From contig CAUYUJ010021169.1 of assembly GCA_963575745.1 (NCBI GenBank), positions 52,308 through 116,307 on the forward strand: a stretch of 64,000 nt of DNA. Reading direction: 5' to 3'. Source of the stretch: Prorocentrum cordatum. Its lineage: Eukaryota > Sar > Dinophyceae > Prorocentrales > Prorocentraceae. The position numbers and the translations under genes were made by a program. Each line of letters opens with the position of its first letter. Within the stretch, counting starts at the first letter, position 1. Positions 1 through 64,000 of this stretch are shown here, piece by piece. The notes beneath the pieces are model-generated. The model saw nothing but the letters and a program-made list of their open reading frames with translations. It was not told the origin of the DNA and did no database searches.

Positions 1-1466
1 GACGACGGCAACATCCCCACGCTCACCACGGGCTGCATGCTCTACAGCTACGCCCGGGAGCGGCTGCTGCTGGGCGAGGAGTGCCTGCTGCTGAACGGCT
101 TCCCCATAGACCACCTCGACCTGCAGAACCACAGCCAGGCAGAGATGATCTTCCTGGCCGGCAACACCATGTCGATACCTTAGTGGGCCCTGGAAACGAC
201 AGGGCCGTTTTTTTACCGGTTCCGTTTTGCCGTTTTTTTGCCGGTTCCGACGCCGTTTTTTCACCGGTTCCGTCGCCGTTTCTTGACCGGTTCCGGCTCC
301 GGTTCCAATCCTGGAGCCGTTTTTTTGCCGTTTCCGGTCGCCGTTTTTTTGCCGTTTCCATTTTCAAGGGACATTCGTTTAGAAACGGTGAAAAAACGTC
401 CCTGCCGTTTCCGGGGCCCACATAGGTCGATACCGCTGGTGGGCGCGGTGCTCTTCGCGGGGCTGGTGGCGCTGGACTGGGGCCCCGACCGGTCGGTCAC
501 GGTGGGTTGCCACGAGCTGCCCGCGCCGGTCTCCATCCGGGCCGACGCCAGGAAGCTGGAGGAAAAGAAGCACACAGGCACAATGAATCTTCGATTCCCC
601 AGAAAACATGGGAAACTATGGGAAGTGGGCGGGAAGACAGAGACCCAGAAGATATGGGAACATATGAGGCATATTTTGATGTGTGTGTGTATTTTTGTGT
701 GTGTGTGTGTGTGTGTCCTTGGGCCCCTTCAAGGAAGCTGGCGGAGGCGTCCTCCAGCTCCCTGGTCATGCGGTGCAGCCAGGCGCTCCTGGACGACGAC
801 AACGAGGGGGCCGTGGACCTCGCCGTCGAGGCCGTCCGCGAGGGCGAGGCCGCGGCCCAGGACCCCGAGCAGCAGCAGCCGTGGGCGCGGAGGGCCTCGG
901 TGCTCCTCGCGATCGCGCGCGACTTTGCCCTGGCGGAGGGCAAGAAGAAGGACAAGGGCCTCGGGAAGAGGAACGCAGGGGGAGCAGGCAAAAGGACACA
1001 GAGACCTCACAGCTCGGAGGCCCCCATTCGGACTTCTCGGGTCGGCGCCGGGGGCCCCCCCTTGCCCTGGCGCGCGGGGCGCGTCAGGGGCGGCGCGAGA
1101 GGCGCCGTCAGGGCCGGGGGCCCCAGCGCCGAGCCGGGAAGTCCGCGGGGGCCACCGGGTTTTTGCGTGTAGGTCGTTGTCTGTGCCCCCAGGAAGGACA
1201 AGGGCACGAGCACGTTCCTGACGCTCATCGCGGAGCACGACCCCGACGTGGGCAAGGCCGCGCCCCAGGCGGAGTCCGACGACGACGCGGCGATGGGGGA
1301 CGGAACGGGCTGGGAGGAGCGCATGGCGAAGGTGGAGGCCAAGAAGGCGGAGGCCCCCGAGCTGTTGCGGTGGCTCCGGGAGGGCATCAGCCTGCTGCAC
1401 GCCATGGACCGGGAGGAGGGCATCAGCCGCGCCGAGGGCCTTCGGGAGCGGCAAAAAGGGGGGTGA
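1..1466 (+). CDS. 3' part of a gene with a cytosine-5 DNA methyltransferase-like C-terminus
   Basis: Four exons are inferred: 1-170, 426-551, 734-946 and 1193-1466 (TGA). Joined they give one open frame of about 260 codons; the 5' end lies outside the window. The first exon and the start of the second read ..RERLLLGEECLLLNGFP.. and ..FLAGNTMSIPLVGAVL.., which resembles the target-recognition/motif IX-X end of C5 DNA methyltransferases (R..L..E.l.lqGFP, then GN.m..p.v). The catalytic PCQ and ENV motifs would lie upstream, so activity cannot be judged. The rest is acidic and charged (KLAEASSSSLVMRCSQALL, then Glu/Lys-rich) and unrecognised. All three introns fall in codon phase 2. Two use a GA donor. 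The family call rests on the short C-terminal motifs only. Confidence 0.55.
171..425 (+). mobile_element. Introner-like intron with TIRs and 9-bp target duplication
   Basis: This GT-AG intron lies between direct copies of gtcgatacc (171-179 and 426-434). Its ends form imperfect inverted repeats of about 24 bp: the left end after the duplication reads tagtgggccctggaaac and the reverse complement of the right end reads tatgtgggccccggaaac. The GT donor is the first two bases of the left duplication copy. The body holds degenerate tandem units built on gccgtttttttgccggttcc. Removing it restores the reading frame (..NTM/SIPLVG..). This is the architecture of an introner, a transposon that creates an intron on insertion. 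Confidence 0.85.
552..733 (+). other. GA-AG intron flanked by a direct repeat
   Basis: The frame of the upstream exon is restored by removing 552-733. The sequence gaagctgg is present at both ends (552-559 and 734-741), so the donor would be GA and the acceptor AG after ..cccttcaag. The intron contains a (GT)n tract near 681-715. No convincing terminal inverted repeat is seen, so this may be an old introner or an ordinary intron. Confidence 0.6.
947..1192 (+). mobile_element. GA-AG intron carrying a GC-rich foldback element, 13-bp direct repeat
   Basis: The 13-bp direct repeat gaaggacaagggc lies at 947-959 and 1193-1205. The acceptor is a good ctgtgcccccag. The intron body at about 1031-1142 folds back on itself (arms acttctcgggtcggcgcc and its near complement) around a ctggcgcgcggggcgcg core. 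This core is shared with three other elements in the window (38.5, 40.4 and 44.6 kb). Splicing restores GKKKDKGTSTFLTL. No GT or GC donor is possible within the repeat that also leaves an AG acceptor, so GA is required if the repeat marks the junctions. Confidence 0.7.
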
Positions 1467-1843
1467 TGACTGGGGGGGTGGGGATACCATGGCGGGGGCC
1501 ATGATATTTCCCTAGATTTTGTGGCGCCGTTTTAAATTTCATGACGTCCCCCGCCCCCCCCCCCTGGGCCGCGCACATGCCGCCGGCCACAGTTTGCGCC
1601 CCCCCTCGAGGGCGCCCCCCTCTTGTGGAGGGTGAAGGGTTTAGGCGACCCGTCCCCCTCCTCCCTCCTCCTCTTCCTCCTCCTCCTCCTCCTCCTCCTC
1701 CTCCTCCTCTTCCCCCTCTCCCGTCAAGCCGACTGGGCTCAAGCTGGGGAGGCGGCGTCTTGGGGGTTTCTGCACACATCCTTCCACACGAGTCCTTCCC
1801 TGTACCTCAGAGTGGTGCTTGAGTACGTTCACTTGTGACCTCG
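1467..1843. other. Non-coding stretch with C-rich tract and (TCC)n
   Basis: No gene is seen. The stretch holds a C-run near 1550-1563, a roughly 50-bp (TCC)n tract near 1665-1712 and A/T-richer sequence around 1500-1540. It could be 3' flank of the first gene or an intron leading to a further exon. Confidence 0.5.
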
Positions 1844-2971
1844 CCAATTTCACGAATGTCCGCGGAAGCAGAGATGACACCGCCGACACACAAGTCCAGG
1901 CCGTGGACGAGGTGCGGCACATGTTCGGAGTTTGAGTACAACAAGAAGGTCAGGTCCAACGGCATGAAGTCGCAAGTTCAATACCAAGAAGCTGTTCAAT
2001 CCCCGCGGCCCCGAACCTCACGTTCATGTCGAGAGCGACTCGGATCGGGAGAACAGCAGTGTCGGTAGCACGGGCGTTGGCTCTCGGGCGAATGGACGTA
2101 TGAAGAAGGATCTGGCGACCAAGCAAGTGGACGACCTGTCGGCCCTGCGCACGACGCAGGATGAGGAGATGAGGAAGGCGATGGGGGCCCAGCACAGCCG
2201 TCTCGCCTCGCTCCCCGCCGCGTCGGCAGAGTCGGCGGCGGAGTCGGACAATCGCGCCGACGGAGCATGGCGGGCGGCCAGCCACAAGCATGAGCAGTCG
2301 GTCGCGCAAGTGCTCGGTCTGAGGGGCCCAGCTGCAGACCGCGGAGGCCAAGGAGCAGGCCGCCGCCAAGGAGCTGGCTCTCGCGGAGCGCATGAAGAAG
2401 GACGCGGCTGCAGCCCTCGCCAGGGCAGAGGGCTTGCCTGGCACCAACGCGGCGGGCGCCGGCGCAGGTGGCCCAGGTGGGGCACGCCCGACGATCAGCA
2501 TCCAGATGAACTCGGAGGTCTTCGACAAATTCGAGGAATGGGAGTGCGAGGGCAGCGACAAGCAGGCGTTGCGTCAGCTCCAGGCAGAGCTGGAGACATG
2601 AAAGCAGAGCTTCGGGTCCAAGGATGCGGAGCTCAAGGTAATCTTGGACAAGGTCGCCAAAGCGGAAAAGGAGGTCCTGGACAGGATGAGCAAGAAGCGC
2701 AAGACAGCCGCCGCAGGACCAGGTGTCGCAGGAGGGCACGCGACGACGGAGCTCCAGGAGGCGCAGACGATGCGAGCTCGGCCGAGGATCCAAGCCGAAG
2801 CCATCCGAGGAGGAGCTGAAAGCAGAGGTCGAGCGCATCTCCCAGGCGCGGTTCGCGGCGTCGGCTGCAGCCAGGGCCTCGGGCAAGGGCGCGACCCTTC
2901 AGAAGGCCGCGGCCAAGTCTGGCGGATCATCGTCGACCAGCGCTGCCAGCGCTGGAGGCAATGACGACTGA
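1844..2971 (+). pseudogene. Frameshifted charged, coiled-coil-type protein gene
   Basis: Coding-like sequence runs through all three plus frames in order: an N-terminal piece (1844-1975), a long Lys/Glu/Ala-rich piece (about 1979-2320, including ..MKKDLATKQVDDLSALRT..), a second Ala/Glu-rich piece (about 2325-2600, ending in an in-frame TGA), then ..KVILDKVAKAEKEVLDRM.. (2635-2730) and a final piece ending ..SAASAGGNDD at 2971. The fragments read as one protein of about 370 residues with long predicted helices. At least three frameshifts plus one stop argue for decay rather than introns, since no splice-like junctions or direct repeats sit at the breaks. Function not recognised. Confidence 0.5.
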
Positions 2972-3384
2972 TTAGGTCTGGCAGGTGCTGGCGATGCTGC
3001 GGCGAATCAACACACGGGGGATATTGCCAGTGGTGCTACTGGCAGAACATCACCAGGATTATATATATATATATAAATATCTTTTTCAAACGTCACGTGC
3101 ACGGGCGACAGAACCTGGAATTTTCTTGAGGCGATGTCTTCCAGTCACGACTATCTTGCAGTATGTGAGACACCTGTGGGGGGCAGAGTACGAGCAGGCG
3201 TTCAGCCCGAGCTCGGAGAGCATCACTGAAGCTGTTCGCGATCCCTGCTCGGCCGAAGCCCAAGTGAACCAAGACCGACGAGCAGACCGACAGCAACAGC
3301 AACGAGGGGGGCGAGTGGCTGCTCACTCGGAATCATAGGCCCGTCTAACATCTGGCCGAGGCGAAAGCCGCCACGGGGCCCCGG
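2972..3384. other. No gene recognised
   Basis: Contains a short (AT)n tract (3061-3075) and otherwise unremarkable sequence. The segment 3168-3330 is coding-like (Glu/Ser/Arg-rich) but too short to call. Confidence 0.4.
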
Positions 3385-4907
3385 GCGGAGCGAGGCGACA
3401 TGCGCGACGGTTTCGTTCCGCGCGTCGCCCACGCGCGAGGTTTCTCGTCGGCAGTCCATTGCTTTGCTGGGCACTCCGGCATAGGGCTCCGCGAAGTAAG
3501 CATTGCCCGATTCCTGAACATTGGATGCTTGCTGCGGTCATTGCGTATTCCATGGGTCGTAGCAGCAGACTGGCAGGAGGAGCCATCGCGCGTCCTGGCT
3601 GGCTCGAACCTCGAGCGAATCGGCGGTCATATTGTTTGTTCTGGCGCTCGATGCACGCGCGCGCCTGCTGGAGGGAAAACGCCTAGTCACTTGGATTATT
3701 TGATTGGTCTGCGCGCGCATGCATCCGTCATGTCTTGCCTGTCGCTGCTGTCCCGCGGAAGCCTCGCAACGAAATCAGCACGGACGGGTCGGAGCCCAGC
3801 TTTGCCAAGGCCAGGAGGGCGACTTCAAGGTTGGTGGCCGAGCAGGCCCGGGGTGCTCAGACTTTTTCTGGGTCTTCCCCGGGGCCAGGTTTAGATGGGG
3901 AAGAGGCTGCTGATGTCCGCGGGTCTGGTTCGTCATTTTATCCCTCCCCTCATCCCCGCGCCCGCCCTTCGGCCCTCGGCGACGCGGGCGCCCGCTGCGA
4001 GGGCGGGGGCGAACCCGTCGGCCCGGGCGACGAGCGGGGCGGCCACTCGGAGGGCGGCCCGCGGGCGGACGAGACCGTTTTCAGACTTGCCGCCCAGTCT
4101 CTCTGCGCCAGCAGCGAAGCCAACCATGCAGTCGAACTGCCACGTGAAGATTCGACCCGAGCCGCCCAGGCGCCGCCTTCGGCGGAGCCGCCCCGGCCGT
4201 CTGATGCGCGAGAGTGGCAGCCCGAATCGCGCATTCCTAGCAGCGCGTGGATTGAACGAGGGTCGAGCGCCGGGTTCACCACTGCCCTCTCCTGCCCACC
4301 TGCTCCCGCGATTCCCCGCGCCATAGCCTGCCGCCTCGGCTCAAACTCTTCGGCTGTGTTGAGCGCCCTGCGCGCCGGCTGGGTCCGCGCAGTCGAGGCG
4401 TCGAGGCTGCCGCGCGCGCTCGCCGCGCGCAGGTTTTCTCTGGGCAGTCGCGCGGAGAGGCGCCCCAGTTTCAGGTGGCCGGCGCTCGGCAGGCCGCGCC
4501 GGCTCGGGTCGCGCCACTTCGACATGGAGCTTGCAGCTGGCGGGCTCGGGCCGGCGCAGTTACATGCAGCATCGCGCGGCACCTTCGGAGAGCTGGGGGC
4601 GCCGAGCAACTGGATACAGCATGCGTTGCAAATCGGCGTTTGTTGGGCGAGATCCCTGAGAGGGCGCGCCGGATCGTTCGGCCGACCGACAGATTCCACT
4701 GGGAATGTTTGGCGCTTGTGTTGGGGCATGGGCGCGGCAGTGATCTCGCCGCATTGGGCGTCTGCGCCGAGGCAGCCGAGAAACTGGCCAGTCGTTGTCA
4801 GAGGCGACCCATCGGGCAAGCCATGGGCGAATTTCGAGACTGGGCGGAGACAGCGCCAGCACTGGGCATATTGCGAAGGCCTTGCGGCCGGCGCCGCCGA
4901 CCCTGAA

Positions 4908-4910
<3 letters not shown>
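3385..4910 (+). pseudogene. Probable 5'/middle part of a decayed LINE
   Basis: This GC-rich stretch has long but unrelated open frames in two registers and no clean gene. The segment about 4475-4905 reads like the linker that precedes the RT domain in dinoflagellate LINE-like elements (Arg-rich, then ..MGEFRDWAETAPALGILRR..). It lies directly upstream of a clear RT fragment in the same orientation. The assignment is by position and weak similarity only. An alternative is an unrelated decayed gene. Confidence 0.3.
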
Positions 4911-4956
<46 letters not shown>

Positions 4957-5220
4957 CGCTCTTGGGGGCCTCTTGGGGGTAGTTTGTGGGCCTCTTGGGA
5001 AGGTCTTAGGGGCCGCTTAGAAGCCTCGCGGGGGCCTCTTGGGGCTTCCTGGGGGTCTCTTGGAGGGGGCCTGGGACGTCTTGGAGGCTACTTGGACGGT
5101 CTTGGGGCTGTCTTGGGCGTTTGCGGCAGATCTTTGGGCGACTCGGGGCCCTCTTGGGCCGTCTCGGGGGCCATCTTGGGCATTCGGACTTCATTTGGAG
5201 TGTTTTCGAAGTTTCTAGGC
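4911..5220. repeat. (GAC)n and degenerate cttgggggcc minisatellite
   Basis: A (GAC)n tract at 4913-4953 is followed by about 260 bp of degenerate 10-20 bp units built on ggtcttgggggcctcttggg. The reverse complement of the same motif (ccaagacggcccaag) builds the tract at 33780-34220, so this is a dispersed minisatellite type. It interrupts the decayed LINE. Confidence 0.7.
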
Positions 5221-5359
5221 CGCCCGAGGAAAAACTAATCTGCCCCCCCCCCCCCCCGCCACCCGCCGCCCGCCCCCGGGACCGCCCCGGGGCCCCCCCC
5301 CCCGGGCCCCCCCCCCTGGGGAAGTCAAAGGGAAGGGCCCCCCCTTCGACTGGATTACG

Positions 5360-7135
5360 ACACTGCTAGATTTTTCCCTCGCCCACGAGCTTGAGAAGGA
5401 AGCTGCAGGGAAAGGGGGCGACGGAGGCGACAACCGACGGAGACGACGACTCGAACAGCCAGGCCTCTCGCACGCGCCGACAGGGTCGGCGGATTTCACA
5501 AGAAGTTGAAGGACCCCATGCCCGAGGGGCAGGATGTCATCTTCAACGGTCAGGGCATGCTGCGCCCGCTCGACGTTCTTGATCACAAGAGTCGCGGGCG
5601 GGAGAAGGTTCGGGCGCCATCTTTCTCGCCCGTGGGCGGGGGGCATGTCGAGCTGGCCGATATGGAGAGCTCATTCTGTGATATCCGCGAGAGGGTCCAG
5701 CGCGAGTCCCTTCCGCCCATCGCGGCGGAGGATTTGCTAGATGCCTTGAAGAAGATCAAGGCGACGGCGGCCACGGGGGTGGACCGCTTGAGTTCACGTG
5801 ATTTACTGCGTCTTTCTGTGTGGGGGCCCTTCAGGATATGGCGACCTTGCGCGGAGTATCCGAGGCAACTCAGTCGTGGCCACACCAAGTCCCCCTCACG
5901 ATCGGCACGCTTCTGCCGAGACACATTTCAGAACATTGAATTATATAACTGTTGCCGCGCTTGTCTAGAGTGCGGCCGCAAGCGCGAGAGCCACATGTGA
6001 AGCAGTGGGCGTCCGAGTGCGAAGCTCATTGGGATGTGACCATCAAGAAGAATGCAGCAATCAGAGAGGTGTTTCTTCGGGCGAAAGATAGGAGATGGCG
6101 GCGAGGTTTCATCGCGGCAGCGGTCTACTCGACATAGGCCAGATCTACAACCTTACCGGGTGGCTGATGGTCGGCAGAGCTGCGATGCGGCTCGGTTTCC
6201 CTGCTGAAGTCGTAGGCCTGGAGCTGATGCAGTGCATGGCGGCGCGGTACTGGCGGCAGTCGGGTACACGCTCTCAGCCATGTGCGCCCTTGCGGTCAGT
6301 GGTGCAAGGCCTCCGCGGAGGCGCCAGGTTCGCCTTGTGCGCCATGCGCCACCACATGCAGAAGCTGACGACGGTACATGTGGACATGTCGCAGAGAATA
6401 TGGATCCGCGGCCTCGGCCAGTCAATCAAGAGTACCAGAGAGACGATGCGCAACAGACTTGCGATGTGCCTCGTCGACACATGTCGTTTGATGCAGCGGG
6501 GTGGGCTTCTTCAGTCACCCACGAGAGCCGTTGTGCGCGCGAAACTGGATGGCGCCAAGTGCATTGCAAAGCGGGTGCGAGCTCGCGGGTTTTCGGTGCG
6601 TGCGACACCACAGGCGCCATGCCTTGGAGCAGACTATTGGGGGGGATCTCGGCATTCACGCGCGCGTAGGTCTGCGCGGCGGGCCGAGCGCGTGGCCATG
6701 CACAAGTGCGTGATCCAATGTGATCGGGCGACTCGACGATGCGGCCTCGCATCGAGGTCGGAGCAGCAGGGAGCAAGAGCGGCAGGAGCCTGCGGGCACC
6801 AGCTGCAAGGTGTTTTTGGAGATGCCATGACACCGTGTCACAGAACAGTGGGAAATTCACTCGGACCTCGGATGGTATCTCAAGGCTGCAGGCAGAGACC
6901 CAGCCTGCAAGGTGCCGAGAGAATGTTTGCGATTGTGGTTGTCTTGTTGGGTCCGTCAGGCGAGTATTCGAGATGGCATGACACGTGCGTGGCCAGATTT
7001 TGCCCGAGAGTTTGCAGCAATTCCACAGGCCCAGCGTGCTCGACACATCCGATGGCCGCAAGGAGCAGTGACCAGTTACTTATGCCAGGCAGGGTGGCGA
7101 CCAGATTCACCGACCAGCTAGGCCACGCCCAGTAG
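5360..7135 (+). pseudogene. Decayed LINE reverse transcriptase (fingers, palm, thumb)
   Basis: The segment 5506-5810 contains ..LPPIAAEDLLDALKKIKA.. followed by TGVDRLSSRDLL, which matches the N-terminal RT region of dinoflagellate LINE-like elements (L.PI...L..AL.k.k..ta.G.D). After a frameshift, 6000-6135 reads ..EVFLRAKDRRW.. and 6130-6240 reads ..IYNLTGWLMVGRAAMRLGF, the region that normally holds the first catalytic Asp. At about 6390-6430 the expected WVDDL-like metal-binding motif appears as RIWIRGLGQSI, so both aspartates are lost. Later segments (6900-7130) in another frame still read like the RT C-terminal region. Several frameshifts make it non-functional. Confidence 0.65.
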
Positions 7136-8089
<954 letters not shown>

Positions 8090-8090
<1 letters not shown>

Positions 8091-8880
8091 GAGCGACCTG
8101 CGGTGGCAGATCGGCGCGCGCCTCAACGATCATCCGGAGAACCAGTGCACGATGCGCTTCGCCCGCTCGCATCTCGAGGCCGCGGCCGTGCTACAGGGCA
8201 GGGCGCCCAAGCTGTTATTGTCGGGCAATGCCATGGCTGACGCCTTCGCCGCGCGTAGAGCTGACGAGTCAAGGATGCCAGAAAACAATCGCACGAGGGT
8301 TCTCGCCGCAGAACACAAGGCCTTTCTTGTTCAGTTGAGGATTTCCAGAGCATGATTGAGGCCTTGGCCGCTGAACAGGCGCATGAGAAGAGTCTAGGTA
8401 GGAAAGCAGCCCGTCGTGCCCAGCCTAGACCACCCACCCCTTCTGTGTGTGCGTTCTTCTCGTCTCCGCATGTGATCCGTGACTCCACTGGCAGTAAGTG
8501 CAGTAGGTGCCAGGGTACAGCCACAAAAACTAAGCGTAAGCACTGGCTTACCTCCTCGTGCTTTGAGCTAATTAATGTGGACAGTGTTCTGTTTGAAACT
8601 CCCCCCAGGCGGCGGGCTCATATCGCAGGGGGTTTTCCGGGTTCAAGCCATCACTTGCGACATCACGCGGGACTGGTGGTTCTGTCTCGCGTGCGGGTTC
8701 TACGCAGCTCAGCAGCTCAAAGAATTAGCCGAGCCGTTTGTTGGTAATGTAGACGGTAATCAGACTGATTACCTCGCTCCGATGTTCAAGGGTCTCTGGC
8801 CTAAAGCCTTCAGCAAAGCTGAGCTAGCCAAGAAGCAGAAATCGAGCATTCAAGTTTTTGTTCCCCGACTTGGTCGCCAC
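8090..8880 (+). pseudogene. LINE RNase H C-terminus and Cys/His finger region (decayed)
   Basis: The segment 8152-8355 reads MRFARSHLEAAAVLQGRA.. then LLLSGNAMADAFAARRA. This fits the last RNase H motif of LINEs (SH...., then GN..AD.lA..A). The next segment contains H.....CSRCQG..... and, at 8640-8780, ..WWFCLACGFYAAQQLKELA.. followed by a G.WP motif, typical of the Cys-rich tail of these elements. Frame changes occur near 8355 and 8600. The orientation and order (RT, RNase H, fingers) match one element spanning about 3.4-8.9 kb. Confidence 0.55.
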
Positions 8881-8965
8881 GCCCAGAACTGCAGAACTCC
8901 TCCCCCTCCACCTCCGCCTCCTCCTCCTCCTCCTCCTCTCCCTCCTCCTCCTCCTTCTCCTCGGG
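8881..8965. repeat. (TCC)n/(CTC)n pyrimidine tract
   Basis: An interrupted pyrimidine trinucleotide array directly precedes the first recognised exon of the next gene. It could serve as the polypyrimidine part of a 3' splice region. Confidence 0.8.
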
Positions 8966-8974
8966 TCGCCTACG

Positions 8975-10136
8975 GCCCTTTCTGGGAAACCTGGCACTCT
9001 CTTGGCGGTTCCCGAGGCCTGCGAAAGTTTGTGGAAAAGGGCCTGCTGCAGCTGAAGGTGGACCAGAAGGCCGAGCGCCTGCGCCGCCTGGGCACGCCGG
9101 AGGTGCTGCACTACCTGTGGAAGGACCTCCTCATCCGCGAGGCGAAGCTTAAGTCGGGCACGTCCCTCTACAGGAGGACCATTCAAACATAGTCGGAGGA
9201 CGATATGTTACGCATTGTTTGGGGTCTTACGTGCGTCTTAAAGGTATTTTTATGGTTCGTCCAAAATCCGCCTGTAGGAGGACACGCCCGACCTAAGGCG
9301 AAGCCCTTTTTCTGCCGGGTGCAGCTGGATTCCCTGAAGCAGGACCTGAGGCAGCCCAAAGCCGGCTCGGACGCGGAGTGGCTCGACAGGGCGGCGCAAC
9401 TGGCCAACGCGGACATGACCTCGCAGCGCATGGAGCTCCTGGAGGCCGTCAGGCAGGTGCAGCCGCCGCCCGCGCCGCGGCTCTGCAGGCTGCTGAGGAT
9501 GTGGAAGGCAGACTGCACGATGATGGACAAGGAGATCAAGCTGGTCCTGGAGACCCTGAAATCGTTGCTGTCGGCCTGGGAGCGGCCGAAAGCGAGGCAC
9601 CAGGTCTGGTGCGGCCTCGACGGCGCCGCGGAGGTGGGGCGCCTGGCCCGGGAGCTGGCCCGGGCCTGCCAGACCAACAAGAAGCCCGCGTCTGGGAACG
9701 CGCTGTCGAGGCTTGCGGAGGAGCGTGTTTCTATATCGCTTGGGGCATAATGGGCATTATAGCCCCCTACCCCCCCCCCCCCTATAGCGTACCGCCCCTC
9801 CCCCCCCGTTGCGCTCCACGCACTGCCGCCGTGCGCACGGCGGGGGCGGAACGTTACATTATACCCCCCCCTCCTGGCCCCCCCGCACCCCCCGTACTGC
9901 CCATGATCGCCGAAAATAAAGAAACGCGCTCGAGGAGGCCGAGAAGATGGCGGAGGAGGAGGCGGGGCCCGCGGCCAAGCAGCCCCGCGCCGCGGCGCAG
10001 GAGCCCGGCGCGGCGCTGGCCTTCATGGAGAAGAAGGTGGCGGCTGAGGAGCGGCTCGCGGCCTGCATCGGCAGCGAGTCCATGAAGCTGTCGGAGTGGA
10101 TGGGCCTCTTTCCCACCACCGCCACCATAAGTTGGA

Positions 10137-10168
<32 letters not shown>

Positions 10169-10981
10169 GAGGAGGAGGAGGAGGAGGAGGAGGAGGAGGA
10201 GGAGGAGGACCCCCTCCCCCTCCAACTTCTGGTAGTGGTGGTGGCGGAAAACGGGCCCCTCAGGAGTGGAGCGTGAAGATGGGGGCGCTCATGAAGGAGC
10301 TCACCGGCCTCCTCGCGCCGCTTGGCCTGGACCCTCAGGGCGGGCTGCTGCTGCTCGACGAGGTGGGCAGGCTCGACCTGGCCAGGCGGGGGTGCGAGCT
10401 GATCCGCGAGGGGATAGACCGCCATGCCGTGAAGCAGGGGGAGGACCTCGTGCTGCAGCTGGTGGAGCGGGAGCTGCGCATCGCCGGGCTGGAGAAGGCT
10501 CGGCGACTGCAGCGGGTGTGATTACGCCGGGGTTGGGTTTGCGATCTGCGCCGGTGGGTCCCGGGGGTCACCACGTCGCGCCAAAGGTCTGATGAGCCCC
10601 CCACGGGGGTGCGCGGCAGGGGCCCTTGCCCAGGTCCTCGCCCGCCCCCCCCCAGGCGCGGGTTGCAGACCGCACCCTGTGCGAACCACACCCGTCGGGG
10701 TCGCCGAGAGGTGCTCGAGATCCCGGGGAACGCCTCCCTGCTCTCGAGGGTGGACGGCCACCCGGAGGAGGACAGGGCCCGCCTGTTGGCCGGCCTGCAG
10801 GCGGCGGGCGCCTCCGAGGAGCACGCCAGCATGACCGTGGAGGCGGCGCTGCGGGCCCACGTCATGGTGAGCAGGCTCTACCCGGAGGGGATCCAGATGC
10901 CCGAGGGGTGGCAGGCCATGGGCCTCCCAAGCGCCAGTGCGATCGGGGGGGCACGCGGCACCACGCAGCTGCGGGATGAGA
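8975..10981 (+). CDS. Unidentified gene with four introner-like introns
   Basis: Inferred exons are about 8975/9016-9141, 9298-9720, 9935-10093, 10264-10515 and 10711-10981. The joined frame is open throughout and every junction is in codon phase 0. The protein is mostly helical and charged: ..KVDQKAERLRRLGTPEVLHYL.., a Lys/Arg/Leu-rich exon 2 with two Trp-containing helices, an acidic exon 3 (..EAEKMAEEEAGPAAK..), and exons 4-5 rich in Leu, Glu and Arg. No domain was recognised. The 5' boundary is uncertain because a TCC tract precedes it. The last exon ends before a GTGAGC donor at 10982, so the gene probably continues beyond a long repeat-filled intron. Codon use is strongly GC-biased at third positions, unlike the surrounding repeats, which supports real coding. 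Confidence 0.65.
9142..9297 (+). mobile_element. Introner, GTCGGGC-type TIR family, copy 1 (GC-AG intron)
   Basis: A 156-bp intron flanked by aggcgaagc (9140-9148 and 9296-9304). The ends are inverted repeats: the left end reads aagtcgggcacgtccctcta and the reverse complement of the right end reads taggtcgggcgtgtcctcct. The donor is GC (gag/gcgaag) and the acceptor AG (cctaag/gcgaag). Excision restores LIREAKPFFCRVQLDSL. Related copies are at 41266-41431 and 45972-46136. Confidence 0.88.
9721..9934 (+). mobile_element. Introner, second TIR family (GA-AG intron)
   Basis: This 214-bp intron is bounded by gaggag (9721 region and 9935 region). Its ends are related inverted repeats: left gcgtgtttctatatcgcttg, reverse complement of right gcgcgtttctttattttcgg, with atcatgggca/ataatgggca further in. 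The interior is C-rich. Excision joins LAE to EAEKMAEEE in phase 0. The donor must be GA if the repeat marks the junction. Confidence 0.75.
10094..10263 (+). mobile_element. Introner, (GGA)n-core TIR family, copy 1 (GA-AG intron)
   Basis: A 170-bp intron with direct repeat ggagtgga (10093-10100 and 10263-10270). Terminal inverted repeats of about 40 bp surround a (GGA)n core: left gggcctctttcccaccaccg then ccaccataagttggaggggg; the reverse complement of the right reads gggcccgttttccgccacca and accagaagttggaggggg. Excision gives LSEWSVKMGALM. A second copy is at 45713-45893. Confidence 0.85.
10516..10710 (+). mobile_element. Introner-like GT-AG intron with TIRs
   Basis: A 195-bp intron between LQR and VLEIPGN. 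The left end gggtgtgattacgccggggt resembles the reverse complement of the right interior, gggtgtggttcgcacagggt, so inverted repeats are present though offset by about 15 bp from the acceptor. Only GTG is shared at the two junctions, so no clear target duplication is visible. It is a fourth sequence type, different from the other three introns of this gene. Confidence 0.6.
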
Positions 10982-11096
10982 GTGAGCGGGTGGGACGCGG
11001 AGGGGTCGCGGGTGTGGGTCGCGGGTGGGTCGCGGGTGGCCGCGGGGCGGGTCGCGGGTGGGTCGCGGGGCGGGTCGCGGGTGGGACGGTGATGGC
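10982..11096. repeat. gggtcgcgggt minisatellite
   Basis: About ten degenerate 10-12 bp units of gggtcgcgggt lie just inside the presumed donor of the preceding exon. Confidence 0.75.
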
Positions 11097-11780
11097 AGCA
11101 GCAGCAGCAGCAACAACAGCGGCAACAGCCAGAATTGTTGCAAGAGTTTTCGGTCTTGCCTGCTTGCGTGCCATGCGGCACGTATATCCCAAATCCTCGG
11201 TACCCGCACACTTCGTCTTCGATCGTGCCCCCCTGGGGGTAGATTTTCCTTACCTGCGGCGTGTAATTGGCGCAGCCCCTGAAGCACGGGAAGAGAGGAC
11301 GCATGGAGCACGGGATTTGCAGGAGGGGGGCGAGGAACAGAAAACGTGTGGCAGAACCATACGGGCTGATCGGGCGGGTCGACCCTAACGGGCGGGTCGG
11401 AAAGGCGCGCCTAAGTGGCCGTGTGGAGAAGGCGTGTTGCTGAACCGTGAACACCGCGTGAATCGCGAAAAGAGCCCGAGCGATAGCGCGATTTCCAAGT
11501 AAGTCTTGGGAAAGGCCACAGCGAGAGCGTGATGCCTGAGTGTCGAGGGCGCGGCGTCTGAATCAATTGCCAGGAAGTCCCACGCGAGAGCGCTTTTCCT
11601 GCATAATGGGTGAGGAAGTCCCGCGCGAGAGCGCAATTGTGAAATCAATTGTGAGGAGTGTCCGGCGGGAGCCGTTGCTGTTGCAGTTCGGGGGCCATGC
11701 GCTCAGTTTGGTGACACCAAGTTTCCCTTGATAGAAAACGGGGTGCGAGCCCCGAGGGGGGCCCTTCAATTGAAAAATCA
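11097..11780 (+). repeat. Family R repeat, copy A
   Basis: Begins with a CAG/CAA-rich tract, then conserved blocks: cccaaatcctcggtacccgc, cttcgtcttcgatcgtgccc, gcagcccctgaagcacggg, gctgatcgggcgggtcg, then four or five degenerate subunits of the type gaggaagtcccgcgcgagagcgc, and a tail gtttggtgacaccaagtttc. No ORF is conserved between copies. Copies A, B and C are head-to-tail. Confidence 0.8.
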
Positions 11781-11844
11781 GTAGTTACCGGAGCGAGGGT
11801 CAACACAATTTATTTTTGGAATGAACATATGTTTTCTAGACATG

Positions 11845-11889
11845 AGACTTCAACAACAAGAACAACAACAACCACAGCAACAACAGCCA

Positions 11890-11921
<32 letters not shown>

Positions 11922-12670
11922 GCAACGGCAACAAACAACACCACCAATAGCAACACCAGAAATACAACCAACACTATCACTATTAACAACAACACCAACA
12001 ACAGCAGCATCAGCAACAGCAACAGCAGTTCAAGACTGTTTGCAACTATTTGCCCGCGTGCCATTCCATACGTACATCCCAAACACTCGGTCCCCGCCCT
12101 CTTCGTCTTCGATCGTGCCCCCTTGGGGTCATCTCTTCCCTGTCTGCCACGTGCACTTAGAGCAGCCCCTAAAACAGGGGAAGAGAGGGCGGATGGAAGG
12201 GGGAGGGAGAAACATGGAACACGAGAGAGAGAGAGAGAAAGAGAGTAGCAGGTGGGGGGCTGTGAGCAGACAACACGTGGCAGAACCAGACGGGCTGATC
12301 GGGCGGGTAGACCCTAACAGGCGGGTCGGGAAGGCAGGCCGAGCAAGCGGGTTGTTGAAGCGTGAGTCCTGCATGATTCGCGAGGAAGACTCAAGCGATA
12401 GCGCGATTCCCAAGTAAATCGTGAGAAAGGCCAAAGCGAGAGCGTGATTCCTGAGTGTCGAGGGCGTGCGAGGAAATCCCACGCGAGAGCGTTGAATGAC
12501 GTGTGCGGAAGTTCCGCGCGAGAGCGCGATTTGGGAATACATTGTGAGGAAGGAAGTATCCAGAGGGAGCCGCTGTTTTTGTAAGCTGGGGGCCAACAAC
12601 CCAGTTTGGTGACCCCAGGTTTTCCCGTATGAAGCACAGGGCGCGAGCACCAGGAGGAGCGTTGGTACAG
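11845..12670 (+). repeat. Family R repeat, copy B
   Basis: Same order of blocks as copy A: a long CAA/CAG tract (11845-12035), caagactgtttgc, the cttcgtcttcgatcgtgccc block, gggcgggtagaccctaacag, four gaggaa..tcccacgcgagagcg subunits, and gtttggtgaccccaggtttt. Start-to-start spacing with copy A is about 750 bp. Confidence 0.8.
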
Positions 12671-12724
12671 GATGTTCACTATGGCCACCGTGGGGGGGAA
12701 CAACAGTAGTACTTAGTTTCAGAG

Positions 12725-13240
12725 ATGAGAATTCGCAGCAACATCAACAGCAACACCAACAACAGCAACCTCAACACCATCATCAAACACAACAACAACA
12801 CCAACAACAACACCAACAACAACACCATCACCACCAACACACATAACAGCATCACCATCACCGACAGCAGCAGCAGCAGCAACAGCAACAGCAATAGCAA
12901 ACGCTGTACTAACCGGTTTAAGACCGTTCGCACATCCCAAACCATCGATGCCCGCCCTCTTCGTCTCCGATCGTGCCCCCCCTGGGGGCACATCTTCCCT
13001 GCCCGCCGCGCGCAGTTGGCACAGCCCCTAAGACATGGGACAGCACGCGAGGGTGGGAAGAGACACGGGGGAGGGAGAAGGCTGGAGCAGGAGGAGCGGG
13101 AGGAGCGGGAGGAGCGGGAGGAGCAGGAGGAGAAGAAGGAGGAGGAGGAGGAGGAGGAGGAGGAGGAGGGGAGGGAGAAGGACGGTGCACGAGAGAGATC
13201 AGCAGGAGGGGGGTCGGTGAGTAGTCTCCAGGGAACGACA
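12725..13240 (+). repeat. Family R repeat, copy C (3' truncated)
   Basis: Has the CAA-type tract (12725-12900), ttaagaccgttcgcacatcc, and the cttcgtctccgatcgtgccc block, then breaks into a purine tract with GGA units (13080-13165) instead of the 3' half. Spacing from copy B is about 880 bp. Confidence 0.7.
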
Positions 13241-13925
13241 TCCTGGCGTGCAGTGGGCTCGTTAAGGGTATGTCAAGGCTTTAGTGGTTTTGTAATGGTT
13301 TTCTGGTGGTTCCAGGCGCTGGTGGTCTAAAATCCATAAAGCCAGTTGCTGCTAAAACTAAAGCAAATCCCATGTGTCCTAACATTGGAAGCTTAAGCAT
13401 TTAGAACCCCAGGGTCCAACAGTAAAGATACCATGCAGGTTACAGGGGAGCTAGCTACGCAACCAAGGCGAGCGTCGGAACTAGAGCTTGACACCGACTG
13501 GCGGGAGCGGCGGGAGGCAATACTAAAACCCACTGCCGCTCATTTATCCTCTCTGGCTGGGCACCCGCACAGCTGCCCGTAGCAGCTTGCGCGGGACGGC
13601 GTGGGGCCACAAGGGAGGCGAGGGTCGCGGAGCATGGCCAGGGGGAGACGGATAGATCCCATCAGGAGTGGCGGGATAGAGAGGCAGAGGAGAGCGGAAG
13701 AAAGAGGCAGACAGAGATGGACAGAGACGTAGAACGCAAGGCGTAATAGAACACGCCATCGTGGTCATCGCCATCGCCGTCGCAGATTCTGTCAATCTCG
13801 TTTCCGTCGTCGGCGACGGATACGGCGCCGACGCAGACGGCGAGGGCGGTGGCTATGACCACGATGACGGAGAACTCGGCAGTACGTATCTTCGTAGAGA
13901 CGCGGGTGCCGATTCCGAAGAGAGT
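13241..13925. other. No gene recognised
   Basis: Ordinary-looking sequence without a long convincing frame. The segment 13745-13900 is rich in cgtcgg/gacgg units and lies just before the hairpin at 13926. Confidence 0.4.
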
Positions 13926-13986
13926 CGATCAATTCGGCGATAATGCGGATGCCAAATTGGCATCCGCGTTATCGCCGAGTTGATCG
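13926..13986. repeat. 30-bp-arm hairpin
   Basis: Left arm 13926-13955 and right arm 13957-13986 pair at 28 of 30 positions around a single-base centre (13956). Both mismatches are T/C changes, which remain pairable as G-U in RNA. Confidence 0.9.
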
Positions 13987-14984
13987 ATTCGAAGAAATTC
14001 GGGTCTGCTTACTTACCTTGACGCCCTCCTCGTTCCTCGTCCTCCTCATGGTCTTCCTCTCCCCCCCAGTGCGTGCGTCCTACCTTTCCTCCTCGTCCTG
14101 CTCATCCTCTCCACAGTTTCCCCTCCCCCCTCCCCCGTATCCTTTCTCATGTCATCCACGATCCCCCCTCCTTTACGCACTTCCCGTGCGTCCCCAGTGC
14201 CCTCCGCATCAATGATGCGGAGGGCACTGGGGACGCACTCGAAGCGGCTAAACTATGTGCACGAGCGCCATCCTACCCAGCTGCATCACCGACATCACCA
14301 TGAAACCCCCACTCTGTCACTACCAATCGGAACCCCAATAAATCCTCATGATCCCCATCGCCATCACTGCTCCCCGTTCACTTCCCTCTTCCTTCGCAGG
14401 GTCACTATCATCACCGCTCGTTTTACGTTATCCGAGTCCCCCCCCAACCCCCTCATCTTCATCTCCATCCCCCCTTCCCGCGGTGTCGCCGCGAAGCGGT
14501 ATTGCTACCATCGTCGTCATCGCTTTCGTTTTCATCCCCATCATCTTCATCATCACGATCCTCGCCCGAATCGTCACCCAGGCCGTCGTTGTCGTTGAGT
14601 TCGCGATCGTCGCCAGGGGCCCTCCTCACCCCGTAGCCCGCATAAGCTTACTCCTCCCCGTTCCCTCTCCCCATCCGCCTCCATCCCCTGTAATCCTTTC
14701 ATGCCCCATCACGCGGCGTCCTTCCTCACCCGTTCGTCATCCTCAGCATGCCATTGTGTATCCTATGCATCGCCCGTATGTTTAACAATGCCCTCCTCCT
14801 CCTCCTCCCACCCCTATCGTTCACTCTCCTCCGTGTGTGCGGCCACTGCACTTTGACACGCTGCGTGCTGGGCGCCAGCCGAGTCTGCTCCAGCTGGCAG
14901 CAGGCCTGTCCACGCAGGCCGTAGCGATGCTCTCGCCCCCAGCGACAGCATGCGTCAGCACGGTCGGCGGGCTGGAGTAGCCGT
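13987..14984. other. Pyrimidine-rich non-coding stretch with one perfect hairpin
   Basis: CT-rich sequence on the plus strand with no convincing gene. It lies 3' of the minus-strand gene that ends at 14985 and may be its 3' flank or further introns. Confidence 0.4.
14186..14238. repeat. Perfect 26-bp-arm hairpin
   Basis: Left arm 14186-14211 and right arm 14213-14238 are exact reverse complements separated by one base. The arm sequence (starting gtgcgtccccagtgccc) is unrelated to the other hairpins in the window. Confidence 0.95.
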
Positions 14985-17900
14985 CTACTCCCCGACCTTC
15001 CCGATGTAGTCAACCACGGGACCCTTGAACGAGGCCCAGATCTTCGAGTCGCCGCACGTGGCGAAGGTGTGCTCCAGGTCCCGCTTGATGAACTCCCACT
15101 CCTGCTTCTTGCCATCGTCGTTCACAGCGATGGCCTTCGGGAAGATCGGGAACACGATCATCGATGCTGTCGGGCTCTCGTCGGCGGAGCCCTTGCCGAG
15201 GAAACTCGTGACGAAGGGGACGACGCCGTACGGCACGTAGAGCACCTCGTCTTTATTCAAGAAAGCTGCTGACGACTCCGTCCACGCGGTCTTGCAGCAA
15301 TCATCCTCGTTGCTCTTGGCCCACTGCTGCAAGGCGCTGAGGGCCGTGAGGCCGCCGCGGAGAAGAGAGCCCGCTGCCACGAGCTTGAGCAGCACAGTGG
15401 GGGTGCCCACGTTGACCACGAAGGACGGCAAGCCAGGGAACGGCCAGCTGTTCGAACTCCAGCTCCAGGAGTGGTTCTTCGTCAGCACCAGGAACGGCTT
15501 GCGACTCAACTCCATACACGCCTCGTCTGCCTCCAAGGGCCCGCCCTTGAACTCCACGCGGAAGTCAACCTCGTCCAGACACTTGCCCAGAGCGATCGAC
15601 GTCATCGCAGCTTGGTTGGTCATCAATTTCTCGACCTTCTGCGTTTTTCTCACGATGATGTCCCAGTTGTTCGTGATGGCAGCTCCGAGCTTACTCATGG
15701 TTCCAGTGTTGAACTCCTGCAGCTTGACATGGAACGGATCCTCCATAGCCGAGTCCACGGAGTAGCTCTCGACGGAGCCCTTCGGGCGAGGAGGAGCAGG
15801 GAAGGGCAGCACTGAGAAAGTGGGCAGGTGGGGATGGATAAAGACGAGGAGGGGACGTAGGATGATCACGAGGGTGATAAGGAAGAAGAGGATGAGGAGG
15901 ATTGTCTTAATGAAAACCTTATTCTCGTGCACCAGGCCGCCGAACTCCGCCGCGAGCGCCTGCGGCATCCCAGTGTTCTCGAACATGGTGACGTGTTTCT
16001 TCAGCTGGGTCGTCTGCTTCCGCTTGTCCTTGGCCTTGCCCTCCTGTTGCTGCCTTCTCACCTCCGCGATGCCAGCGGCGATCTCCTCTAGCGTACTGGC
16101 CTCCGTCTGGATCTCCTCCAGCTTCTTGATCAGATCGTCCCTGGCCTGGTTGGAGTCACTCGTCTGGCGCCACGCCTTGATGCCGTTCACGTCGTTGTCG
16201 AGCTCGCTGAACTTCTGGATGAAGTCACTCTTGGTCTCCTTGTACTTGTAAGTCGCCACGTCGCCGTCGTCCTTGACCTGGTCGTAGCCCTTGTCCAGCC
16301 TCTTGAAGCTGGCCTCGTTGCTGTAGGGGATCGCCCTGAGCGCCTGCTTGAACATCGAGGTCAACTCCCTCTTCATGGCAGCGAACGCGGCTGGGGCCAT
16401 CCTCTTCTCGAACTCTGGCCACACTCGCTCCTTCTCCTCAGCCTCAGGCCCCAGCTCATCCTCAGCATCAGCCTCATCGTCCTCAAACTCGTCGGCGGCG
16501 CGAACTGACTTCGCAGCGACGCCCTGCCTCCCGTCGGACTTCTTGGCACTGCCAGGACCTGCGCTAGATCCACCGCGCGAGGAAGGGGCTCTGCCAGGCA
16601 CCTTGCCAGCCGATCCGCTCTTGAGCGTGTGCGATGGCGGGGGCTGCAGCGACATCGGCGAATGCGAGCGCATCTTCTTCGCAAGCTTGAGGGTCGGAGC
16701 CTCCAAGTCAGACTCGTCGAAGTAGTTGGTGGCCGTGGCAGCGTCGTCATCGGATCCAGCCGCTGTCTGATGGGAGGCACGTTTCCCCTTCCCGCACCAG
16801 TTCAACTCCCCCGAAACCCACCGAGTATCTGAGATCTGAGGGAAACGGAGGCGGGGGGGAAGGGTACCGGAACCCTTCAGAGATCGTCAGTAGGGATGGG
16901 AGCTTTATGATGGGCGTTACGATTGCTAACAGTCAAGTTGGTTTTGTGAGGTATTCGGGAAATTAGCTAACGCTAGAAAAGGGCCATCAGCACTCCTCTA
17001 GTCTATTTGGCTGGCCTTATTTGGATGGCTGGCCGCCTATTTAGCAGTTAATTCAACATACATAGCGTAACAATGTGGACATGTAAGCACTAGTACCTCG
17101 CTGGTCCCCCCACTGTACCATGGGATCCTATTGTATTCATAGCGGGCGAACGGGAGAGTTGATCTGGCGTGGGAGGGTAGGGTGGATACACATTTAATTG
17201 AATGCGCTGCCATTGCCGACGATGGTGCAGACAACGCCGAGCTCCCACGAACCCGCATCGCCTTGTGGCCTCTGATGGTGCTGAAGATGTCGTCGGCCTT
17301 CGGGGTGAACGCCGCCTTCCGCTTCAGCGGGTCCCTGGCCTCCTGGGGGGTCAGCTTCGACTGCTTGACCGTGGCGTCCGAGTGGCTGATCTCCTCGAGA
17401 CTCAAGGCAGTTCAATGTTCCTCCTGCCCGTCCCTCCCCTCCGTCCCGTGAGCATCCTCCATCTCCTCCTTTATTCCATCACCATAATCATCCGTATCCC
17501 CCCTTCTGCCTCCGCATGGTCGACCTCCTCCGCCTCCTGATTGACGTCATCTTGAGTATCCTCCCCCTCCCTTCCTCCGAGCCCTCCTTATCTAGTTCCG
17601 CATCATCCTCCTCCTCCGTTGTTCATCCCTTGTGTCCGTGGGCATGCGGACGGCAATGACTGCGACGCCATCCTCCACTTCGCGGTACACATTGCGATCG
17701 ACCTTGTCGTGGTCCCAGGCGGCCTTGGCCTCCTCGATGCTCATGCCGTAGTTGAGCTTGTGCCAAGCGATGTAGCCCCGCTTGTCCATCAGCAGCGATT
17801 TGCCTTTCCGTTTCACGGTGCTCTTGATGAGGATCTCTTCCATCTCGCACAAGGTGTTCGCCAACTGGTCACGGGATCGAGTCCTCGGCTTCTGCACAAC

Positions 17901-18317
17901 GAGCGGTTTTGCCAAACTCTTGAACTTCTCAGGGTCGTTGTACCTCAATCTGGTCATCGCCTTCTTCACTGCAGGCGACTTGCCAGAGACTCTCTCCAGG
18001 GAGTGCAAGCCGTTGAAGCAGCACTTGTGCAGGCACTTGAAACCGTACTTGGGGTGTGCGGAGCGCTGTTGAAGCCCGAGAAGCGCGATGGGCTCGTCGC
18101 AGAGCTCGCAGAGCTCCTCCTCGACATCAGGCGCCTCCACGCTGTCGTCGGAGCCGTCGTCGCCGTCGTCCTTCGAGATGCCGAGGCCCTTCTGCAGCGA
18201 CTCGAGGATCTCATCGTCGCTCGGGTGGCCATTCGTACACATCGCCAGGAAACGCCCGTATGCCCAGCTGCGCTTGGCCGCCAAAGGGCCAGGAGGAGGC
18301 GCTCGCCTCGTCGCCAA
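14985..18317 (-). CDS. Multi-exon gene of unknown function with a Cys-rich N-terminal module
   Basis: Inferred exons, 5' to 3' on the minus strand: 18317(or nearby)-17628, 17393-17253, 16835-15918 and 15779-14985 (stop TAG). All joins are in phase 0. Exon 1 has an acidic stretch (SKDDGDDGSDDSVEAPDVEEE) then CELC..P........KYGFKCLHKCCFNGLHSLERV, a possible metal-binding module. Exon 2 is Lys/Arg-rich. Exon 3 starts with a Ser/Pro/Ala-rich low-complexity region, then an acidic region and a long charged helical segment (..DDLIKKLEEIQTEASTLEEI..). Exon 4 is a compact, mixed-composition domain ending ..FKGPVVDYIGKVGE. No ATG opens exon 1 in the visible frame, so the start is unresolved. I do not recognise the family. 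The first intron would be GA-AG; the other two are GT-AG. Confidence 0.6.
15780..15917 (-). other. 138-nt in-frame GT-AG intron, or retained hydrophobic segment
   Basis: On the minus strand ..GAGAATAAG/GTTTTC.. to ..CGCCCGAAG/GGCTCC.. has GT-AG ends, a length divisible by three and no stop. If retained it encodes IKTILLILFFLITLVIIL, a strongly hydrophobic, membrane-helix-like segment. The surrounding protein is soluble in character, which favours an intron. Confidence 0.6.
16836..17252 (-). other. Intron of the minus-strand gene (GT-AG)
   Basis: Donor CGATGCGG/GTTCGTGG and acceptor ..TTTCCCTCAG/ATCTCAG keep phase 0 (..HKAMR/ISDTRW..). The intron holds no recognisable element. Confidence 0.55.
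17394..17627 (-). other. Purine-rich intron, probably GA-AG
   Basis: ACAAGG/GATGAAC to CTCGAG/GAGATC keeps phase 0. The intron is rich in GGAGGA units on the coding strand. The exact junction is inferred; no long direct repeat marks it. Confidence 0.45.
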
Positions 18318-18323
18318 AAAAGG

Positions 18324-18343
18324 CTCGAGCGAAAATGAGCACG
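18324..18343 (-). other. Possible highly diverged relict spliced leader
   Basis: Read on the minus strand this matches the last 20 nt of the dinoflagellate SL at 15 of 20 positions, including ATTTT and GCTC.AG in register, immediately upstream of the first coding segment. A match this weak could be chance. Confidence 0.25.
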
Positions 18344-18359
18344 AGCATGTTCTGAATGT

Positions 18360-19640
18360 GCGTGCGAGTGCCTCTCAAACCTACCAGAAAAGACATGGTG
18401 GGCGGACGCAGCATATTGTTAAACAGCGAGCGGCATCAGGAAGGGAACGCCAGAGCCTAGTCTGACCATCTGGACGGCCCATAACATTGAACAGGGGATA
18501 GTGGGAGCGCCTTAATGGGACCCACCGACGCCGACGTTATCTGGACATAACGTCTGCTGTGCCATGAAGATGTTTGTTGGTGCGGCGTCTGGGTGCGATG
18601 CCTGCTGGTGCGGTGCCTGGCAACGTGCACATGCGTGCGCGAAGCGAACGCAATGTAGTGTACATATACATGCACGTATCAAGCAGAGTGCGTCCATATA
18701 CCAGTATGAATACATGCGTGCGTGGTGGAGTGCATGTGCAATGTGTGAATGCGATAACGCGTTGAAAAGTGATCGTGCGAATGTCTACCTCATCTGGTGT
18801 TTTAGTCCACCGTCATCCCCATGAATCTGAAGTTTGTCTGGTTGTAATGTATGTGAGCAGGCTCGGGGCCACCTTGGGAAACGCATGCCGTAAACAATAA
18901 CATGCTGCACGTCGCGCGGGGATCGAGCGTAAACAACGGCGCTGCGGCAATTGCTAGGAAGTAAACGTACGCCGAAGTCTCGAGTGATGAACGAGGCAAG
19001 AGGCAGGAGGGGGTCGGCGAGGGATAGGAGGGGAGGCGACGAGGGAGAGGAGGGGGGAGCGGCGAGGGACAGGGAGAGTGAGCGGCGAGTTGAACGATAT
19101 TGCGTAAACGAAAGCCAAGCAAACATGTGCAGACACTGCACGCGACAAATTGGCGCCATACCCGCATGGGCACGCACTCGCGCAAGTGCGTCGCCGACGC
19201 AAGGCGCCGCATCGGCACCCCACTTGCGAGAGTGCGTAGGGTTGCCCACGCGCGGCCCAAGGACACGTTCACCCAAGGATTGGCGAGTGGCAGATGGTTA
19301 CCGCAAAGATCCACGCACTGCGCCGCGCGCTGATGTTCTAAGCTCTACCGAACTCTGGCGCGCCGCGAAGGGCTGGGGGGGGGGGGGGGGGGGCGGAGCG
19401 GGCGGGGGGGTCGGGGGGGCTCGCGCGGGAAAAGTGACGGGGCAGCGAGGGCAGTGGGACAATGCGTTGGGACAGCGGTGGTTACGCTGAGGGCAGAGAG
19501 GGATGGGGCGAGTACGCGCTAGGATTGGGGTTGGGACGATGAAGGGGGGGGGGAGGGGGGGGCGCGGATTGCGGCGTCCGCCGCGACGTGGAACTCGGGG
19601 AATGCGTTGCGAGGGACGGGGGGCGGGGGAGGGGGGCGGC
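18360..19640. other. No gene recognised; G-rich and tgtgcgtg-type sequence
   Basis: The stretch 18560-18780 is rich in gtgcgtgc-type steps, and a G-run (19376-19412) and further G-rich patches reach 19640. The segment 19000-19080 is purine-rich. No long coding frame with convincing composition is present. Confidence 0.4.
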
Positions 19641-19649
19641 CCGCGTGTT

Positions 19650-20110
19650 CTGCCGTGATCTTGTTCCGCCGTGCTTATGTGTTCTGCCGTGCCTCTGTGT
19701 GCTCTGTGTGTTCTGCCGTGCTCCTGTATGCTGCCGTGCGGATCGTCGCGGCGGGCGTTTTGGTGGAGTTGCTGGGTGCGTGCGGCCCGATTTGAACGAG
19801 CACCTCTTCAGATGCGGTTTTCCAGACAATAGGTTTCAGACGTGGTTTCCGTGGCGCGCGTGTCGGCGTGCGTGCGAGGTGTGGTTCGTTGTGCCCTTGT
19901 GTGCTCTGCCGTGCTCCTGTTCTGCCGTGCTTCTGTGTTCTGCCGTGCCGCTCGGGGGCGGATGGCCAGCGGGCGAGCGCCTCCACGGGGGCCGCGGCCC
20001 TCCCGATAGATGGCCCCAAGACGCGCAGGCCGCTTGTCCACCGCCTCGATGAAGCAGCGCAGCAGCGCAGCGCCTGCAACGTCATTCGCATCGGGCCCCG
20101 CGCATAGCGC
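19650..20110. repeat. Degenerate ttctgccgtgctcctgtgt repeats
   Basis: Units of about 15-20 bp (gtgttctgccgtgcctctgt and variants) cluster at 19658-19735 and again at 19895-19955, separated by ordinary sequence. Confidence 0.65.
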
Positions 20111-20860
20111 CGACGCGCTCAGGGCAAGCACGCCCCGCCAATGCTATGATGCAGCCGAACCCGATGAGCGTGGCACCCCCGATCCTCCGTCCAACAAGGA
20201 CTTCTTCAGGTGGCGGCCTCACATACCGATGACGCCGCCAAGCCGCGCTGCGCCGCCCGTGAAATCGGGCGCGCGCTTGCGCAAATGCGCAGTCCTGGGT
20301 GCGCCGCTGAACGCATGCGCGCGGGCCAGCGCTTCCCCGACCCCCCCGCCCCCCCCTCTGCCACCCCCACCGCATCCCCCCCCCAGCCCACCCAACACGC
20401 AGCCGCCGCGCTCCCCGTGCCCCTCTTCCACCGCCGCGGGCGCGCTTGCAACGCTCAAGCCTTGGCGTGAGAAAGGCGCTGGTTGCCGCCCCCCGAAGCT
20501 CCCCCCCCCAGCGGGCGTGGACACGGGGCACCCCACACGCCCATCCAAGGCGCCCAATGCCACTCACGCGCCGTGCCGCGCGCTCAAGGTTACAACCGCA
20601 GCGGATCACTATGACGAGTCGGCGATGGCGCGGCCCATCTTGGATAGCGCAGGTTAACGCATCTCGCGCGTTAGGGGCGGCTGCGCGCGTGCCGCGACAG
20701 CGCCCATTTGATCGCGCGCGCCGCGTGGTCTTGGCAGCGCGCAGTGGCGCGCATACGTCGCCGCTTGCAACCGCACATGTCGCGCCCGAGCGTCTGCTTC
20801 ACATGTTCTCATGCATGGCGTCGTCTTGTGTTTTCTTAAATTGTCGTGTGATTTCGCATG
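20110..20860. other. GC-rich stretch, no gene recognised
   Basis: Ala/Pro/Arg-rich open frames exist but look compositional, with C-runs at 20338-20395 and 20500-20512. Confidence 0.4.
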
Positions 20861-20884
20861 TGATGTCGGTGGTTTTGCGCCACA

Positions 20885-21060
20885 TGTCGTGGTTTTTTTG
20901 TGGTTCAGTTGTGGTTCGTAGTGGTTTTTTTTTCCGTCCGTGGGGTGGGTGTCGTGGTTTTTTTGTGGTTCGTTTGTGGTTCGTCGTGGTTTTCTGTGGT
21001 TTGTCGTGGTTTTTTTGTGGTTCGTTTGTGGTTCGTCGTGGTTTTTCCACCGTCGGTCGG
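20885..21060. repeat. gtggtttttttgtggttcg minisatellite
   Basis: Nine or so imperfect units of gtggtttttttgtggttcgt, with a G-rich interruption at 20938-20950. Confidence 0.8.
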
Positions 21061-21544
21061 CGTTCGTGGTTCCTTGTCATGCGCTTTCTTTGATCTGAAG
21101 CAGGCATGTCTTAGATTCTGCTGTTTGTCAATGCGATTGTCACCGAAAGGGGGCTCACTGTGGGGGCGTAGGCAGTTGGTGCTATGCCGCACTTGGACAG
21201 CGGCCAGTACGTTCACCCTTGGTTAGGAGCAGTCGCCATTGTCAGAGAGCTTCGGTGCCCATCTCGAAGGCGCCCGACAAGGCTCCAAGAAGGCCCAGCA
21301 TGGCCCCAGGCCAACCGCGAGGCTTTGCGTTCACCGCCATCGCGGGTGCCCACGCGCCGCGCCGCGTTTAGTTGGGCACCGTTTTCCCGACAGTTCGCTT
21401 GGGCGTCGCCTTTGCATGGGTTGGGGGGCGTTGGTGGGGAGACGCAACGCGGAGCTGACGTCTTTAGGTTTGGCGGCGCCCTCGGAGGGATCGACATGTA
21501 CGTCTGCATGTATAGGGTTGCAGAGCTTGCAGTGCAGGCCCTGC

Positions 21545-21720
21545 AAAAGGTAACGTGTTTGTTTTGTGCAGGCCTTCCAGATGTAACGTGCTTGTCTTGT
21601 GGAACATTTCCATTGGTATCGTGTTTGTCTTGTACAGTCAGTCCAAAGGTAACGTTTTTGTCTTGCACAGGCCTTCCGTGTGTAACTTGTTTGTCTTGTG
21701 CAGGCTTTCCGAAGGTGCAA
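21545..21720. repeat. 33-bp minisatellite, five to six units
   Basis: Units such as gtaacgtgcttgtcttgtg followed by caggccttcc repeat every 33 bp, which preserves one plus-strand frame with the pattern VTCLSC.G.P. in each unit. The variation is consistent with either a coding repeat or a minisatellite whose unit is a multiple of three. Confidence 0.65.
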
Positions 21721-21739
21721 ACAAGTACATCGGTACGGT

Positions 21740-22480
21740 TGCATGTATAGTGTTATAGGTGTGCAAGTCGACATGTATGCATACGAAGGTGCGCATGTAC
21801 AGACGTGTTGGTATGTGTAAACGCGTACGTGTGTGGAAGTGTATTCGCATGCGTAATTGCGTGTTGGCATGTGCTTCGCAAGCGTGTGCATGTGCATGTG
21901 TACGGGTGCGATTGGGTTGTCGTTCTGTGCATGTAGTCGCGCATTGTGGCTGTGTAACGTGTTACGTGCGCATGAGGTGCACGTGCGTGATGCAATATCG
22001 CGTCGTGCATGTGGTGCGCCCCCGCCCCTGAGCAGCACGGATGGCCTTGGCGGAGACCACGGCGGCGCCCAAACCTTCCGAGGCACCACGTCCGAGCGAA
22101 CGCTCGACGTGCTCGAATCTGCCCGTTGCTGCGGGGCGGTGGGGCCGCGGAGAGGGAATGGCACACGACGCGGGGCGCGAGCGAGGGGATGCGGCTCTCT
22201 CAGGGCGGCGGGGCGATTGTTCCTCCCCCCAGCCTCCTCCGCCATCCTCCCACCCATTATCCCTCCACCTCCTTCGCCTCCTCTCGTCAGCACCTCCTCT
22301 CATTGAGTCTTCTCCGTGCGCCTCCTCTTTCCCTCACCTCCTCCCTACCGCAACCTTCTCCCTCCAACTCCCCTCTCCTCCTCCCCCTATCGCTCCTCCT
22401 CTACTCTCCGATGCCCCCTTCCTCCCTCCCGACTCTATGTGTTTTCTGCAATTGCAGCCGACGACGGTGCCAACACGTTT
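21740..22480. other. gtgcatgt-rich stretch then pyrimidine-rich stretch
   Basis: The stretch 21740-22010 is built of degenerate tgtgcatgtgtacg steps, and 22220-22440 is CT-rich. No gene is recognised; it is the 3' flank of the minus-strand gene ending at 22483. Confidence 0.4.
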
Positions 22481-22482
22481 CA

Positions 22483-25400
22483 TCAGCCAATGCCGTCGGG
22501 ATGATCATCCAACCATTTCTTAACCTGAGCAGCTGTGGGCTCGCCGAGCGCACGATGGGCAGCTTTAGTGAGACAGTCTGGATCTTTACCAAGTTCAATC
22601 CACGCAGCTAAAAAAGCTTGTGGCTCAAGCACACCTAGGTTCTTAGTTTGCGAAACACCAGTGCAACGCGATTTCTGGCAACCTGGATGCCTGGGACACT
22701 TCACCCTGAGCCTGCAATACCCATGCGTTAGCGTAGCATCCTCAAGGGCCAGCGCAGCACCATTAATTACTGGCGGGTACAAACCTGCAGGGGCAGCAAC
22801 AGCAGGGTCGGCGACAGGCGGAGGAGGCTCTACGATAACATCGCTGTCGCCTCCCTCGCTCGCACTGTCGCTACTCGATGACGAGCTGCTGCTGCTGCTG
22901 CTGGAACTGCTGCTGGAGGGCGTGCGATCGGTTTTGTCAGACTCACTCGCGGGCGGATCCGCCTCGTCATGAGGCTCTGGCGGCGGAGCAGGTGCCGCTC
23001 CAGCTGGTGGCGGGGGCGGCGGCAAGACTTCAGCCTCTCCCTGGAGAATCTCCATGTCGCTCTCGTCCTCAATAGGTTGCCCTGGCGCCGCGGGAGCTGG
23101 CGGCAGCGCGAGGGCTGGCGGCATGTCCCCCAAAGCTGGAAGACCGATGTCACCTGCAGCACCCCCACCTCTGAGCAGTTGTCTGTGCGCCTTGTCGCCC
23201 AGATCAGGCGCCACATTGATGCCCTGTCGGACGCAGCTGTAGTAAGAGATCGGCTGGTTGGAGTGCAACGCCTCCAGGCCGTTCTCGAAGCACTCCTTGA
23301 GGCAGAGCAGGCACTGGTAGTACAACTTATTGTTCCTGAATCCGACGGCCGAGTACTCCTTGATCTCAAGGCAGTCGTGCGTATGGACGATGTGTCGTTT
23401 GACAGCGGTCCACCCACTCTCTCTGAAATGCTGAAGCAAGCATAGCGTGGGGCACTGGGCGTCAAGTAAAGCATACGCGGGCTTGGCAACCCTCGCATCA
23501 TAGAAGTCCCAGCACCCATTCACATCCGATAGCCGAACCTTCCACTCCAACAATTTGCACTCCAAGTTATTCCAAGATGACAGCTTGATGGCGTCCCCGT
23601 CCTCTGGAAGCCCGTCTGGGTAGACAGTGACGACTCTGTCTTCATCATTTCGAAACACGGCATACTTCTGGAAAAGAATATGCAAACTTGCCCGCTTTGG
23701 ATCACCAACGGTTCGGCATACTTTCCAGGAAGCTGTGGAACACCGCAACACTTTGAAGTACGAATCAGACGCCTGGCCATCGACTGGACAAGAGAACGAC
23801 TTGCTGGGTGCAATGACCTTGCTCAGGTACTCGACCATCAACGGCGTGTTGCAGTCCCTCGGCTCCGCGGGGGCAGCTCTCTGGCCGTCGTTGGCGACCT
23901 TCCCAGAAAGAAAACTCCAATCCTCCCGCGCAAACTCCTCAAGTCGGTAGACCTTCTTGATGACGTCCTTGCCCTTCAGTTTTCTTGGGCGGTACTGGTA
24001 TCTCAATGAGAACTGCAGAATCCTGGAGTAGTTTCTGTACTCGAACTCGAGAAGGTCTATCAATTCTGGAGTCTTCGTGAACGCATCGATGAACGTGAGG
24101 TTCTGGTGCAGCCGATTTGATGACAATTTCCATGGCACCTCGGCGCCAGCAGCGCGCCTAGAGGTCAACGTCGTGCACCTGTGAACCCCTTCCGCCTTTC
24201 GACTGGACAGCGGCATTCGTCTCCACACAGCTTCTTCGTCGAGCAGATCGGTCGGGATTGACTCGGTGTCGTCATCTGCGATTTTCCGAATTGCCATTTC
24301 CCCATATATGGCCGCATGTTTGTCATCTGCTGAACTATCTGGCGAGCCACCGAAGGAGAAGACACATTAGCGTATAAGTATGGACACTCTTGCAACCACC
24401 CAGTCTTGACCGAACATTCACCAATCCATCGCCTGCCTATGAAATCCATGGCCTCGTGTACCTCGTGATCTCCCTCGACCGCGTCCAAGGTGAGGCTGGT
24501 CAGGTATTCGCCGATGTCGTCACAGCTGGATTTCACATACGAAGGGGCCTCATGTAATCGCCTCCCCAGTTTCCCACATATGACCCGTCGTCCCCTCTTC
24601 AACTCCTCTGCGTGACACGCGCAACCGCTGCCCCACGACCGAAGATTGTCAAACTTGCATACCAATTGCCTGAACGCGGACACCCACTTCCAGAAAAAAA
24701 CATCGTTGCATATATCACCAACGGTCTGTAGAGTCGACTGGTCCTTCACATCGCCCATGATCTGCGTTTGGAACATTTCTTGGCAGAACCTCCTCAACTT
24801 CACCACTTGCTCCACGACGGTGCGCACAGTCCTGTAGCGCCACTTCGCAAACGATGCGGACCATCTGTCCAAGACTTTGTCATAGTCCAGGGTGCCGGAC
24901 CTCCTGGCGTGCAGCCTGCACGTGAGACGATAATCGTTGTTGCCGAAGAAATTGCACAGCGCCCGCAACTTATCAAGAATAGACGGCCACTTAGGATAAT
25001 CATTCAATGAATTTCTCAAGATGGCGTCAAACAAGTGGTCCCAATCCACGATGAACACGCAATTGGGAAAGATGTAGTCGTGCAACTGCCATTGCGGAGA
25101 ACATTGCTGCTTGATCCCATGGGCGAAGTCGTCCAAGACATTTGCCACGTCTGCCAAGCCGCTCTCAACTCCAAAGTCGGCTGTGAAGCTCCGTATGTCG
25201 GAGCAGAAACGTTCGAGTTCTTTGACGGACGGGCCGCACACTAGCCATATTGTCCAACACAACGCCATCATTTTGTCAACTGTCGACGTATACCCATGAC
25301 CAAGCACTGTAGACGGCAGCGTGTAGAAACTCATCGTGTCGCCGACGCACAGATCAACAAGGACAGCGAACACCTCGACGCCAGAAGATGGCGAAGCATC

Positions 25401-26719
25401 CGCATACATGTGAAGAGTCCGAACCTCATCAGCGAGACCATGGAACTGGTGGCGGGACAGCAGCATGCACACGATGTCCTGGGAAAGCCAGCAAATAATC
25501 TGCCCCCCCCCCATTCCCAACTTCCTCACCACCTCCTCCTTTAGCTTCCCCATCCTCCTCTCCTCCTCCCTTCTCCCCACCCCCTCCTCCTCATCTCCTC
25601 CCCTTCCTCCTCCCCCCCCTCCCCCCTCGCCCTATCCGTTGGCGTTCTCCGCTCCCCCATCTCCCCCCCGACGGCCTCCCGCTCACAGTCTGCGATGCCC
25701 TTGCGCACTTAGGTGCATGCGTTCGTTTCAATTTCCCCCCGTCGGTCCAGCCGCGGCCGCGCTTTGTGCAGGGTGGACTTGCCTGGCCAGTCGATCTCGA
25801 CATTCGCCAGAGCATCAGCGTCGATCCCAGGCTGGTCCTTCAGAATCTGCAGGAACTTCCCAGCTGCAGCAGCCGCGTCCCGAGCATCTTTGAGATGCGA
25901 AGAGAAATCCAAGCGCCGCAGGATGTGCAACGGGTTGGCCACCTCAAGCTTGCTCTGGCGCGCGACGACCATGCCCTGCGTCGCCGTGCTCACGGCGCTG
26001 CAGTGACCCTCGCCTCCGCCCTCAGACACGAGTTGCTTAGAGAAGCGATGGACAGCATTGGACCGAGGCCGTCGCGAGCGGAAGGGGAAGATGTTGGCGG
26101 CATTCCGAGAGCAGAGTTTCAACCAAGTCAAGATCGATGATATTGAATGCACAACGCACAAGCCTATGATCATCGGTACAACACAATATTCAGTGATTGC
26201 TGGGGCGCGTGCCAGAGCTGCTTGGAGAGGGCCACAGTCATGACATGCGCGCTGAACGCTGCTCAAACCTCGGCGGCCATCAACGTCAATATGAATTGGG
26301 GCTATCGCCGAGGCCGACTCTACACGGTAAACCAATGAGCAAAGTACATCACCATAGCGTCTGGCTTTCTTCCACTGCATCATCACATCTAGGGGGCCCA
26401 CGTCGAAAGAGGCGGGGACGAGTTGCCAATGCATGATGGCTATGCCCAGCAACATGGGGCCATCGTCCGCTGGCACCTGCACGCCGCGCCCAGCAAGGTG
26501 TTCAGCAAGCTTGAGGCGCCACCTCTCTGGCAAGTCAACTCCACGGTCGCCGACGATGGCAGCACAGAATGTTGCACCTCGGTCAGTCTCACGATCAGCA
26601 GCGGCAGCGGTCCTCCTGCGCCGTTTGGCGGTCAGCGGACCTTGCAACACCTCATCGTCTGACAAGCCGCCGCCCACAGGTTGCAACACCTCGGGATCCG
26701 AGGACGCGGCGTCGGACAT
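22483..26719 (-). CDS. Large gene of unknown function, transposase-like in places
   Basis: Three coding blocks in order on the minus strand: 26719-about 25780, about 25475-24300 and 24297-22483 (TGA). ATG at 26719 follows a relict SL by 29 nt. Block 1 begins MSDAASSDPEVLQ and has a Lys/Arg patch (AKRRRR). Block 2 contains YADASPSSGVEVF, FTADFGVESGLADV, FIVDWDHLFDAIL and GCACHAEELKRG.RVICGK. Spaced acidic residues of this kind suggest, but do not prove, an RNase H-like fold. Block 3 is mixed, with LYYQCLLCLKECFENGLEAL, a long Pro/Ser low-complexity part, then CPRHPGCQKSRC near the C-terminus. Blocks 2 and 3 are in different frames over 24290-24310 without a clear intron, so a frameshift or a very short intron must be assumed. 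The family looks dinoflagellate-specific to me; function unknown. Confidence 0.55.
25480..25780 (-). other. Intron between the first two blocks, purine-rich on the coding strand
   Basis: The stretch is CT-rich on the plus strand. A plausible acceptor on the minus strand is ..GGCTTTCCCAG just before GACATCGTGTGC. The donor is not resolved: AG/GCAAGT at 25782 has the best consensus but the wrong phase for that acceptor. Confidence 0.45.
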
Positions 26720-26748
26720 GCAGCCGCGAGCACCAAGCTGGCTAGTTG

Positions 26749-26770
26749 TTTGAGCCCAAATGGCCACGGC
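26749..26770 (-). other. Relict spliced leader upstream of the minus-strand gene
   Basis: On the minus strand gccgtggccatttgggctca followed by aa matches the dinoflagellate SL at 19 of 22 positions. It is in the sense orientation, 29 nt before the ATG at 26719. A genomic SL copy means an SL-capped mRNA was once reverse-transcribed back into the genome. Confidence 0.75.
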
Positions 26771-26771
26771 A

Positions 26772-27480
26772 TTTACAGCGTGTCGTTTGTGCATGTTGGT
26801 GCATGTTGGTGATTTTGGTGCTTTTTGGTGCTGGTCGTGCATATCGGCTACGCGCCGAGACCCGAACGTTCCTCATCTAGACCCCTCAACGTAAGACACG
26901 TGCATTTTTGTTTCGTGAATGTTTGGCTTTGTGCCATGTGCAGTTTTCAACTTGAAACTTGTTTTCACTCAAGCGCCGTGTGGTTCTTGAATTTCGGATC
27001 TCGGCCGCCTCTGGACACCTCGCGCCACGTCAGGACTCGGCTCAAAATAGAAACTATCGCCCCACGTTGGGCGAGCCCCGTCGGGGCCCCTCGTTGCCGC
27101 GACTGGCAAGGCGGTTGCGTGACACCAGTGGCGTCACGCAACCGCCTTGCCAGTCGCGACAGTGCGACTGGACTCTCACGCAGTATGTTGAAGCAACTTC
27201 GGAGTGCTGTTCGAAGAGTTCCCCCGTTTTCCCTCATTTTTGCTAGCTACGTCCGCCGTCGATCCAGCGGCGACTGGGAGCGTGCCGGACGCCCGCACCT
27301 CGAGTCCCTCAGCGGAGAGCCCGCCTCGAAAGGTGAGGACTAGGAAGTAGGAAGGAGGAGGACTGGAGAGATGATAAGAATTTGAAGGTGTAGCTAAGAA
27401 GGACAGGAGGGCTGGGGCAGGCCGCGGTCTGCACGCCGCGCCATCAACTCAGTTCAAGAGCTGGCTGCCTACAGGAACGA
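26772..27480. other. No gene recognised; one perfect hairpin
   Basis: Mixed sequence. tgcatgttggtg repeats lie at 26788-26840, and a small ggggccc-type palindrome precedes the hairpin at 27098. Confidence 0.4.
27098..27158. repeat. Perfect 26-bp-arm hairpin, 9-nt loop
   Basis: Left arm 27098-27123 (starts cgcgactggcaaggcgg) and right arm 27133-27158 are exact reverse complements. Confidence 0.95.
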
Positions 27481-27765
27481 TCAGTCATCCCTGTACTTCG
27501 GCGGGTTCTGAAGCAGGTGGTTGAACGCCGCGAACAGGGCGAGGTCCTGCGCCAGAGCTCTGTCCGAGATCTTCAGGATCTTGGCGAGGGCCGTTCTCTG
27601 CAACTTGGCGCGCTTGTCTCTGATGGCGGCGAGCTTCGCATTGTACTTCTGCCACTTGTCGAACTTGGCCTTGAGCCTAACGACCTTGCCCTCTAGGCGG
27701 AGCTCGCGTGCTGTCTTCGGGGTGGCGCGAGGCGGCATGGCCACGGTCTGGTGCAGCTGCTGGTG
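27481..27765 (-). CDS. Short Lys/Arg/Ala-rich coding exon, function unknown
   Basis: The minus-strand frame runs from about 27780 to a stop at 27481 and reads ..MPPRATPKTARELRLEGK.., ..KWQKYNAKLAAIRDKRAK.., ending ..HLLQNPPKYRDD. It is basic and helical with no cysteines and no membrane segment. Upstream in-frame codons EGTQLGRALHQQLHQTVA continue the frame past the first ATG to an AG/GC junction, so this is more likely a terminal exon than a complete small gene. Confidence 0.5.
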   Translation of the reverse strand, partial: HQQLHQTVAMPPRATPKTARELRLEGKVVRLKAKFDKWQKYNAKLAAIRDKRAKLQRTALAKILKISDRALAQDLALFAAFNHLLQNPPKYRDD

Positions 27766-27903
27766 GAGGGCTCGACCGAGCTGGGTGCCCTCGAAGCCTC
27801 AAGCCTTGAACTGGAACCCAAACGGCGATGGAAAGGGATAGTGGCCGAGGAAGGTGGAGTGGAGGGGCAAGAGTAGTTGGCCACGCGCAACGCAGTGTGG
27901 CCC

Positions 27904-27961
27904 GAGTTTCTAAACGTAGGGCGAGGGTCTCATCAGACCCTCGCCCTACGTTTACGAACTC
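27904..27961. repeat. Hairpin with 20-bp perfect core arms
   Basis: Arms 27911-27930 and 27935-27954 are exact complements around catc. With two mismatches they extend to 27904 and 27961. Confidence 0.95.
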
Positions 27962-28649
27962 AAAGTTGCCATTCGGTTTCAGCACTGGCGACGCCGCATT
28001 CTTCTCAGAACCACAAAAAACTTGTTTCCCACGCCTCCTTCTCCTCCCTCACCGTTATTCCCCTCACCTCCTCCCCATTCCCCTTCGTCGACACTCGACG
28101 CACCACTCGCGCGACACCGCGACGCCACTAGCGCATAGCATGCGCGTGCTTAATGCAGTCGGAGGAGATGGATGAGGAGGACGTGTTATGTGTAGTGCGT
28201 AAGTGAAATATATAATATAGTGTTTGATGCTTGATTGAGTTTATGCGTGATGGGTGTTGCAATGCACGTACTACTTGAACGCATGCGAAACCGTTGAGGC
28301 ACGTGGCGGTTTGGTGTTGTTATTGTTGTAGCTGCGCGTCCCCCAGGGCAGCGGCTAGCAGTGCAGTGCAGTGGTTGGGGCGTTGGCTCGCACGGCGCAG
28401 TGGTTGGCAGTGGTTAGCGCAGGGGTTGCCGTAGTGCACGAATCGGCGCCGTCTAGTTGCTAGCGCAGTGCAATGATTAGTCCAGTGTAGTGCAGTTGCT
28501 AGCGCAGTGCAATGAATCGTATCCGACATGTTCTTAATCGTTTGAAAATGTTTACAATATTCTGTATGACGTCGGTAATATTCAAAACCCCGACAGGGGC
28601 CTTAATCCCTTGCCTAGCCGCTCCTGAGCGCCTACTCAGGGGTCGGGAG
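27962..28649. other. No gene recognised; degenerate gcagtggttg units
   Basis: The stretch 28345-28510 is made of short degenerate repeats (gcagtgcaatga, gttgctagcgcagtg). 28170-28320 is AT-richer. Confidence 0.45.
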
Positions 28650-28939
28650 CAGGAGCTCCAGCGGCGGAACCAGACGGGCGGGTCGGGCCGGCGGACCCCG
28701 TCGGGCGGGTCGGGGAGGCGGGCCCGGGCGGCGGCGTCGGACGGGCGGGTCGCAGAAGAGTCAGCCCTGCACGAAGCGAAAGTCTCGAGCCATGGAGCGC
28801 TTCGCAGGTAAGTCGTGAGGAGATCCAAGAGCGAGAGCGTGATTCCTGAGTGTCGAGGGCGTGGCGTTTTCTCGTCGCGAGGAAGTGCCCCGCGAGAGCG
28901 CGGTCTCTGCGTAGACCCTGGGGAAGTCCCGCGCGAGAG

Positions 28940-28940
<1 letters not shown>
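28650..28940 (+). repeat. Family R repeat, copy D (3' half)
   Basis: Contains gaaccagacgggcgggtcgg, gtaagtcgtgaggagatcca, gcgagagcgtgattcctgag and three gaggaagt.cc.gcgagagcg subunits, then runs into a (GTT)n tract. Confidence 0.75.
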
Positions 28941-29003
<63 letters not shown>

Positions 29004-29560
29004 GAACATTATTTATTCTAAAGAATAATTATTGTTGGGCCCCCTGGTGCGCGCCCCCCCTGCGCCGCCTAGGCCGCAGCTACATTTTCATCACTTTCGT
29101 GAGGAAGCCTCAGAAAAGAGGGTGTGTACAGGATCCGGTTGTTTTGTTGTAATCCGCTTTCCCTTGCAAAAAACAATAGAAAATGACATTTCTTGTTCTA
29201 ATATAATCAAATTTCAAGAATCCCTTGCAAAAAATAAGGTAAAGTGGACATTCGCGCGCGCAAGACGAAATCCTTCCAAAACCTTAGTGTTCGCAGCGAT
29301 TTTAACATAAAAACATCAAAAAACCAATGGTTTTTCAACAAAAAATGTCAAAATCTCATCCCGCGCGCTCTTGCGGATTCGTAGGAAACCCAACACTTTT
29401 TAAACATTTCTGTCAAACGGGCTTTTGCGAGCAACTTTTTCGAACTTCTGCGACAACGGTTGCGCACCTGCCAGGGCCATCATCCCTGTCAAATAATACC
29501 ATGCGGGACACATTCGTTTTTTCTTCGCGCGCGCACGCCGAAATCTCCAAAAACCATTGG
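28941..29560 (+). repeat. GTT-linked block Y, copy 1
   Basis: (GTT)n at 28941-29001, then attctaaagaataattattg and about 550 bp that is nearly identical to 30728-31312. It contains an AT-rich part with cccttgcaaaaaataaggta repeats and a conserved ggttgcgcacctgccagggc segment. Confidence 0.85.
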
Positions 29561-29656
29561 GCTTCTTAAGAATTTTAGCACCGCGCATCATAAAATGCCT
29601 CCCACGACATCAACGATGGTATCACCTATTTCCCGAAGCAGGACCATTGGTGGCAC

Positions 29657-29938
29657 ATGCCAGTATGGCGTTCTTGCGGGCAGTCCCAGTATGGCAATGT
29701 CATGGATTACCAGGTGGATCTGCGTATGCCGGCGCATGTCCAGGGCGTCCTGGCGTCATTGGCGCCCCTCGCACGCACGGGCGATGTATCCGTGAGGAGG
29801 CGTATCGGCACCATGCTTGGACACTTGGCCCCTGATGTATTTCTGCCAGGAGCCCAGCTGGCAGCATTGCGCCCCATCCGTGCCATCAGGGACGGGCGTA
29901 TGCCAGAAGATGACGAGCACACGAACTCGTCTCTTTAG
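29657..29938 (+). CDS. Possible coding exon, function unknown
   Basis: An open frame with protein-like composition, ..YGNVMDYQVDLRMPAHVQG.. then ..VSVRRRIGTMLGHLAPDVF.., ending ..DDEHTNSSL. It lies between repeat blocks and has no recognised domain. It could be a fragment left by a repeat insertion. Confidence 0.3.
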   Translation: MPVWRSCGQSQYGNVMDYQVDLRMPAHVQGVLASLAPLARTGDVSVRRRIGTMLGHLAPDVFLPGAQLAALRPIRAIRDGRMPEDDEHTNSSL

Positions 29939-30077
29939 AGCCGCGGCGGGGAAAAGACGGTGGGTGGGCGTGCAAGCGCCGTTCCCGCCCCTCCTTCCGT
30001 TCTCTCTTCTCTCCTTTCCTCCTTGTCCTGCTCCTCCTCCTCCTCCTCCTCCGGCGGGGGGCGTGAGGATCCGGCAT

Positions 30078-30297
30078 CGCTCACAACCATCGGGACAACC
30101 ATCGGGACAACCATCGGAACAACCATCGGGACAACCATCGGGACAATCATCGGGACAGTCATCGGGACAACGATCGGGACAAGCACAACCATCAGGACAA
30201 CCATCGGGACAATCATCGGGACAACGATCGGGACAACCACAACCATCAGGACAACCATCGGGACAACCATCGAGACAACCATCGGGACAACCATATC
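30078..30297. repeat. 12-bp minisatellite acaaccatcggg
   Basis: About eighteen imperfect 12-bp units (ggacaaccatcg, with atc, cga and cac variants). Confidence 0.9.
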
Positions 30298-30527
30298 CTC
30301 TCTCTCTTGTGTATTCCCACATCCCTCAGGAATTTGCCCTAAAGATGTGATCAACTATCTTGTGAGTACGTATCATGTGTATCATGTGTATCATGTACCA
30401 TATGCATCATATGCAACAGATGTTCTGTGGAAGGCTTAACAACTTCTGTGGGTTAACAAGGCTTAACAACTTCTGTGGGTGTACGAACGTAGGCTTAACA
30501 ACTTCTGTGGGTGTGTACTCCACGCCA

Positions 30528-30727
30528 GTGTAGTAGCCACGGTCGTCCGCAGGCCACGAAGTGAAGTGTCCGAACGTCATAGGGCGGGAAGCTGGGTGTG
30601 GGTGGTGGCGAAGAGTCGTGTGGATATTTGGTAGAGCTTGCACTGCCCCCCCACAAAGTGGGGGTATTGGCTGGCGTCGCATGAAAACCCTGGCACTGGT
30701 GAGAACACTGAGCGTTCGGGTAAAGTG
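30528..30727. repeat. Block X, copy 1
   Basis: Begins tagtagccacggtcgtccgc and ends ccctggcactggtgagaac. Nearly repeated at 31337-31515 with a few changes. A ccccccacaaagtggggg hairpin lies inside. Confidence 0.85.
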
Positions 30728-30775
<48 letters not shown>

Positions 30776-31312
30776 GAACATTATTACTTCTAAAGAATAA
30801 TTATTGTTGGGGCCCCTGGTGCACGACCCCCCCGCCGCGCCTAGGCCGCAGCCTCATTTTCATCATTTTCGTGAGGAAGTCTCAGGCAAAACGGGTTGGT
30901 CCGGATCCGGTTGTGTTGTTACGATCGGTTTTCCCTTGCAAAAAATAAGCTAAAGTGGACATTTCTTGTTCTAACATAACCAAACTTCAAGAATCCCTTG
31001 CAAAAAATAAGGTAAAGTGGACATTCGCGCGCGCAAGACGAAATCCTTCCAAAACCTTAGTTTTCGTAGCGATTTTAACATAAAAACATAAAAAACAATG
31101 GTTTTTCAAACAAAAAATGTCAAAATTTCATCCCGCGCGCTCTTGCGGATTCGTAGGAAACCCAACACTTTTTAATCATTTCTGTCAAACGGGCTTTTGC
31201 GAGCAACTTTTTCGAACTTCTGCAACAACGGTTGCGCACCTGCCAGGGCCATCATCCCTGTCAAATAATACCATGCGGGACACATTCGTTTTTTCTTCGC
31301 GCGCGCACGCCG
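30728..31312 (+). repeat. GTT-linked block Y, copy 2
   Basis: (GTT)n at 30728-30776, followed by the same order of segments as copy 1, with scattered point changes and small indels. Confidence 0.85.
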
Positions 31313-31336
31313 TCGTCGTCGGCCGCGGGGCCCTGA

Positions 31337-31535
31337 ATAGTAGCCACGGTCGTCCGCATGCCACGAAGTGAAGTGTCCGAACGTCATAGGGCGGGAAGCT
31401 GGGTGTGGGTGGTGGCGAAGAGTCGTTTGGAAATTTGGTAGAGCTTGAACCGGCCCCCCCACAAAGTGGGGGTATTGCCCGCCTCCTATGAAAACCCTGG
31501 CACTGGTGAGAACGGTGTGTCCCCACGTGCTAGTA

Positions 31536-31598
<63 letters not shown>

Positions 31599-31640
31599 GA
31601 ATAGTCACTTCTGAAGAATAATTATTGTTGATCCCCCCCA
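31337..31640. repeat. Block X copy 2, (GTT)n and start of a third Y
   Basis: Block X (31337-31515) is followed by (GTT)n (31538-31600) and gaagaataattattgttg, so the X-GTT-Y order is repeated. Confidence 0.8.
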
Positions 31641-31649
31641 CCGGTGCAT

Positions 31650-32690
<1,041 letters not shown>

Positions 32691-32734
32691 TAGTTCGGGG
32701 GCCAGGGGCCCAATCTGAGCCGCAAGCTGTTGCC

Positions 32735-33370
32735 ATTCAACACGTGTATCCCGAACCATCGGTACCCACCCTCTTTCGTCTTCGCTCGTACACCCTCTTA
32801 AGGATATGTCTTTCCTACCTGCCGCGTGAGCTGGCGCAGTCCCTAAAACAGGGGAGGGATGGGAAGAGTGCAGAGACAAGGGGGAGGGATACGGATGGAG
32901 CACGAGAGAAATTTATGGGAGGAAGGTTAGGAACAGGAACGCAATCGGCAGAACCAGCCTGGTGTGTCGGGTGGGCAGACCCTAACGGGCAGGTCGGTCG
33001 GGTGGGCCCAGACGGACAGGTCGAGCGGACGGGTCGCTAAAGCGTCAACCCATCATGAAGGAAGATTTGAGCAACAGCGCGATGTCCAAGTAAATCGCGA
33101 GGACATCCAAAGCGAGAGAGTAATTTCAGAGTCTACCGGGCACGGCACCGCAATGAATTAAAAGGAAGTGCCACGCGAGAGCGCGAGTCTTGGATCAGTT
33201 ATGAGGAAGTCCCGCGCGAGTGCGAGAACTTGGAACACATTGTGAGGAGGTCTCGGGCGGCAGTCCGCTGTTGCTGTGAACCAGGGGCCAGGGGCGCAGT
33301 TTGGTGACTACATATTTTCCGACAAAAAAAACAGAGTGCGAGCCCCCGGAGGAGCACTCAAATCGAGAAG
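32735..33370 (+). repeat. Family R repeat, copy F
   Basis: Has the cttcgtcttcgctcgtacac block, ccctaaaacaggggaggga, gtgggcagaccctaacggg, four subunits of the gaggaagtcccgcgcgag type, and a gtttggtgactacatatttt tail. Confidence 0.8.
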
Positions 33371-33435
33371 CTATAATCGTCATCGACGGGTATCTACAAT
33401 TATCATTCTTTCGAAAAGAGAAGTCAACACCTACA

Positions 33436-33790
33436 GCAGCAGCAGCTGCAAAAACAACAACATTCAGTTTAAGACTGTTCGCTTCGATCTGCCCGCGTGC
33501 CACTTAACACGGATATCTCAAACCCTCGGTATCCGCCCTCTTCGTCTTCGAACGTGCCCCCTTGAAGGCACATGTTCCTTACCTGCCGCGTGCATGTAGC
33601 GCAGCAACTAAAACAGGGGAATAGAGGACGGATGGAATGGGGGAGGGGGAAACATAGAGCATGATAGAAATTTGCAGGAGGGGGGCTAGGAGCAGAAAAC
33701 ACGTGGCAGAACCAGACAGGCCGGTCGGGCTGGCAGACCCTAACGGGCGGGTCGGGAAGGCGGGCCCAGGCGGCCAGGTCAAGCACGCGG
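33436..33790 (+). repeat. Family R repeat, copy G (5' half)
   Basis: Starts with a CAG/CAA tract and cagtttaagactgttcgct. It keeps cttcgtcttcgaacgtgccc and the ggcagaccctaacgggcggg block, then runs into the ccaaga minisatellite. It is in tandem with copy F at about 740 bp spacing. Confidence 0.8.
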
Positions 33791-34220
33791 GCTCCCAGGT
33801 GGCCTCCAAGAGACCCCAAGAGAGGTCCGAGAGGCGTCCCGGGACGGCCCGACGAGGCCATAATTGTAGATTTTCATTTGCTTTTTCAATGTTTTTGGCT
33901 TCTCGCGTTTTCGAGCTTCCAATGGTCCAAGAGCGCCGAAAAGGCTCCCAAGACCGCCACAAGACCACCCAAGAGACCCTCAGGACGGCCCCAAGACGGG
34001 CCAAGAAGGCTCCAAGGTTGCCGAAGAGGCGCCCAGGACAACCCCAGACCACCCCAGAACAGGCCCAAGATGGGCCCAAGAGCGGGAGCAGGAGGCTTCC
34101 AGAGACCTCCGAAAGGCCCCCAAGACACCTCCGATATTTGAGAGGCACCAAAATGACCCCGACGAGGCTCCAAGAACGGCCCAAGAGAGCTGCGAGAGCC
34201 GTCCCGAGAGAGCCCAAAAA
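33790..34220. repeat. ccaagacggcc degenerate minisatellite
   Basis: Degenerate units around ccaagagg..cccaagacggcc at 33790-33855 and 33920-34215, split by an AT-richer 65-bp stretch. It is the reverse-oriented counterpart of 4955-5210. Confidence 0.7.
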
Positions 34221-34654
34221 GGGTAAAATCGTTGATTTCCAATGGTTTTTCCTATTTTTTCTGCCTTCTCACGTTTTCCCGCTTACAACCCTCAAAGATC
34301 AAGGATTTGAAAGAATAAAAGAATTCCTAGAATTCCCTTTTTTCCAAAGTGGGACTCCTACTCGGGAAAGAGCGCGTTCTGTGGTCGCTTGGAGCGGGGG
34401 GGGTTGAAACTGGACCCACCCCTCCTCCCCCCTGCATGGATGGGGGGGCGAGGTTTCGACCCCCCCCCCTCCTCCCGTGACGGGGGGAGGGTTCGAACCC
34501 TCCCCCCCCCTCGCCCCCCTGCTTCCCCTCTCCTCGGGCCGGCGCTTGCGTCGGCGGCGGCCGGCGACGGCGGCGGGGATGACGATTTCTATTTCTGGGC
34601 CGGCGCCGGCGCCTGCGGCGGCGGGCGGCGGTGGCGGGGAGCGTCGACGAGGAC

Positions 34655-35390
34655 GACGGTAGTGGTGGGTGGTGGTGGGTGGTGGTGGTGGTGGTGGTGG
34701 TGGTGTGGTGGGGTTGTGGTGGTGGTGGTGGTGGTGGGTTGGTGGTGGTGGTGGTGTGGTTGGTGGTGGTGTGGTGGTGGTGGTGGTGGTGGTGGGTTGT
34801 GGTTGTGGCGGTGTTTGTGGAGGTGGTGCTGGTGGTGGTGGTGGCGGTGGTGGTGGTGGTGTGGTGGTTTGTGTGGTGGTGGTGGGTTGTGCTGCTGGTA
34901 GTGGTGGTGGTTGTGCGGTGGTGGTGGTGGTGGTGTGGTAGATTGTGGTGGTGGTGGTGGTAGTGGTGGTGTTTTTTTGTGGTGGTGGTGGTGGTGGTGA
35001 GTTGTGGTGGTGGTGGTTGTGGTGGTATGGTGGGGGTTTGTGGTGGTGGTGGTGGTGGGTTGTGGTGGTGGCGGTGGTTTGTGGACGTAGTTGTGGTGGT
35101 GGTGGTGGTGGTGGCGGCGGTGGTGGTGGTGTGGTGGTGGTTTGTGGTGGTGGTGGTGGTGGTGGTGGCGGTGGTGGTGGTGGTGGTGTGGTAGGTGGTG
35201 GTGGTGGTGGTAGTTTGGTGGGTTTTTTGTGGTGGTGGTGGTGATGGTGAGTTGTGGTGGTGGTGGTGGTGGTGGCTGTGGTGGTGGTGGTGGTTGTGTG
35301 GTGGCTGTTGTTGTGTTGTTGGTGGTGGTGGTGGTGGTGGGTTGAGGCGGTGGTGGTGGTAGTGGTGGTGGTGGTGGTAGTGGTGGTGAT
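34655..35390. repeat. About 730-bp GGT-rich tract
   Basis: Nearly continuous ggt/gtg triplets with t-rich interruptions (gttttttgtggtgg at 34970 and 35221). Both strands are open in several frames purely from composition; no gene is called. Confidence 0.95.
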
Positions 35391-36290
35391 CGTCGCTGCG
35401 TCCCCGCCGTCGCCGCGCCAGCGCTGGCGCTGCTGGCCGCCGCCAGCGCCGGCGCCGGCGCGGGGGGGGGGACCCCCCCCCTGGGCTGCCTCTGGTCATC
35501 GTCGCTGCGTCCCCGCCGTGGGCGCTGCTGGCGGCCGCCAGCGCCGGCGCCGGCGCCGAGAGGGGGGGGTTCGGGAGGGGGGGGGGGGAGGGGAGTCCCC
35601 TTGGTTTTGATCGACGGCGCCGAGTCTTGGGGGGGGCCTACTCCCCGGTTCGAAACGCGCCGCCGAATGTTCCCCGGGCAAGCGCCCGTAAAACGCGTTC
35701 TCTCCTACTCTCTCCTACTCGGAGATCCCACACATCCCCAGACATCTGGCCTGTACCGCGCCTCCTGGCTTCCCGGGGGGACCCCAAGACGCCCAAGAAC
35801 GGCCCAAAACGCTCCCGCGCAGCCCGTGACACCCTTCCGACGGCTCTCCAGGCCTCCAGGAGGCCTCCAGAACCCTCAGGGGGTCCGGAAGATCCTACAC
35901 GCCTGAGGGGCCCGGCTAACAAAACCCGCGAGGCACAAACAAAGAACAGCGCCGAACAGCGCCGAGGAATTGGAAAAACATGGGAATCACACAAGTCTGG
36001 TCCCTGGTCTACTCTTCTACAAGAAACCATAATTCAGACCCCCCCCCGCCTCCCAACAAAGAGCCCAGGTGAGGGTCCCAAATTGTGGAATACCTATAAG
36101 AAACAAGTGGCACGCGTGCCTCTTGCACAAAACGGAGGGGGAAGGAGGAAGAGGAGGAGGAGGAAAAGGAAGAGGAAGAGTAGGAGGAGGAAGAGGAGGA
36201 GGAAGAATAAGAGGAGAAGGAGGAGGAGGAGGAAAGAAAGGGGGGAGAGAGGGGACGAGAAATCGAAGAAGCGGGGGGGCGGGACGGCAG
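35391..36290. other. GC-rich, G-run-containing stretch, no gene recognised
   Basis: ggccgccagcgccggcgccggcg occurs twice (35437 and 35532 areas) next to G- or C-runs. The stretch 36135-36240 is a GGA/GAA purine tract. Confidence 0.45.
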
Positions 36291-37510
36291 GGGTGGTGCG
36301 TCGCAGAAATAAAATGGTCGGAGCGGGGGGGGGGGCGGGGTGCACTGGGCGGCGGGGGGGCAGAACGATCGTGGAGGCGGGCGGTGGGGGGGCCGTGCGA
36401 CGCGGAACAAAACGTTCGTGGCGGAGGGGGCTGTGGGCGGGGTTCCTACTGGAGCGCTGGGGACGCGGGGGGGCTCGGGGTGACTGGGCTGGGTGGGGGA
36501 GGTGGTGTGCGTCGCGACGCGGAATGAAATGGTCGGGGCAGAGGGGGCACTGGGCGGGGCTTGGGGGAGAGGGCCACGGGGCGGGGGTCTAATTGGAGCG
36601 CTGGGGACGGGGGGGGGGATATGGTGTGCGTTGCGACGCGGAACAAAATTGTCGGGGCACGGGGCGGAGCCTCCACTGGGGCGCTGGGCACGCGGGGAGG
36701 TGGGGGAGGTGGTGTGCGTCGCGACGCGGAATAAAGCGTTCGTGGCGGAGGGGGCAGTGGGCGGGGCTCCCGCTGGGGCGCTGGGGACGCGGGGGGGCTC
36801 GGGGCAGAGAGCCACGGCGCGGGGGTCCCACTCTGGCGCTGGGGACGCGGGGGGGGGGTGCGACGCGGAATAAAGCGTTCGTGGCGGAGGGGGCAGTGGG
36901 CGGGGCTCCCGCTGGGGCGCTGGGGATGCGGGGGGGCCGGGCAGAGAGCCACGGCGCGGGGGTCCCACTCTGGCGCTGGGGACGCGGAAGGGGTGGGTGC
37001 GACGCGGAATAAAGCGTTCGTGGCGGAGGGGGCAGTGGGCGGGGCTCCCGCTGGGGCGCTGGGGACGCGGGGGGGGGGGCTCGGGGCAGAGAGCCACGGC
37101 GCGGGGGTCCCACTCTGGCGTTGGGGTGGCGCTGGGGACGCGGGGTGGAGAGGTGCGACGCGGAATGCGGCGTTCGTGGCGGAAGGGGCGTTGGGCGGGC
37201 TCCCGCTGGAGCGCTGGGGACGCGGGGGGCTCGGGGCAGAGAGCCACGGCGCGGGGGTCCCACTCTGGCGCTGGGGACGCGGGGGGGGGGGGTGGGGGGT
37301 GGGGGGCGACGCGGAATACAGCGTTCGTGGCGGAGGGAGCAGTGGGCGGGGCTCGCGCTGGGGCTCTGGGGACGCGAGGGGGGCTCGGGGCAGAGAGCCA
37401 CGGCGCGGGGGTCCCACTCTGGCGCTGAGGACGCGAGGGGGGCCCGGGGGGCAGAGAGCCACGGCGCGGGGGGGGGGGGGGGGGGGCGACGCGGAATAAA
37501 GTGGTCGGAG
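36290..37510. repeat. GC-rich tandem array, about ten units of 90-180 bp
   Basis: Each unit carries gcgacgcggaataaagcgttcgt or a close variant (near 36299, 36402, 36515, 36632, 36721, 36860, 36998, 37155, 37306 and 37487), then ggcggagggggcagtgggcg and a ggcgctggggacgcgggg block. Later units also carry gcagagagccacggcgcggg. G-runs vary in length between units. Confidence 0.9.
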
Positions 37511-37760
37511 CTTTAGACACCCTGTGCAAGAAAATTAATGATTTCTGCGTTTACGCGCTTCCCCTTCCATGCGATTCCGAGGCTTGCGCAGGGCCTCCAA
37601 GGGAGTCCCTGGACGCAAGAAGCGACCAACATGATATTACATGAGTTCGCCGATCAAGCCTAGCTAGAACTTGAGCGCGCTCCAAGCGCGCGATGGTTCT
37701 AGTGTGCGTGTGTACACAAAAAAGAATATGTGTACAAATGTATATGAAAAACATATACGG

Positions 37761-37764
<4 letters not shown>

Positions 37765-37797
<33 letters not shown>

Positions 37798-37910
37798 CGT
37801 ACACACACATGCAAACATACTTACATACATACATACATACATACATGCATGCATGCATGCATGCATGCATGCATACATACATACATACATACATACATAC
37901 ACACATACAT
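37765..37910. repeat. (AT)n, (ATAC)n and (ATGC)n microsatellites
   Basis: A compound microsatellite ending in tacatatacag, which also serves as the acceptor of the next exon. Confidence 0.9.
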
Positions 37911-37916
37911 ATACAG

Positions 37917-40100
37917 GTGGGCGTGTCCAGCACGGGGCTGCAGTTCTTCTACCAGCAGGGCGACCCCAAGAAGGAGACCCAGTGGCGCATCCCGCTCTAC
38001 CCCGACGACAAGCTCGACGAGGCTTGGAGGGGGCCAGGGCGTCTGAACTGGGCCCCGAGAAAATATGTCAAGAAGGGGGATATGCCAAATCCGCTCAAAA
38101 GTGTTCCCCGCACCCCTCCCGGGGTCCATGTGGTGTATAGTGTTTCACCCCGGATCCGCCTCTACTGGTCCCTGAACCCGAACCCCGAACACGGCCCCCT
38201 GAGGCCGAACAAGGCAAAACACCTCCTCTGAACCCAGAGCCTCGAGCCTTGCCCCCCTGGCTGCTGGCGGGAACCAGTGCTGGGCCACCCCGTAACCACC
38301 AGCCGGCTCCAAGACGAGGCGCTGGGCCCGGAGGGCCGCCCGGACCTCCAGAAGCAGGCGGGCGCCCCCGCGGCCGCGGCCACCGCGGCCGAGCCCCCCG
38401 CAGCCGCCGACGAGGCGGCGCCCGCGGACCCGAAGAAGGCACCCAGCGTGGCCAGCCGGCTGCCGCCTCGCCCCGCGGTGCCGTTGGGCGGGCGCGGCTC
38501 AGGTCGAAGGGTCTGAAGCAACAAAAACTGCAAGCACATCAATTGCTGGAGCTCCGCGCACGGATGTCTCGGATATCGGCGCTGGGCCCCCCCCGTCTGG
38601 CGGCGCCTCCGGCGCCGCCCCTGCTCCGCGCGCCACAGGGAAGGGGGTCCGGCGCAGATCCAAGAAGTTCTCGCGGACCTCAGACAGCTTATATGTTTCC
38701 CCCCTCTTCTGTCAGGGCCCGCGGCGTCGCAGGCCGCCAAGGGCGACCCGCTTCCCAAGGCGCTCGAGGAGACGTCGGTGGCCGAGATGCCCGCCGGCAG
38801 CCTGCTCGACGCGCTGGGGCCGCGCGCGCCCACGACGCCGCCGAAGAAGAAGAAGAGGCCCCAGGAGCAGCCCGCGCTCGCCCCAGCCTCGTCGTTCCGG
38901 GCGGCGGGCGGCCTGCCCGGCGCCCCGCAGTGGCCCAAGGCCTTCGTCTTCGGGCCCCCGGGGCTGTCGCAGCCGTCGCTGGCGCCGGCCGCGGTGGCCA
39001 AGTCGACCTCCCGTCACTTCTTCCTGTCCCTGGCCCGGATGAGGAACCAGCCGCGGCCGCCGGTGCTGGCGCCCGCCGCGCCGGCGCGCGTCCTCGCGGT
39101 GGACGCCGCCGCTCCGCCGGCGCCGCCTCGGGCGCCGACGAGCCCGAAGGCGCGGCGCGGCGAGGGCCCGCCCCGAGCGCCCAGTGAGGACGGGGCCCCC
39201 GCGCCAGCGAGCCCGAAGGGCCCCGAGGAGCCCCCGCAGGGGCAGCCCCGCCCGGCCGAGGGCGCCGACCCGATGGGCGACTTCTACGCGACGCGCCAGG
39301 TGGGGCCGGCGGCCGGCGGCGCGGGGCCCGCCCCCGCGAGCACGGCCCAGCCCAAGCCGGTGCAGCTGCCCACGCCGCAGCCCAAGCCGGCACTGGGCAA
39401 GGAGCCCGGCGCGCGGGCCACGCCGCAGCCGCCGAAGCTGCCGCCGCCGGCGTGGCTGATTCAGAAGGCCAACGGGCCCGGCCCCGCAGCGGCAGCGGAG
39501 GCGCCCGGCGGCCCGCCGCCGCCGCCCGCGCAGGCTGCCGCCACCGCGGCGGGGCCGCTGGGCCCCGCGGGGCAGTTCGGCGGCGACCAGGGCCCGGCGG
39601 GTCAGCTGGCCCCTCCGCCTCGCCCTGCTGGCCCCCCGCAGGCCCAGGGGGAGAAGCCGGGGTGGGCCAAGCGGCCCATCATGCTGCCGAGCGGCCCCCT
39701 CATGCCGGTCAGCTTCGTCCTGCCGCACCCGCACAGCCAGCAGCTGCCGCGGCAGATGCCGCAGATCACCATACCCTTCCACAGCCCGCCCTACGCGGCC
39801 CGACCCAAGCTGCCTGGCCCGCAGGAGCCAGCCCGACCCCCGTCCGACGCCATCCTCATGAAGAACCCGGGCCCGGCCCCCAAGACGCCCCCGAGGCAGC
39901 CGCCAAAGGCGCAGGCTGCCGCTGCGCAGCCGCAGGCGGCCGCTGCGCAGCCGCCGAAGGCGCAGGCGGTCCTTCCCGCGCCTCCCGCGCCACCCTCGGG
40001 CGCTGAGGTGGCCGTGCCGATGCCAGTCTCCCGCCCGTGCCCCAGGCCACCCGCGCCGCCTGCAAGGGAGAGGAGCCGCAGCCGGAGCCCTCGAAAGTGA
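37917..40100 (+). CDS. Pro/Ala-rich protein gene with C-terminal SR dipeptides
   Basis: Exons 37917-38021, 38319-38502 and 38716-40100 (TGA). The 5' end lies upstream and is not found. Exon 1 reads VGVSSTGLQFFYQQGDPKKE then TQWRIPLYPDDKLDE, a globular-looking piece. Exons 2-3 are rich in Pro, Ala and Gly, with FVFGPPGLSQPSLAPAAVAK, a DPMGDFYATRQVG segment, repeated PPKAQA/QPQAAAAQ motifs and a tail PPARERSRSRSPRK. The SR tail suggests a nuclear RNA-processing role, but there is no RRM or other domain to confirm it. The first intron falls in phase 0 and the second in phase 1. Very high GC at third positions. Confidence 0.6.
38022..38318 (+). other. GC-AG intron with 8-bp direct repeat
   Basis: gacgaggc occurs at 38016-38023 and 38314-38321. 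Splicing gives KLDEALGPEG. The ends show only a weak inverted match (ttggag both ways), so its introner nature is uncertain. Confidence 0.65.
38503..38715 (+). mobile_element. GT-AG intron carrying a GC-rich foldback element
   Basis: Donor TCAG/GTCGAAG, acceptor TTCTGTCAG/GG. The foldback at about 38545-38690 has gtctcggatatcggcgctgg on one side and gcgcagatccaagaag on the other. It is related to the elements at 1031, 40333 and 44573. Confidence 0.7.
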
Positions 40101-40134
40101 CTGTGCACGTCCAGGCTCTGCTGCAGCGCGGTAC

Positions 40135-40320
40135 GGTTAGGTTCGCGCCGTGTCGACCAGCGGCGACCCCAGCGCGGGCGCTCAATGTATTGAATGCCGC
40201 CGGCGACCCCAAATCGGCCGACGTTGAACGATTGGACGTTTGGTAGACTGCCGATCGCTCAAGCTTGAACGCTTCCCGCAGCGTCAGAAACCAGCGCCGG
40301 GGTCGACGCGGCACGACTCC
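40135..40320. repeat. Dispersed repeat, copy 1 of 2
   Basis: ggttcgcgccgtgtcga, a gcggcgacc block and tgaatgccgccggcg recur in order at 45215-45400 with substantial divergence. Confidence 0.55.
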
Positions 40321-40332
40321 GCGGCATCTTGA

Positions 40333-40526
40333 GGGAAACAAGAAGTGACATAAACATAAAAACTCGGAGGTCCGCGCGGATTTCTCGGATCGGCGCTGGA
40401 CCCCCCTCCCTGGCGCGCGGAGCGCGCCAGGGGCGGCGCCGGAGGCGCCGCCGGGGGGCCCCAGCGCCGATCCGAGAAATCCGCGCGGACCTCCGAGTTT
40501 TTATGTTTATGCCACTTCTTGTTCCG
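40333..40526. mobile_element. Best-preserved GC-rich foldback element, arms about 75 bp
   Basis: Left arm from 40333 (aaacaagaagtgacataaac then ataaaaactcggaggtccg) and right arm ending at 40526 are nearly exact complements. The centre is a further palindrome ctggcgcgcggagcgcgccag. It lies about 230 bp 3' of the SR-tailed gene. Confidence 0.9.
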
Positions 40527-40950
40527 CTGTATCTCGATTCGAAGAGGCCGATCCGGGTGCTGCCCTCTGCGAGAGGGCGTCCCCGGGCGCCGCTCGGCGA
40601 GGGCGCTCTGGGCGCCCGCCGCCCGCCCGCGATGGGGGAGAAGCCGCAGCAGAAGGTCCCCGCGGGCCGCCCCCGGCGGCTGCGTGAGGCGGGGGGGGGG
40701 CCATCGCGCGCCGGCGCTCGGATCCTCTCCTCTTCGCGAGCACCTCCTGCCACTTCTTGTTCCGCTGTATCTCGATTCGAAGAGGCCGATCCGGGTGCTG
40801 CCCTCTGCCGTCCCCGGGCGCCGCTCGGCGAGGGCGCTCTGGGCGCCCGCCGCCCGCCCGCGATCGTCCCCGCGGGCCGCCCCCGGCGGCTGCGTGAGGC
40901 GGGGGGGGGGCCATCGCGCGCCGGCGCTCGGATCCTCTCCTCTTCGCCAT
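40511..40950. repeat. 240-bp tandem duplication
   Basis: Unit 1 is 40511-40750 and unit 2 is 40751-40950, both starting gccacttcttgttccgctgt. Unit 2 lacks two short segments (about 10 bp and about 25 bp). The first 15 bp of the unit lie in the right arm of the preceding foldback element. Confidence 0.9.
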
Positions 40951-40959
40951 CGAGCAGCC

Positions 40960-41170
40960 CTCCTCCTCGTCCTCCTCGTCCTCCTCGTCCTCCTCCTCGT
41001 CCTCCTCGTCCTCCTCCTCGTCCTCCTCCTCCTCCTCGTCCTCCTCCTCCCTTTCCTCCTCCTCGTCCTCCTCCTCCTCCTCCTCGTTCTCCTCCTCCTC
41101 CTCCTCCTCCTCCTCCTCCTCCTCCTCCTCGTCCTCCTCCGCCTCCTCCGCCTCCTCCTCGCCCTCCTCT
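40960..41170. repeat. (TCC)n/(TCG) pyrimidine tract
   Basis: About 210 bp of tcctcctcg-type triplets. Confidence 0.95.
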
Positions 41171-41265
41171 GTTCAAGCCGTGCTTTTCCCTCGATCTCGG
41201 CCCTCTGGTGCGGTGTTCGGGCTCGGGGGCCAGGAACACTTGGAGCTGGGGCGAAACACTACCCT

Positions 41266-41431
41266 TAAGTCGGGCCTGTCCCACTACAGGAGGAATTTTC
41301 AAACATAGGAAAGAAAACTAGTCTGGGGACGATGTTTTGACGATTTGGGGAAATTTGTGGGAGGTATTTTTTGGAGTATTTTACATTTGTCGGTCAAAAT
41401 CTATTTGTAATTAGGGGGACACGCCCGACGT
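41266..41431. mobile_element. GTCGGGC-type TIR element, copy 2, with 11-bp direct repeat
   Basis: Ends taagtcgggcctgtcccact and, reverse-complemented, tacgtcgggcgtgtccccct. Direct repeats aacactaccct at 41255-41265 and 41432-41442. The interior is AT-rich and unlike copy 1. No exon is recognised around it, so it behaves here as a plain transposon. Confidence 0.88.
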
Positions 41432-41717
41432 AACACTACCCTCGGGGAGGCGGTCGGGACCTCGGGGGCCGCAGATCGAGCCAAAAGCACAGCGGCGGAG
41501 GTCAGGGGAGCGGGTCCCGAGGGAGACGCGGCCCGCGGTGTTCCCTCGCTCGGGGCGTTCTGCGGGCCCCGTGGACTGTCGGAGAACGACGCCGCCCGAA
41601 GATTTGGTCACGGCGGGAGGGCCCCAAGAGCCAGAGCCTGTTTCCCTGGGGACCCCGTTGTCATGGCGCCAACATCGCCGAGCGGATTTCGCTCGGACAG
41701 CGACGGGATGGGCCCGA

Positions 41718-41895
41718 TTATCCTGGAGAGTTTCGTTCTGGATTTCGAGGCGGGTTTCGTGTGGATTTTCTGGGGGCCAGGAATGAAGACTATAACAAAT
41801 CCACGCGAAATGAACTTCGTTTTTCACGCGCCGCTTCGGGCAGAAATCCACGCAGAAATCCGCTGCAGCACGTCTGCAACGCCGGTGCAATGACA
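41718..41895. repeat. Dispersed repeat, copy 1 of 2
   Basis: Shares gccaggaatgaagac, cacgcgaaatgaacttcg and atccgctgcagcacgtctgc in order with 53316-53500. Confidence 0.8.
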
Positions 41896-42233
41896 TTTGT
41901 TTCTTGCTTATTCTTCTCTCAGCAGACGAGGAGCTGTGTGAGGCAATTCAGCTTCTCCGCCGCCAGGAACGCGTGTCGAAAGGCGGCTGGAAAGTTTGCA
42001 TCCGTACGGCGGCACGCGGGGGTATGTGCGGGCTGGCGTCCCCGTCGGCGGACAAGTAGATGTTGTACCACTTTGCTCTTCACTCCTCCACGCCATGTCT
42101 TCTGCCAATCGATTAATGCGCGCTCCCATTAGACAGTTGTGATGTCCAAGTCGGCCCGGAGAAACGTGATGTAAGGGAGCATCGCCACGTCTCTACACTA
42201 TTCGACTGGATTGTGGGAATCTGTTTTTTGTTT

Positions 42234-43855
<1,622 letters not shown>

Positions 43856-44560
43856 TGTTCTCTCTCTCTCTCACTCTTTCTCTCTCTCCCCCTCTCTACG
43901 TATATACATATATATATATATATATATCTATTTATATATATATATATATAGGTACATCCGATCATGTTTTTGGGTGGAGGGCAAAGGGTGAAATTTGAAG
44001 TGCTGTTTCGATGGATGTTCGAGGCTTGAATATGCAGTGAATCACAAGACGGAATTGTTTTTAAGGTGCAGTAGCCCAGCTGGATATCACCCTGAGCCCT
44101 CCACCCTCAGAAAAATGCCCAGTATATATATATATATACACATACATACATATATACACATATGTATAAAACTTCTGGTTTCGGCAACACACAAGGCCAG
44201 ATCTTTCCCAGAGTGCTGTCCCCCATGAAGTCACACACAGCTTGGACTGTGATGCGTACTGCTCATTCGGGCTTCTCGCACACGCTGCAAAATGCATCAC
44301 CAGGTTCGGGTTGCCCGATGCCACCCACCACCCCTGCCCACGCTTCCCCGACCCAGTCCATCTCTTCTCTTATATGTTCCAACCTACTTCAGCATCGACC
44401 ACCAGAAATAATTTCGAGCACCAAGAAAGTACCGAAACTGGAGGTTTTTCACGTGTCGGGCCCTGGGAGGCGATATTCTTTCGACATTGTTTAGGCACTT
44501 GTCTGGGTGCTCGAAGTTATTGCTGGGATGTGGTCCTTAAGTGCGACGGGAACAACACAA
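43856..44560. other. (CT)n and (TA)n microsatellites, then unassigned sequence
   Basis: ctctct (43858-43895), tata (43900-43950) and tatata/cata (44125-44165). The stretch 44170-44500 has open frames but no recognised product. Confidence 0.45.
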
Positions 44561-44572
44561 CTCTCCTCCCCC

Positions 44573-44665
44573 CTTCCGCCGCCCCTGGCGCGCTCCGCGC
44601 GCCAGGGAGTGTCGTCCAGCACAGATCCAAGAAGTCCGCGCGGAGCGCCAACAGTTCATGATTAT
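44573..44665. mobile_element. Partial GC-rich foldback element
   Basis: ccctggcgcgctccgcgcgccaggg core, then gcacagatccaagaagtccg, as in the intronic element at 38.5 kb. The left flank is missing or diverged. The following ttctttcttcttccatag resembles a 3' splice site. Confidence 0.65.
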
Positions 44666-45712
44666 GCCGCTCTTTCTTCTTCCATAGGAGTCCCTGCTCC
44701 ATCCCCGGCACTGCCTCAGCGGCAAGACTGCCTCCGTGGGCAATGTCCGACCAGTCCCTGCAGCGGCCTCAAACTAGCGTGTCGGGAGTGCGGGTTAGCC
44801 TTTTGTTGGCCTTCTGTTAGCCTTTAGCCTGGGCGGTCAGAGCTGATGGCTCAGGGTGTTGGCCCCTTCCTGCCCCCCGGCCTGGGAGAGTGAGCTCCCC
44901 GCAGGGTAAGGCGCTCCTGCGCACTCGAACGACAGCAAAACAGTGCGTGCACGCTAGCGCCTGCGTGTCCAGGTGTCTTGCGCCTTCGCGGCTGGCGTCA
45001 GGTGGTCTAAGCCCGAGGTTGTGCGCCCTAGCAAGTGGGCTCCCCAGATTGATGCAGGCCGCCGAGGACATCACAGCCCGAGAGCGAATGGTCGGCCCCG
45101 GTGCTTCTATGCATGGGGGCGGCGCATATTCTTTATACAGGTGCTGTGCAGTGGGGCGGCGCGTACTCTGTACGCACACACATGCACGCCGCTGCACGTG
45201 GAGGACATGCGGCAGGTTCGCGCCGCGTCGACGCGGCGACCATGCCCCGTCGCGGGCGCTCGAGGTTGAATGCCGCCCGTGGGCCGGAGTCGGCTGGCGT
45301 GGAAGGGCGCCAGGGATCGGATGGCCGTGATCGTTCACGGTTGAGCGCTTCAGGCGCGGTGTCATGAGCCAACGCCGAGGTCGCCACGGCACGAGTCTGC
45401 CGTGCGTGCGCACACCGCCGCACACGGCGTCGTTTGAGGATCGGGGGCAACGATCGGCGGAGGTGGGCTCCGGGGAAGCGCATCGGCCCCCCCAATCGCA
45501 CTTCTCACCGCCGATGTAGGGGGCCCGACAGAGCCGGCCCCAGGAGCGCGCGGTCTCGTGATCGAGGGCCTGCCGCCGATCTCTCGGCGATGCATCGCCG
45601 CCTGCGGCTCGGCGATGCCCCCCCCCGGAGCCAGGCCCCCCCGATGCCGGGGCACCCTCGGGGGCACGAAGGCAATCGCGCCTCGCGCGCCTCGGTGTGG
45701 GCCAGCGCTGAC
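44666..45712. other. GC-rich stretch, no gene recognised; dispersed repeat copy 2 at 45215-45400
   Basis: A short segment after the acceptor-like site (44689-44775, ..SLLHPRHCLSGKTASVG..) may be an exon. The rest has no supported coding frame. Confidence 0.35.
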
Positions 45713-45893
45713 GGGCCCGTTTTCCACCATCACCACCACCATGAGTTGGAGGGGGAGGGGGTCCTCGGTCCTCCTCCTCCTCCTCCTCCTCCTCCTCCTC
45801 CTCCTCGTCCTCCTTCTCCTCCTCCTCCTCCTCGTCCGCCACCTCCTTCCCCCCTTCCAACTTCTGGTGGTGGTGGTGGAAAGCTGGCTCAGC
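45713..45893. mobile_element. (GGA)n-core TIR element, copy 2
   Basis: Left cgggcccgttttccacca then ccaccatgagttggaggggg. Right ends ccttccaacttctggtggtg then gtggtggaaagctgg. The core is a (TCC)n array, opposite in sense to copy 1. No clear target duplication is seen. Confidence 0.75.
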
Positions 45894-45971
45894 AAGAGCG
45901 GCTGCCCTCCTCCGAGGGGACGGCGCGAGGGCGCGAGGAGAAACAACCGCTCGTCGCGCAGCGCGGAGCGT

Positions 45972-46136
45972 TGAGTCGGGCCTGTCCCTCTACAGGAGGA
46001 AAATTCAGAAATAGTCAAAACATCGTACGGAGACTCTTTTTAGCATATTGTTATTATTTTGGCATATGTTTCCAGTGTTTCTCATATTTCGCCCAACGTT
46101 CGCCTGCAGGGGGACACGCCCGACCTGGGCGGGGCG
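45972..46136. mobile_element. GTCGGGC-type TIR element, copy 3
   Basis: Starts gagtcgggcctgtccctcta and ends cctgcagggggacacgcccg. The interior is AT-rich. The flanks show no clean direct repeat. Confidence 0.8.
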
Positions 46137-46534
46137 CGAGGCGAAGAGCTGGGGGTCCCAGCGGCGCGCCCGGGCGGGGAGTGAGAGGGAGCAGGCTTCC
46201 TCAGAAGGCTGCGGGGCTCGGAGGACACGTCGATGAGCGAATTGGCCGTTTTCGGTTCGCGAGAGGGCGTCGCGGCCGTCAGTTTTGCGGGTCCAGGTCC
46301 GTCGGTTTCGGTCTTGGGCCGTCTTCACCAGAGGGAGGTTTTTTAAGGGAGGTTTGCCCACCGCCGAGGGGCCTCTCAGAAGCCCCTGAGGCCCCTGAGC
46401 CAGAGAGATATCCACTCGTACCTCGTGTTCCTGAGGAAAGCGCCGTAAGGCACACAGAGATGGTTCTGGGAGGAATTTTAGATACCGTGCGGCCCTTCCG
46501 AATGCAGCTGCCGCTGGGGAAACGAGCAACCAGC

Positions 46535-46692
46535 AGGGGGCCACATGCGAGCCCTACCCCTACCCCCCACGATTTCTGAGGGGGAGGAGGATGGGGTTCA
46601 CTTCGTTCGGGAGCTCCCGAGCGAAGAGAACCCCACCCCCCCCCTCAGAAATCGCGGGGGGGGGGGGGGGTAGGGTTCGCATGTGGCCCCCT
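46535..46692. repeat. 158-bp inverted repeat, arms about 79 bp
   Basis: The left arm begins agggggccacatgcgagccc and the right arm ends ggttcgcatgtggcccccta. The centre is gagctc. The arms differ mainly in C/G-run length. Confidence 0.9.
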
Positions 46693-47340
46693 AACCAGAC
46701 CATGGGTTCCTAGATCTGTCCTCCAGGCCTCCCCAGGAAGCCCTTCCCTGCCTCGGGAGAGGCCCCGAGGCCCTCCGAGCCTTCTGAGAAGGGAGGCCCG
46801 CCCCCCGCCACTCCCCCCGCGGGGCTCGCCGCCCAGCGCGCTGAGGCTGCCCCCTGACCCATCGTTCCCCCTCGAGATGCCCGGCCGCCCGCCCGCTGGC
46901 TGAGCTATAGGAGCCGGCGCGCCGCTGTAGGCGCAGGGCGTGCCCCCGCCCCGTGCTCGCGTCGGAGAGCCCCGGCACCGGGAGCTCACGGAGACGCGAG
47001 GCGCCCGAGGGGACCCGCAAGATCGCCGTGTGCCTGCGGCACGCTGCCAGGTAATGCGTCGCTCCGGCGTGCCCGGCGCTCCACCAGGCAGAGTCACACG
47101 TTCTGTGCGATGGGGGCGATGGAGGGGGGCTCCTGGCGTGGGCAACATAAGCGTGCGCAGTCCAGACCCAGGCGTCGAATAGTAACAACCGCAACTAGTT
47201 GTAGTGCTCACACAAGGGAGCAATAATATTTGCCCGTAGGTCTCGCTGTATGTGCGATTTCAACCAGCTGATGTAGTCTGCTAACTACATGTGTATTTGT
47301 TCCGCACGCTCACATCATATATAATGTTGCAGACACTCAC
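46693..47340. other. No gene recognised
   Basis: Pro/Arg-rich frames are compositional. 47180-47340 is ordinary AT-richer sequence. Confidence 0.4.
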
Positions 47341-47349
47341 GCATTGATT

Positions 47350-48571
47350 AACGTAACGGCACATGTGCAGCATGATTTCGGTTGCCCGATGTTCCGCAGC
47401 GCCGCCATTGAGATCTTTTCACAGTCGAAGCAAAATTGAAGAGTACCACGATCAATTTCAATTTGTAGACACCACAGATAGAATAGATTCGCATTCCATG
47501 TGCACAGCGATCTGGTGTGTAAGGGTTTTCCGGAGGCAGTGCCGTGGGGCCGCGGGGAAGCTTGCCAGGCAAGCAGGACAAATAAAACGACAAAGCCATG
47601 CGTTTCCACATGGGAAGCAAGAACACGTGAGGAACACTGGTGACGAGAGGCGCAGATCCCCCACGGTTGCAATTCTGTTGTAGCAGCCCTGCAAAAGGAA
47701 CCATGATGTGGCGGTGTTCCAAACGCGCTTCAGTTGTAGGGCATCTGCAGTGGCCGCCACACTCGAAATCATTGTACAGCAACCTTCGCACACGGATTCT
47801 TTGTGTGGCGGCCATATGAAAAATATGTATAGTATGGGGGGGGGGGTCTTTGCAGTGGCTTCCGCAAGACCTTTGTTTGTAGCGGCTTGTGCACGTGGAT
47901 GTCTTGTGCGGCTCTCTTGCAGCAGGATTTCCAACGCGGGGGATCTGCAGCGGTAACGCTTCGAGCCCAGGAAAGATAGAGAGGACACCCGACAAAACAA
48001 TCAACACAATATTCACAACCATGTGTTTTCACCTGGCAGCTAGGAACACCTGTACCCCTCGCTATTTTTTTATGTGTCAGATAGCTGTAGCAGCCACTGC
48101 ACCACCAGATTCCGGTTGCGGCGATCTGCCACAAGGATTTTACCTATGGTGCGTTTGCAGTGACCGCCACAAGTGACACCCTTGGGTAGCAGCCATTACC
48201 AACGGATGTCTGTTGTCGCGATCTTATACCAGGTTTCAAATGTGGTGGGTCTGCACTGGCCTCCAGCATTGAAATCTTTGTGTAGCAGCTTGTGCAAAAA
48301 AAGGATCTCTCTGTGGCGGTCTTACAAAAGTAAGCCCTTTGCGCAGGCTGCTTCAATATGATAAGTCATTTTGGAGGCGGCTACAGAGCCACTGCAGTTA
48401 AAATCCTTTTGTAAGATCGCCACATAAAGAATATACACTGTTCATTTCTAAGTATTCGAAAGTTCTTTGATTTGGGGGGGCAAGATCCTTTCAATTTTAA
48501 TTGCTCTATCCTGGGCTCCTTCCTGGCCACTGGGGAGCCAGGAACAAGTAGAAACGAACACAATTTGAAAT
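47350..48571. repeat. Degenerate repeat field, left part
   Basis: Degenerate 40-80 bp units alternate gtggcggccactg-type and gaaatcctttgtgtagcagc-type segments, for example catctgcagtggccgccac then ttgtgtggcggccat. Longer inserts with aggaacactggtgac recur (47625, 48040). The same units continue at 49955-51350. Confidence 0.65.
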
Positions 48572-48582
48572 GAGCACGATTA

Positions 48583-48604
48583 GCCGTAGCCATTTTGGCT
48601 CAAG
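48583..48604 (+). other. Relict dinoflagellate spliced leader, exact match
   Basis: gccgtagccattttggctca followed by ag equals the conserved 22-nt dinoflagellate SL, whose first base is variable (here G). It is placed at the very 5' end of the retrocopy. Confidence 0.95.
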
Positions 48605-48695
48605 CCTCCAGCGGCCGCGCCTCGGGCGAGGGGGCTGCGCTCGACGCACTGCTCAGGCGGGAAGCTGGGTCCTCCGCGGCGGCGTGCCTCCTGCG

Positions 48696-49874
48696 ATGGC
48701 GGCGGCCTGGGCGGCGGGGCGCAACGGCTGCGGGGGGCTGCCAGCCTGCTGGCAGCCCAAGGCGCTCAGGCAGCAGGAGAACCTGGTGTTGGGCCCCTCT
48801 GCGGCGAGACGGGCGGCCAGGCGGCGGCGCTTGAGGGCGCTGGAGGCCTGGTGCCATGCCGTGGCGGGCCCCTGCAAGCCGGGGTCATGGCAGGACCGCG
48901 AGCGGGCGGCCAGGCCCGCCTTGGGCGCGGTGGAGGGCCGGCGTGTGGCGGGCGCATCGCGCCGGCGCCGCAACGCGGCTATCCACGCAGCCTGGGCCCC
49001 TCCGAGCGGCTTCCTCAGGGCGACCGCCGAGGAGATCGCGGAGGTGGCGCAGGGACCCCGCCTGGGCTTTCAGCTCGAGGCGGAGGAGGCCGAGCACGGG
49101 AACTGCGACGTGCGCGGCTTCGCTGAGGCTGTCGAGCGCGAGAGTGAGCAAGGGAAGCGGGCACTGGTGTCGCTCAGCGTGGACTGGAAGGCGAAGCTGA
49201 AGCCCGACACCAGGAGGGGCAGCAAGTGGCTCGGGGTCGAGGGGAAGGTCATCCACGTCGCCGAGCTCGAGCCGAAGTTGCTCAACCTGGCGTGTTCTCT
49301 TTCCAGGGCTCCTTGGCGGCAGCGGGGGCGGAGGAAGGAGGACGATGATGACGATGATGGGCCCATCCAGGAGGCGTCGGAGGACGGCGTCGGAGTGGGC
49401 AAGTTTGCTGGCACGGAGGTCGGCAGCGAGGACGAGTTGGACGGCGACGACGACTCACAGAGCGTCAACCACATGGCGTCGGAGGGCACCGTGCTCAACG
49501 GCGGAGGCGGGCTGGCGCCAGGCGTTTGGCAGGAGGCCGACCAGCGAGCGGAGGCAAGGGCCTTCGCGCACGGTTTGGCAGCAGGCTGGCGGCTGGCCGA
49601 GAGGGGCGGCCACCAGCAGACCGCGAAGGAGGCTGTGGAGGTGGCAGCTCCGCAGGACGATGTCGACGCGTGGCGCGGGGCGATCGTGAAGTTCTTCGAG
49701 CCGTGCGAGTGCGTGTCGCTGCTGCAGGAGATGCATATGGAGCAGCCTCGAGGTGGCGGTCAAGGAGTCGAGGGCGTTGGCATGAATTTGGAGTCCGAGG
49801 TGGACACCAGCGTCGGCGCCAAGGACGGCGTGCGCATCTTCGAGGAGGTGCGCTGCTTTGTCGGGGTGGTCTAG
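48696..49874 (+). CDS. Intronless retrogene ORF, 392 residues, function unknown
   Basis: ATG at 48696 is the first in-frame ATG after the SL; the ATG at 48570 lies outside the retrocopy and would translate through the SL, so it is rejected as the start. The frame is intact to TAG at 49874. The N-terminal third is Ala/Arg-rich (..SAARRAARRRRLRALEAW..). The middle has VSLSVDWKAKLKPDTRRGSK and then an acidic stretch with six consecutive Asp. The C-terminal part has AQGLAAGWR-like helices and FFEPCECVSLLQEMHMEQ. No domain was recognised. An uninterrupted frame of this length in such GC-rich DNA is not strong evidence of selection, but it does mean the copy has not decayed. Confidence 0.6.
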   Translation: MAAAWAAGRNGCGGLPACWQPKALRQQENLVLGPSAARRAARRRRLRALEAWCHAVAGPCKPGSWQDRERAARPALGAVEGRRVAGASRRRRNAAIHAAWAPPSGFLRATAEEIAEVAQGPRLGFQLEAEEAEHGNCDVRGFAEAVERESEQGKRALVSLSVDWKAKLKPDTRRGSKWLGVEGKVIHVAELEPKLLNLACSLSRAPWRQRGRRKEDDDDDDGPIQEASEDGVGVGKFAGTEVGSEDELDGDDDSQSVNHMASEGTVLNGGGGLAPGVWQEADQRAEARAFAHGLAAGWRLAERGGHQQTAKEAVEVAAPQDDVDAWRGAIVKFFEPCECVSLLQEMHMEQPRGGGQGVEGVGMNLESEVDTSVGAKDGVRIFEEVRCFVGVV

Positions 49875-49954
49875 TGGCTGCCTGCCGTTACAGCTCGCGT
49901 GCAGCCGTTGCGCCGCGAAGCATTGCCACGGCAAAAAAAGAGCACGATCAGGAT

Positions 49955-51360
49955 TGAACGACGTGTACTAGTGGATCGGATGCTGCAGAAGTGTTTCGAG
50001 TGTGGCGGACTTGACTCCTTGCGGGAGGGCCGCCACACAAGGAATCCTTCTTGCAAGGGCTGCTACATAAGGATTTCCGCTGTGGGGTACCTGCGCCATA
50101 AAGCTAGCTCCGTCCGATTGTAATTGCCTCCGTCCAGTGCCGCCGATCCGGGGGGTTCCGGATTCGGTGATCTTCGCGGCTCTGTGGCTTCCTCCCTCTT
50201 CGATTCTTCCGGTCCTCTGTCTCCTCCTCGGGGTGGTGCCGGTTCTAGCTCTATCCGATTTCCTATCTTTAGGATTCATCGTGTCTCATGCTGTTCTTGT
50301 TTTCCTGGCACGCTTCCCCGCGGCCCCGCGGAGATCTCAGTGGCGGTTCCATGGGGCCGCGGAGGCTTTACTGGGAAACCACGAAGCACCATAAAACCAT
50401 GTTTTCAATTTCGAACGTATGGAAAAACTAGGAACACCGGTGACTCTCGCTATTTTTACGTTTCAGATCCCCGACGCTTGAAATACGTTGTAGCAGCCCT
50501 TACAACACGGATTCCTTCTGTGGCGACCGTCCGAAAAAGGTTTGACATGTGGTGCATCTGCAGTGGCCGCTACATTTGAAATCCTTTTGCAGCAGCCTTT
50601 ACGAACAGGTGATTTGTGTGGCGATTTCATCAGACAAGATTGCACCTGCGGCCGATTTGCAGTCGCTTCCAGACTTACAGATTTGTTGTAGCAGCTTGCG
50701 CAGCGGGATTTCTTTTCCAAGACCGCCGTTCAACTTGTGCGCGAACTGCTTCGAAAGAGCTTCAACGCTGGAGGCCTTCGCATACCACCACACATACAAT
50801 GTTTCTGCCAGATAGCAACACAAACAAATCCTTGTGGGAAGGCTGCAACACATTGGTTCCACTTGCGGCGGCCACTGCAGACGCACCACAATTAAAATCC
50901 GTGTGGAACGTGGTCACACGAGGAATATGTTGAAAAGGATGCTATACAACGACTTCCGTTGTGTTGCACCTGCGCAATAAGAATTGCGACGACAAGAGGT
51001 GTTCCTGCTTTTCCCCGTGACAGTATTGTGTCTCGCGCTTGTCATATGCTGTGTTTGATTTCCTCTCGAGCCCTCTTGGGTTCAAGGCTCCGCCGCTGCA
51101 GGGCTCCCGCACTTTGAAACCCTCTTGCGAGACCGCCGCTACAAACATATTTTGCGGCGGGCGCTGCAGATCCCCCGCGCTAAAGGTTCGCAGCAACCGC
51201 GAATCATGCTTGCAAGGGGTGCTACAAAAAGGATTCCATGGATCTGATGTGGGGGTCTGCACAGAAGATTTGTTGTGAAGCTGCATTGCGCTAGCTCCTT
51301 TGTAAGGTCGCTGATCCAAAGATTATGAAGTAAGGCCGCCACCGGGGTCATCACACGTCT
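49955..51360. repeat. Degenerate repeat field, right part
   Basis: The same unit types as 47350-48571, for example gtggtgcatctgcagtggcc and gaaatccttttgcagcagcc. The retrocopy therefore inserted inside one repeat field. An A16 run lies at about 51363-51378. Confidence 0.65.
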
Positions 51361-51746
51361 GCAAAAAAAAAAAAAAAACAATGCAGGAGCAGTTGTTTGT
51401 GATCACGCAAGCAGCTTGAGTGCGAAGAGGTCACATAATGATAGAGAGAAGCGATGAAACGAATGTAGCAGAGCTCGGAGGACGATGCGAAGGATATACA
51501 GAAAGGTGTGCTGAATCGAACGTTGAATCCCTTCATGTATAATGTATTGGTGGATACAGGTATGGTGAGCAAGCTGACAAACCACATCGTGCCAATCACG
51601 AAGCACACCCTGAACAATAACTTGTTGTAACACACAGCGGGTCGGACGGAATTCCCCCCCAAAACAAAGAACAGTCAGCTAATTCAGGAAACATGTGCGT
51701 GCGTGAGCAGCAAGCATTTCCACCGCGAAATGCGTATGTCACATAA
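51361..51746. other. No gene recognised
   Basis: A short AT-richer stretch after the poly(A) run. Confidence 0.4.
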
Positions 51747-52475
51747 TTCCCTACCTGGGCTCTGCCTAGAAGGGTTCTTACTCTCTGTGCTTGAAGGGCC
51801 GGGCAGTGTAAAGCGCCCCGGGCGGTTCCCCCGGCATCCGCCCCGCGGTTCCCCCAGTTGCGACCCTTGTGTTCACCCAGTTTAGCTAAGCTTAGCTTAG
51901 CTTAGATTTGCTTAGCTTGTCTCATCTTAGCTTAGCTTAGCTTAGCTTTGCTTTGCCTAGCATAGCTTAGCTTAGCTGAGCTTAGCATAGCATAGCTTAT
52001 CTCATGATAGCTTAGCTCAGCTTAACTTAGCCTAGCTTAGCTTAGCCTAGCCTAGCTTAGCATAGCTTTGCTTACCTTAGCTTCGCTTAGCGCAGCGCAG
52101 CATAGCGCAGCGCAGCACTAGCACAGCATAGCATAGCCAAGCATAGCATAGCATATCATAGCATAGCTCGGCTCCGCATAGCATAGCATAGCATATCATA
52201 GCACAGTACAACATAGCATCGCATTGCTTAGCATAGCACATCGCAGCATAGCATAGCATAGCACAGCATCGCATAGCATAGCGCAGTATAGCATAGCATA
52301 GCCTAGCCCAGCCCAGCATAGCATTGCGCATCATAGCATAGCATAGCAGATCAGATCAGAGCAGAGCAGAGCAGAGCATAGCATAGCATAGCGCAGCACA
52401 GCATCCACTATTGCTGCTGCTAATGTTGCTTTCCTAGAGGCTCCAAGTCCTAGGTAGGGTCGCACTGGGATAATA
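51747..52475. repeat. Composite repeat, short copy
   Basis: ctacctgggctctgcctaga, then tagct/catag pentamer arrays (51885-52400), catccactattgctgctgct and tttcctagaggctccaagtc. Same borders as the long copy at 42234. Confidence 0.8.
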
Positions 52476-52617
52476 CTTATTTCAGGCAGTTTGAGCATGC
52501 ATTGAAGTATTCAGAGACGTGTTTCAGTATGGATGCCGGCTGCAAGCCGCTAAACGGCTGTGAGGTTCAAATGTAGATCGCAATCGTAACGCAAAATCGT
52601 CAAACATGGCTTGGATA

Positions 52618-53232
52618 CCTCGTATGGGGGGTGCGGGGGGGGGGGCGGGGGGGGGGAGATTGACGAGGGCGGACGGAGGCGATGCGCGGAGAGGAGGTAC
52701 GAGGAGGCCACGGAGGAGGGGAGGAGGAGGAGGAGGAGGAGGGGCGAGGAGAAGGAGAGAGACAGGAGGAGCGAGGAGGGAGAAGCGAGGAGGAGCAGCC
52801 AAGGGCAGGAGGAGGGAGGAGGAGGAGGAGGGGAGGAGGAGGAGGAGGAGGAGGAGGGAGGAGGGAGGAGGAGGAGGGAGGAGGGAGGAGCCGAGGGACG
52901 GCGCGAGGCCGGCCGACGGACGATGGGGACCGCAGGCCGCAGACGGGCCAACGGCGATGCAGGCTTCGGTATTGTGGGCGCGTGTGGCTCGTGCTTCCCT
53001 GCGATCCTCCTCCTCTCTTCCTCCTCCTCTTCCCCCTCCTCCTCCTCCGCCTCCTCCTCCTCCTCCTCCTCCTCCTCCTGCTCATCCGCCTCCTCATCCG
53101 CCTCCTCCTCCTTCTCCTCCTCCTCCTCCTCCTCGTCCCCCTCCTCCTCCTCCTCCCTCCCCATCCGCCTCCTCTCTCTTCTTCTTCCTCCTCCTCCTTC
53201 TCCTCCTCTCCTTTCTCCCTCGCTCCTCCTCA
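52618..53232. repeat. Polypurine-polypyrimidine foldback
   Basis: A GGA/GAG-rich half (52618-52905) is followed by about 80 bp of mixed GC-rich sequence and a TCC-rich half (52988-53232), so the two halves can pair. Confidence 0.85.
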
Positions 53233-53315
53233 ATTCGAGCCTGCGTTGCTCGTGGGCAGCGGCGTGGCGGCGGCCGTGGGCCACAGGTTTCGATGGAAAA
53301 CGAAAGGGTGGGCCC

Positions 53316-53500
53316 GGGGTGTCCTGGAGAATTGCGTTCGGGGTGAATTTCGCGCGGATTTTTTGTGGCCAGGAATGAAGACCAAGAAGAACCCACGCGA
53401 AATGCACTTCGTTTTTCGCTCGCCGCGTCGGGAAAAAAACCCACACAGAAGTCCACGCAAACATCCGCTGCAGCACGTCTGCAAGGCCGGTGCAATGACT
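53316..53500. repeat. Dispersed repeat, copy 2 of 2
   Basis: Counterpart of 41718-41895 in the same orientation. Confidence 0.8.
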
Positions 53501-53646
53501 CGCGCTTCCTTGCGATCCTCAGGCGATCGTAAAGATGAATCAAGGGGTCGTGGATTAGCGACGGGTCCCGTTTCTATGGGAATTTGTGGACTTCCGCCGC
53601 CGGACGAGGCGGCACCGGTCACATTTTGGAGAGGGCGCCTCCCCCG

Positions 53647-53684
53647 ATCCATGGATCTGGCGACCGCGCGCCAGATCCATGGAT
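53647..53684. repeat. 16-bp-arm hairpin
   Basis: atccatggatctggcg and its complement flank accgcg. Confidence 0.9.
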
Positions 53685-53689
53685 TGCTA

Positions 53690-54900
53690 ATCCATGTTTG
53701 TGCGCCCCCGAGATCCGCTGTGGCGTTTGCGCCCGATTCATTCGCAGGTTGGAGCTGCAGGGAAGTGTGCTTCGTGATTTCCTACCATGAGGTTCCCAGC
53801 ATCACCTTTTGAGCAACGTCGCCGTCTGCCCGGCCTTGAGGGGGGACGGAGAGGCCTGCTCGGGGGGGGGGGGGGGCTGACTCTGGCGGCGAAGTCCGAA
53901 GCCTCCGCCTCCGAGGAGGTGGGCAACGCCTTTCCTCAGACCCCAGCTTCTTGCACATGTTTTGCCTTCGTCTGATCTCCATTCCGCTGCCCGCGCTGCT
54001 GTGCATTTCACTCGTGGCAGGTTCCATCGGCCAACACTGTTCGTCTTCGTGTGTTGGGCTTAGCGAGAGAAAGGAGATGGGCAACACACACACACACACA
54101 CACAAACAAACAAGGCATAGGTCCTGGGCCATCTCCGGCTTCGGGGCGGGCCGCCCTCGGGCCGCAGGACAGCCAAAAAACGGATCCTCTGCGACAAGCA
54201 GATGGAGTCTGGGCGGGATCCGGGGACCGATTCTGAGGCGATCTGGCCCCGTCGCCAGACCCTCGCCGATCAACGATTGAGGCAACTCGATGGGCGGCGG
54301 GGGTAGGGTTCGACATTATGGGTCGAACGCGTGGCGAAATCCGAGCCCTACCCCCGCATCCATCGATTTCAGGAGAACGCATGGCTGGTGGGGGTACAGA
54401 CAAGTCGCATAGTGAGGATGAACAACCCTCCAAGGCTACCCATGCATCCTTATACCTTCGGCTCATCCGTGGCGAGTTTCGCTTTCCAACCCCGTTCGGA
54501 AACGCCAACATGGCCCTCCAAGGCCCTTGCATCCTTACCGTGCGTCCTGGTTCGGATTTCGCTGTGTTTTCGGATCCGACCGTCGTGGTTTGGTTGGTTT
54601 TCCGACTTGCAATTTTATTGGAAGTGCATCGCGGACGAGGCAAGGCAGTATGGCGGATATATCCGCCTCCAGAATAGTATGGCGAAGTTGCCCGCAAAGG
54701 AAGGGCGGAAACAGCGACGGCAAAGTAGGGCGGAAATCGGCATCAAAGGAGCTTGAATATCAGGGCGGACATTGCCGGCATACTTACGAAATCGCTGGAA
54801 GCACGGCAGATTCGAAGTCGAGGACCTTGGGGCCCTAGAATGGCGCCCCGAGGGCCGAAATCCCGGAGAAAGTGTTGGTCGAAAACATCATATCGTCGGA
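53690..54900. other. No gene recognised; inverted repeat at 54288-54365
   Basis: The inverted repeat has arms of about 24 bp (cgatgggcggcgggggtagg, two or three mismatches) around an inner ttcgac..gtcgaa hairpin. It shares gggggtagggttcg with the larger inverted repeat at 46.6 kb. A short (CA)n tract lies at 54084-54103. Confidence 0.55.
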
Positions 54901-54909
54901 AATCTTGGG

Positions 54910-55115
54910 TTATCTTGCCTCCTCCCTTCTCCACTTCCTCCTCCCCTCCTCTTCGCCACTCCTCGTCCTCCTCCTCCTCCTCCTCCTCATCCCTCCTCCC
55001 TCCTCCTTCCTCTCACCTCCATCCCCCTCTCCCTCCTCATCCTTTTCCCTCCCCCTCTTCGCCGCTCATCCTCCCCCTCCTCCTCCTCGCTCCTCCTCGC
55101 TCCTCCTCGTTCCTC
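54910..55115. repeat. TCC/CCT-rich pyrimidine tract
   Basis: Interrupted tcctcc and ccctcc units. A second, purer (TCC)n lies at 55225-55300 and directly abuts the LINE copy. Confidence 0.9.
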
Positions 55116-55300
55116 ACCAGAAAAAGGGTCGCGGGAGCTGCAGCGACACATATCCAGCACGGTTAGTCAGGTTGCTTTGTGAGGTAGTTGGCCACAAGAA
55201 CGCACATTGGATCGCAAGTGTTCCTTCTCCTCGCTCCTCCTCCTCCTCCTCCTCCTCCTCCTCCTCCTCCTCCTCCTCCTCCTCCTCCTCCTCCTCCTCC

Positions 55301-56935
55301 AAGGCCCCTTTCTATCGAGAGATTGCATAGGGGGGGGCCTCTCGACGCGCGGCCCGAAGTGTCTTCGGCGGCTGCCAACCGCGACAGGATGGAGTCGGCT
55401 GCCTGGCGGAAGATATGAGGAATGTCTCGGCTTCGTGTCCTGGGATTTAATCCTGTTCACACGTCAGGAGAAAGGCTTCCTGAACTTCTTGGAGAGACTC
55501 GAAATTTCGATTTGGTTTTTCTGGCGGGCACCCAGCAGATGGAGCACAATGATTTTGCCCCTCCAGTCCAGAGTATGAGGATTGCAGGGAAACAGGTTTT
55601 GACAGCGCCATATTCCCCGTCGCCGTTCAGCAATCACAGTTGTGGCTGCCTCATGGCTTTCGACCCGCAAGTCCAGCCGCGCCATGTGATTCGGACATGG
55701 CCGTCACCACAGACGGCGAGGGGGCGAGGGCTAGCTGCACGGGTGAAGCACGGCTCAGTGGACATGTGCGGCATAGTGTGCTACTTCCCCCCTCGCCCTC
55801 GGAATCGAGCAGCGCACGGAGGGTACTTCCGCACTGTCGCCACGCTCGTTATGTGGATGTCTTCCATCATGTGCGTGCTCCCAGCAAGATGTACGCCAGT
55901 GGTCTTCGCAGACATCAATTACGGCATGGGGGAGGCTAAAGTAGAGAGTACATGAACATCAGTGCACACGCCAGTCATCGGAGTTTCGAACAGAGAATTA
56001 TGTGTGAATGGAGCTGGACATCGTATGCGCATGTGGATGGAAACGCAGGACATGGTTGCAGCAAACACGTTTACAGAGAAGATCGAGCCCACCTTTTTCG
56101 GCATATACGGCCATTCGAGAATTGAGTACCTGTTCGTACCGAGGGCGATGCATGAACAAGTCGTGACGGGGAGAGCACACTTTCGCCTCGGGGCGAGACT
56201 ACAAGCCATAGGAGGAGTGTCCCCACGAGATCACGTTCCAATAATGATGGTGATGAAGTATGAGGAGCACGGAGCGCCATTGAATGTCAATATGCAAGAT
56301 TCTTGGGATACGGATAAGATGATGGCTTCGGTGCGGACAGGGGCGGGTAGAGAGCAGTTTCTACAGAAAGTTCGAGAGGGGTGTGACGGGCTCAATCTGG
56401 TATGGTACAGAGACCACGCGTCGCCAGACCGGATCTTCGAGACTTTGGAGGAGGTACTACGAGCAGCGGGGCAGGACGTATTTTCACTACAATCAGAGGT
56501 TCGCCCAGGCTACAGCGCAGCGTGTGCGCAACGACGACTTCTACTCCAGCAACAAGTGGAACTTCGGGCTGAGAAATATCGGGCCTCCCCAGAGGAGGCA
56601 GCCAGGATCGACCAGGAGCTGAAGGAGATCACCCACCAGCTGTTTCTGGAACGAAGACGTGCTGCCCGACAGCTGAGAGGTCAACTCACAGCGGAGGCAT
56701 TGCACAACTGGCATAGGGGGCGCATGGCAGAGGGGATGAGACTGGCTCGACGAGCGGCCCGTACTCGGCACGGGCTCAAACGACGAGACGGACGACTTGT
56801 CCGCTGTGCGCCGCCTAGCAAGCAGGAGTGGCTCCCAGTATGGTCTCAGAGCGGACCTGAGGGCGGCATGGAGGTGGTCGAGACTTCCTGGGATCTACGG
56901 CGAGACGCTCGGGAGGAGACTGGTATTTATTATGG
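55301..56935 (+). pseudogene. LINE 5' part (endonuclease domain), tandem copy 1
   Basis: The first block (about 55423-56330) resembles an AP-type endonuclease (exonuclease-endonuclease-phosphatase fold) of non-LTR elements: ..RVLGFNPVHTSGERLPELL.., VVFADINYGMG in place of the D.N. motif, and YGHSRIEYLFV in place of the S.IDY motif. There is a TGA at about 55953 and a frame shift near 55450-55700. It ends abruptly at 56935, where the start of copy 2 follows. The C-terminal part (56330-56930) is Arg/Glu-rich and helical. Confidence 0.65.
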
Positions 56936-59900
56936 AAGGCCCCTTTCTATCGAGAGATTGCAGAGGGGGGGGGGGGGCCTCTCGACGCGCGGCCCGAAGT
57001 GTCTTCAGCGGCTGCCAGCCGCGACAGGATGGAGTCGGCTGCCTGGCGGAAGATATGAGGAATGTCTCGGCTTCGTGTCCTGGGATTTAATCCTCTTCAC
57101 ACGTCGGGAGAAAGGCTCCCTGAACTTCTTGGAGAGACTCGAAATTTCGATTTGGTTCTTCTGGCGGGCACCCAGCAGGTGGAGCACAATGATCTTGCCC
57201 CTCCAGTCCAGAGTATGAGGTTTGCAGGGAGACAGGTTTTGACAGCGCCATATTCCCCGTCGCCGTCACAGTTGCGGCTGCCTCATGGCTTTCGGCCGGC
57301 AAGTCCATCCGCGCCATGCGATTCGGACATGGCCGTCACCGCCGACGGCGAGGGGGCGAGGGCTAGCTGCACGGGTGAAGTACGGCTCAGTGGACATGTG
57401 CGGCATAGTGTGCCACTTCCCCCCTCGCCATCGGAATCGAGCAGCGCGCGGAGGGTGCTTCCGCACTGTCGCCACGCTCGTTATGCGGATGTATTTCAGC
57501 ATGTGCGCGCTCCCAGCGAGATGTGCGCCAGTGGTCTTCGCAGACATCGATGACGGCATGGGGGAGGCTAAAGTAGAGAGTACATGGACATCAGTGCACG
57601 CGCCAGTCATCGGAGTTTCGAACAGAGAATTATGTGTGAATGGAGCTGGACATCGTATGCGCATGTTGATGGAAACGCGGGATATGGTTGCAGTAAACAC
57701 GTTTACAGAGATGGTCGAGCCCACCTTTTTCATCATATACGGCCATTCGAGAATTGATTACCTGTTCCTACCGAGGGCGATGCATGAACAAGTCGTGACG
57801 GGGAGAGCACACTTTCGCCTCGGGGCGAGACTACAAGCCATGGGAGGAGTGTCCCCACGAGATTACGTTCCAATAGTGATGATGATGAAGGAAGCACGGG
57901 GCGCCACTGAATGTCAATATGCAAGATTCTTGGGATACGGATAAGATGATGGCTTCGGTACGGACAGGGGCGGGTAGAGAGCAGTTTCTACAGACAGTTC
58001 GAGGGCGGTGTGACGGGCTCAATCTGGCATGGTACAGAGACCACGCGTCGCCAGACCAGATCTTCGAGACTTTGGAGGAGGTACTGCGAGCAGCGGGGCA
58101 GGACGTATTTTCACTACAATCAGAGGTTCGCCCAGGCTACAGCGCAGCGTGTGCGCAACGACGACTTCTACTCCAACAGCGAGTGGAACTTCGGGCTGAG
58201 AAATCGGGCCCCCCCGGATGAGGCAGCCAGGATCGACCAGGAGCTGAAGGAGATCACCCACCAGCTGTTTCTGGAACGAAGACGTGCTGCCCGACAGCTG
58301 AGAGGTCAACTCACAGCGGAGGCATTGCACAACTGGCATAGGAGGCGCATGGCGGAGGGGATGAGACTGGCTCGACGGGCGGCCCGTACTCGGCACGGGC
58401 CCACACGACGAGACGGACGACTTGTCCGCTGTGCGCCGCCTAGCAAGCAGGAGTGGCTCTCAGTATGGTCTCAGAGCGGACCTGAGGGCGGCGTGGAGGT
58501 GGTCGAGACTTCCTGGGATCTATGGCCAGACGCTCGGGAGGATACTGGTATTTATTATGGCGAAGTCGACTCGGAGGAGATCATGGAGCTAGCCAAAGCG
58601 GATGTGAATACGATGAGACGGTATGCGAGGAGAGCCCCGAAGAGGAAGATGGCCCCAGCAGGCGCGGCTCCCTTGGAGGTCTGGCATCAGTGTATGTGGC
58701 TGAACTACAGACAGCGCACACGAGCTGGAGTGGGATCGGCTACGAAGCTCATCTCTCCTCAAGGATTCTGGTTCCTGCTCGCGCACGGACTGGCCAAGAT
58801 GAGAGAACACGAGCAGGTGCCGCTGTACTGGAACAAGTCCAGGGGCGCAAACATCCCGAAGATGCTGGAGGCGGGGCCGAAGGGCGTCCGCGTGGTCCAC
58901 GTGCTGTCGTTCGCGGGCAAAGCCTTCTTCTCGAACAAGCTGAGGGTGGTGCCCACAGTTGCCGATCACGGATTTGTGCGTCATCGCCGTCGGGAGAATG
59001 TGTTCGTGACGCTGGCATCAGGATGGAGGGCCCGACGGCTGGGATATACTTATTGCAACACTTTCAAGGACACGGGCAACGCGTTCGCGAGCCCGGATTG
59101 GGAAGAATTCGACACAACTGTCTCCTTGGCGGCCGCTGAGCATGATCGTGAGTTGTGCAAGCAGCGCTACCGCAAGGCCTTGGTTGAGCTGGACGGGCAG
59201 GAAGGATCTTTTTTTTCGTTCGCCCACGGTGTGGTGGACCCATGGGAGACCCTTTTACAGTGCAGGGCTTCCTGGGAACGTTCGCCTGGGCAGTTTTGAG
59301 ATGGAGCTGCACGCTCCGCCGTACTGATATGCATTCAAAAGCGCTGGTATCGACGTGGCAAAACCTGGCTGCGGACCTCAGCTTGGCAAAATACGCTGGT
59401 GACTTGCAGAAAATGGTAATTGCAGATCCAGGCAGCACACTACGCGCTTTCCTAGATAAGTTTCGACGGGTCGATGATGCACTAGACGAATTTTCTAGCT
59501 CCATATGGGTATGGGCAGAATATAGGTAAACAGGAGGTGCTCTTTCACTTTGCACATCATGATTATCAGGCACGTCGCGCTCTACGACTGGGGCGAGATA
59601 AAATTCGGGGCAACGTATCAGATTGTGTTCGGTACCTGGGGCCGCGCCTGGTGGCGCGTGAAGCCGCGCATCACGAAGTAACGAGATGTTGTGTTATGGC
59701 AAAAAAAAAAATACCGTCTTGGGGGAGTATGGTCGCTAGCATTATCTTACAAATGGCGAAGAACATTACTCCAGGGCCAGGTCTACAACACTTTGATCAG
59801 TGGGCTGGAGCCCTTTGTACTACTGGACACAGACTATAAGCGGCCTGGACCGCTGCCTCGCCCCCCTTTGCCGTATAGCCATGAGAGGGGCAACGACTGA

Positions 59901-61530
59901 GGAACGGGACGATGGTACAGTGAGGTCCCTAACTCATGCACAGGTGCTGAAGTACTGGAGGTTCCCTGGCAGTAAGATCGACCTCACCGTCCGCAGGCTG
60001 AAAGTTTACCAGTCTTGGGCGGCGCGCCCCGACTGTCACGCGCAGCCTCTGTGTGCCATGCTCGGAGATCTTGAAATGGAGGAGGGGCTGGGGGTCGCGC
60101 AGCTTGAGAACGGTCTTCCTACCAGGTTCGCGCCCCCGCGGTTGAAACATATGGTCGGAGACCTAGAGTATGCATCGGAAAAACTGGAGCACTACGTTGT
60201 GGACGAGGTGCTGGCGGATTTTAGGGCGCTCTCGGACTCAGCGGCATCCGAGGACTTTGTGAAACTGGACGTCACGGAATTTCGGGCTCGGGAGTTTGGG
60301 GCCAGGATCCCACCGCCAGGTTTTCGCGTGGAGGCCATCGTCCAGGAGGGGGAGGAGGAGTTCACGAACATGGGAGCAATGGGAAACTATCGCTGTAAGA
60401 TAATGGATAGGGACGGGGGGCTATGTAATGCGTGTTATCATGACTGCAAAGCGTTGCCCAATCATATGCGTGCACATCATCATGTTCGTAATCTAACTGC
60501 AGTTCTCACACCATGTAACATATGTACCCATTGCAGACAAGCGTTCTCGACGACAGTAACAGCAGCGAGGCGCCTGCTGGGATCAATTATCAGGGGGAAC
60601 TGCGCTACGAGGGGCCCGACAACCCTAGGTACATTACTGCCGCCAACATCTTTTGCGTGCCCTGTATGTGATTTCCCGGGTGAGGATCTTGATTCGCTAT
60701 GTTGCCATTTGTGCTCTCATCTCCCTTGGCCACTACCACCGCGCCGTGACAGAGAGCGGCCTGTTGACCGAACCTCGCCCCTGTCACGGCAGGATGCCAG
60801 AGAGTGGAGTCGCACTGACGATGCCGTCGTGGTTCAGCCCAGATTCTGGAGCCGCAGGCCGGCGTCGCGGCCCCCAGGGAGAAGCGCTCGGCGGCCCAGA
60901 CAAGAAGGCGAAACCAGGGGCCCACGCAGCAGGAGGAGGGGGTCAGAGCAAGCTGGTCAACAATATCGGCCGCCTGCTCCTCTCGGTGACGCGCCAGACG
61001 GCGTGCCTGTCCGCGGCAGTGTGCACGACGTACGACATGAGTGCGGCGCAGGGGCTTCCCGCGGCGATGATCGGAGCAGGCAAGAAGTACGACGCAGAGA
61101 GCAAGGAGTTGGCCGACAAAAAGAAAGCAGGAGAAGCAGTGTCACATCAAGGGCGCGGCCCACCCCACCTCCACGTGTTCGGCGCGGCCATGCACTACAT
61201 GGCGACCAGGCAGTTCGCAGCGGGCACCGCGGAGGAGGCGGGGGAGATCCTGCGCTCCGACGCCGAGCAATTCTGGTAGGGCACAGTCAGCAAGATGGAC
61301 ATCGCGAGCATAGGAGTGCACATCAAGTACCTCAGGGTCAAGATGCTGCGCAAAGAGCGAGGCGGACCAGAGGTGCCTGGTCACATGTTGCTTGGACGAG
61401 CAGTCCGCCGCGGACGCCCAGGCGGCCGACCTCCTCAAGCGCACGATCGAGATGGAGGGGGGGATCCGCCTGCACGGGGGCGCGCCGAGGGGCCCGCTGG
61501 AGCGGGAGATCTCAGCAGCAGTGAACAAGT
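56936..61530 (+). pseudogene. LINE-like retroelement, nearly full length but frameshifted (copy 2)
   Basis: Endonuclease-like part 57062-57900, helical linker 58010-58560, RT 58560-59850, finger region 60380-60735, and a last ORF 60653-61279 with a following fragment to about 61530. RT signs are VVHVLSFAGKAFFSNKL, then FKDTGNAFASPDWEEFD with the expected palm Asp, and RYLGPRLVAREAAHHEV in the thumb. The finger region has CNACYHDC....H....H and CNICTHC, then CPVCDFPGEDLDSLCCH. At least four frame changes (near 57890, 58000, 59300-59540 and 59800) prevent translation as one protein. It has no RNase H, unlike the LINE at 3.4-8.9 kb, so two lineages are present. Confidence 0.65.
60653..61279 (+). 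CDS. C-terminal ORF of the LINE or an adjoining gene fragment
   Basis: An open frame ending in TAG; the coding-like part starts at about 60930: SKLVNNIGRLLLSVTRQTAC, ..AAMIGAGKKYDAESKELAD.., ..GRGPPHLHVFGAAMHYMA... The same sort of segment (VRQL-type helix, then GPPH..V) is, to my knowledge, common downstream of dinoflagellate LINE fingers. The stop may be a lesion, since compatible sequence continues in frame after it (..KMDIASIGVHIKYLRVKML..). Confidence 0.4.
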   Translation: MRALYVISRVRILIRYVAICALISLGHYHRAVTESGLLTEPRPCHGRMPESGVALTMPSWFSPDSGAAGRRRGPQGEALGGPDKKAKPGAHAAGGGGQSKLVNNIGRLLLSVTRQTACLSAAVCTTYDMSAAQGLPAAMIGAGKKYDAESKELADKKKAGEAVSHQGRGPPHLHVFGAAMHYMATRQFAAGTAEEAGEILRSDAEQFW

Positions 61531-62260
61531 AGGAGGGCCGACGGGAGAGAGAGAGAGAGAGAGAGTTTAGATGCAGGGAGCAGCGAGTAGATTGGAGTTC
61601 ATCCGAGCGGTTCGCTTCCCTAGTTGCCAGAGGAGTGATCTCGAGCGAGGTAGCTTCCAGAGCGATGTTAGGGGAGGTGAGGAGCATGCCGACCTACAGA
61701 CAGGCGGAGCTACCGAGTATTCCGACTGCAGTTTTGCCTCGTAAGGGGCTCTGGCCGAGGAAGGGGGAGGGCGGGGAGTCGTGGGCGGGGGAGAGGAGGG
61801 AGCGAGCCGAGCGAGGGAAGACAACAATGAGCATGTCTCCCGCGCCGCTCGCGTCGGCCCTCGCTCGGGGTCGCGTGCCCCAGAGGTGCCGACAGGCCAG
61901 TGCCTCATCCGAGGAGTGCAGGCAGTTGATAGATTTTGTCAAATCGCGAGGGCCGAAGGTGCCCACTCCCAGAATCCCAGGTGCGAATGCTGGTAGTCCA
62001 GACTGCAGTGGATTCCATGGGCTCGTCTCGTCTCCTCCTCCTTCCTCCTCCTCCTCGTCTTCCCCCCCCCCCCTGCCCCTCGCCCTCATCATTCTCGCTC
62101 CCCCTCCTCCTCCACCATCCATCTTCCTGACGAGTAACCGAAATCACCAACTCCTCCCTGTCGCACCCCCAGATGTGTCGGCATGGCCGGCTGGGCGTTT
62201 CGCCTGAGATTTCCTCACCATTGGTGATCCCGAACCTGGACATGTGCAACAGTTGCACGG
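61531..62260. other. (GA)n then unassigned sequence with a TCC tract
   Basis: gagagaga at 61541-61565 may mark the LINE 3' end. A pyrimidine tract lies at 62035-62120. No gene is recognised. Confidence 0.45.
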
Positions 62261-62329
62261 ATGGACGGCAGTTCGTTTTCACAATGTGGTTCTCGCCTTA
62301 GCGCCGCGCACATTTGTTTCAACATCTTG

Positions 62330-62745
62330 CAACAAGTTCGCGGATGGAGGGCGTGGCGGTTTCAAAATGTGGTTCTCGCCGTAGCGCCGCGCATCTCGGC
62401 CGACGCGGCCGCAGTGGCGCTAACTGCTGGGGACTTCCCAGCGCGTCTCGCAGGCCGCGCTGACGCGCGGGCAGCGAGGGAGTCGGTGACTCGGGCGGGC
62501 GCGGTGTCATGGCGACGTTGGCAAACCCCCACAAGTTGATGATAGCAGCGATGATGGTGACGATGATGAAGATGACGTCAGCCCAGCCGATGACGGCGCC
62601 GATGCTGGCCACTCCGATGACGATGGTGGTGTCCACGTGTCGGCGATTAAGAGGTTGTGCGGATTTCGATATGCGCGCGCGGCCGACGGGCGCGAGTTGT
62701 CCACGTGGCTTCATTTGGCAGGGATCGTCGCCAACAACCGCGCAC
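62330..62745. repeat. Diverged duplicated block, copy 1
   Basis: ggccgacgcggccgcagtgg, gggcgggcgcggtgtcatgg, gatggtgacgatgatg and cacgtggcttcatttggcag recur in the same order at 63388-63735. A shorter tandem (tgtggttctcgcc..agcgccgcgca) lies at 62285-62395. Confidence 0.75.
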
Positions 62746-63387
62746 AGGCATCCGACGGATTCCGACATACGCGCGCGAGGCGCACGTTTGGTCGACTGTG
62801 ATGAATGTGTTGAATGGCCGACTGTTGTTCGTAAGAGTTTTCAAGAGCGCGCGCAATTCGTTTGACAACCAAAGCTGCAAATCCATTTGTGTATTCTATG
62901 TTTTCAGTGACATCGATTTTGATATCCGTGCTGAACTTATGTGTAATTTACATGCATCGCGGCGTCCGTGCGCGACGCCGTGTGCGTGTTGCTTTTGTGC
63001 CGTCTGTTGTACAACGCTTGTTGGACAATTGATGCTTTCTATAAACAAGTACGCGCGCATTAAATCATCTGACAGTGGTGAGAGGGGCGCTACTGGGGTT
63101 CCCTGGGATTGTTTGAACTCTTGTTGCAAATCAGCGGTGGGTCGGATCGTATGTACATTACATTACCCCTGGGGGAGGCGATGATACAAGGGGGATCCTT
63201 CTTTATATTAAAAAAAAGATTTCATCACTGCTAACTGGAGAGTGGTCAATTCCAGTGTTCGCGCAACCATCCCACCCACCCACCCGCAAGTTGGTTGCAA
63301 AACTCCTGCGCAAGCGATTGCGATTACTGCTTGGGTCTGGCTGGTGTGTCGCTGCGGCCGTGTTAGGGTTCGCAGGCTCGTGCTAGT
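62746..63387. other. No gene recognised
   Basis: Ordinary sequence with an A7 run at 63212. Nothing coding is supported. Confidence 0.4.
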
Positions 63388-63735
63388 CTGGCGCGGCCGA
63401 CGCGGCCGCGGTGGCGCTGACCGCTGGAGATTTCCCAGCGCGCCTCGCATGTCACATGTCGCGCTGCCGCTTGCAGTTTAGTGCGAGTCGGTGATTCGGG
63501 CGGGCGCGGTATCATGGCGACGTTGACAGCTGCAAACGCGATGGTGATAGATAGTAGCGGTGATGGTGACGATGCTGACGATGGAGATGCCGCGGCCAAT
63601 GACGGCGCCGATGCTGATCGCGCCGATGATGATTGTATCCACGTGTTTGCGATGAAGGTTGTGGCAGGCTTTTCGATATACGCGCGAGGCCGGCGGGCGC
63701 GAGTGACCCACGTGGCTTCATTTGACATGGATCGT
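63388..63735. repeat. Diverged duplicated block, copy 2
   Basis: Counterpart of 62400-62745, about 1 kb downstream in the same orientation, with several small indels. The gatgac/gatgct triplet region differs in length. Confidence 0.75.
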
Positions 63736-64000
63736 GCGCCCTCCCCCCCCTTCCCCAGGAAACGCGCCACAGGCGTTCGAAAGATCCCGACATGCTCGCG
63801 CGAAAGGCTTGCTCGGTCGATTTTCTTCGTTTTTTGTATTTAAAAAAGTTATTAGCATTATCACCAACCGGACTAGTATCACTATTTTAATTTTTCTTTC
63901 ACAGCTTATGGCTTTCGCGCACGAGCTCGCAGAAACGCGCAAACGCGTTTTAATCACGACGTATTTGGGCAACACGTTCTTGAACATGTCGCAAAACCTC
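63736..64000. other. No gene recognised
   Basis: AT-richer end of the window without a supported feature. Confidence 0.35.

What the first reader, a model, noticed from the sequence alone, without database searches (positions are those of the whole stretch)
9142..10710. One gene with four introns, each a different inverted-repeat element
The four introns at 9142, 9721, 10094 and 10516 have four unrelated terminal inverted repeats, three have direct repeats at the junctions, and all interrupt the frame in phase 0. This looks like repeated, independent intron gain in a single gene by several introner families rather than ancestral introns.
Basis: partly seen in the sequence, partly recalled or inferred. 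Interest (0 to 1): 0.92.

Follow-up and report, generated by a model that had tools for sequence, protein, structure and literature searches.

The report
Four transposon-born introns in one gene
In this alga-like (dinoflagellate) genome, one gene appears to be interrupted by four introns, each of which is a single small jumping-DNA element from a different family plus the short stretch of host DNA it duplicated on arrival; this is a clear example of a known way of making new introns.

Summary
Four introns (9142-9297, 9721-9934, 10094-10263 and, corrected, 10498-10710) interrupt one strongly coding frame (GC3 0.95). Their inverted repeats are unrelated to one another. In the window's own 4.13-Gb genome each intron has 39 further scored places (832-1,934 first-look candidates). 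Other copies give each family its own duplication length: 8 (A), 3 (B), 5 (C) and 3 bp (D). Each intron is exactly one element plus one duplication, which leaves no room for an older intron; all four, not three, have a duplication. Intron 4's element starts at 10499, so a GC donor at 10498 fits better than GT at 10516. Phase 0 is uninformative (35 of 47 AG|G sites in this CDS). Coding-like flanks were found in 5 of 95 sampled copies, so these look like genome-wide MITEs, not gene-targeted introners. Copies elsewhere interrupt a dynein intermediate chain, an ion channel and a pepsin-like gene. Families B and D prefer AG-containing targets, so the duplication supplies the acceptor. Splicing is inferred: no cDNA was held, and no homolog or paralog was found. 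The phenomenon is known in dinoflagellates.

The parts
9043..9141 (+). exon a (3' part; 5' end not determined)
   Evidence: open frame, coding score
9142..9297 (+). intron 1, GC-AG, 156 nt = element A 148 + TSD 8
9149..9296 (+). MITE family A copy, TIR TTAAGTCGGGC
9141..9148 (+). TSD copy 1 of intron 1 (GGCGAAGC)
9297..9304 (+). TSD copy 2 of intron 1 (GGCGAAGC)
9298..9720 (+). exon b, 141 codons
9721..9934 (+). intron 2, GA-AG, 214 nt = element B 211 + TSD 3
9721..9931 (+). MITE family B copy, TIR GAGCGYGTTTCT
9718..9720 (+). TSD copy 1 of intron 2 (GAG)
9932..9934 (+). TSD copy 2 of intron 2 (GAG), supplies the 3' splice site AG
9935..10093 (+). exon c, 53 codons
10094..10263 (+). intron 3, GA-AG, 170 nt = element C 165 + TSD 5
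10098..10262 (+). MITE family C copy, TIR (T)GATGGGCCYGTTTTCC, with an internal GGA repeat
10093..10097 (+). TSD copy 1 of intron 3 (GGAGT)
10263..10267 (+). TSD copy 2 of intron 3 (GGAGT)
10264..10497 (+). exon d, 78 codons (ends at 10497 under the corrected intron 4)
10498..10710 (+). intron 4 (corrected), GC-AG, 213 nt = element D 210 + TSD 3
10499..10708 (+). MITE family D copy, TIR CTCGGCGAC
10496..10498 (+). TSD copy 1 of intron 4 (AGG)
10709..10711 (+). TSD copy 2 of intron 4 (AGG), supplies AG|G
10711..10980 (+). exon e (3' end not determined)
41265..41433 (+). second family A copy in the window, flanked by ACACTACCCT repeats
45974..46126 (+). third, more degenerate family A copy, no TSD seen by eye
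45710..45893 (-). second family C copy in the window, opposite strand to intron 3

Best explanation
Four unrelated non-autonomous DNA transposons (MITE-like families A-D) landed separately in exons of one gene and became introns at once, because the duplicated target together with the element's ends formed GN...AG|G splice sites that this dinoflagellate's spliceosome accepts. Shown: family membership, TIRs, family-specific duplication lengths, intron = element + one duplication, and one coding frame after excision. Splice-site recruitment read from the sequence: in A and C the donor (GC, GA) lies in the duplication, and the acceptor is the element's last A plus the duplication's first G. In B the donor GA is the element's own start and the acceptor AG is in the duplication. 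In D the donor is the duplication's last G plus the element's first C, and the acceptor AG is in the duplication. Inferred: the splicing itself, that each insertion was spliced from the start, cut-and-paste mobilisation by transposases encoded elsewhere, and the order and age of the insertions.
For: Genome copies of each intron: 40 places scored per family (own place included), all matching; first-look candidates A 1182, B 1934, C 832, D 859. Duplication length measured on other copies: A 8 bp (exact in 8 of 27, at most 2 mismatches in 23 of 27); B 3 bp (exact in 16 of 34, none at 4 bp; one duplicate pair, so 15 of 33); C 5 bp (exact in 10 of 23); D 3 bp (exact in 13 of 24). Intron length = element + duplication in 4 of 4, and the spliced sequence equals the empty site in 4 of 4 (the second follows from the first once the boundaries are set). 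Exact-excision joints pass the coding test in 4 of 4, against 58 of 2000 random joins. Copies elsewhere, read across the joint: D in a dynein intermediate chain (PDB 7k58_D E 1e-27, gap-free over residues 14-80 with the joint at 29/30); C in an Ion_trans gene (E 2e-16; no gap at the joint in the best PDB match); D in a pepsin-like gene (PF00026 E 3.4e-4, just above its cut-off; the best PDB match has a one-residue gap at the joint). Donors GC, GA, GA, GC suit the species the assembly resembles (GC 51.4%, GA 23.8%, GT 24.7%, acceptor AGG 79.7%; PMC10666404 passages).
Against: No transcript was available, so splicing is inferred. The gene has no homolog at E <= 1 among the 8000 candidates scored, no Pfam family at E <= 1 and no paralog found in its genome, so no empty site was seen for this gene. 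One D copy in a GH3 gene (L133) has the duplication CCT in the sense direction, where the clean AG|G route cannot work, so some exonic copies may be spliced otherwise or sit in broken genes. Of 108 sampled copies with both ends found (27 A, 34 B, 23 C, 24 D) 61 show no exact duplication of the family length.
Confidence: 0.9

Rival explanations
1. Ancestral introns into which MITEs later inserted.
For: MITEs are abundant in this genome and could land in introns.
Against: No intron sequence is left over: in 4 of 4 introns the whole intron is one element plus one duplication of the length found in other copies of that family.
Confidence: 0.04
2. Unspliced transposon insertions: the gene is dead and the frame across the joints is a relic.
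For: No homolog found, no cDNA; full-length family copies match intron 1 at only 72-77%, so the insertions may be old.
Against: Exons keep GC3 0.95 and no stops over 393 codons after excision; a dead gene with old insertions would be expected to lose its frame (inference). Copies of C and D sit in recognisable conserved genes in the same way.
Confidence: 0.07
3. Intron 4 uses the reader's GT donor at 10516, turning six mostly element-derived codons into exon.
For: GT-AG is possible and keeps the frame.
Against: The element starts at 10499; the GC donor restores the empty site exactly, GC donors are the commonest class in the resembling species, and the extra codons (GCT CGG CGA CTG CAG CGG; 4 of 6 end in G or C) fit the gene's GC3 less well.
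Confidence: 0.12

Closest known systems
Introners of dinoflagellates (Roy et al. 2023 Curr Biol, known here only through the review PMC11453091, passages)
   Same: TE-derived introns, many families per genome; [quoted passage not shown]
   Different: Here four families within one gene, each with its own duplication and splice-site recruitment; sampled copies are not concentrated in coding flanks
Introner elements of Prorocentrum cordatum (Dougan et al. 2023, PMC10666404, passages)
   Same: Genome statistics are close (4.15 Gb, GC 59.7%, 22,724 scaffolds, against 4.13 Gb and 21,875 contigs here); introns there are described as enriched in inverted-repeat introners
   Different: That work found them by a pattern search (IR 8-20 nt, DR 3-5 nt within 30 bases of intron ends); families and target sites are not given in the passages seen; supplements not read
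TSD/TIR introners surveyed by Gozashti et al. 2022 (PMC9860276, passages)
   Same: Elements with 3-9 bp duplications and/or inverted repeats that can recruit one or both splice sites from the duplication
   Different: Introners there were enriched in genes in 161 of 175 genomes; no such enrichment was detected in the copies sampled here
Introners of Amoebophrya (Farhat et al. 2021, PMC7789003, passages)
   Same: Introns with inverted and direct repeats in a dinoflagellate lineage
   Different: There defined among non-canonical introns, of which a majority show an AG-A(N) pattern; here GC/GA-AG

Membership tests
Introner (TE family whose insertions become introns) | Sequence-similar copies at many places in the genome | tested here: met
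   40 scored places for each of four introns, the intron itself included
Introner (TE family whose insertions become introns) | Same family as an intron in more than one gene | tested here: inconclusive
   By homology across the joint, met for C (Ion_trans gene) and D (dynein IC, pepsin-like); not seen for A or B among 26 and 33 sampled copies (one weak A flank hit without homology)
Introner (TE family whose insertions become introns) | Intron boundaries coincide with element plus duplication | tested here: met
   4 of 4, with intron 4 at the corrected boundary
Introner (TE family whose insertions become introns) | Enriched in genes | tested here: inconclusive
   Not detected: coding-like flanks in 5 of 95 sampled copies (A 1/26, B 0/33, C 1/11, D 3/25); random joins 58 of 2000. 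The test is insensitive: it misses short exons, did not flag the dynein copy, and cannot see copies inside larger introns. Not a required feature in all descriptions.
Introner (TE family whose insertions become introns) | Spliced out of transcripts | not testable with these tools
   no cDNA held
Introner (TE family whose insertions become introns) | Absent from orthologues at the same site | tested here: inconclusive
   no homolog and no paralog found for this gene, and no genome of a related species held
MITE (short non-autonomous TIR transposon) | Short, TIRs, fixed-length TSD, many copies | tested here: met
   148-211 nt; TIRs; TSDs; places and candidates
MITE (short non-autonomous TIR transposon) | Autonomous partner with a transposase | not tested
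   superfamily not assigned; 8-bp duplications recall hAT-like elements and 3-bp ones CACTA or Harbinger, from memory only

The most novel reading that the evidence does not exclude
Introns here are a by-product of ordinary, genome-wide MITEs rather than of specialised gene-seeking introners: families B and D duplicate trinucleotides containing AG (B: NAG/CTN in 13 of 15 exact duplications; D: AGG/CCT in 8 of 13), and A and C end in A next to the duplication, so an exonic landing in a suitable target brings its own acceptor and a tolerated GC/GA/GT donor. Lax donors would then make coding exons nearly safe targets for unrelated transposases, and would explain why one gene can collect four families.
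Probability: 0.35. Interest if true: 0.72.

Novelty: new member of a known kind. Interest (0 to 1): 0.55.

Why it matters
How new introns arise is an old question. This locus gives four independent, base-exact candidates in one gene, with three duplication lengths and three ways of building splice sites, in a genome where the parent families are still readable. It makes a rule testable: element end + target duplication + lax donor = intron.

Tried and rejected
Homology of the gene: no hit at E <= 1 among the 8000 candidates scored, no Pfam family at E <= 1, own-genome protein search returned only its own five exon pieces. Rfam at gathering thresholds: none; tRNA: none. A window-wide scan for TIR plus direct repeat >=7 gave 10 places, against 1, 4, 1, 2, 0, 0, 0, 0 in eight shuffled controls; it finds intron 1 but not introns 2-4, and by design misses 3- and 5-bp duplications. 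A first reading of intron 4 with a GT donor and a GGTG repeat was dropped (note, search). First guesses of the duplication length for C (8, then 5-7 bp) and B (6 bp) were replaced by 5 and 3 bp. Enrichment of D over A-C in coding flanks was not significant (p 0.11). RNA folding only restates the inverted repeats. Genome searches for gene 1's introns did not complete. One search failed by a script error and was rerun, mended; one search stopped part-way and was replaced. TE superfamily not assigned. Rows dropped before counts: L061, L026 and L038 (duplicates or overlaps of L060, L025, L037) in the family counts; L122 (duplicate of L121) and in the 15-of-33 figure. In one search the chance figure for A used 22 of 27; the listing gives 23. 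Sampling: A 27, B 36, C 27 and D 32 of the 39 other listed places each; C's 39 counted as contigs.

Full report
What was checked. The window lies in a 4.128-Gb assembly of 21,875 contigs, at C20320:52308-116307. Its size and the window's roughly 60% GC are close to the published Prorocentrum cordatum CCMP1329 assembly (4.15 Gb, 22,724 scaffolds, GC 59.7%; PMC10666404, passages).

The gene. On the + strand, exons 9043-9141, 9298-9720, 9935-10093, 10264-10497 and 10711-10980 join into one open frame of 393 codons with GC 0.72, 0.45 and 0.95 at the three codon positions. A coding scan of the window marks these exon blocks (it also runs on into intron 3, whose GGA repeat mimics coding sequence). 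The 5' and 3' ends of the gene were not found. The protein has no relative at E <= 1 among 8000 scored candidates, no Pfam family at E <= 1 and no paralog found in its own genome.

The introns. The inverted repeats are real. Against 5000 shuffles each, introns 1-4 were matched or exceeded 0, 0, 0 and 2 times; against 5000 random places in the window, 31, 23, 16 and 52 times, a set that includes simple repeats and other elements. Each intron's two ends match each other (scores 15-19) and no other intron's ends (4-7, around the null mean of 5.8).

Families. Introns 1 and 3 already have other copies in the window: A at 41265-41433 with 10-bp direct repeats, and more decayed at 45974-46126; C at 45710-45893 on the other strand. 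Introns 2 and 4 showed no other copy there. In the genome all four are dispersed repeats. For each, 40 places were scored, the query's own among them, and all matched (A 72-77% identity for full-length copies, with two short pieces at 96-98%; B 80-86%; C 77-96% in the best piece per contig; D 76-81%); first-look candidates numbered 1182, 1934, 832 and 859. Only the best candidates are scored, so copy numbers are not measured.

Duplication lengths from the other copies. A: 8 bp, exact in 8 of 27 copies and within two mismatches in 23 of 27. B: 3 bp, exact in 16 of 34 copies with both ends found (36 given), and never 4; one pair is a duplicate locus, so 15 of 33. C: 5 bp, exact in 10 of 23 (27 given). 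D: 3 bp, exact in 13 of 24 (32 given). With these lengths, each intron of the gene equals one element plus one duplication: 148+8, 211+3, 165+5, 210+3. Nothing of an older intron is left, so the insertion was the intron gain. The samples are the copies most similar to each intron, not random ones.

Correction of intron 4. Before the widened genome search was answered I noted that the 60-nt arms reach back to 10499, with AGG on both sides (note). The search then returned 39 other places, of which 29 start at query position 10-14 (10499-10503), 7 further out and 3 further in; other copies share the start NTCGGCGAC and 3-bp duplications.

How the splice sites arise (read from the sequence). A: duplication GGCGAAGC, donor GC inside it, acceptor = the element's last A + the duplication's first G. 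C: the same with GGAGT, donor GA. B: duplication GAG; the element starts GAGCG and so carries a GA donor, and the second GAG gives AG|. D: duplication AGG; its last G plus the element's C is the donor GC, and its AG is the acceptor. Among exact duplications, B's are NAG or CTN in 13 of 15 and D's are AGG or CCT in 8 of 13, against 12% and 4% of trinucleotides in the window. So two families choose targets that already contain the acceptor, or its complement.

Outside support for excision. Copies elsewhere sit in recognisable genes and read through when element plus one duplication are left out. D in a dynein intermediate chain: joint KNTR^FPEY, aligned without gap to dynein intermediate chain 2 (7k58_D, E 1e-27). 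C in a voltage-gated-type channel gene (Ion_trans E 2e-16), found on two contigs with identical flanks. D in a pepsin-like gene just before DTGTS (PF00026 E 3.4e-4); there the best PDB match lacks one residue exactly at the joint, so this case is weaker. D also lies in an open frame without a Pfam hit (L130), PDZ-like by eye only. Against a simple rule: one D copy lies in a GH3 gene (Glyco_hydro_3_C E 3e-20) with CCT in the sense direction, where no AG stands at the joint. Two D copies (L129, L132) are phase 2, so phase 0 is not a family trait; in the gene itself 35 of 47 AG|G sites are phase 0, so four of four has a chance near 0.3.

Are they introners? By anatomy yes, in this gene. By genome behaviour they look like ordinary MITEs: coding-like flanks in 5 of 95 copies (A 1/26, B 0/33, C 1/11, D 3/25), with 58 of 2000 random joins passing the same test. 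Two of the five (L003 of A, L110 of D) were not checked for homology. The test is insensitive: it missed the dynein copy, and both ends were not found in 16 of 27 C copies. Papers describe introners as usually gene-enriched (161 of 175 genomes, PMC9860276, passages) and report many introner families in dinoflagellates (review PMC11453091, passages; the Curr Biol 2023 paper itself was not looked up and was seen only as cited). Thus the kind is known. The four families may or may not be described: the listings of my searches show no title or abstract start naming them, but supplements and that paper were not read.

Neighbour. Gene 1 (1-1466) carries three introns with direct repeats of 9, 10 and 13 nt at the junctions (171-425, 552-733, 947-1192); the first also has strong inverted repeats (score 28; the other two 9 and 8, i.e. 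none), and the third contains a repeat found three more times in the window, once in part. Its first joint lies in a stretch aligned without gap to 7r76_A (deposited name Rad8, E 0.006; that this is DNMT5 is recalled).

Noticed in passing
window 1-1466 +: A second gene with three repeat-flanked introns (171-425 GT-AG, 552-733 GA-AG, 947-1192 GA-AG; direct repeats 9, 10 and 13 nt); the first joint is in a DNMT5-like stretch (identity recalled).
   Followed up: partly
window about 1013-1164, 38548-38698, 40347-40502, 44577-44671: A further palindromic GC-rich repeat family (called F here), once inside intron 3 of gene 1 and once in what looks like an intron of the 38.3-40.1 kb gene (the latter by eye).
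   Followed up: partly
L133 (C2891): Family D element inside a GH3 C-terminal domain with duplication CCT in the sense direction, so a clean AG|G junction is not available.
   Followed up: partly
L025 and L026: The same ion-channel stretch with the same family C intron and identical near flanks on two contigs: a duplicated gene or two haplotypes.
   Followed up: no
L086 and L088: Family B copies abut sequence resembling family A ends, suggesting nested or adjacent insertions (by eye).
   Followed up: no
window 11140-11760 and 12040-12650 (also 28-33 kb): Diverged copies of a longer repeat rich in GAGAGCGCGATT-like motifs, seen by eye and partly as tandem-repeat hits.
   Followed up: no
window 55419-57218 and 57059-59299: Two neighbouring similar ORFs beginning GMSRLRVLGFNP, perhaps tandem copies of a retroelement endonuclease ORF; no Pfam family of note for 55956-57218 or 57950-59299.
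   Followed up: no
window 5395-8750 +: ORFs upstream of the gene that look like a decayed LINE-type element by eye; no Pfam match at E <= 1 for 5395-6000 or 6092-7135.
   Followed up: no
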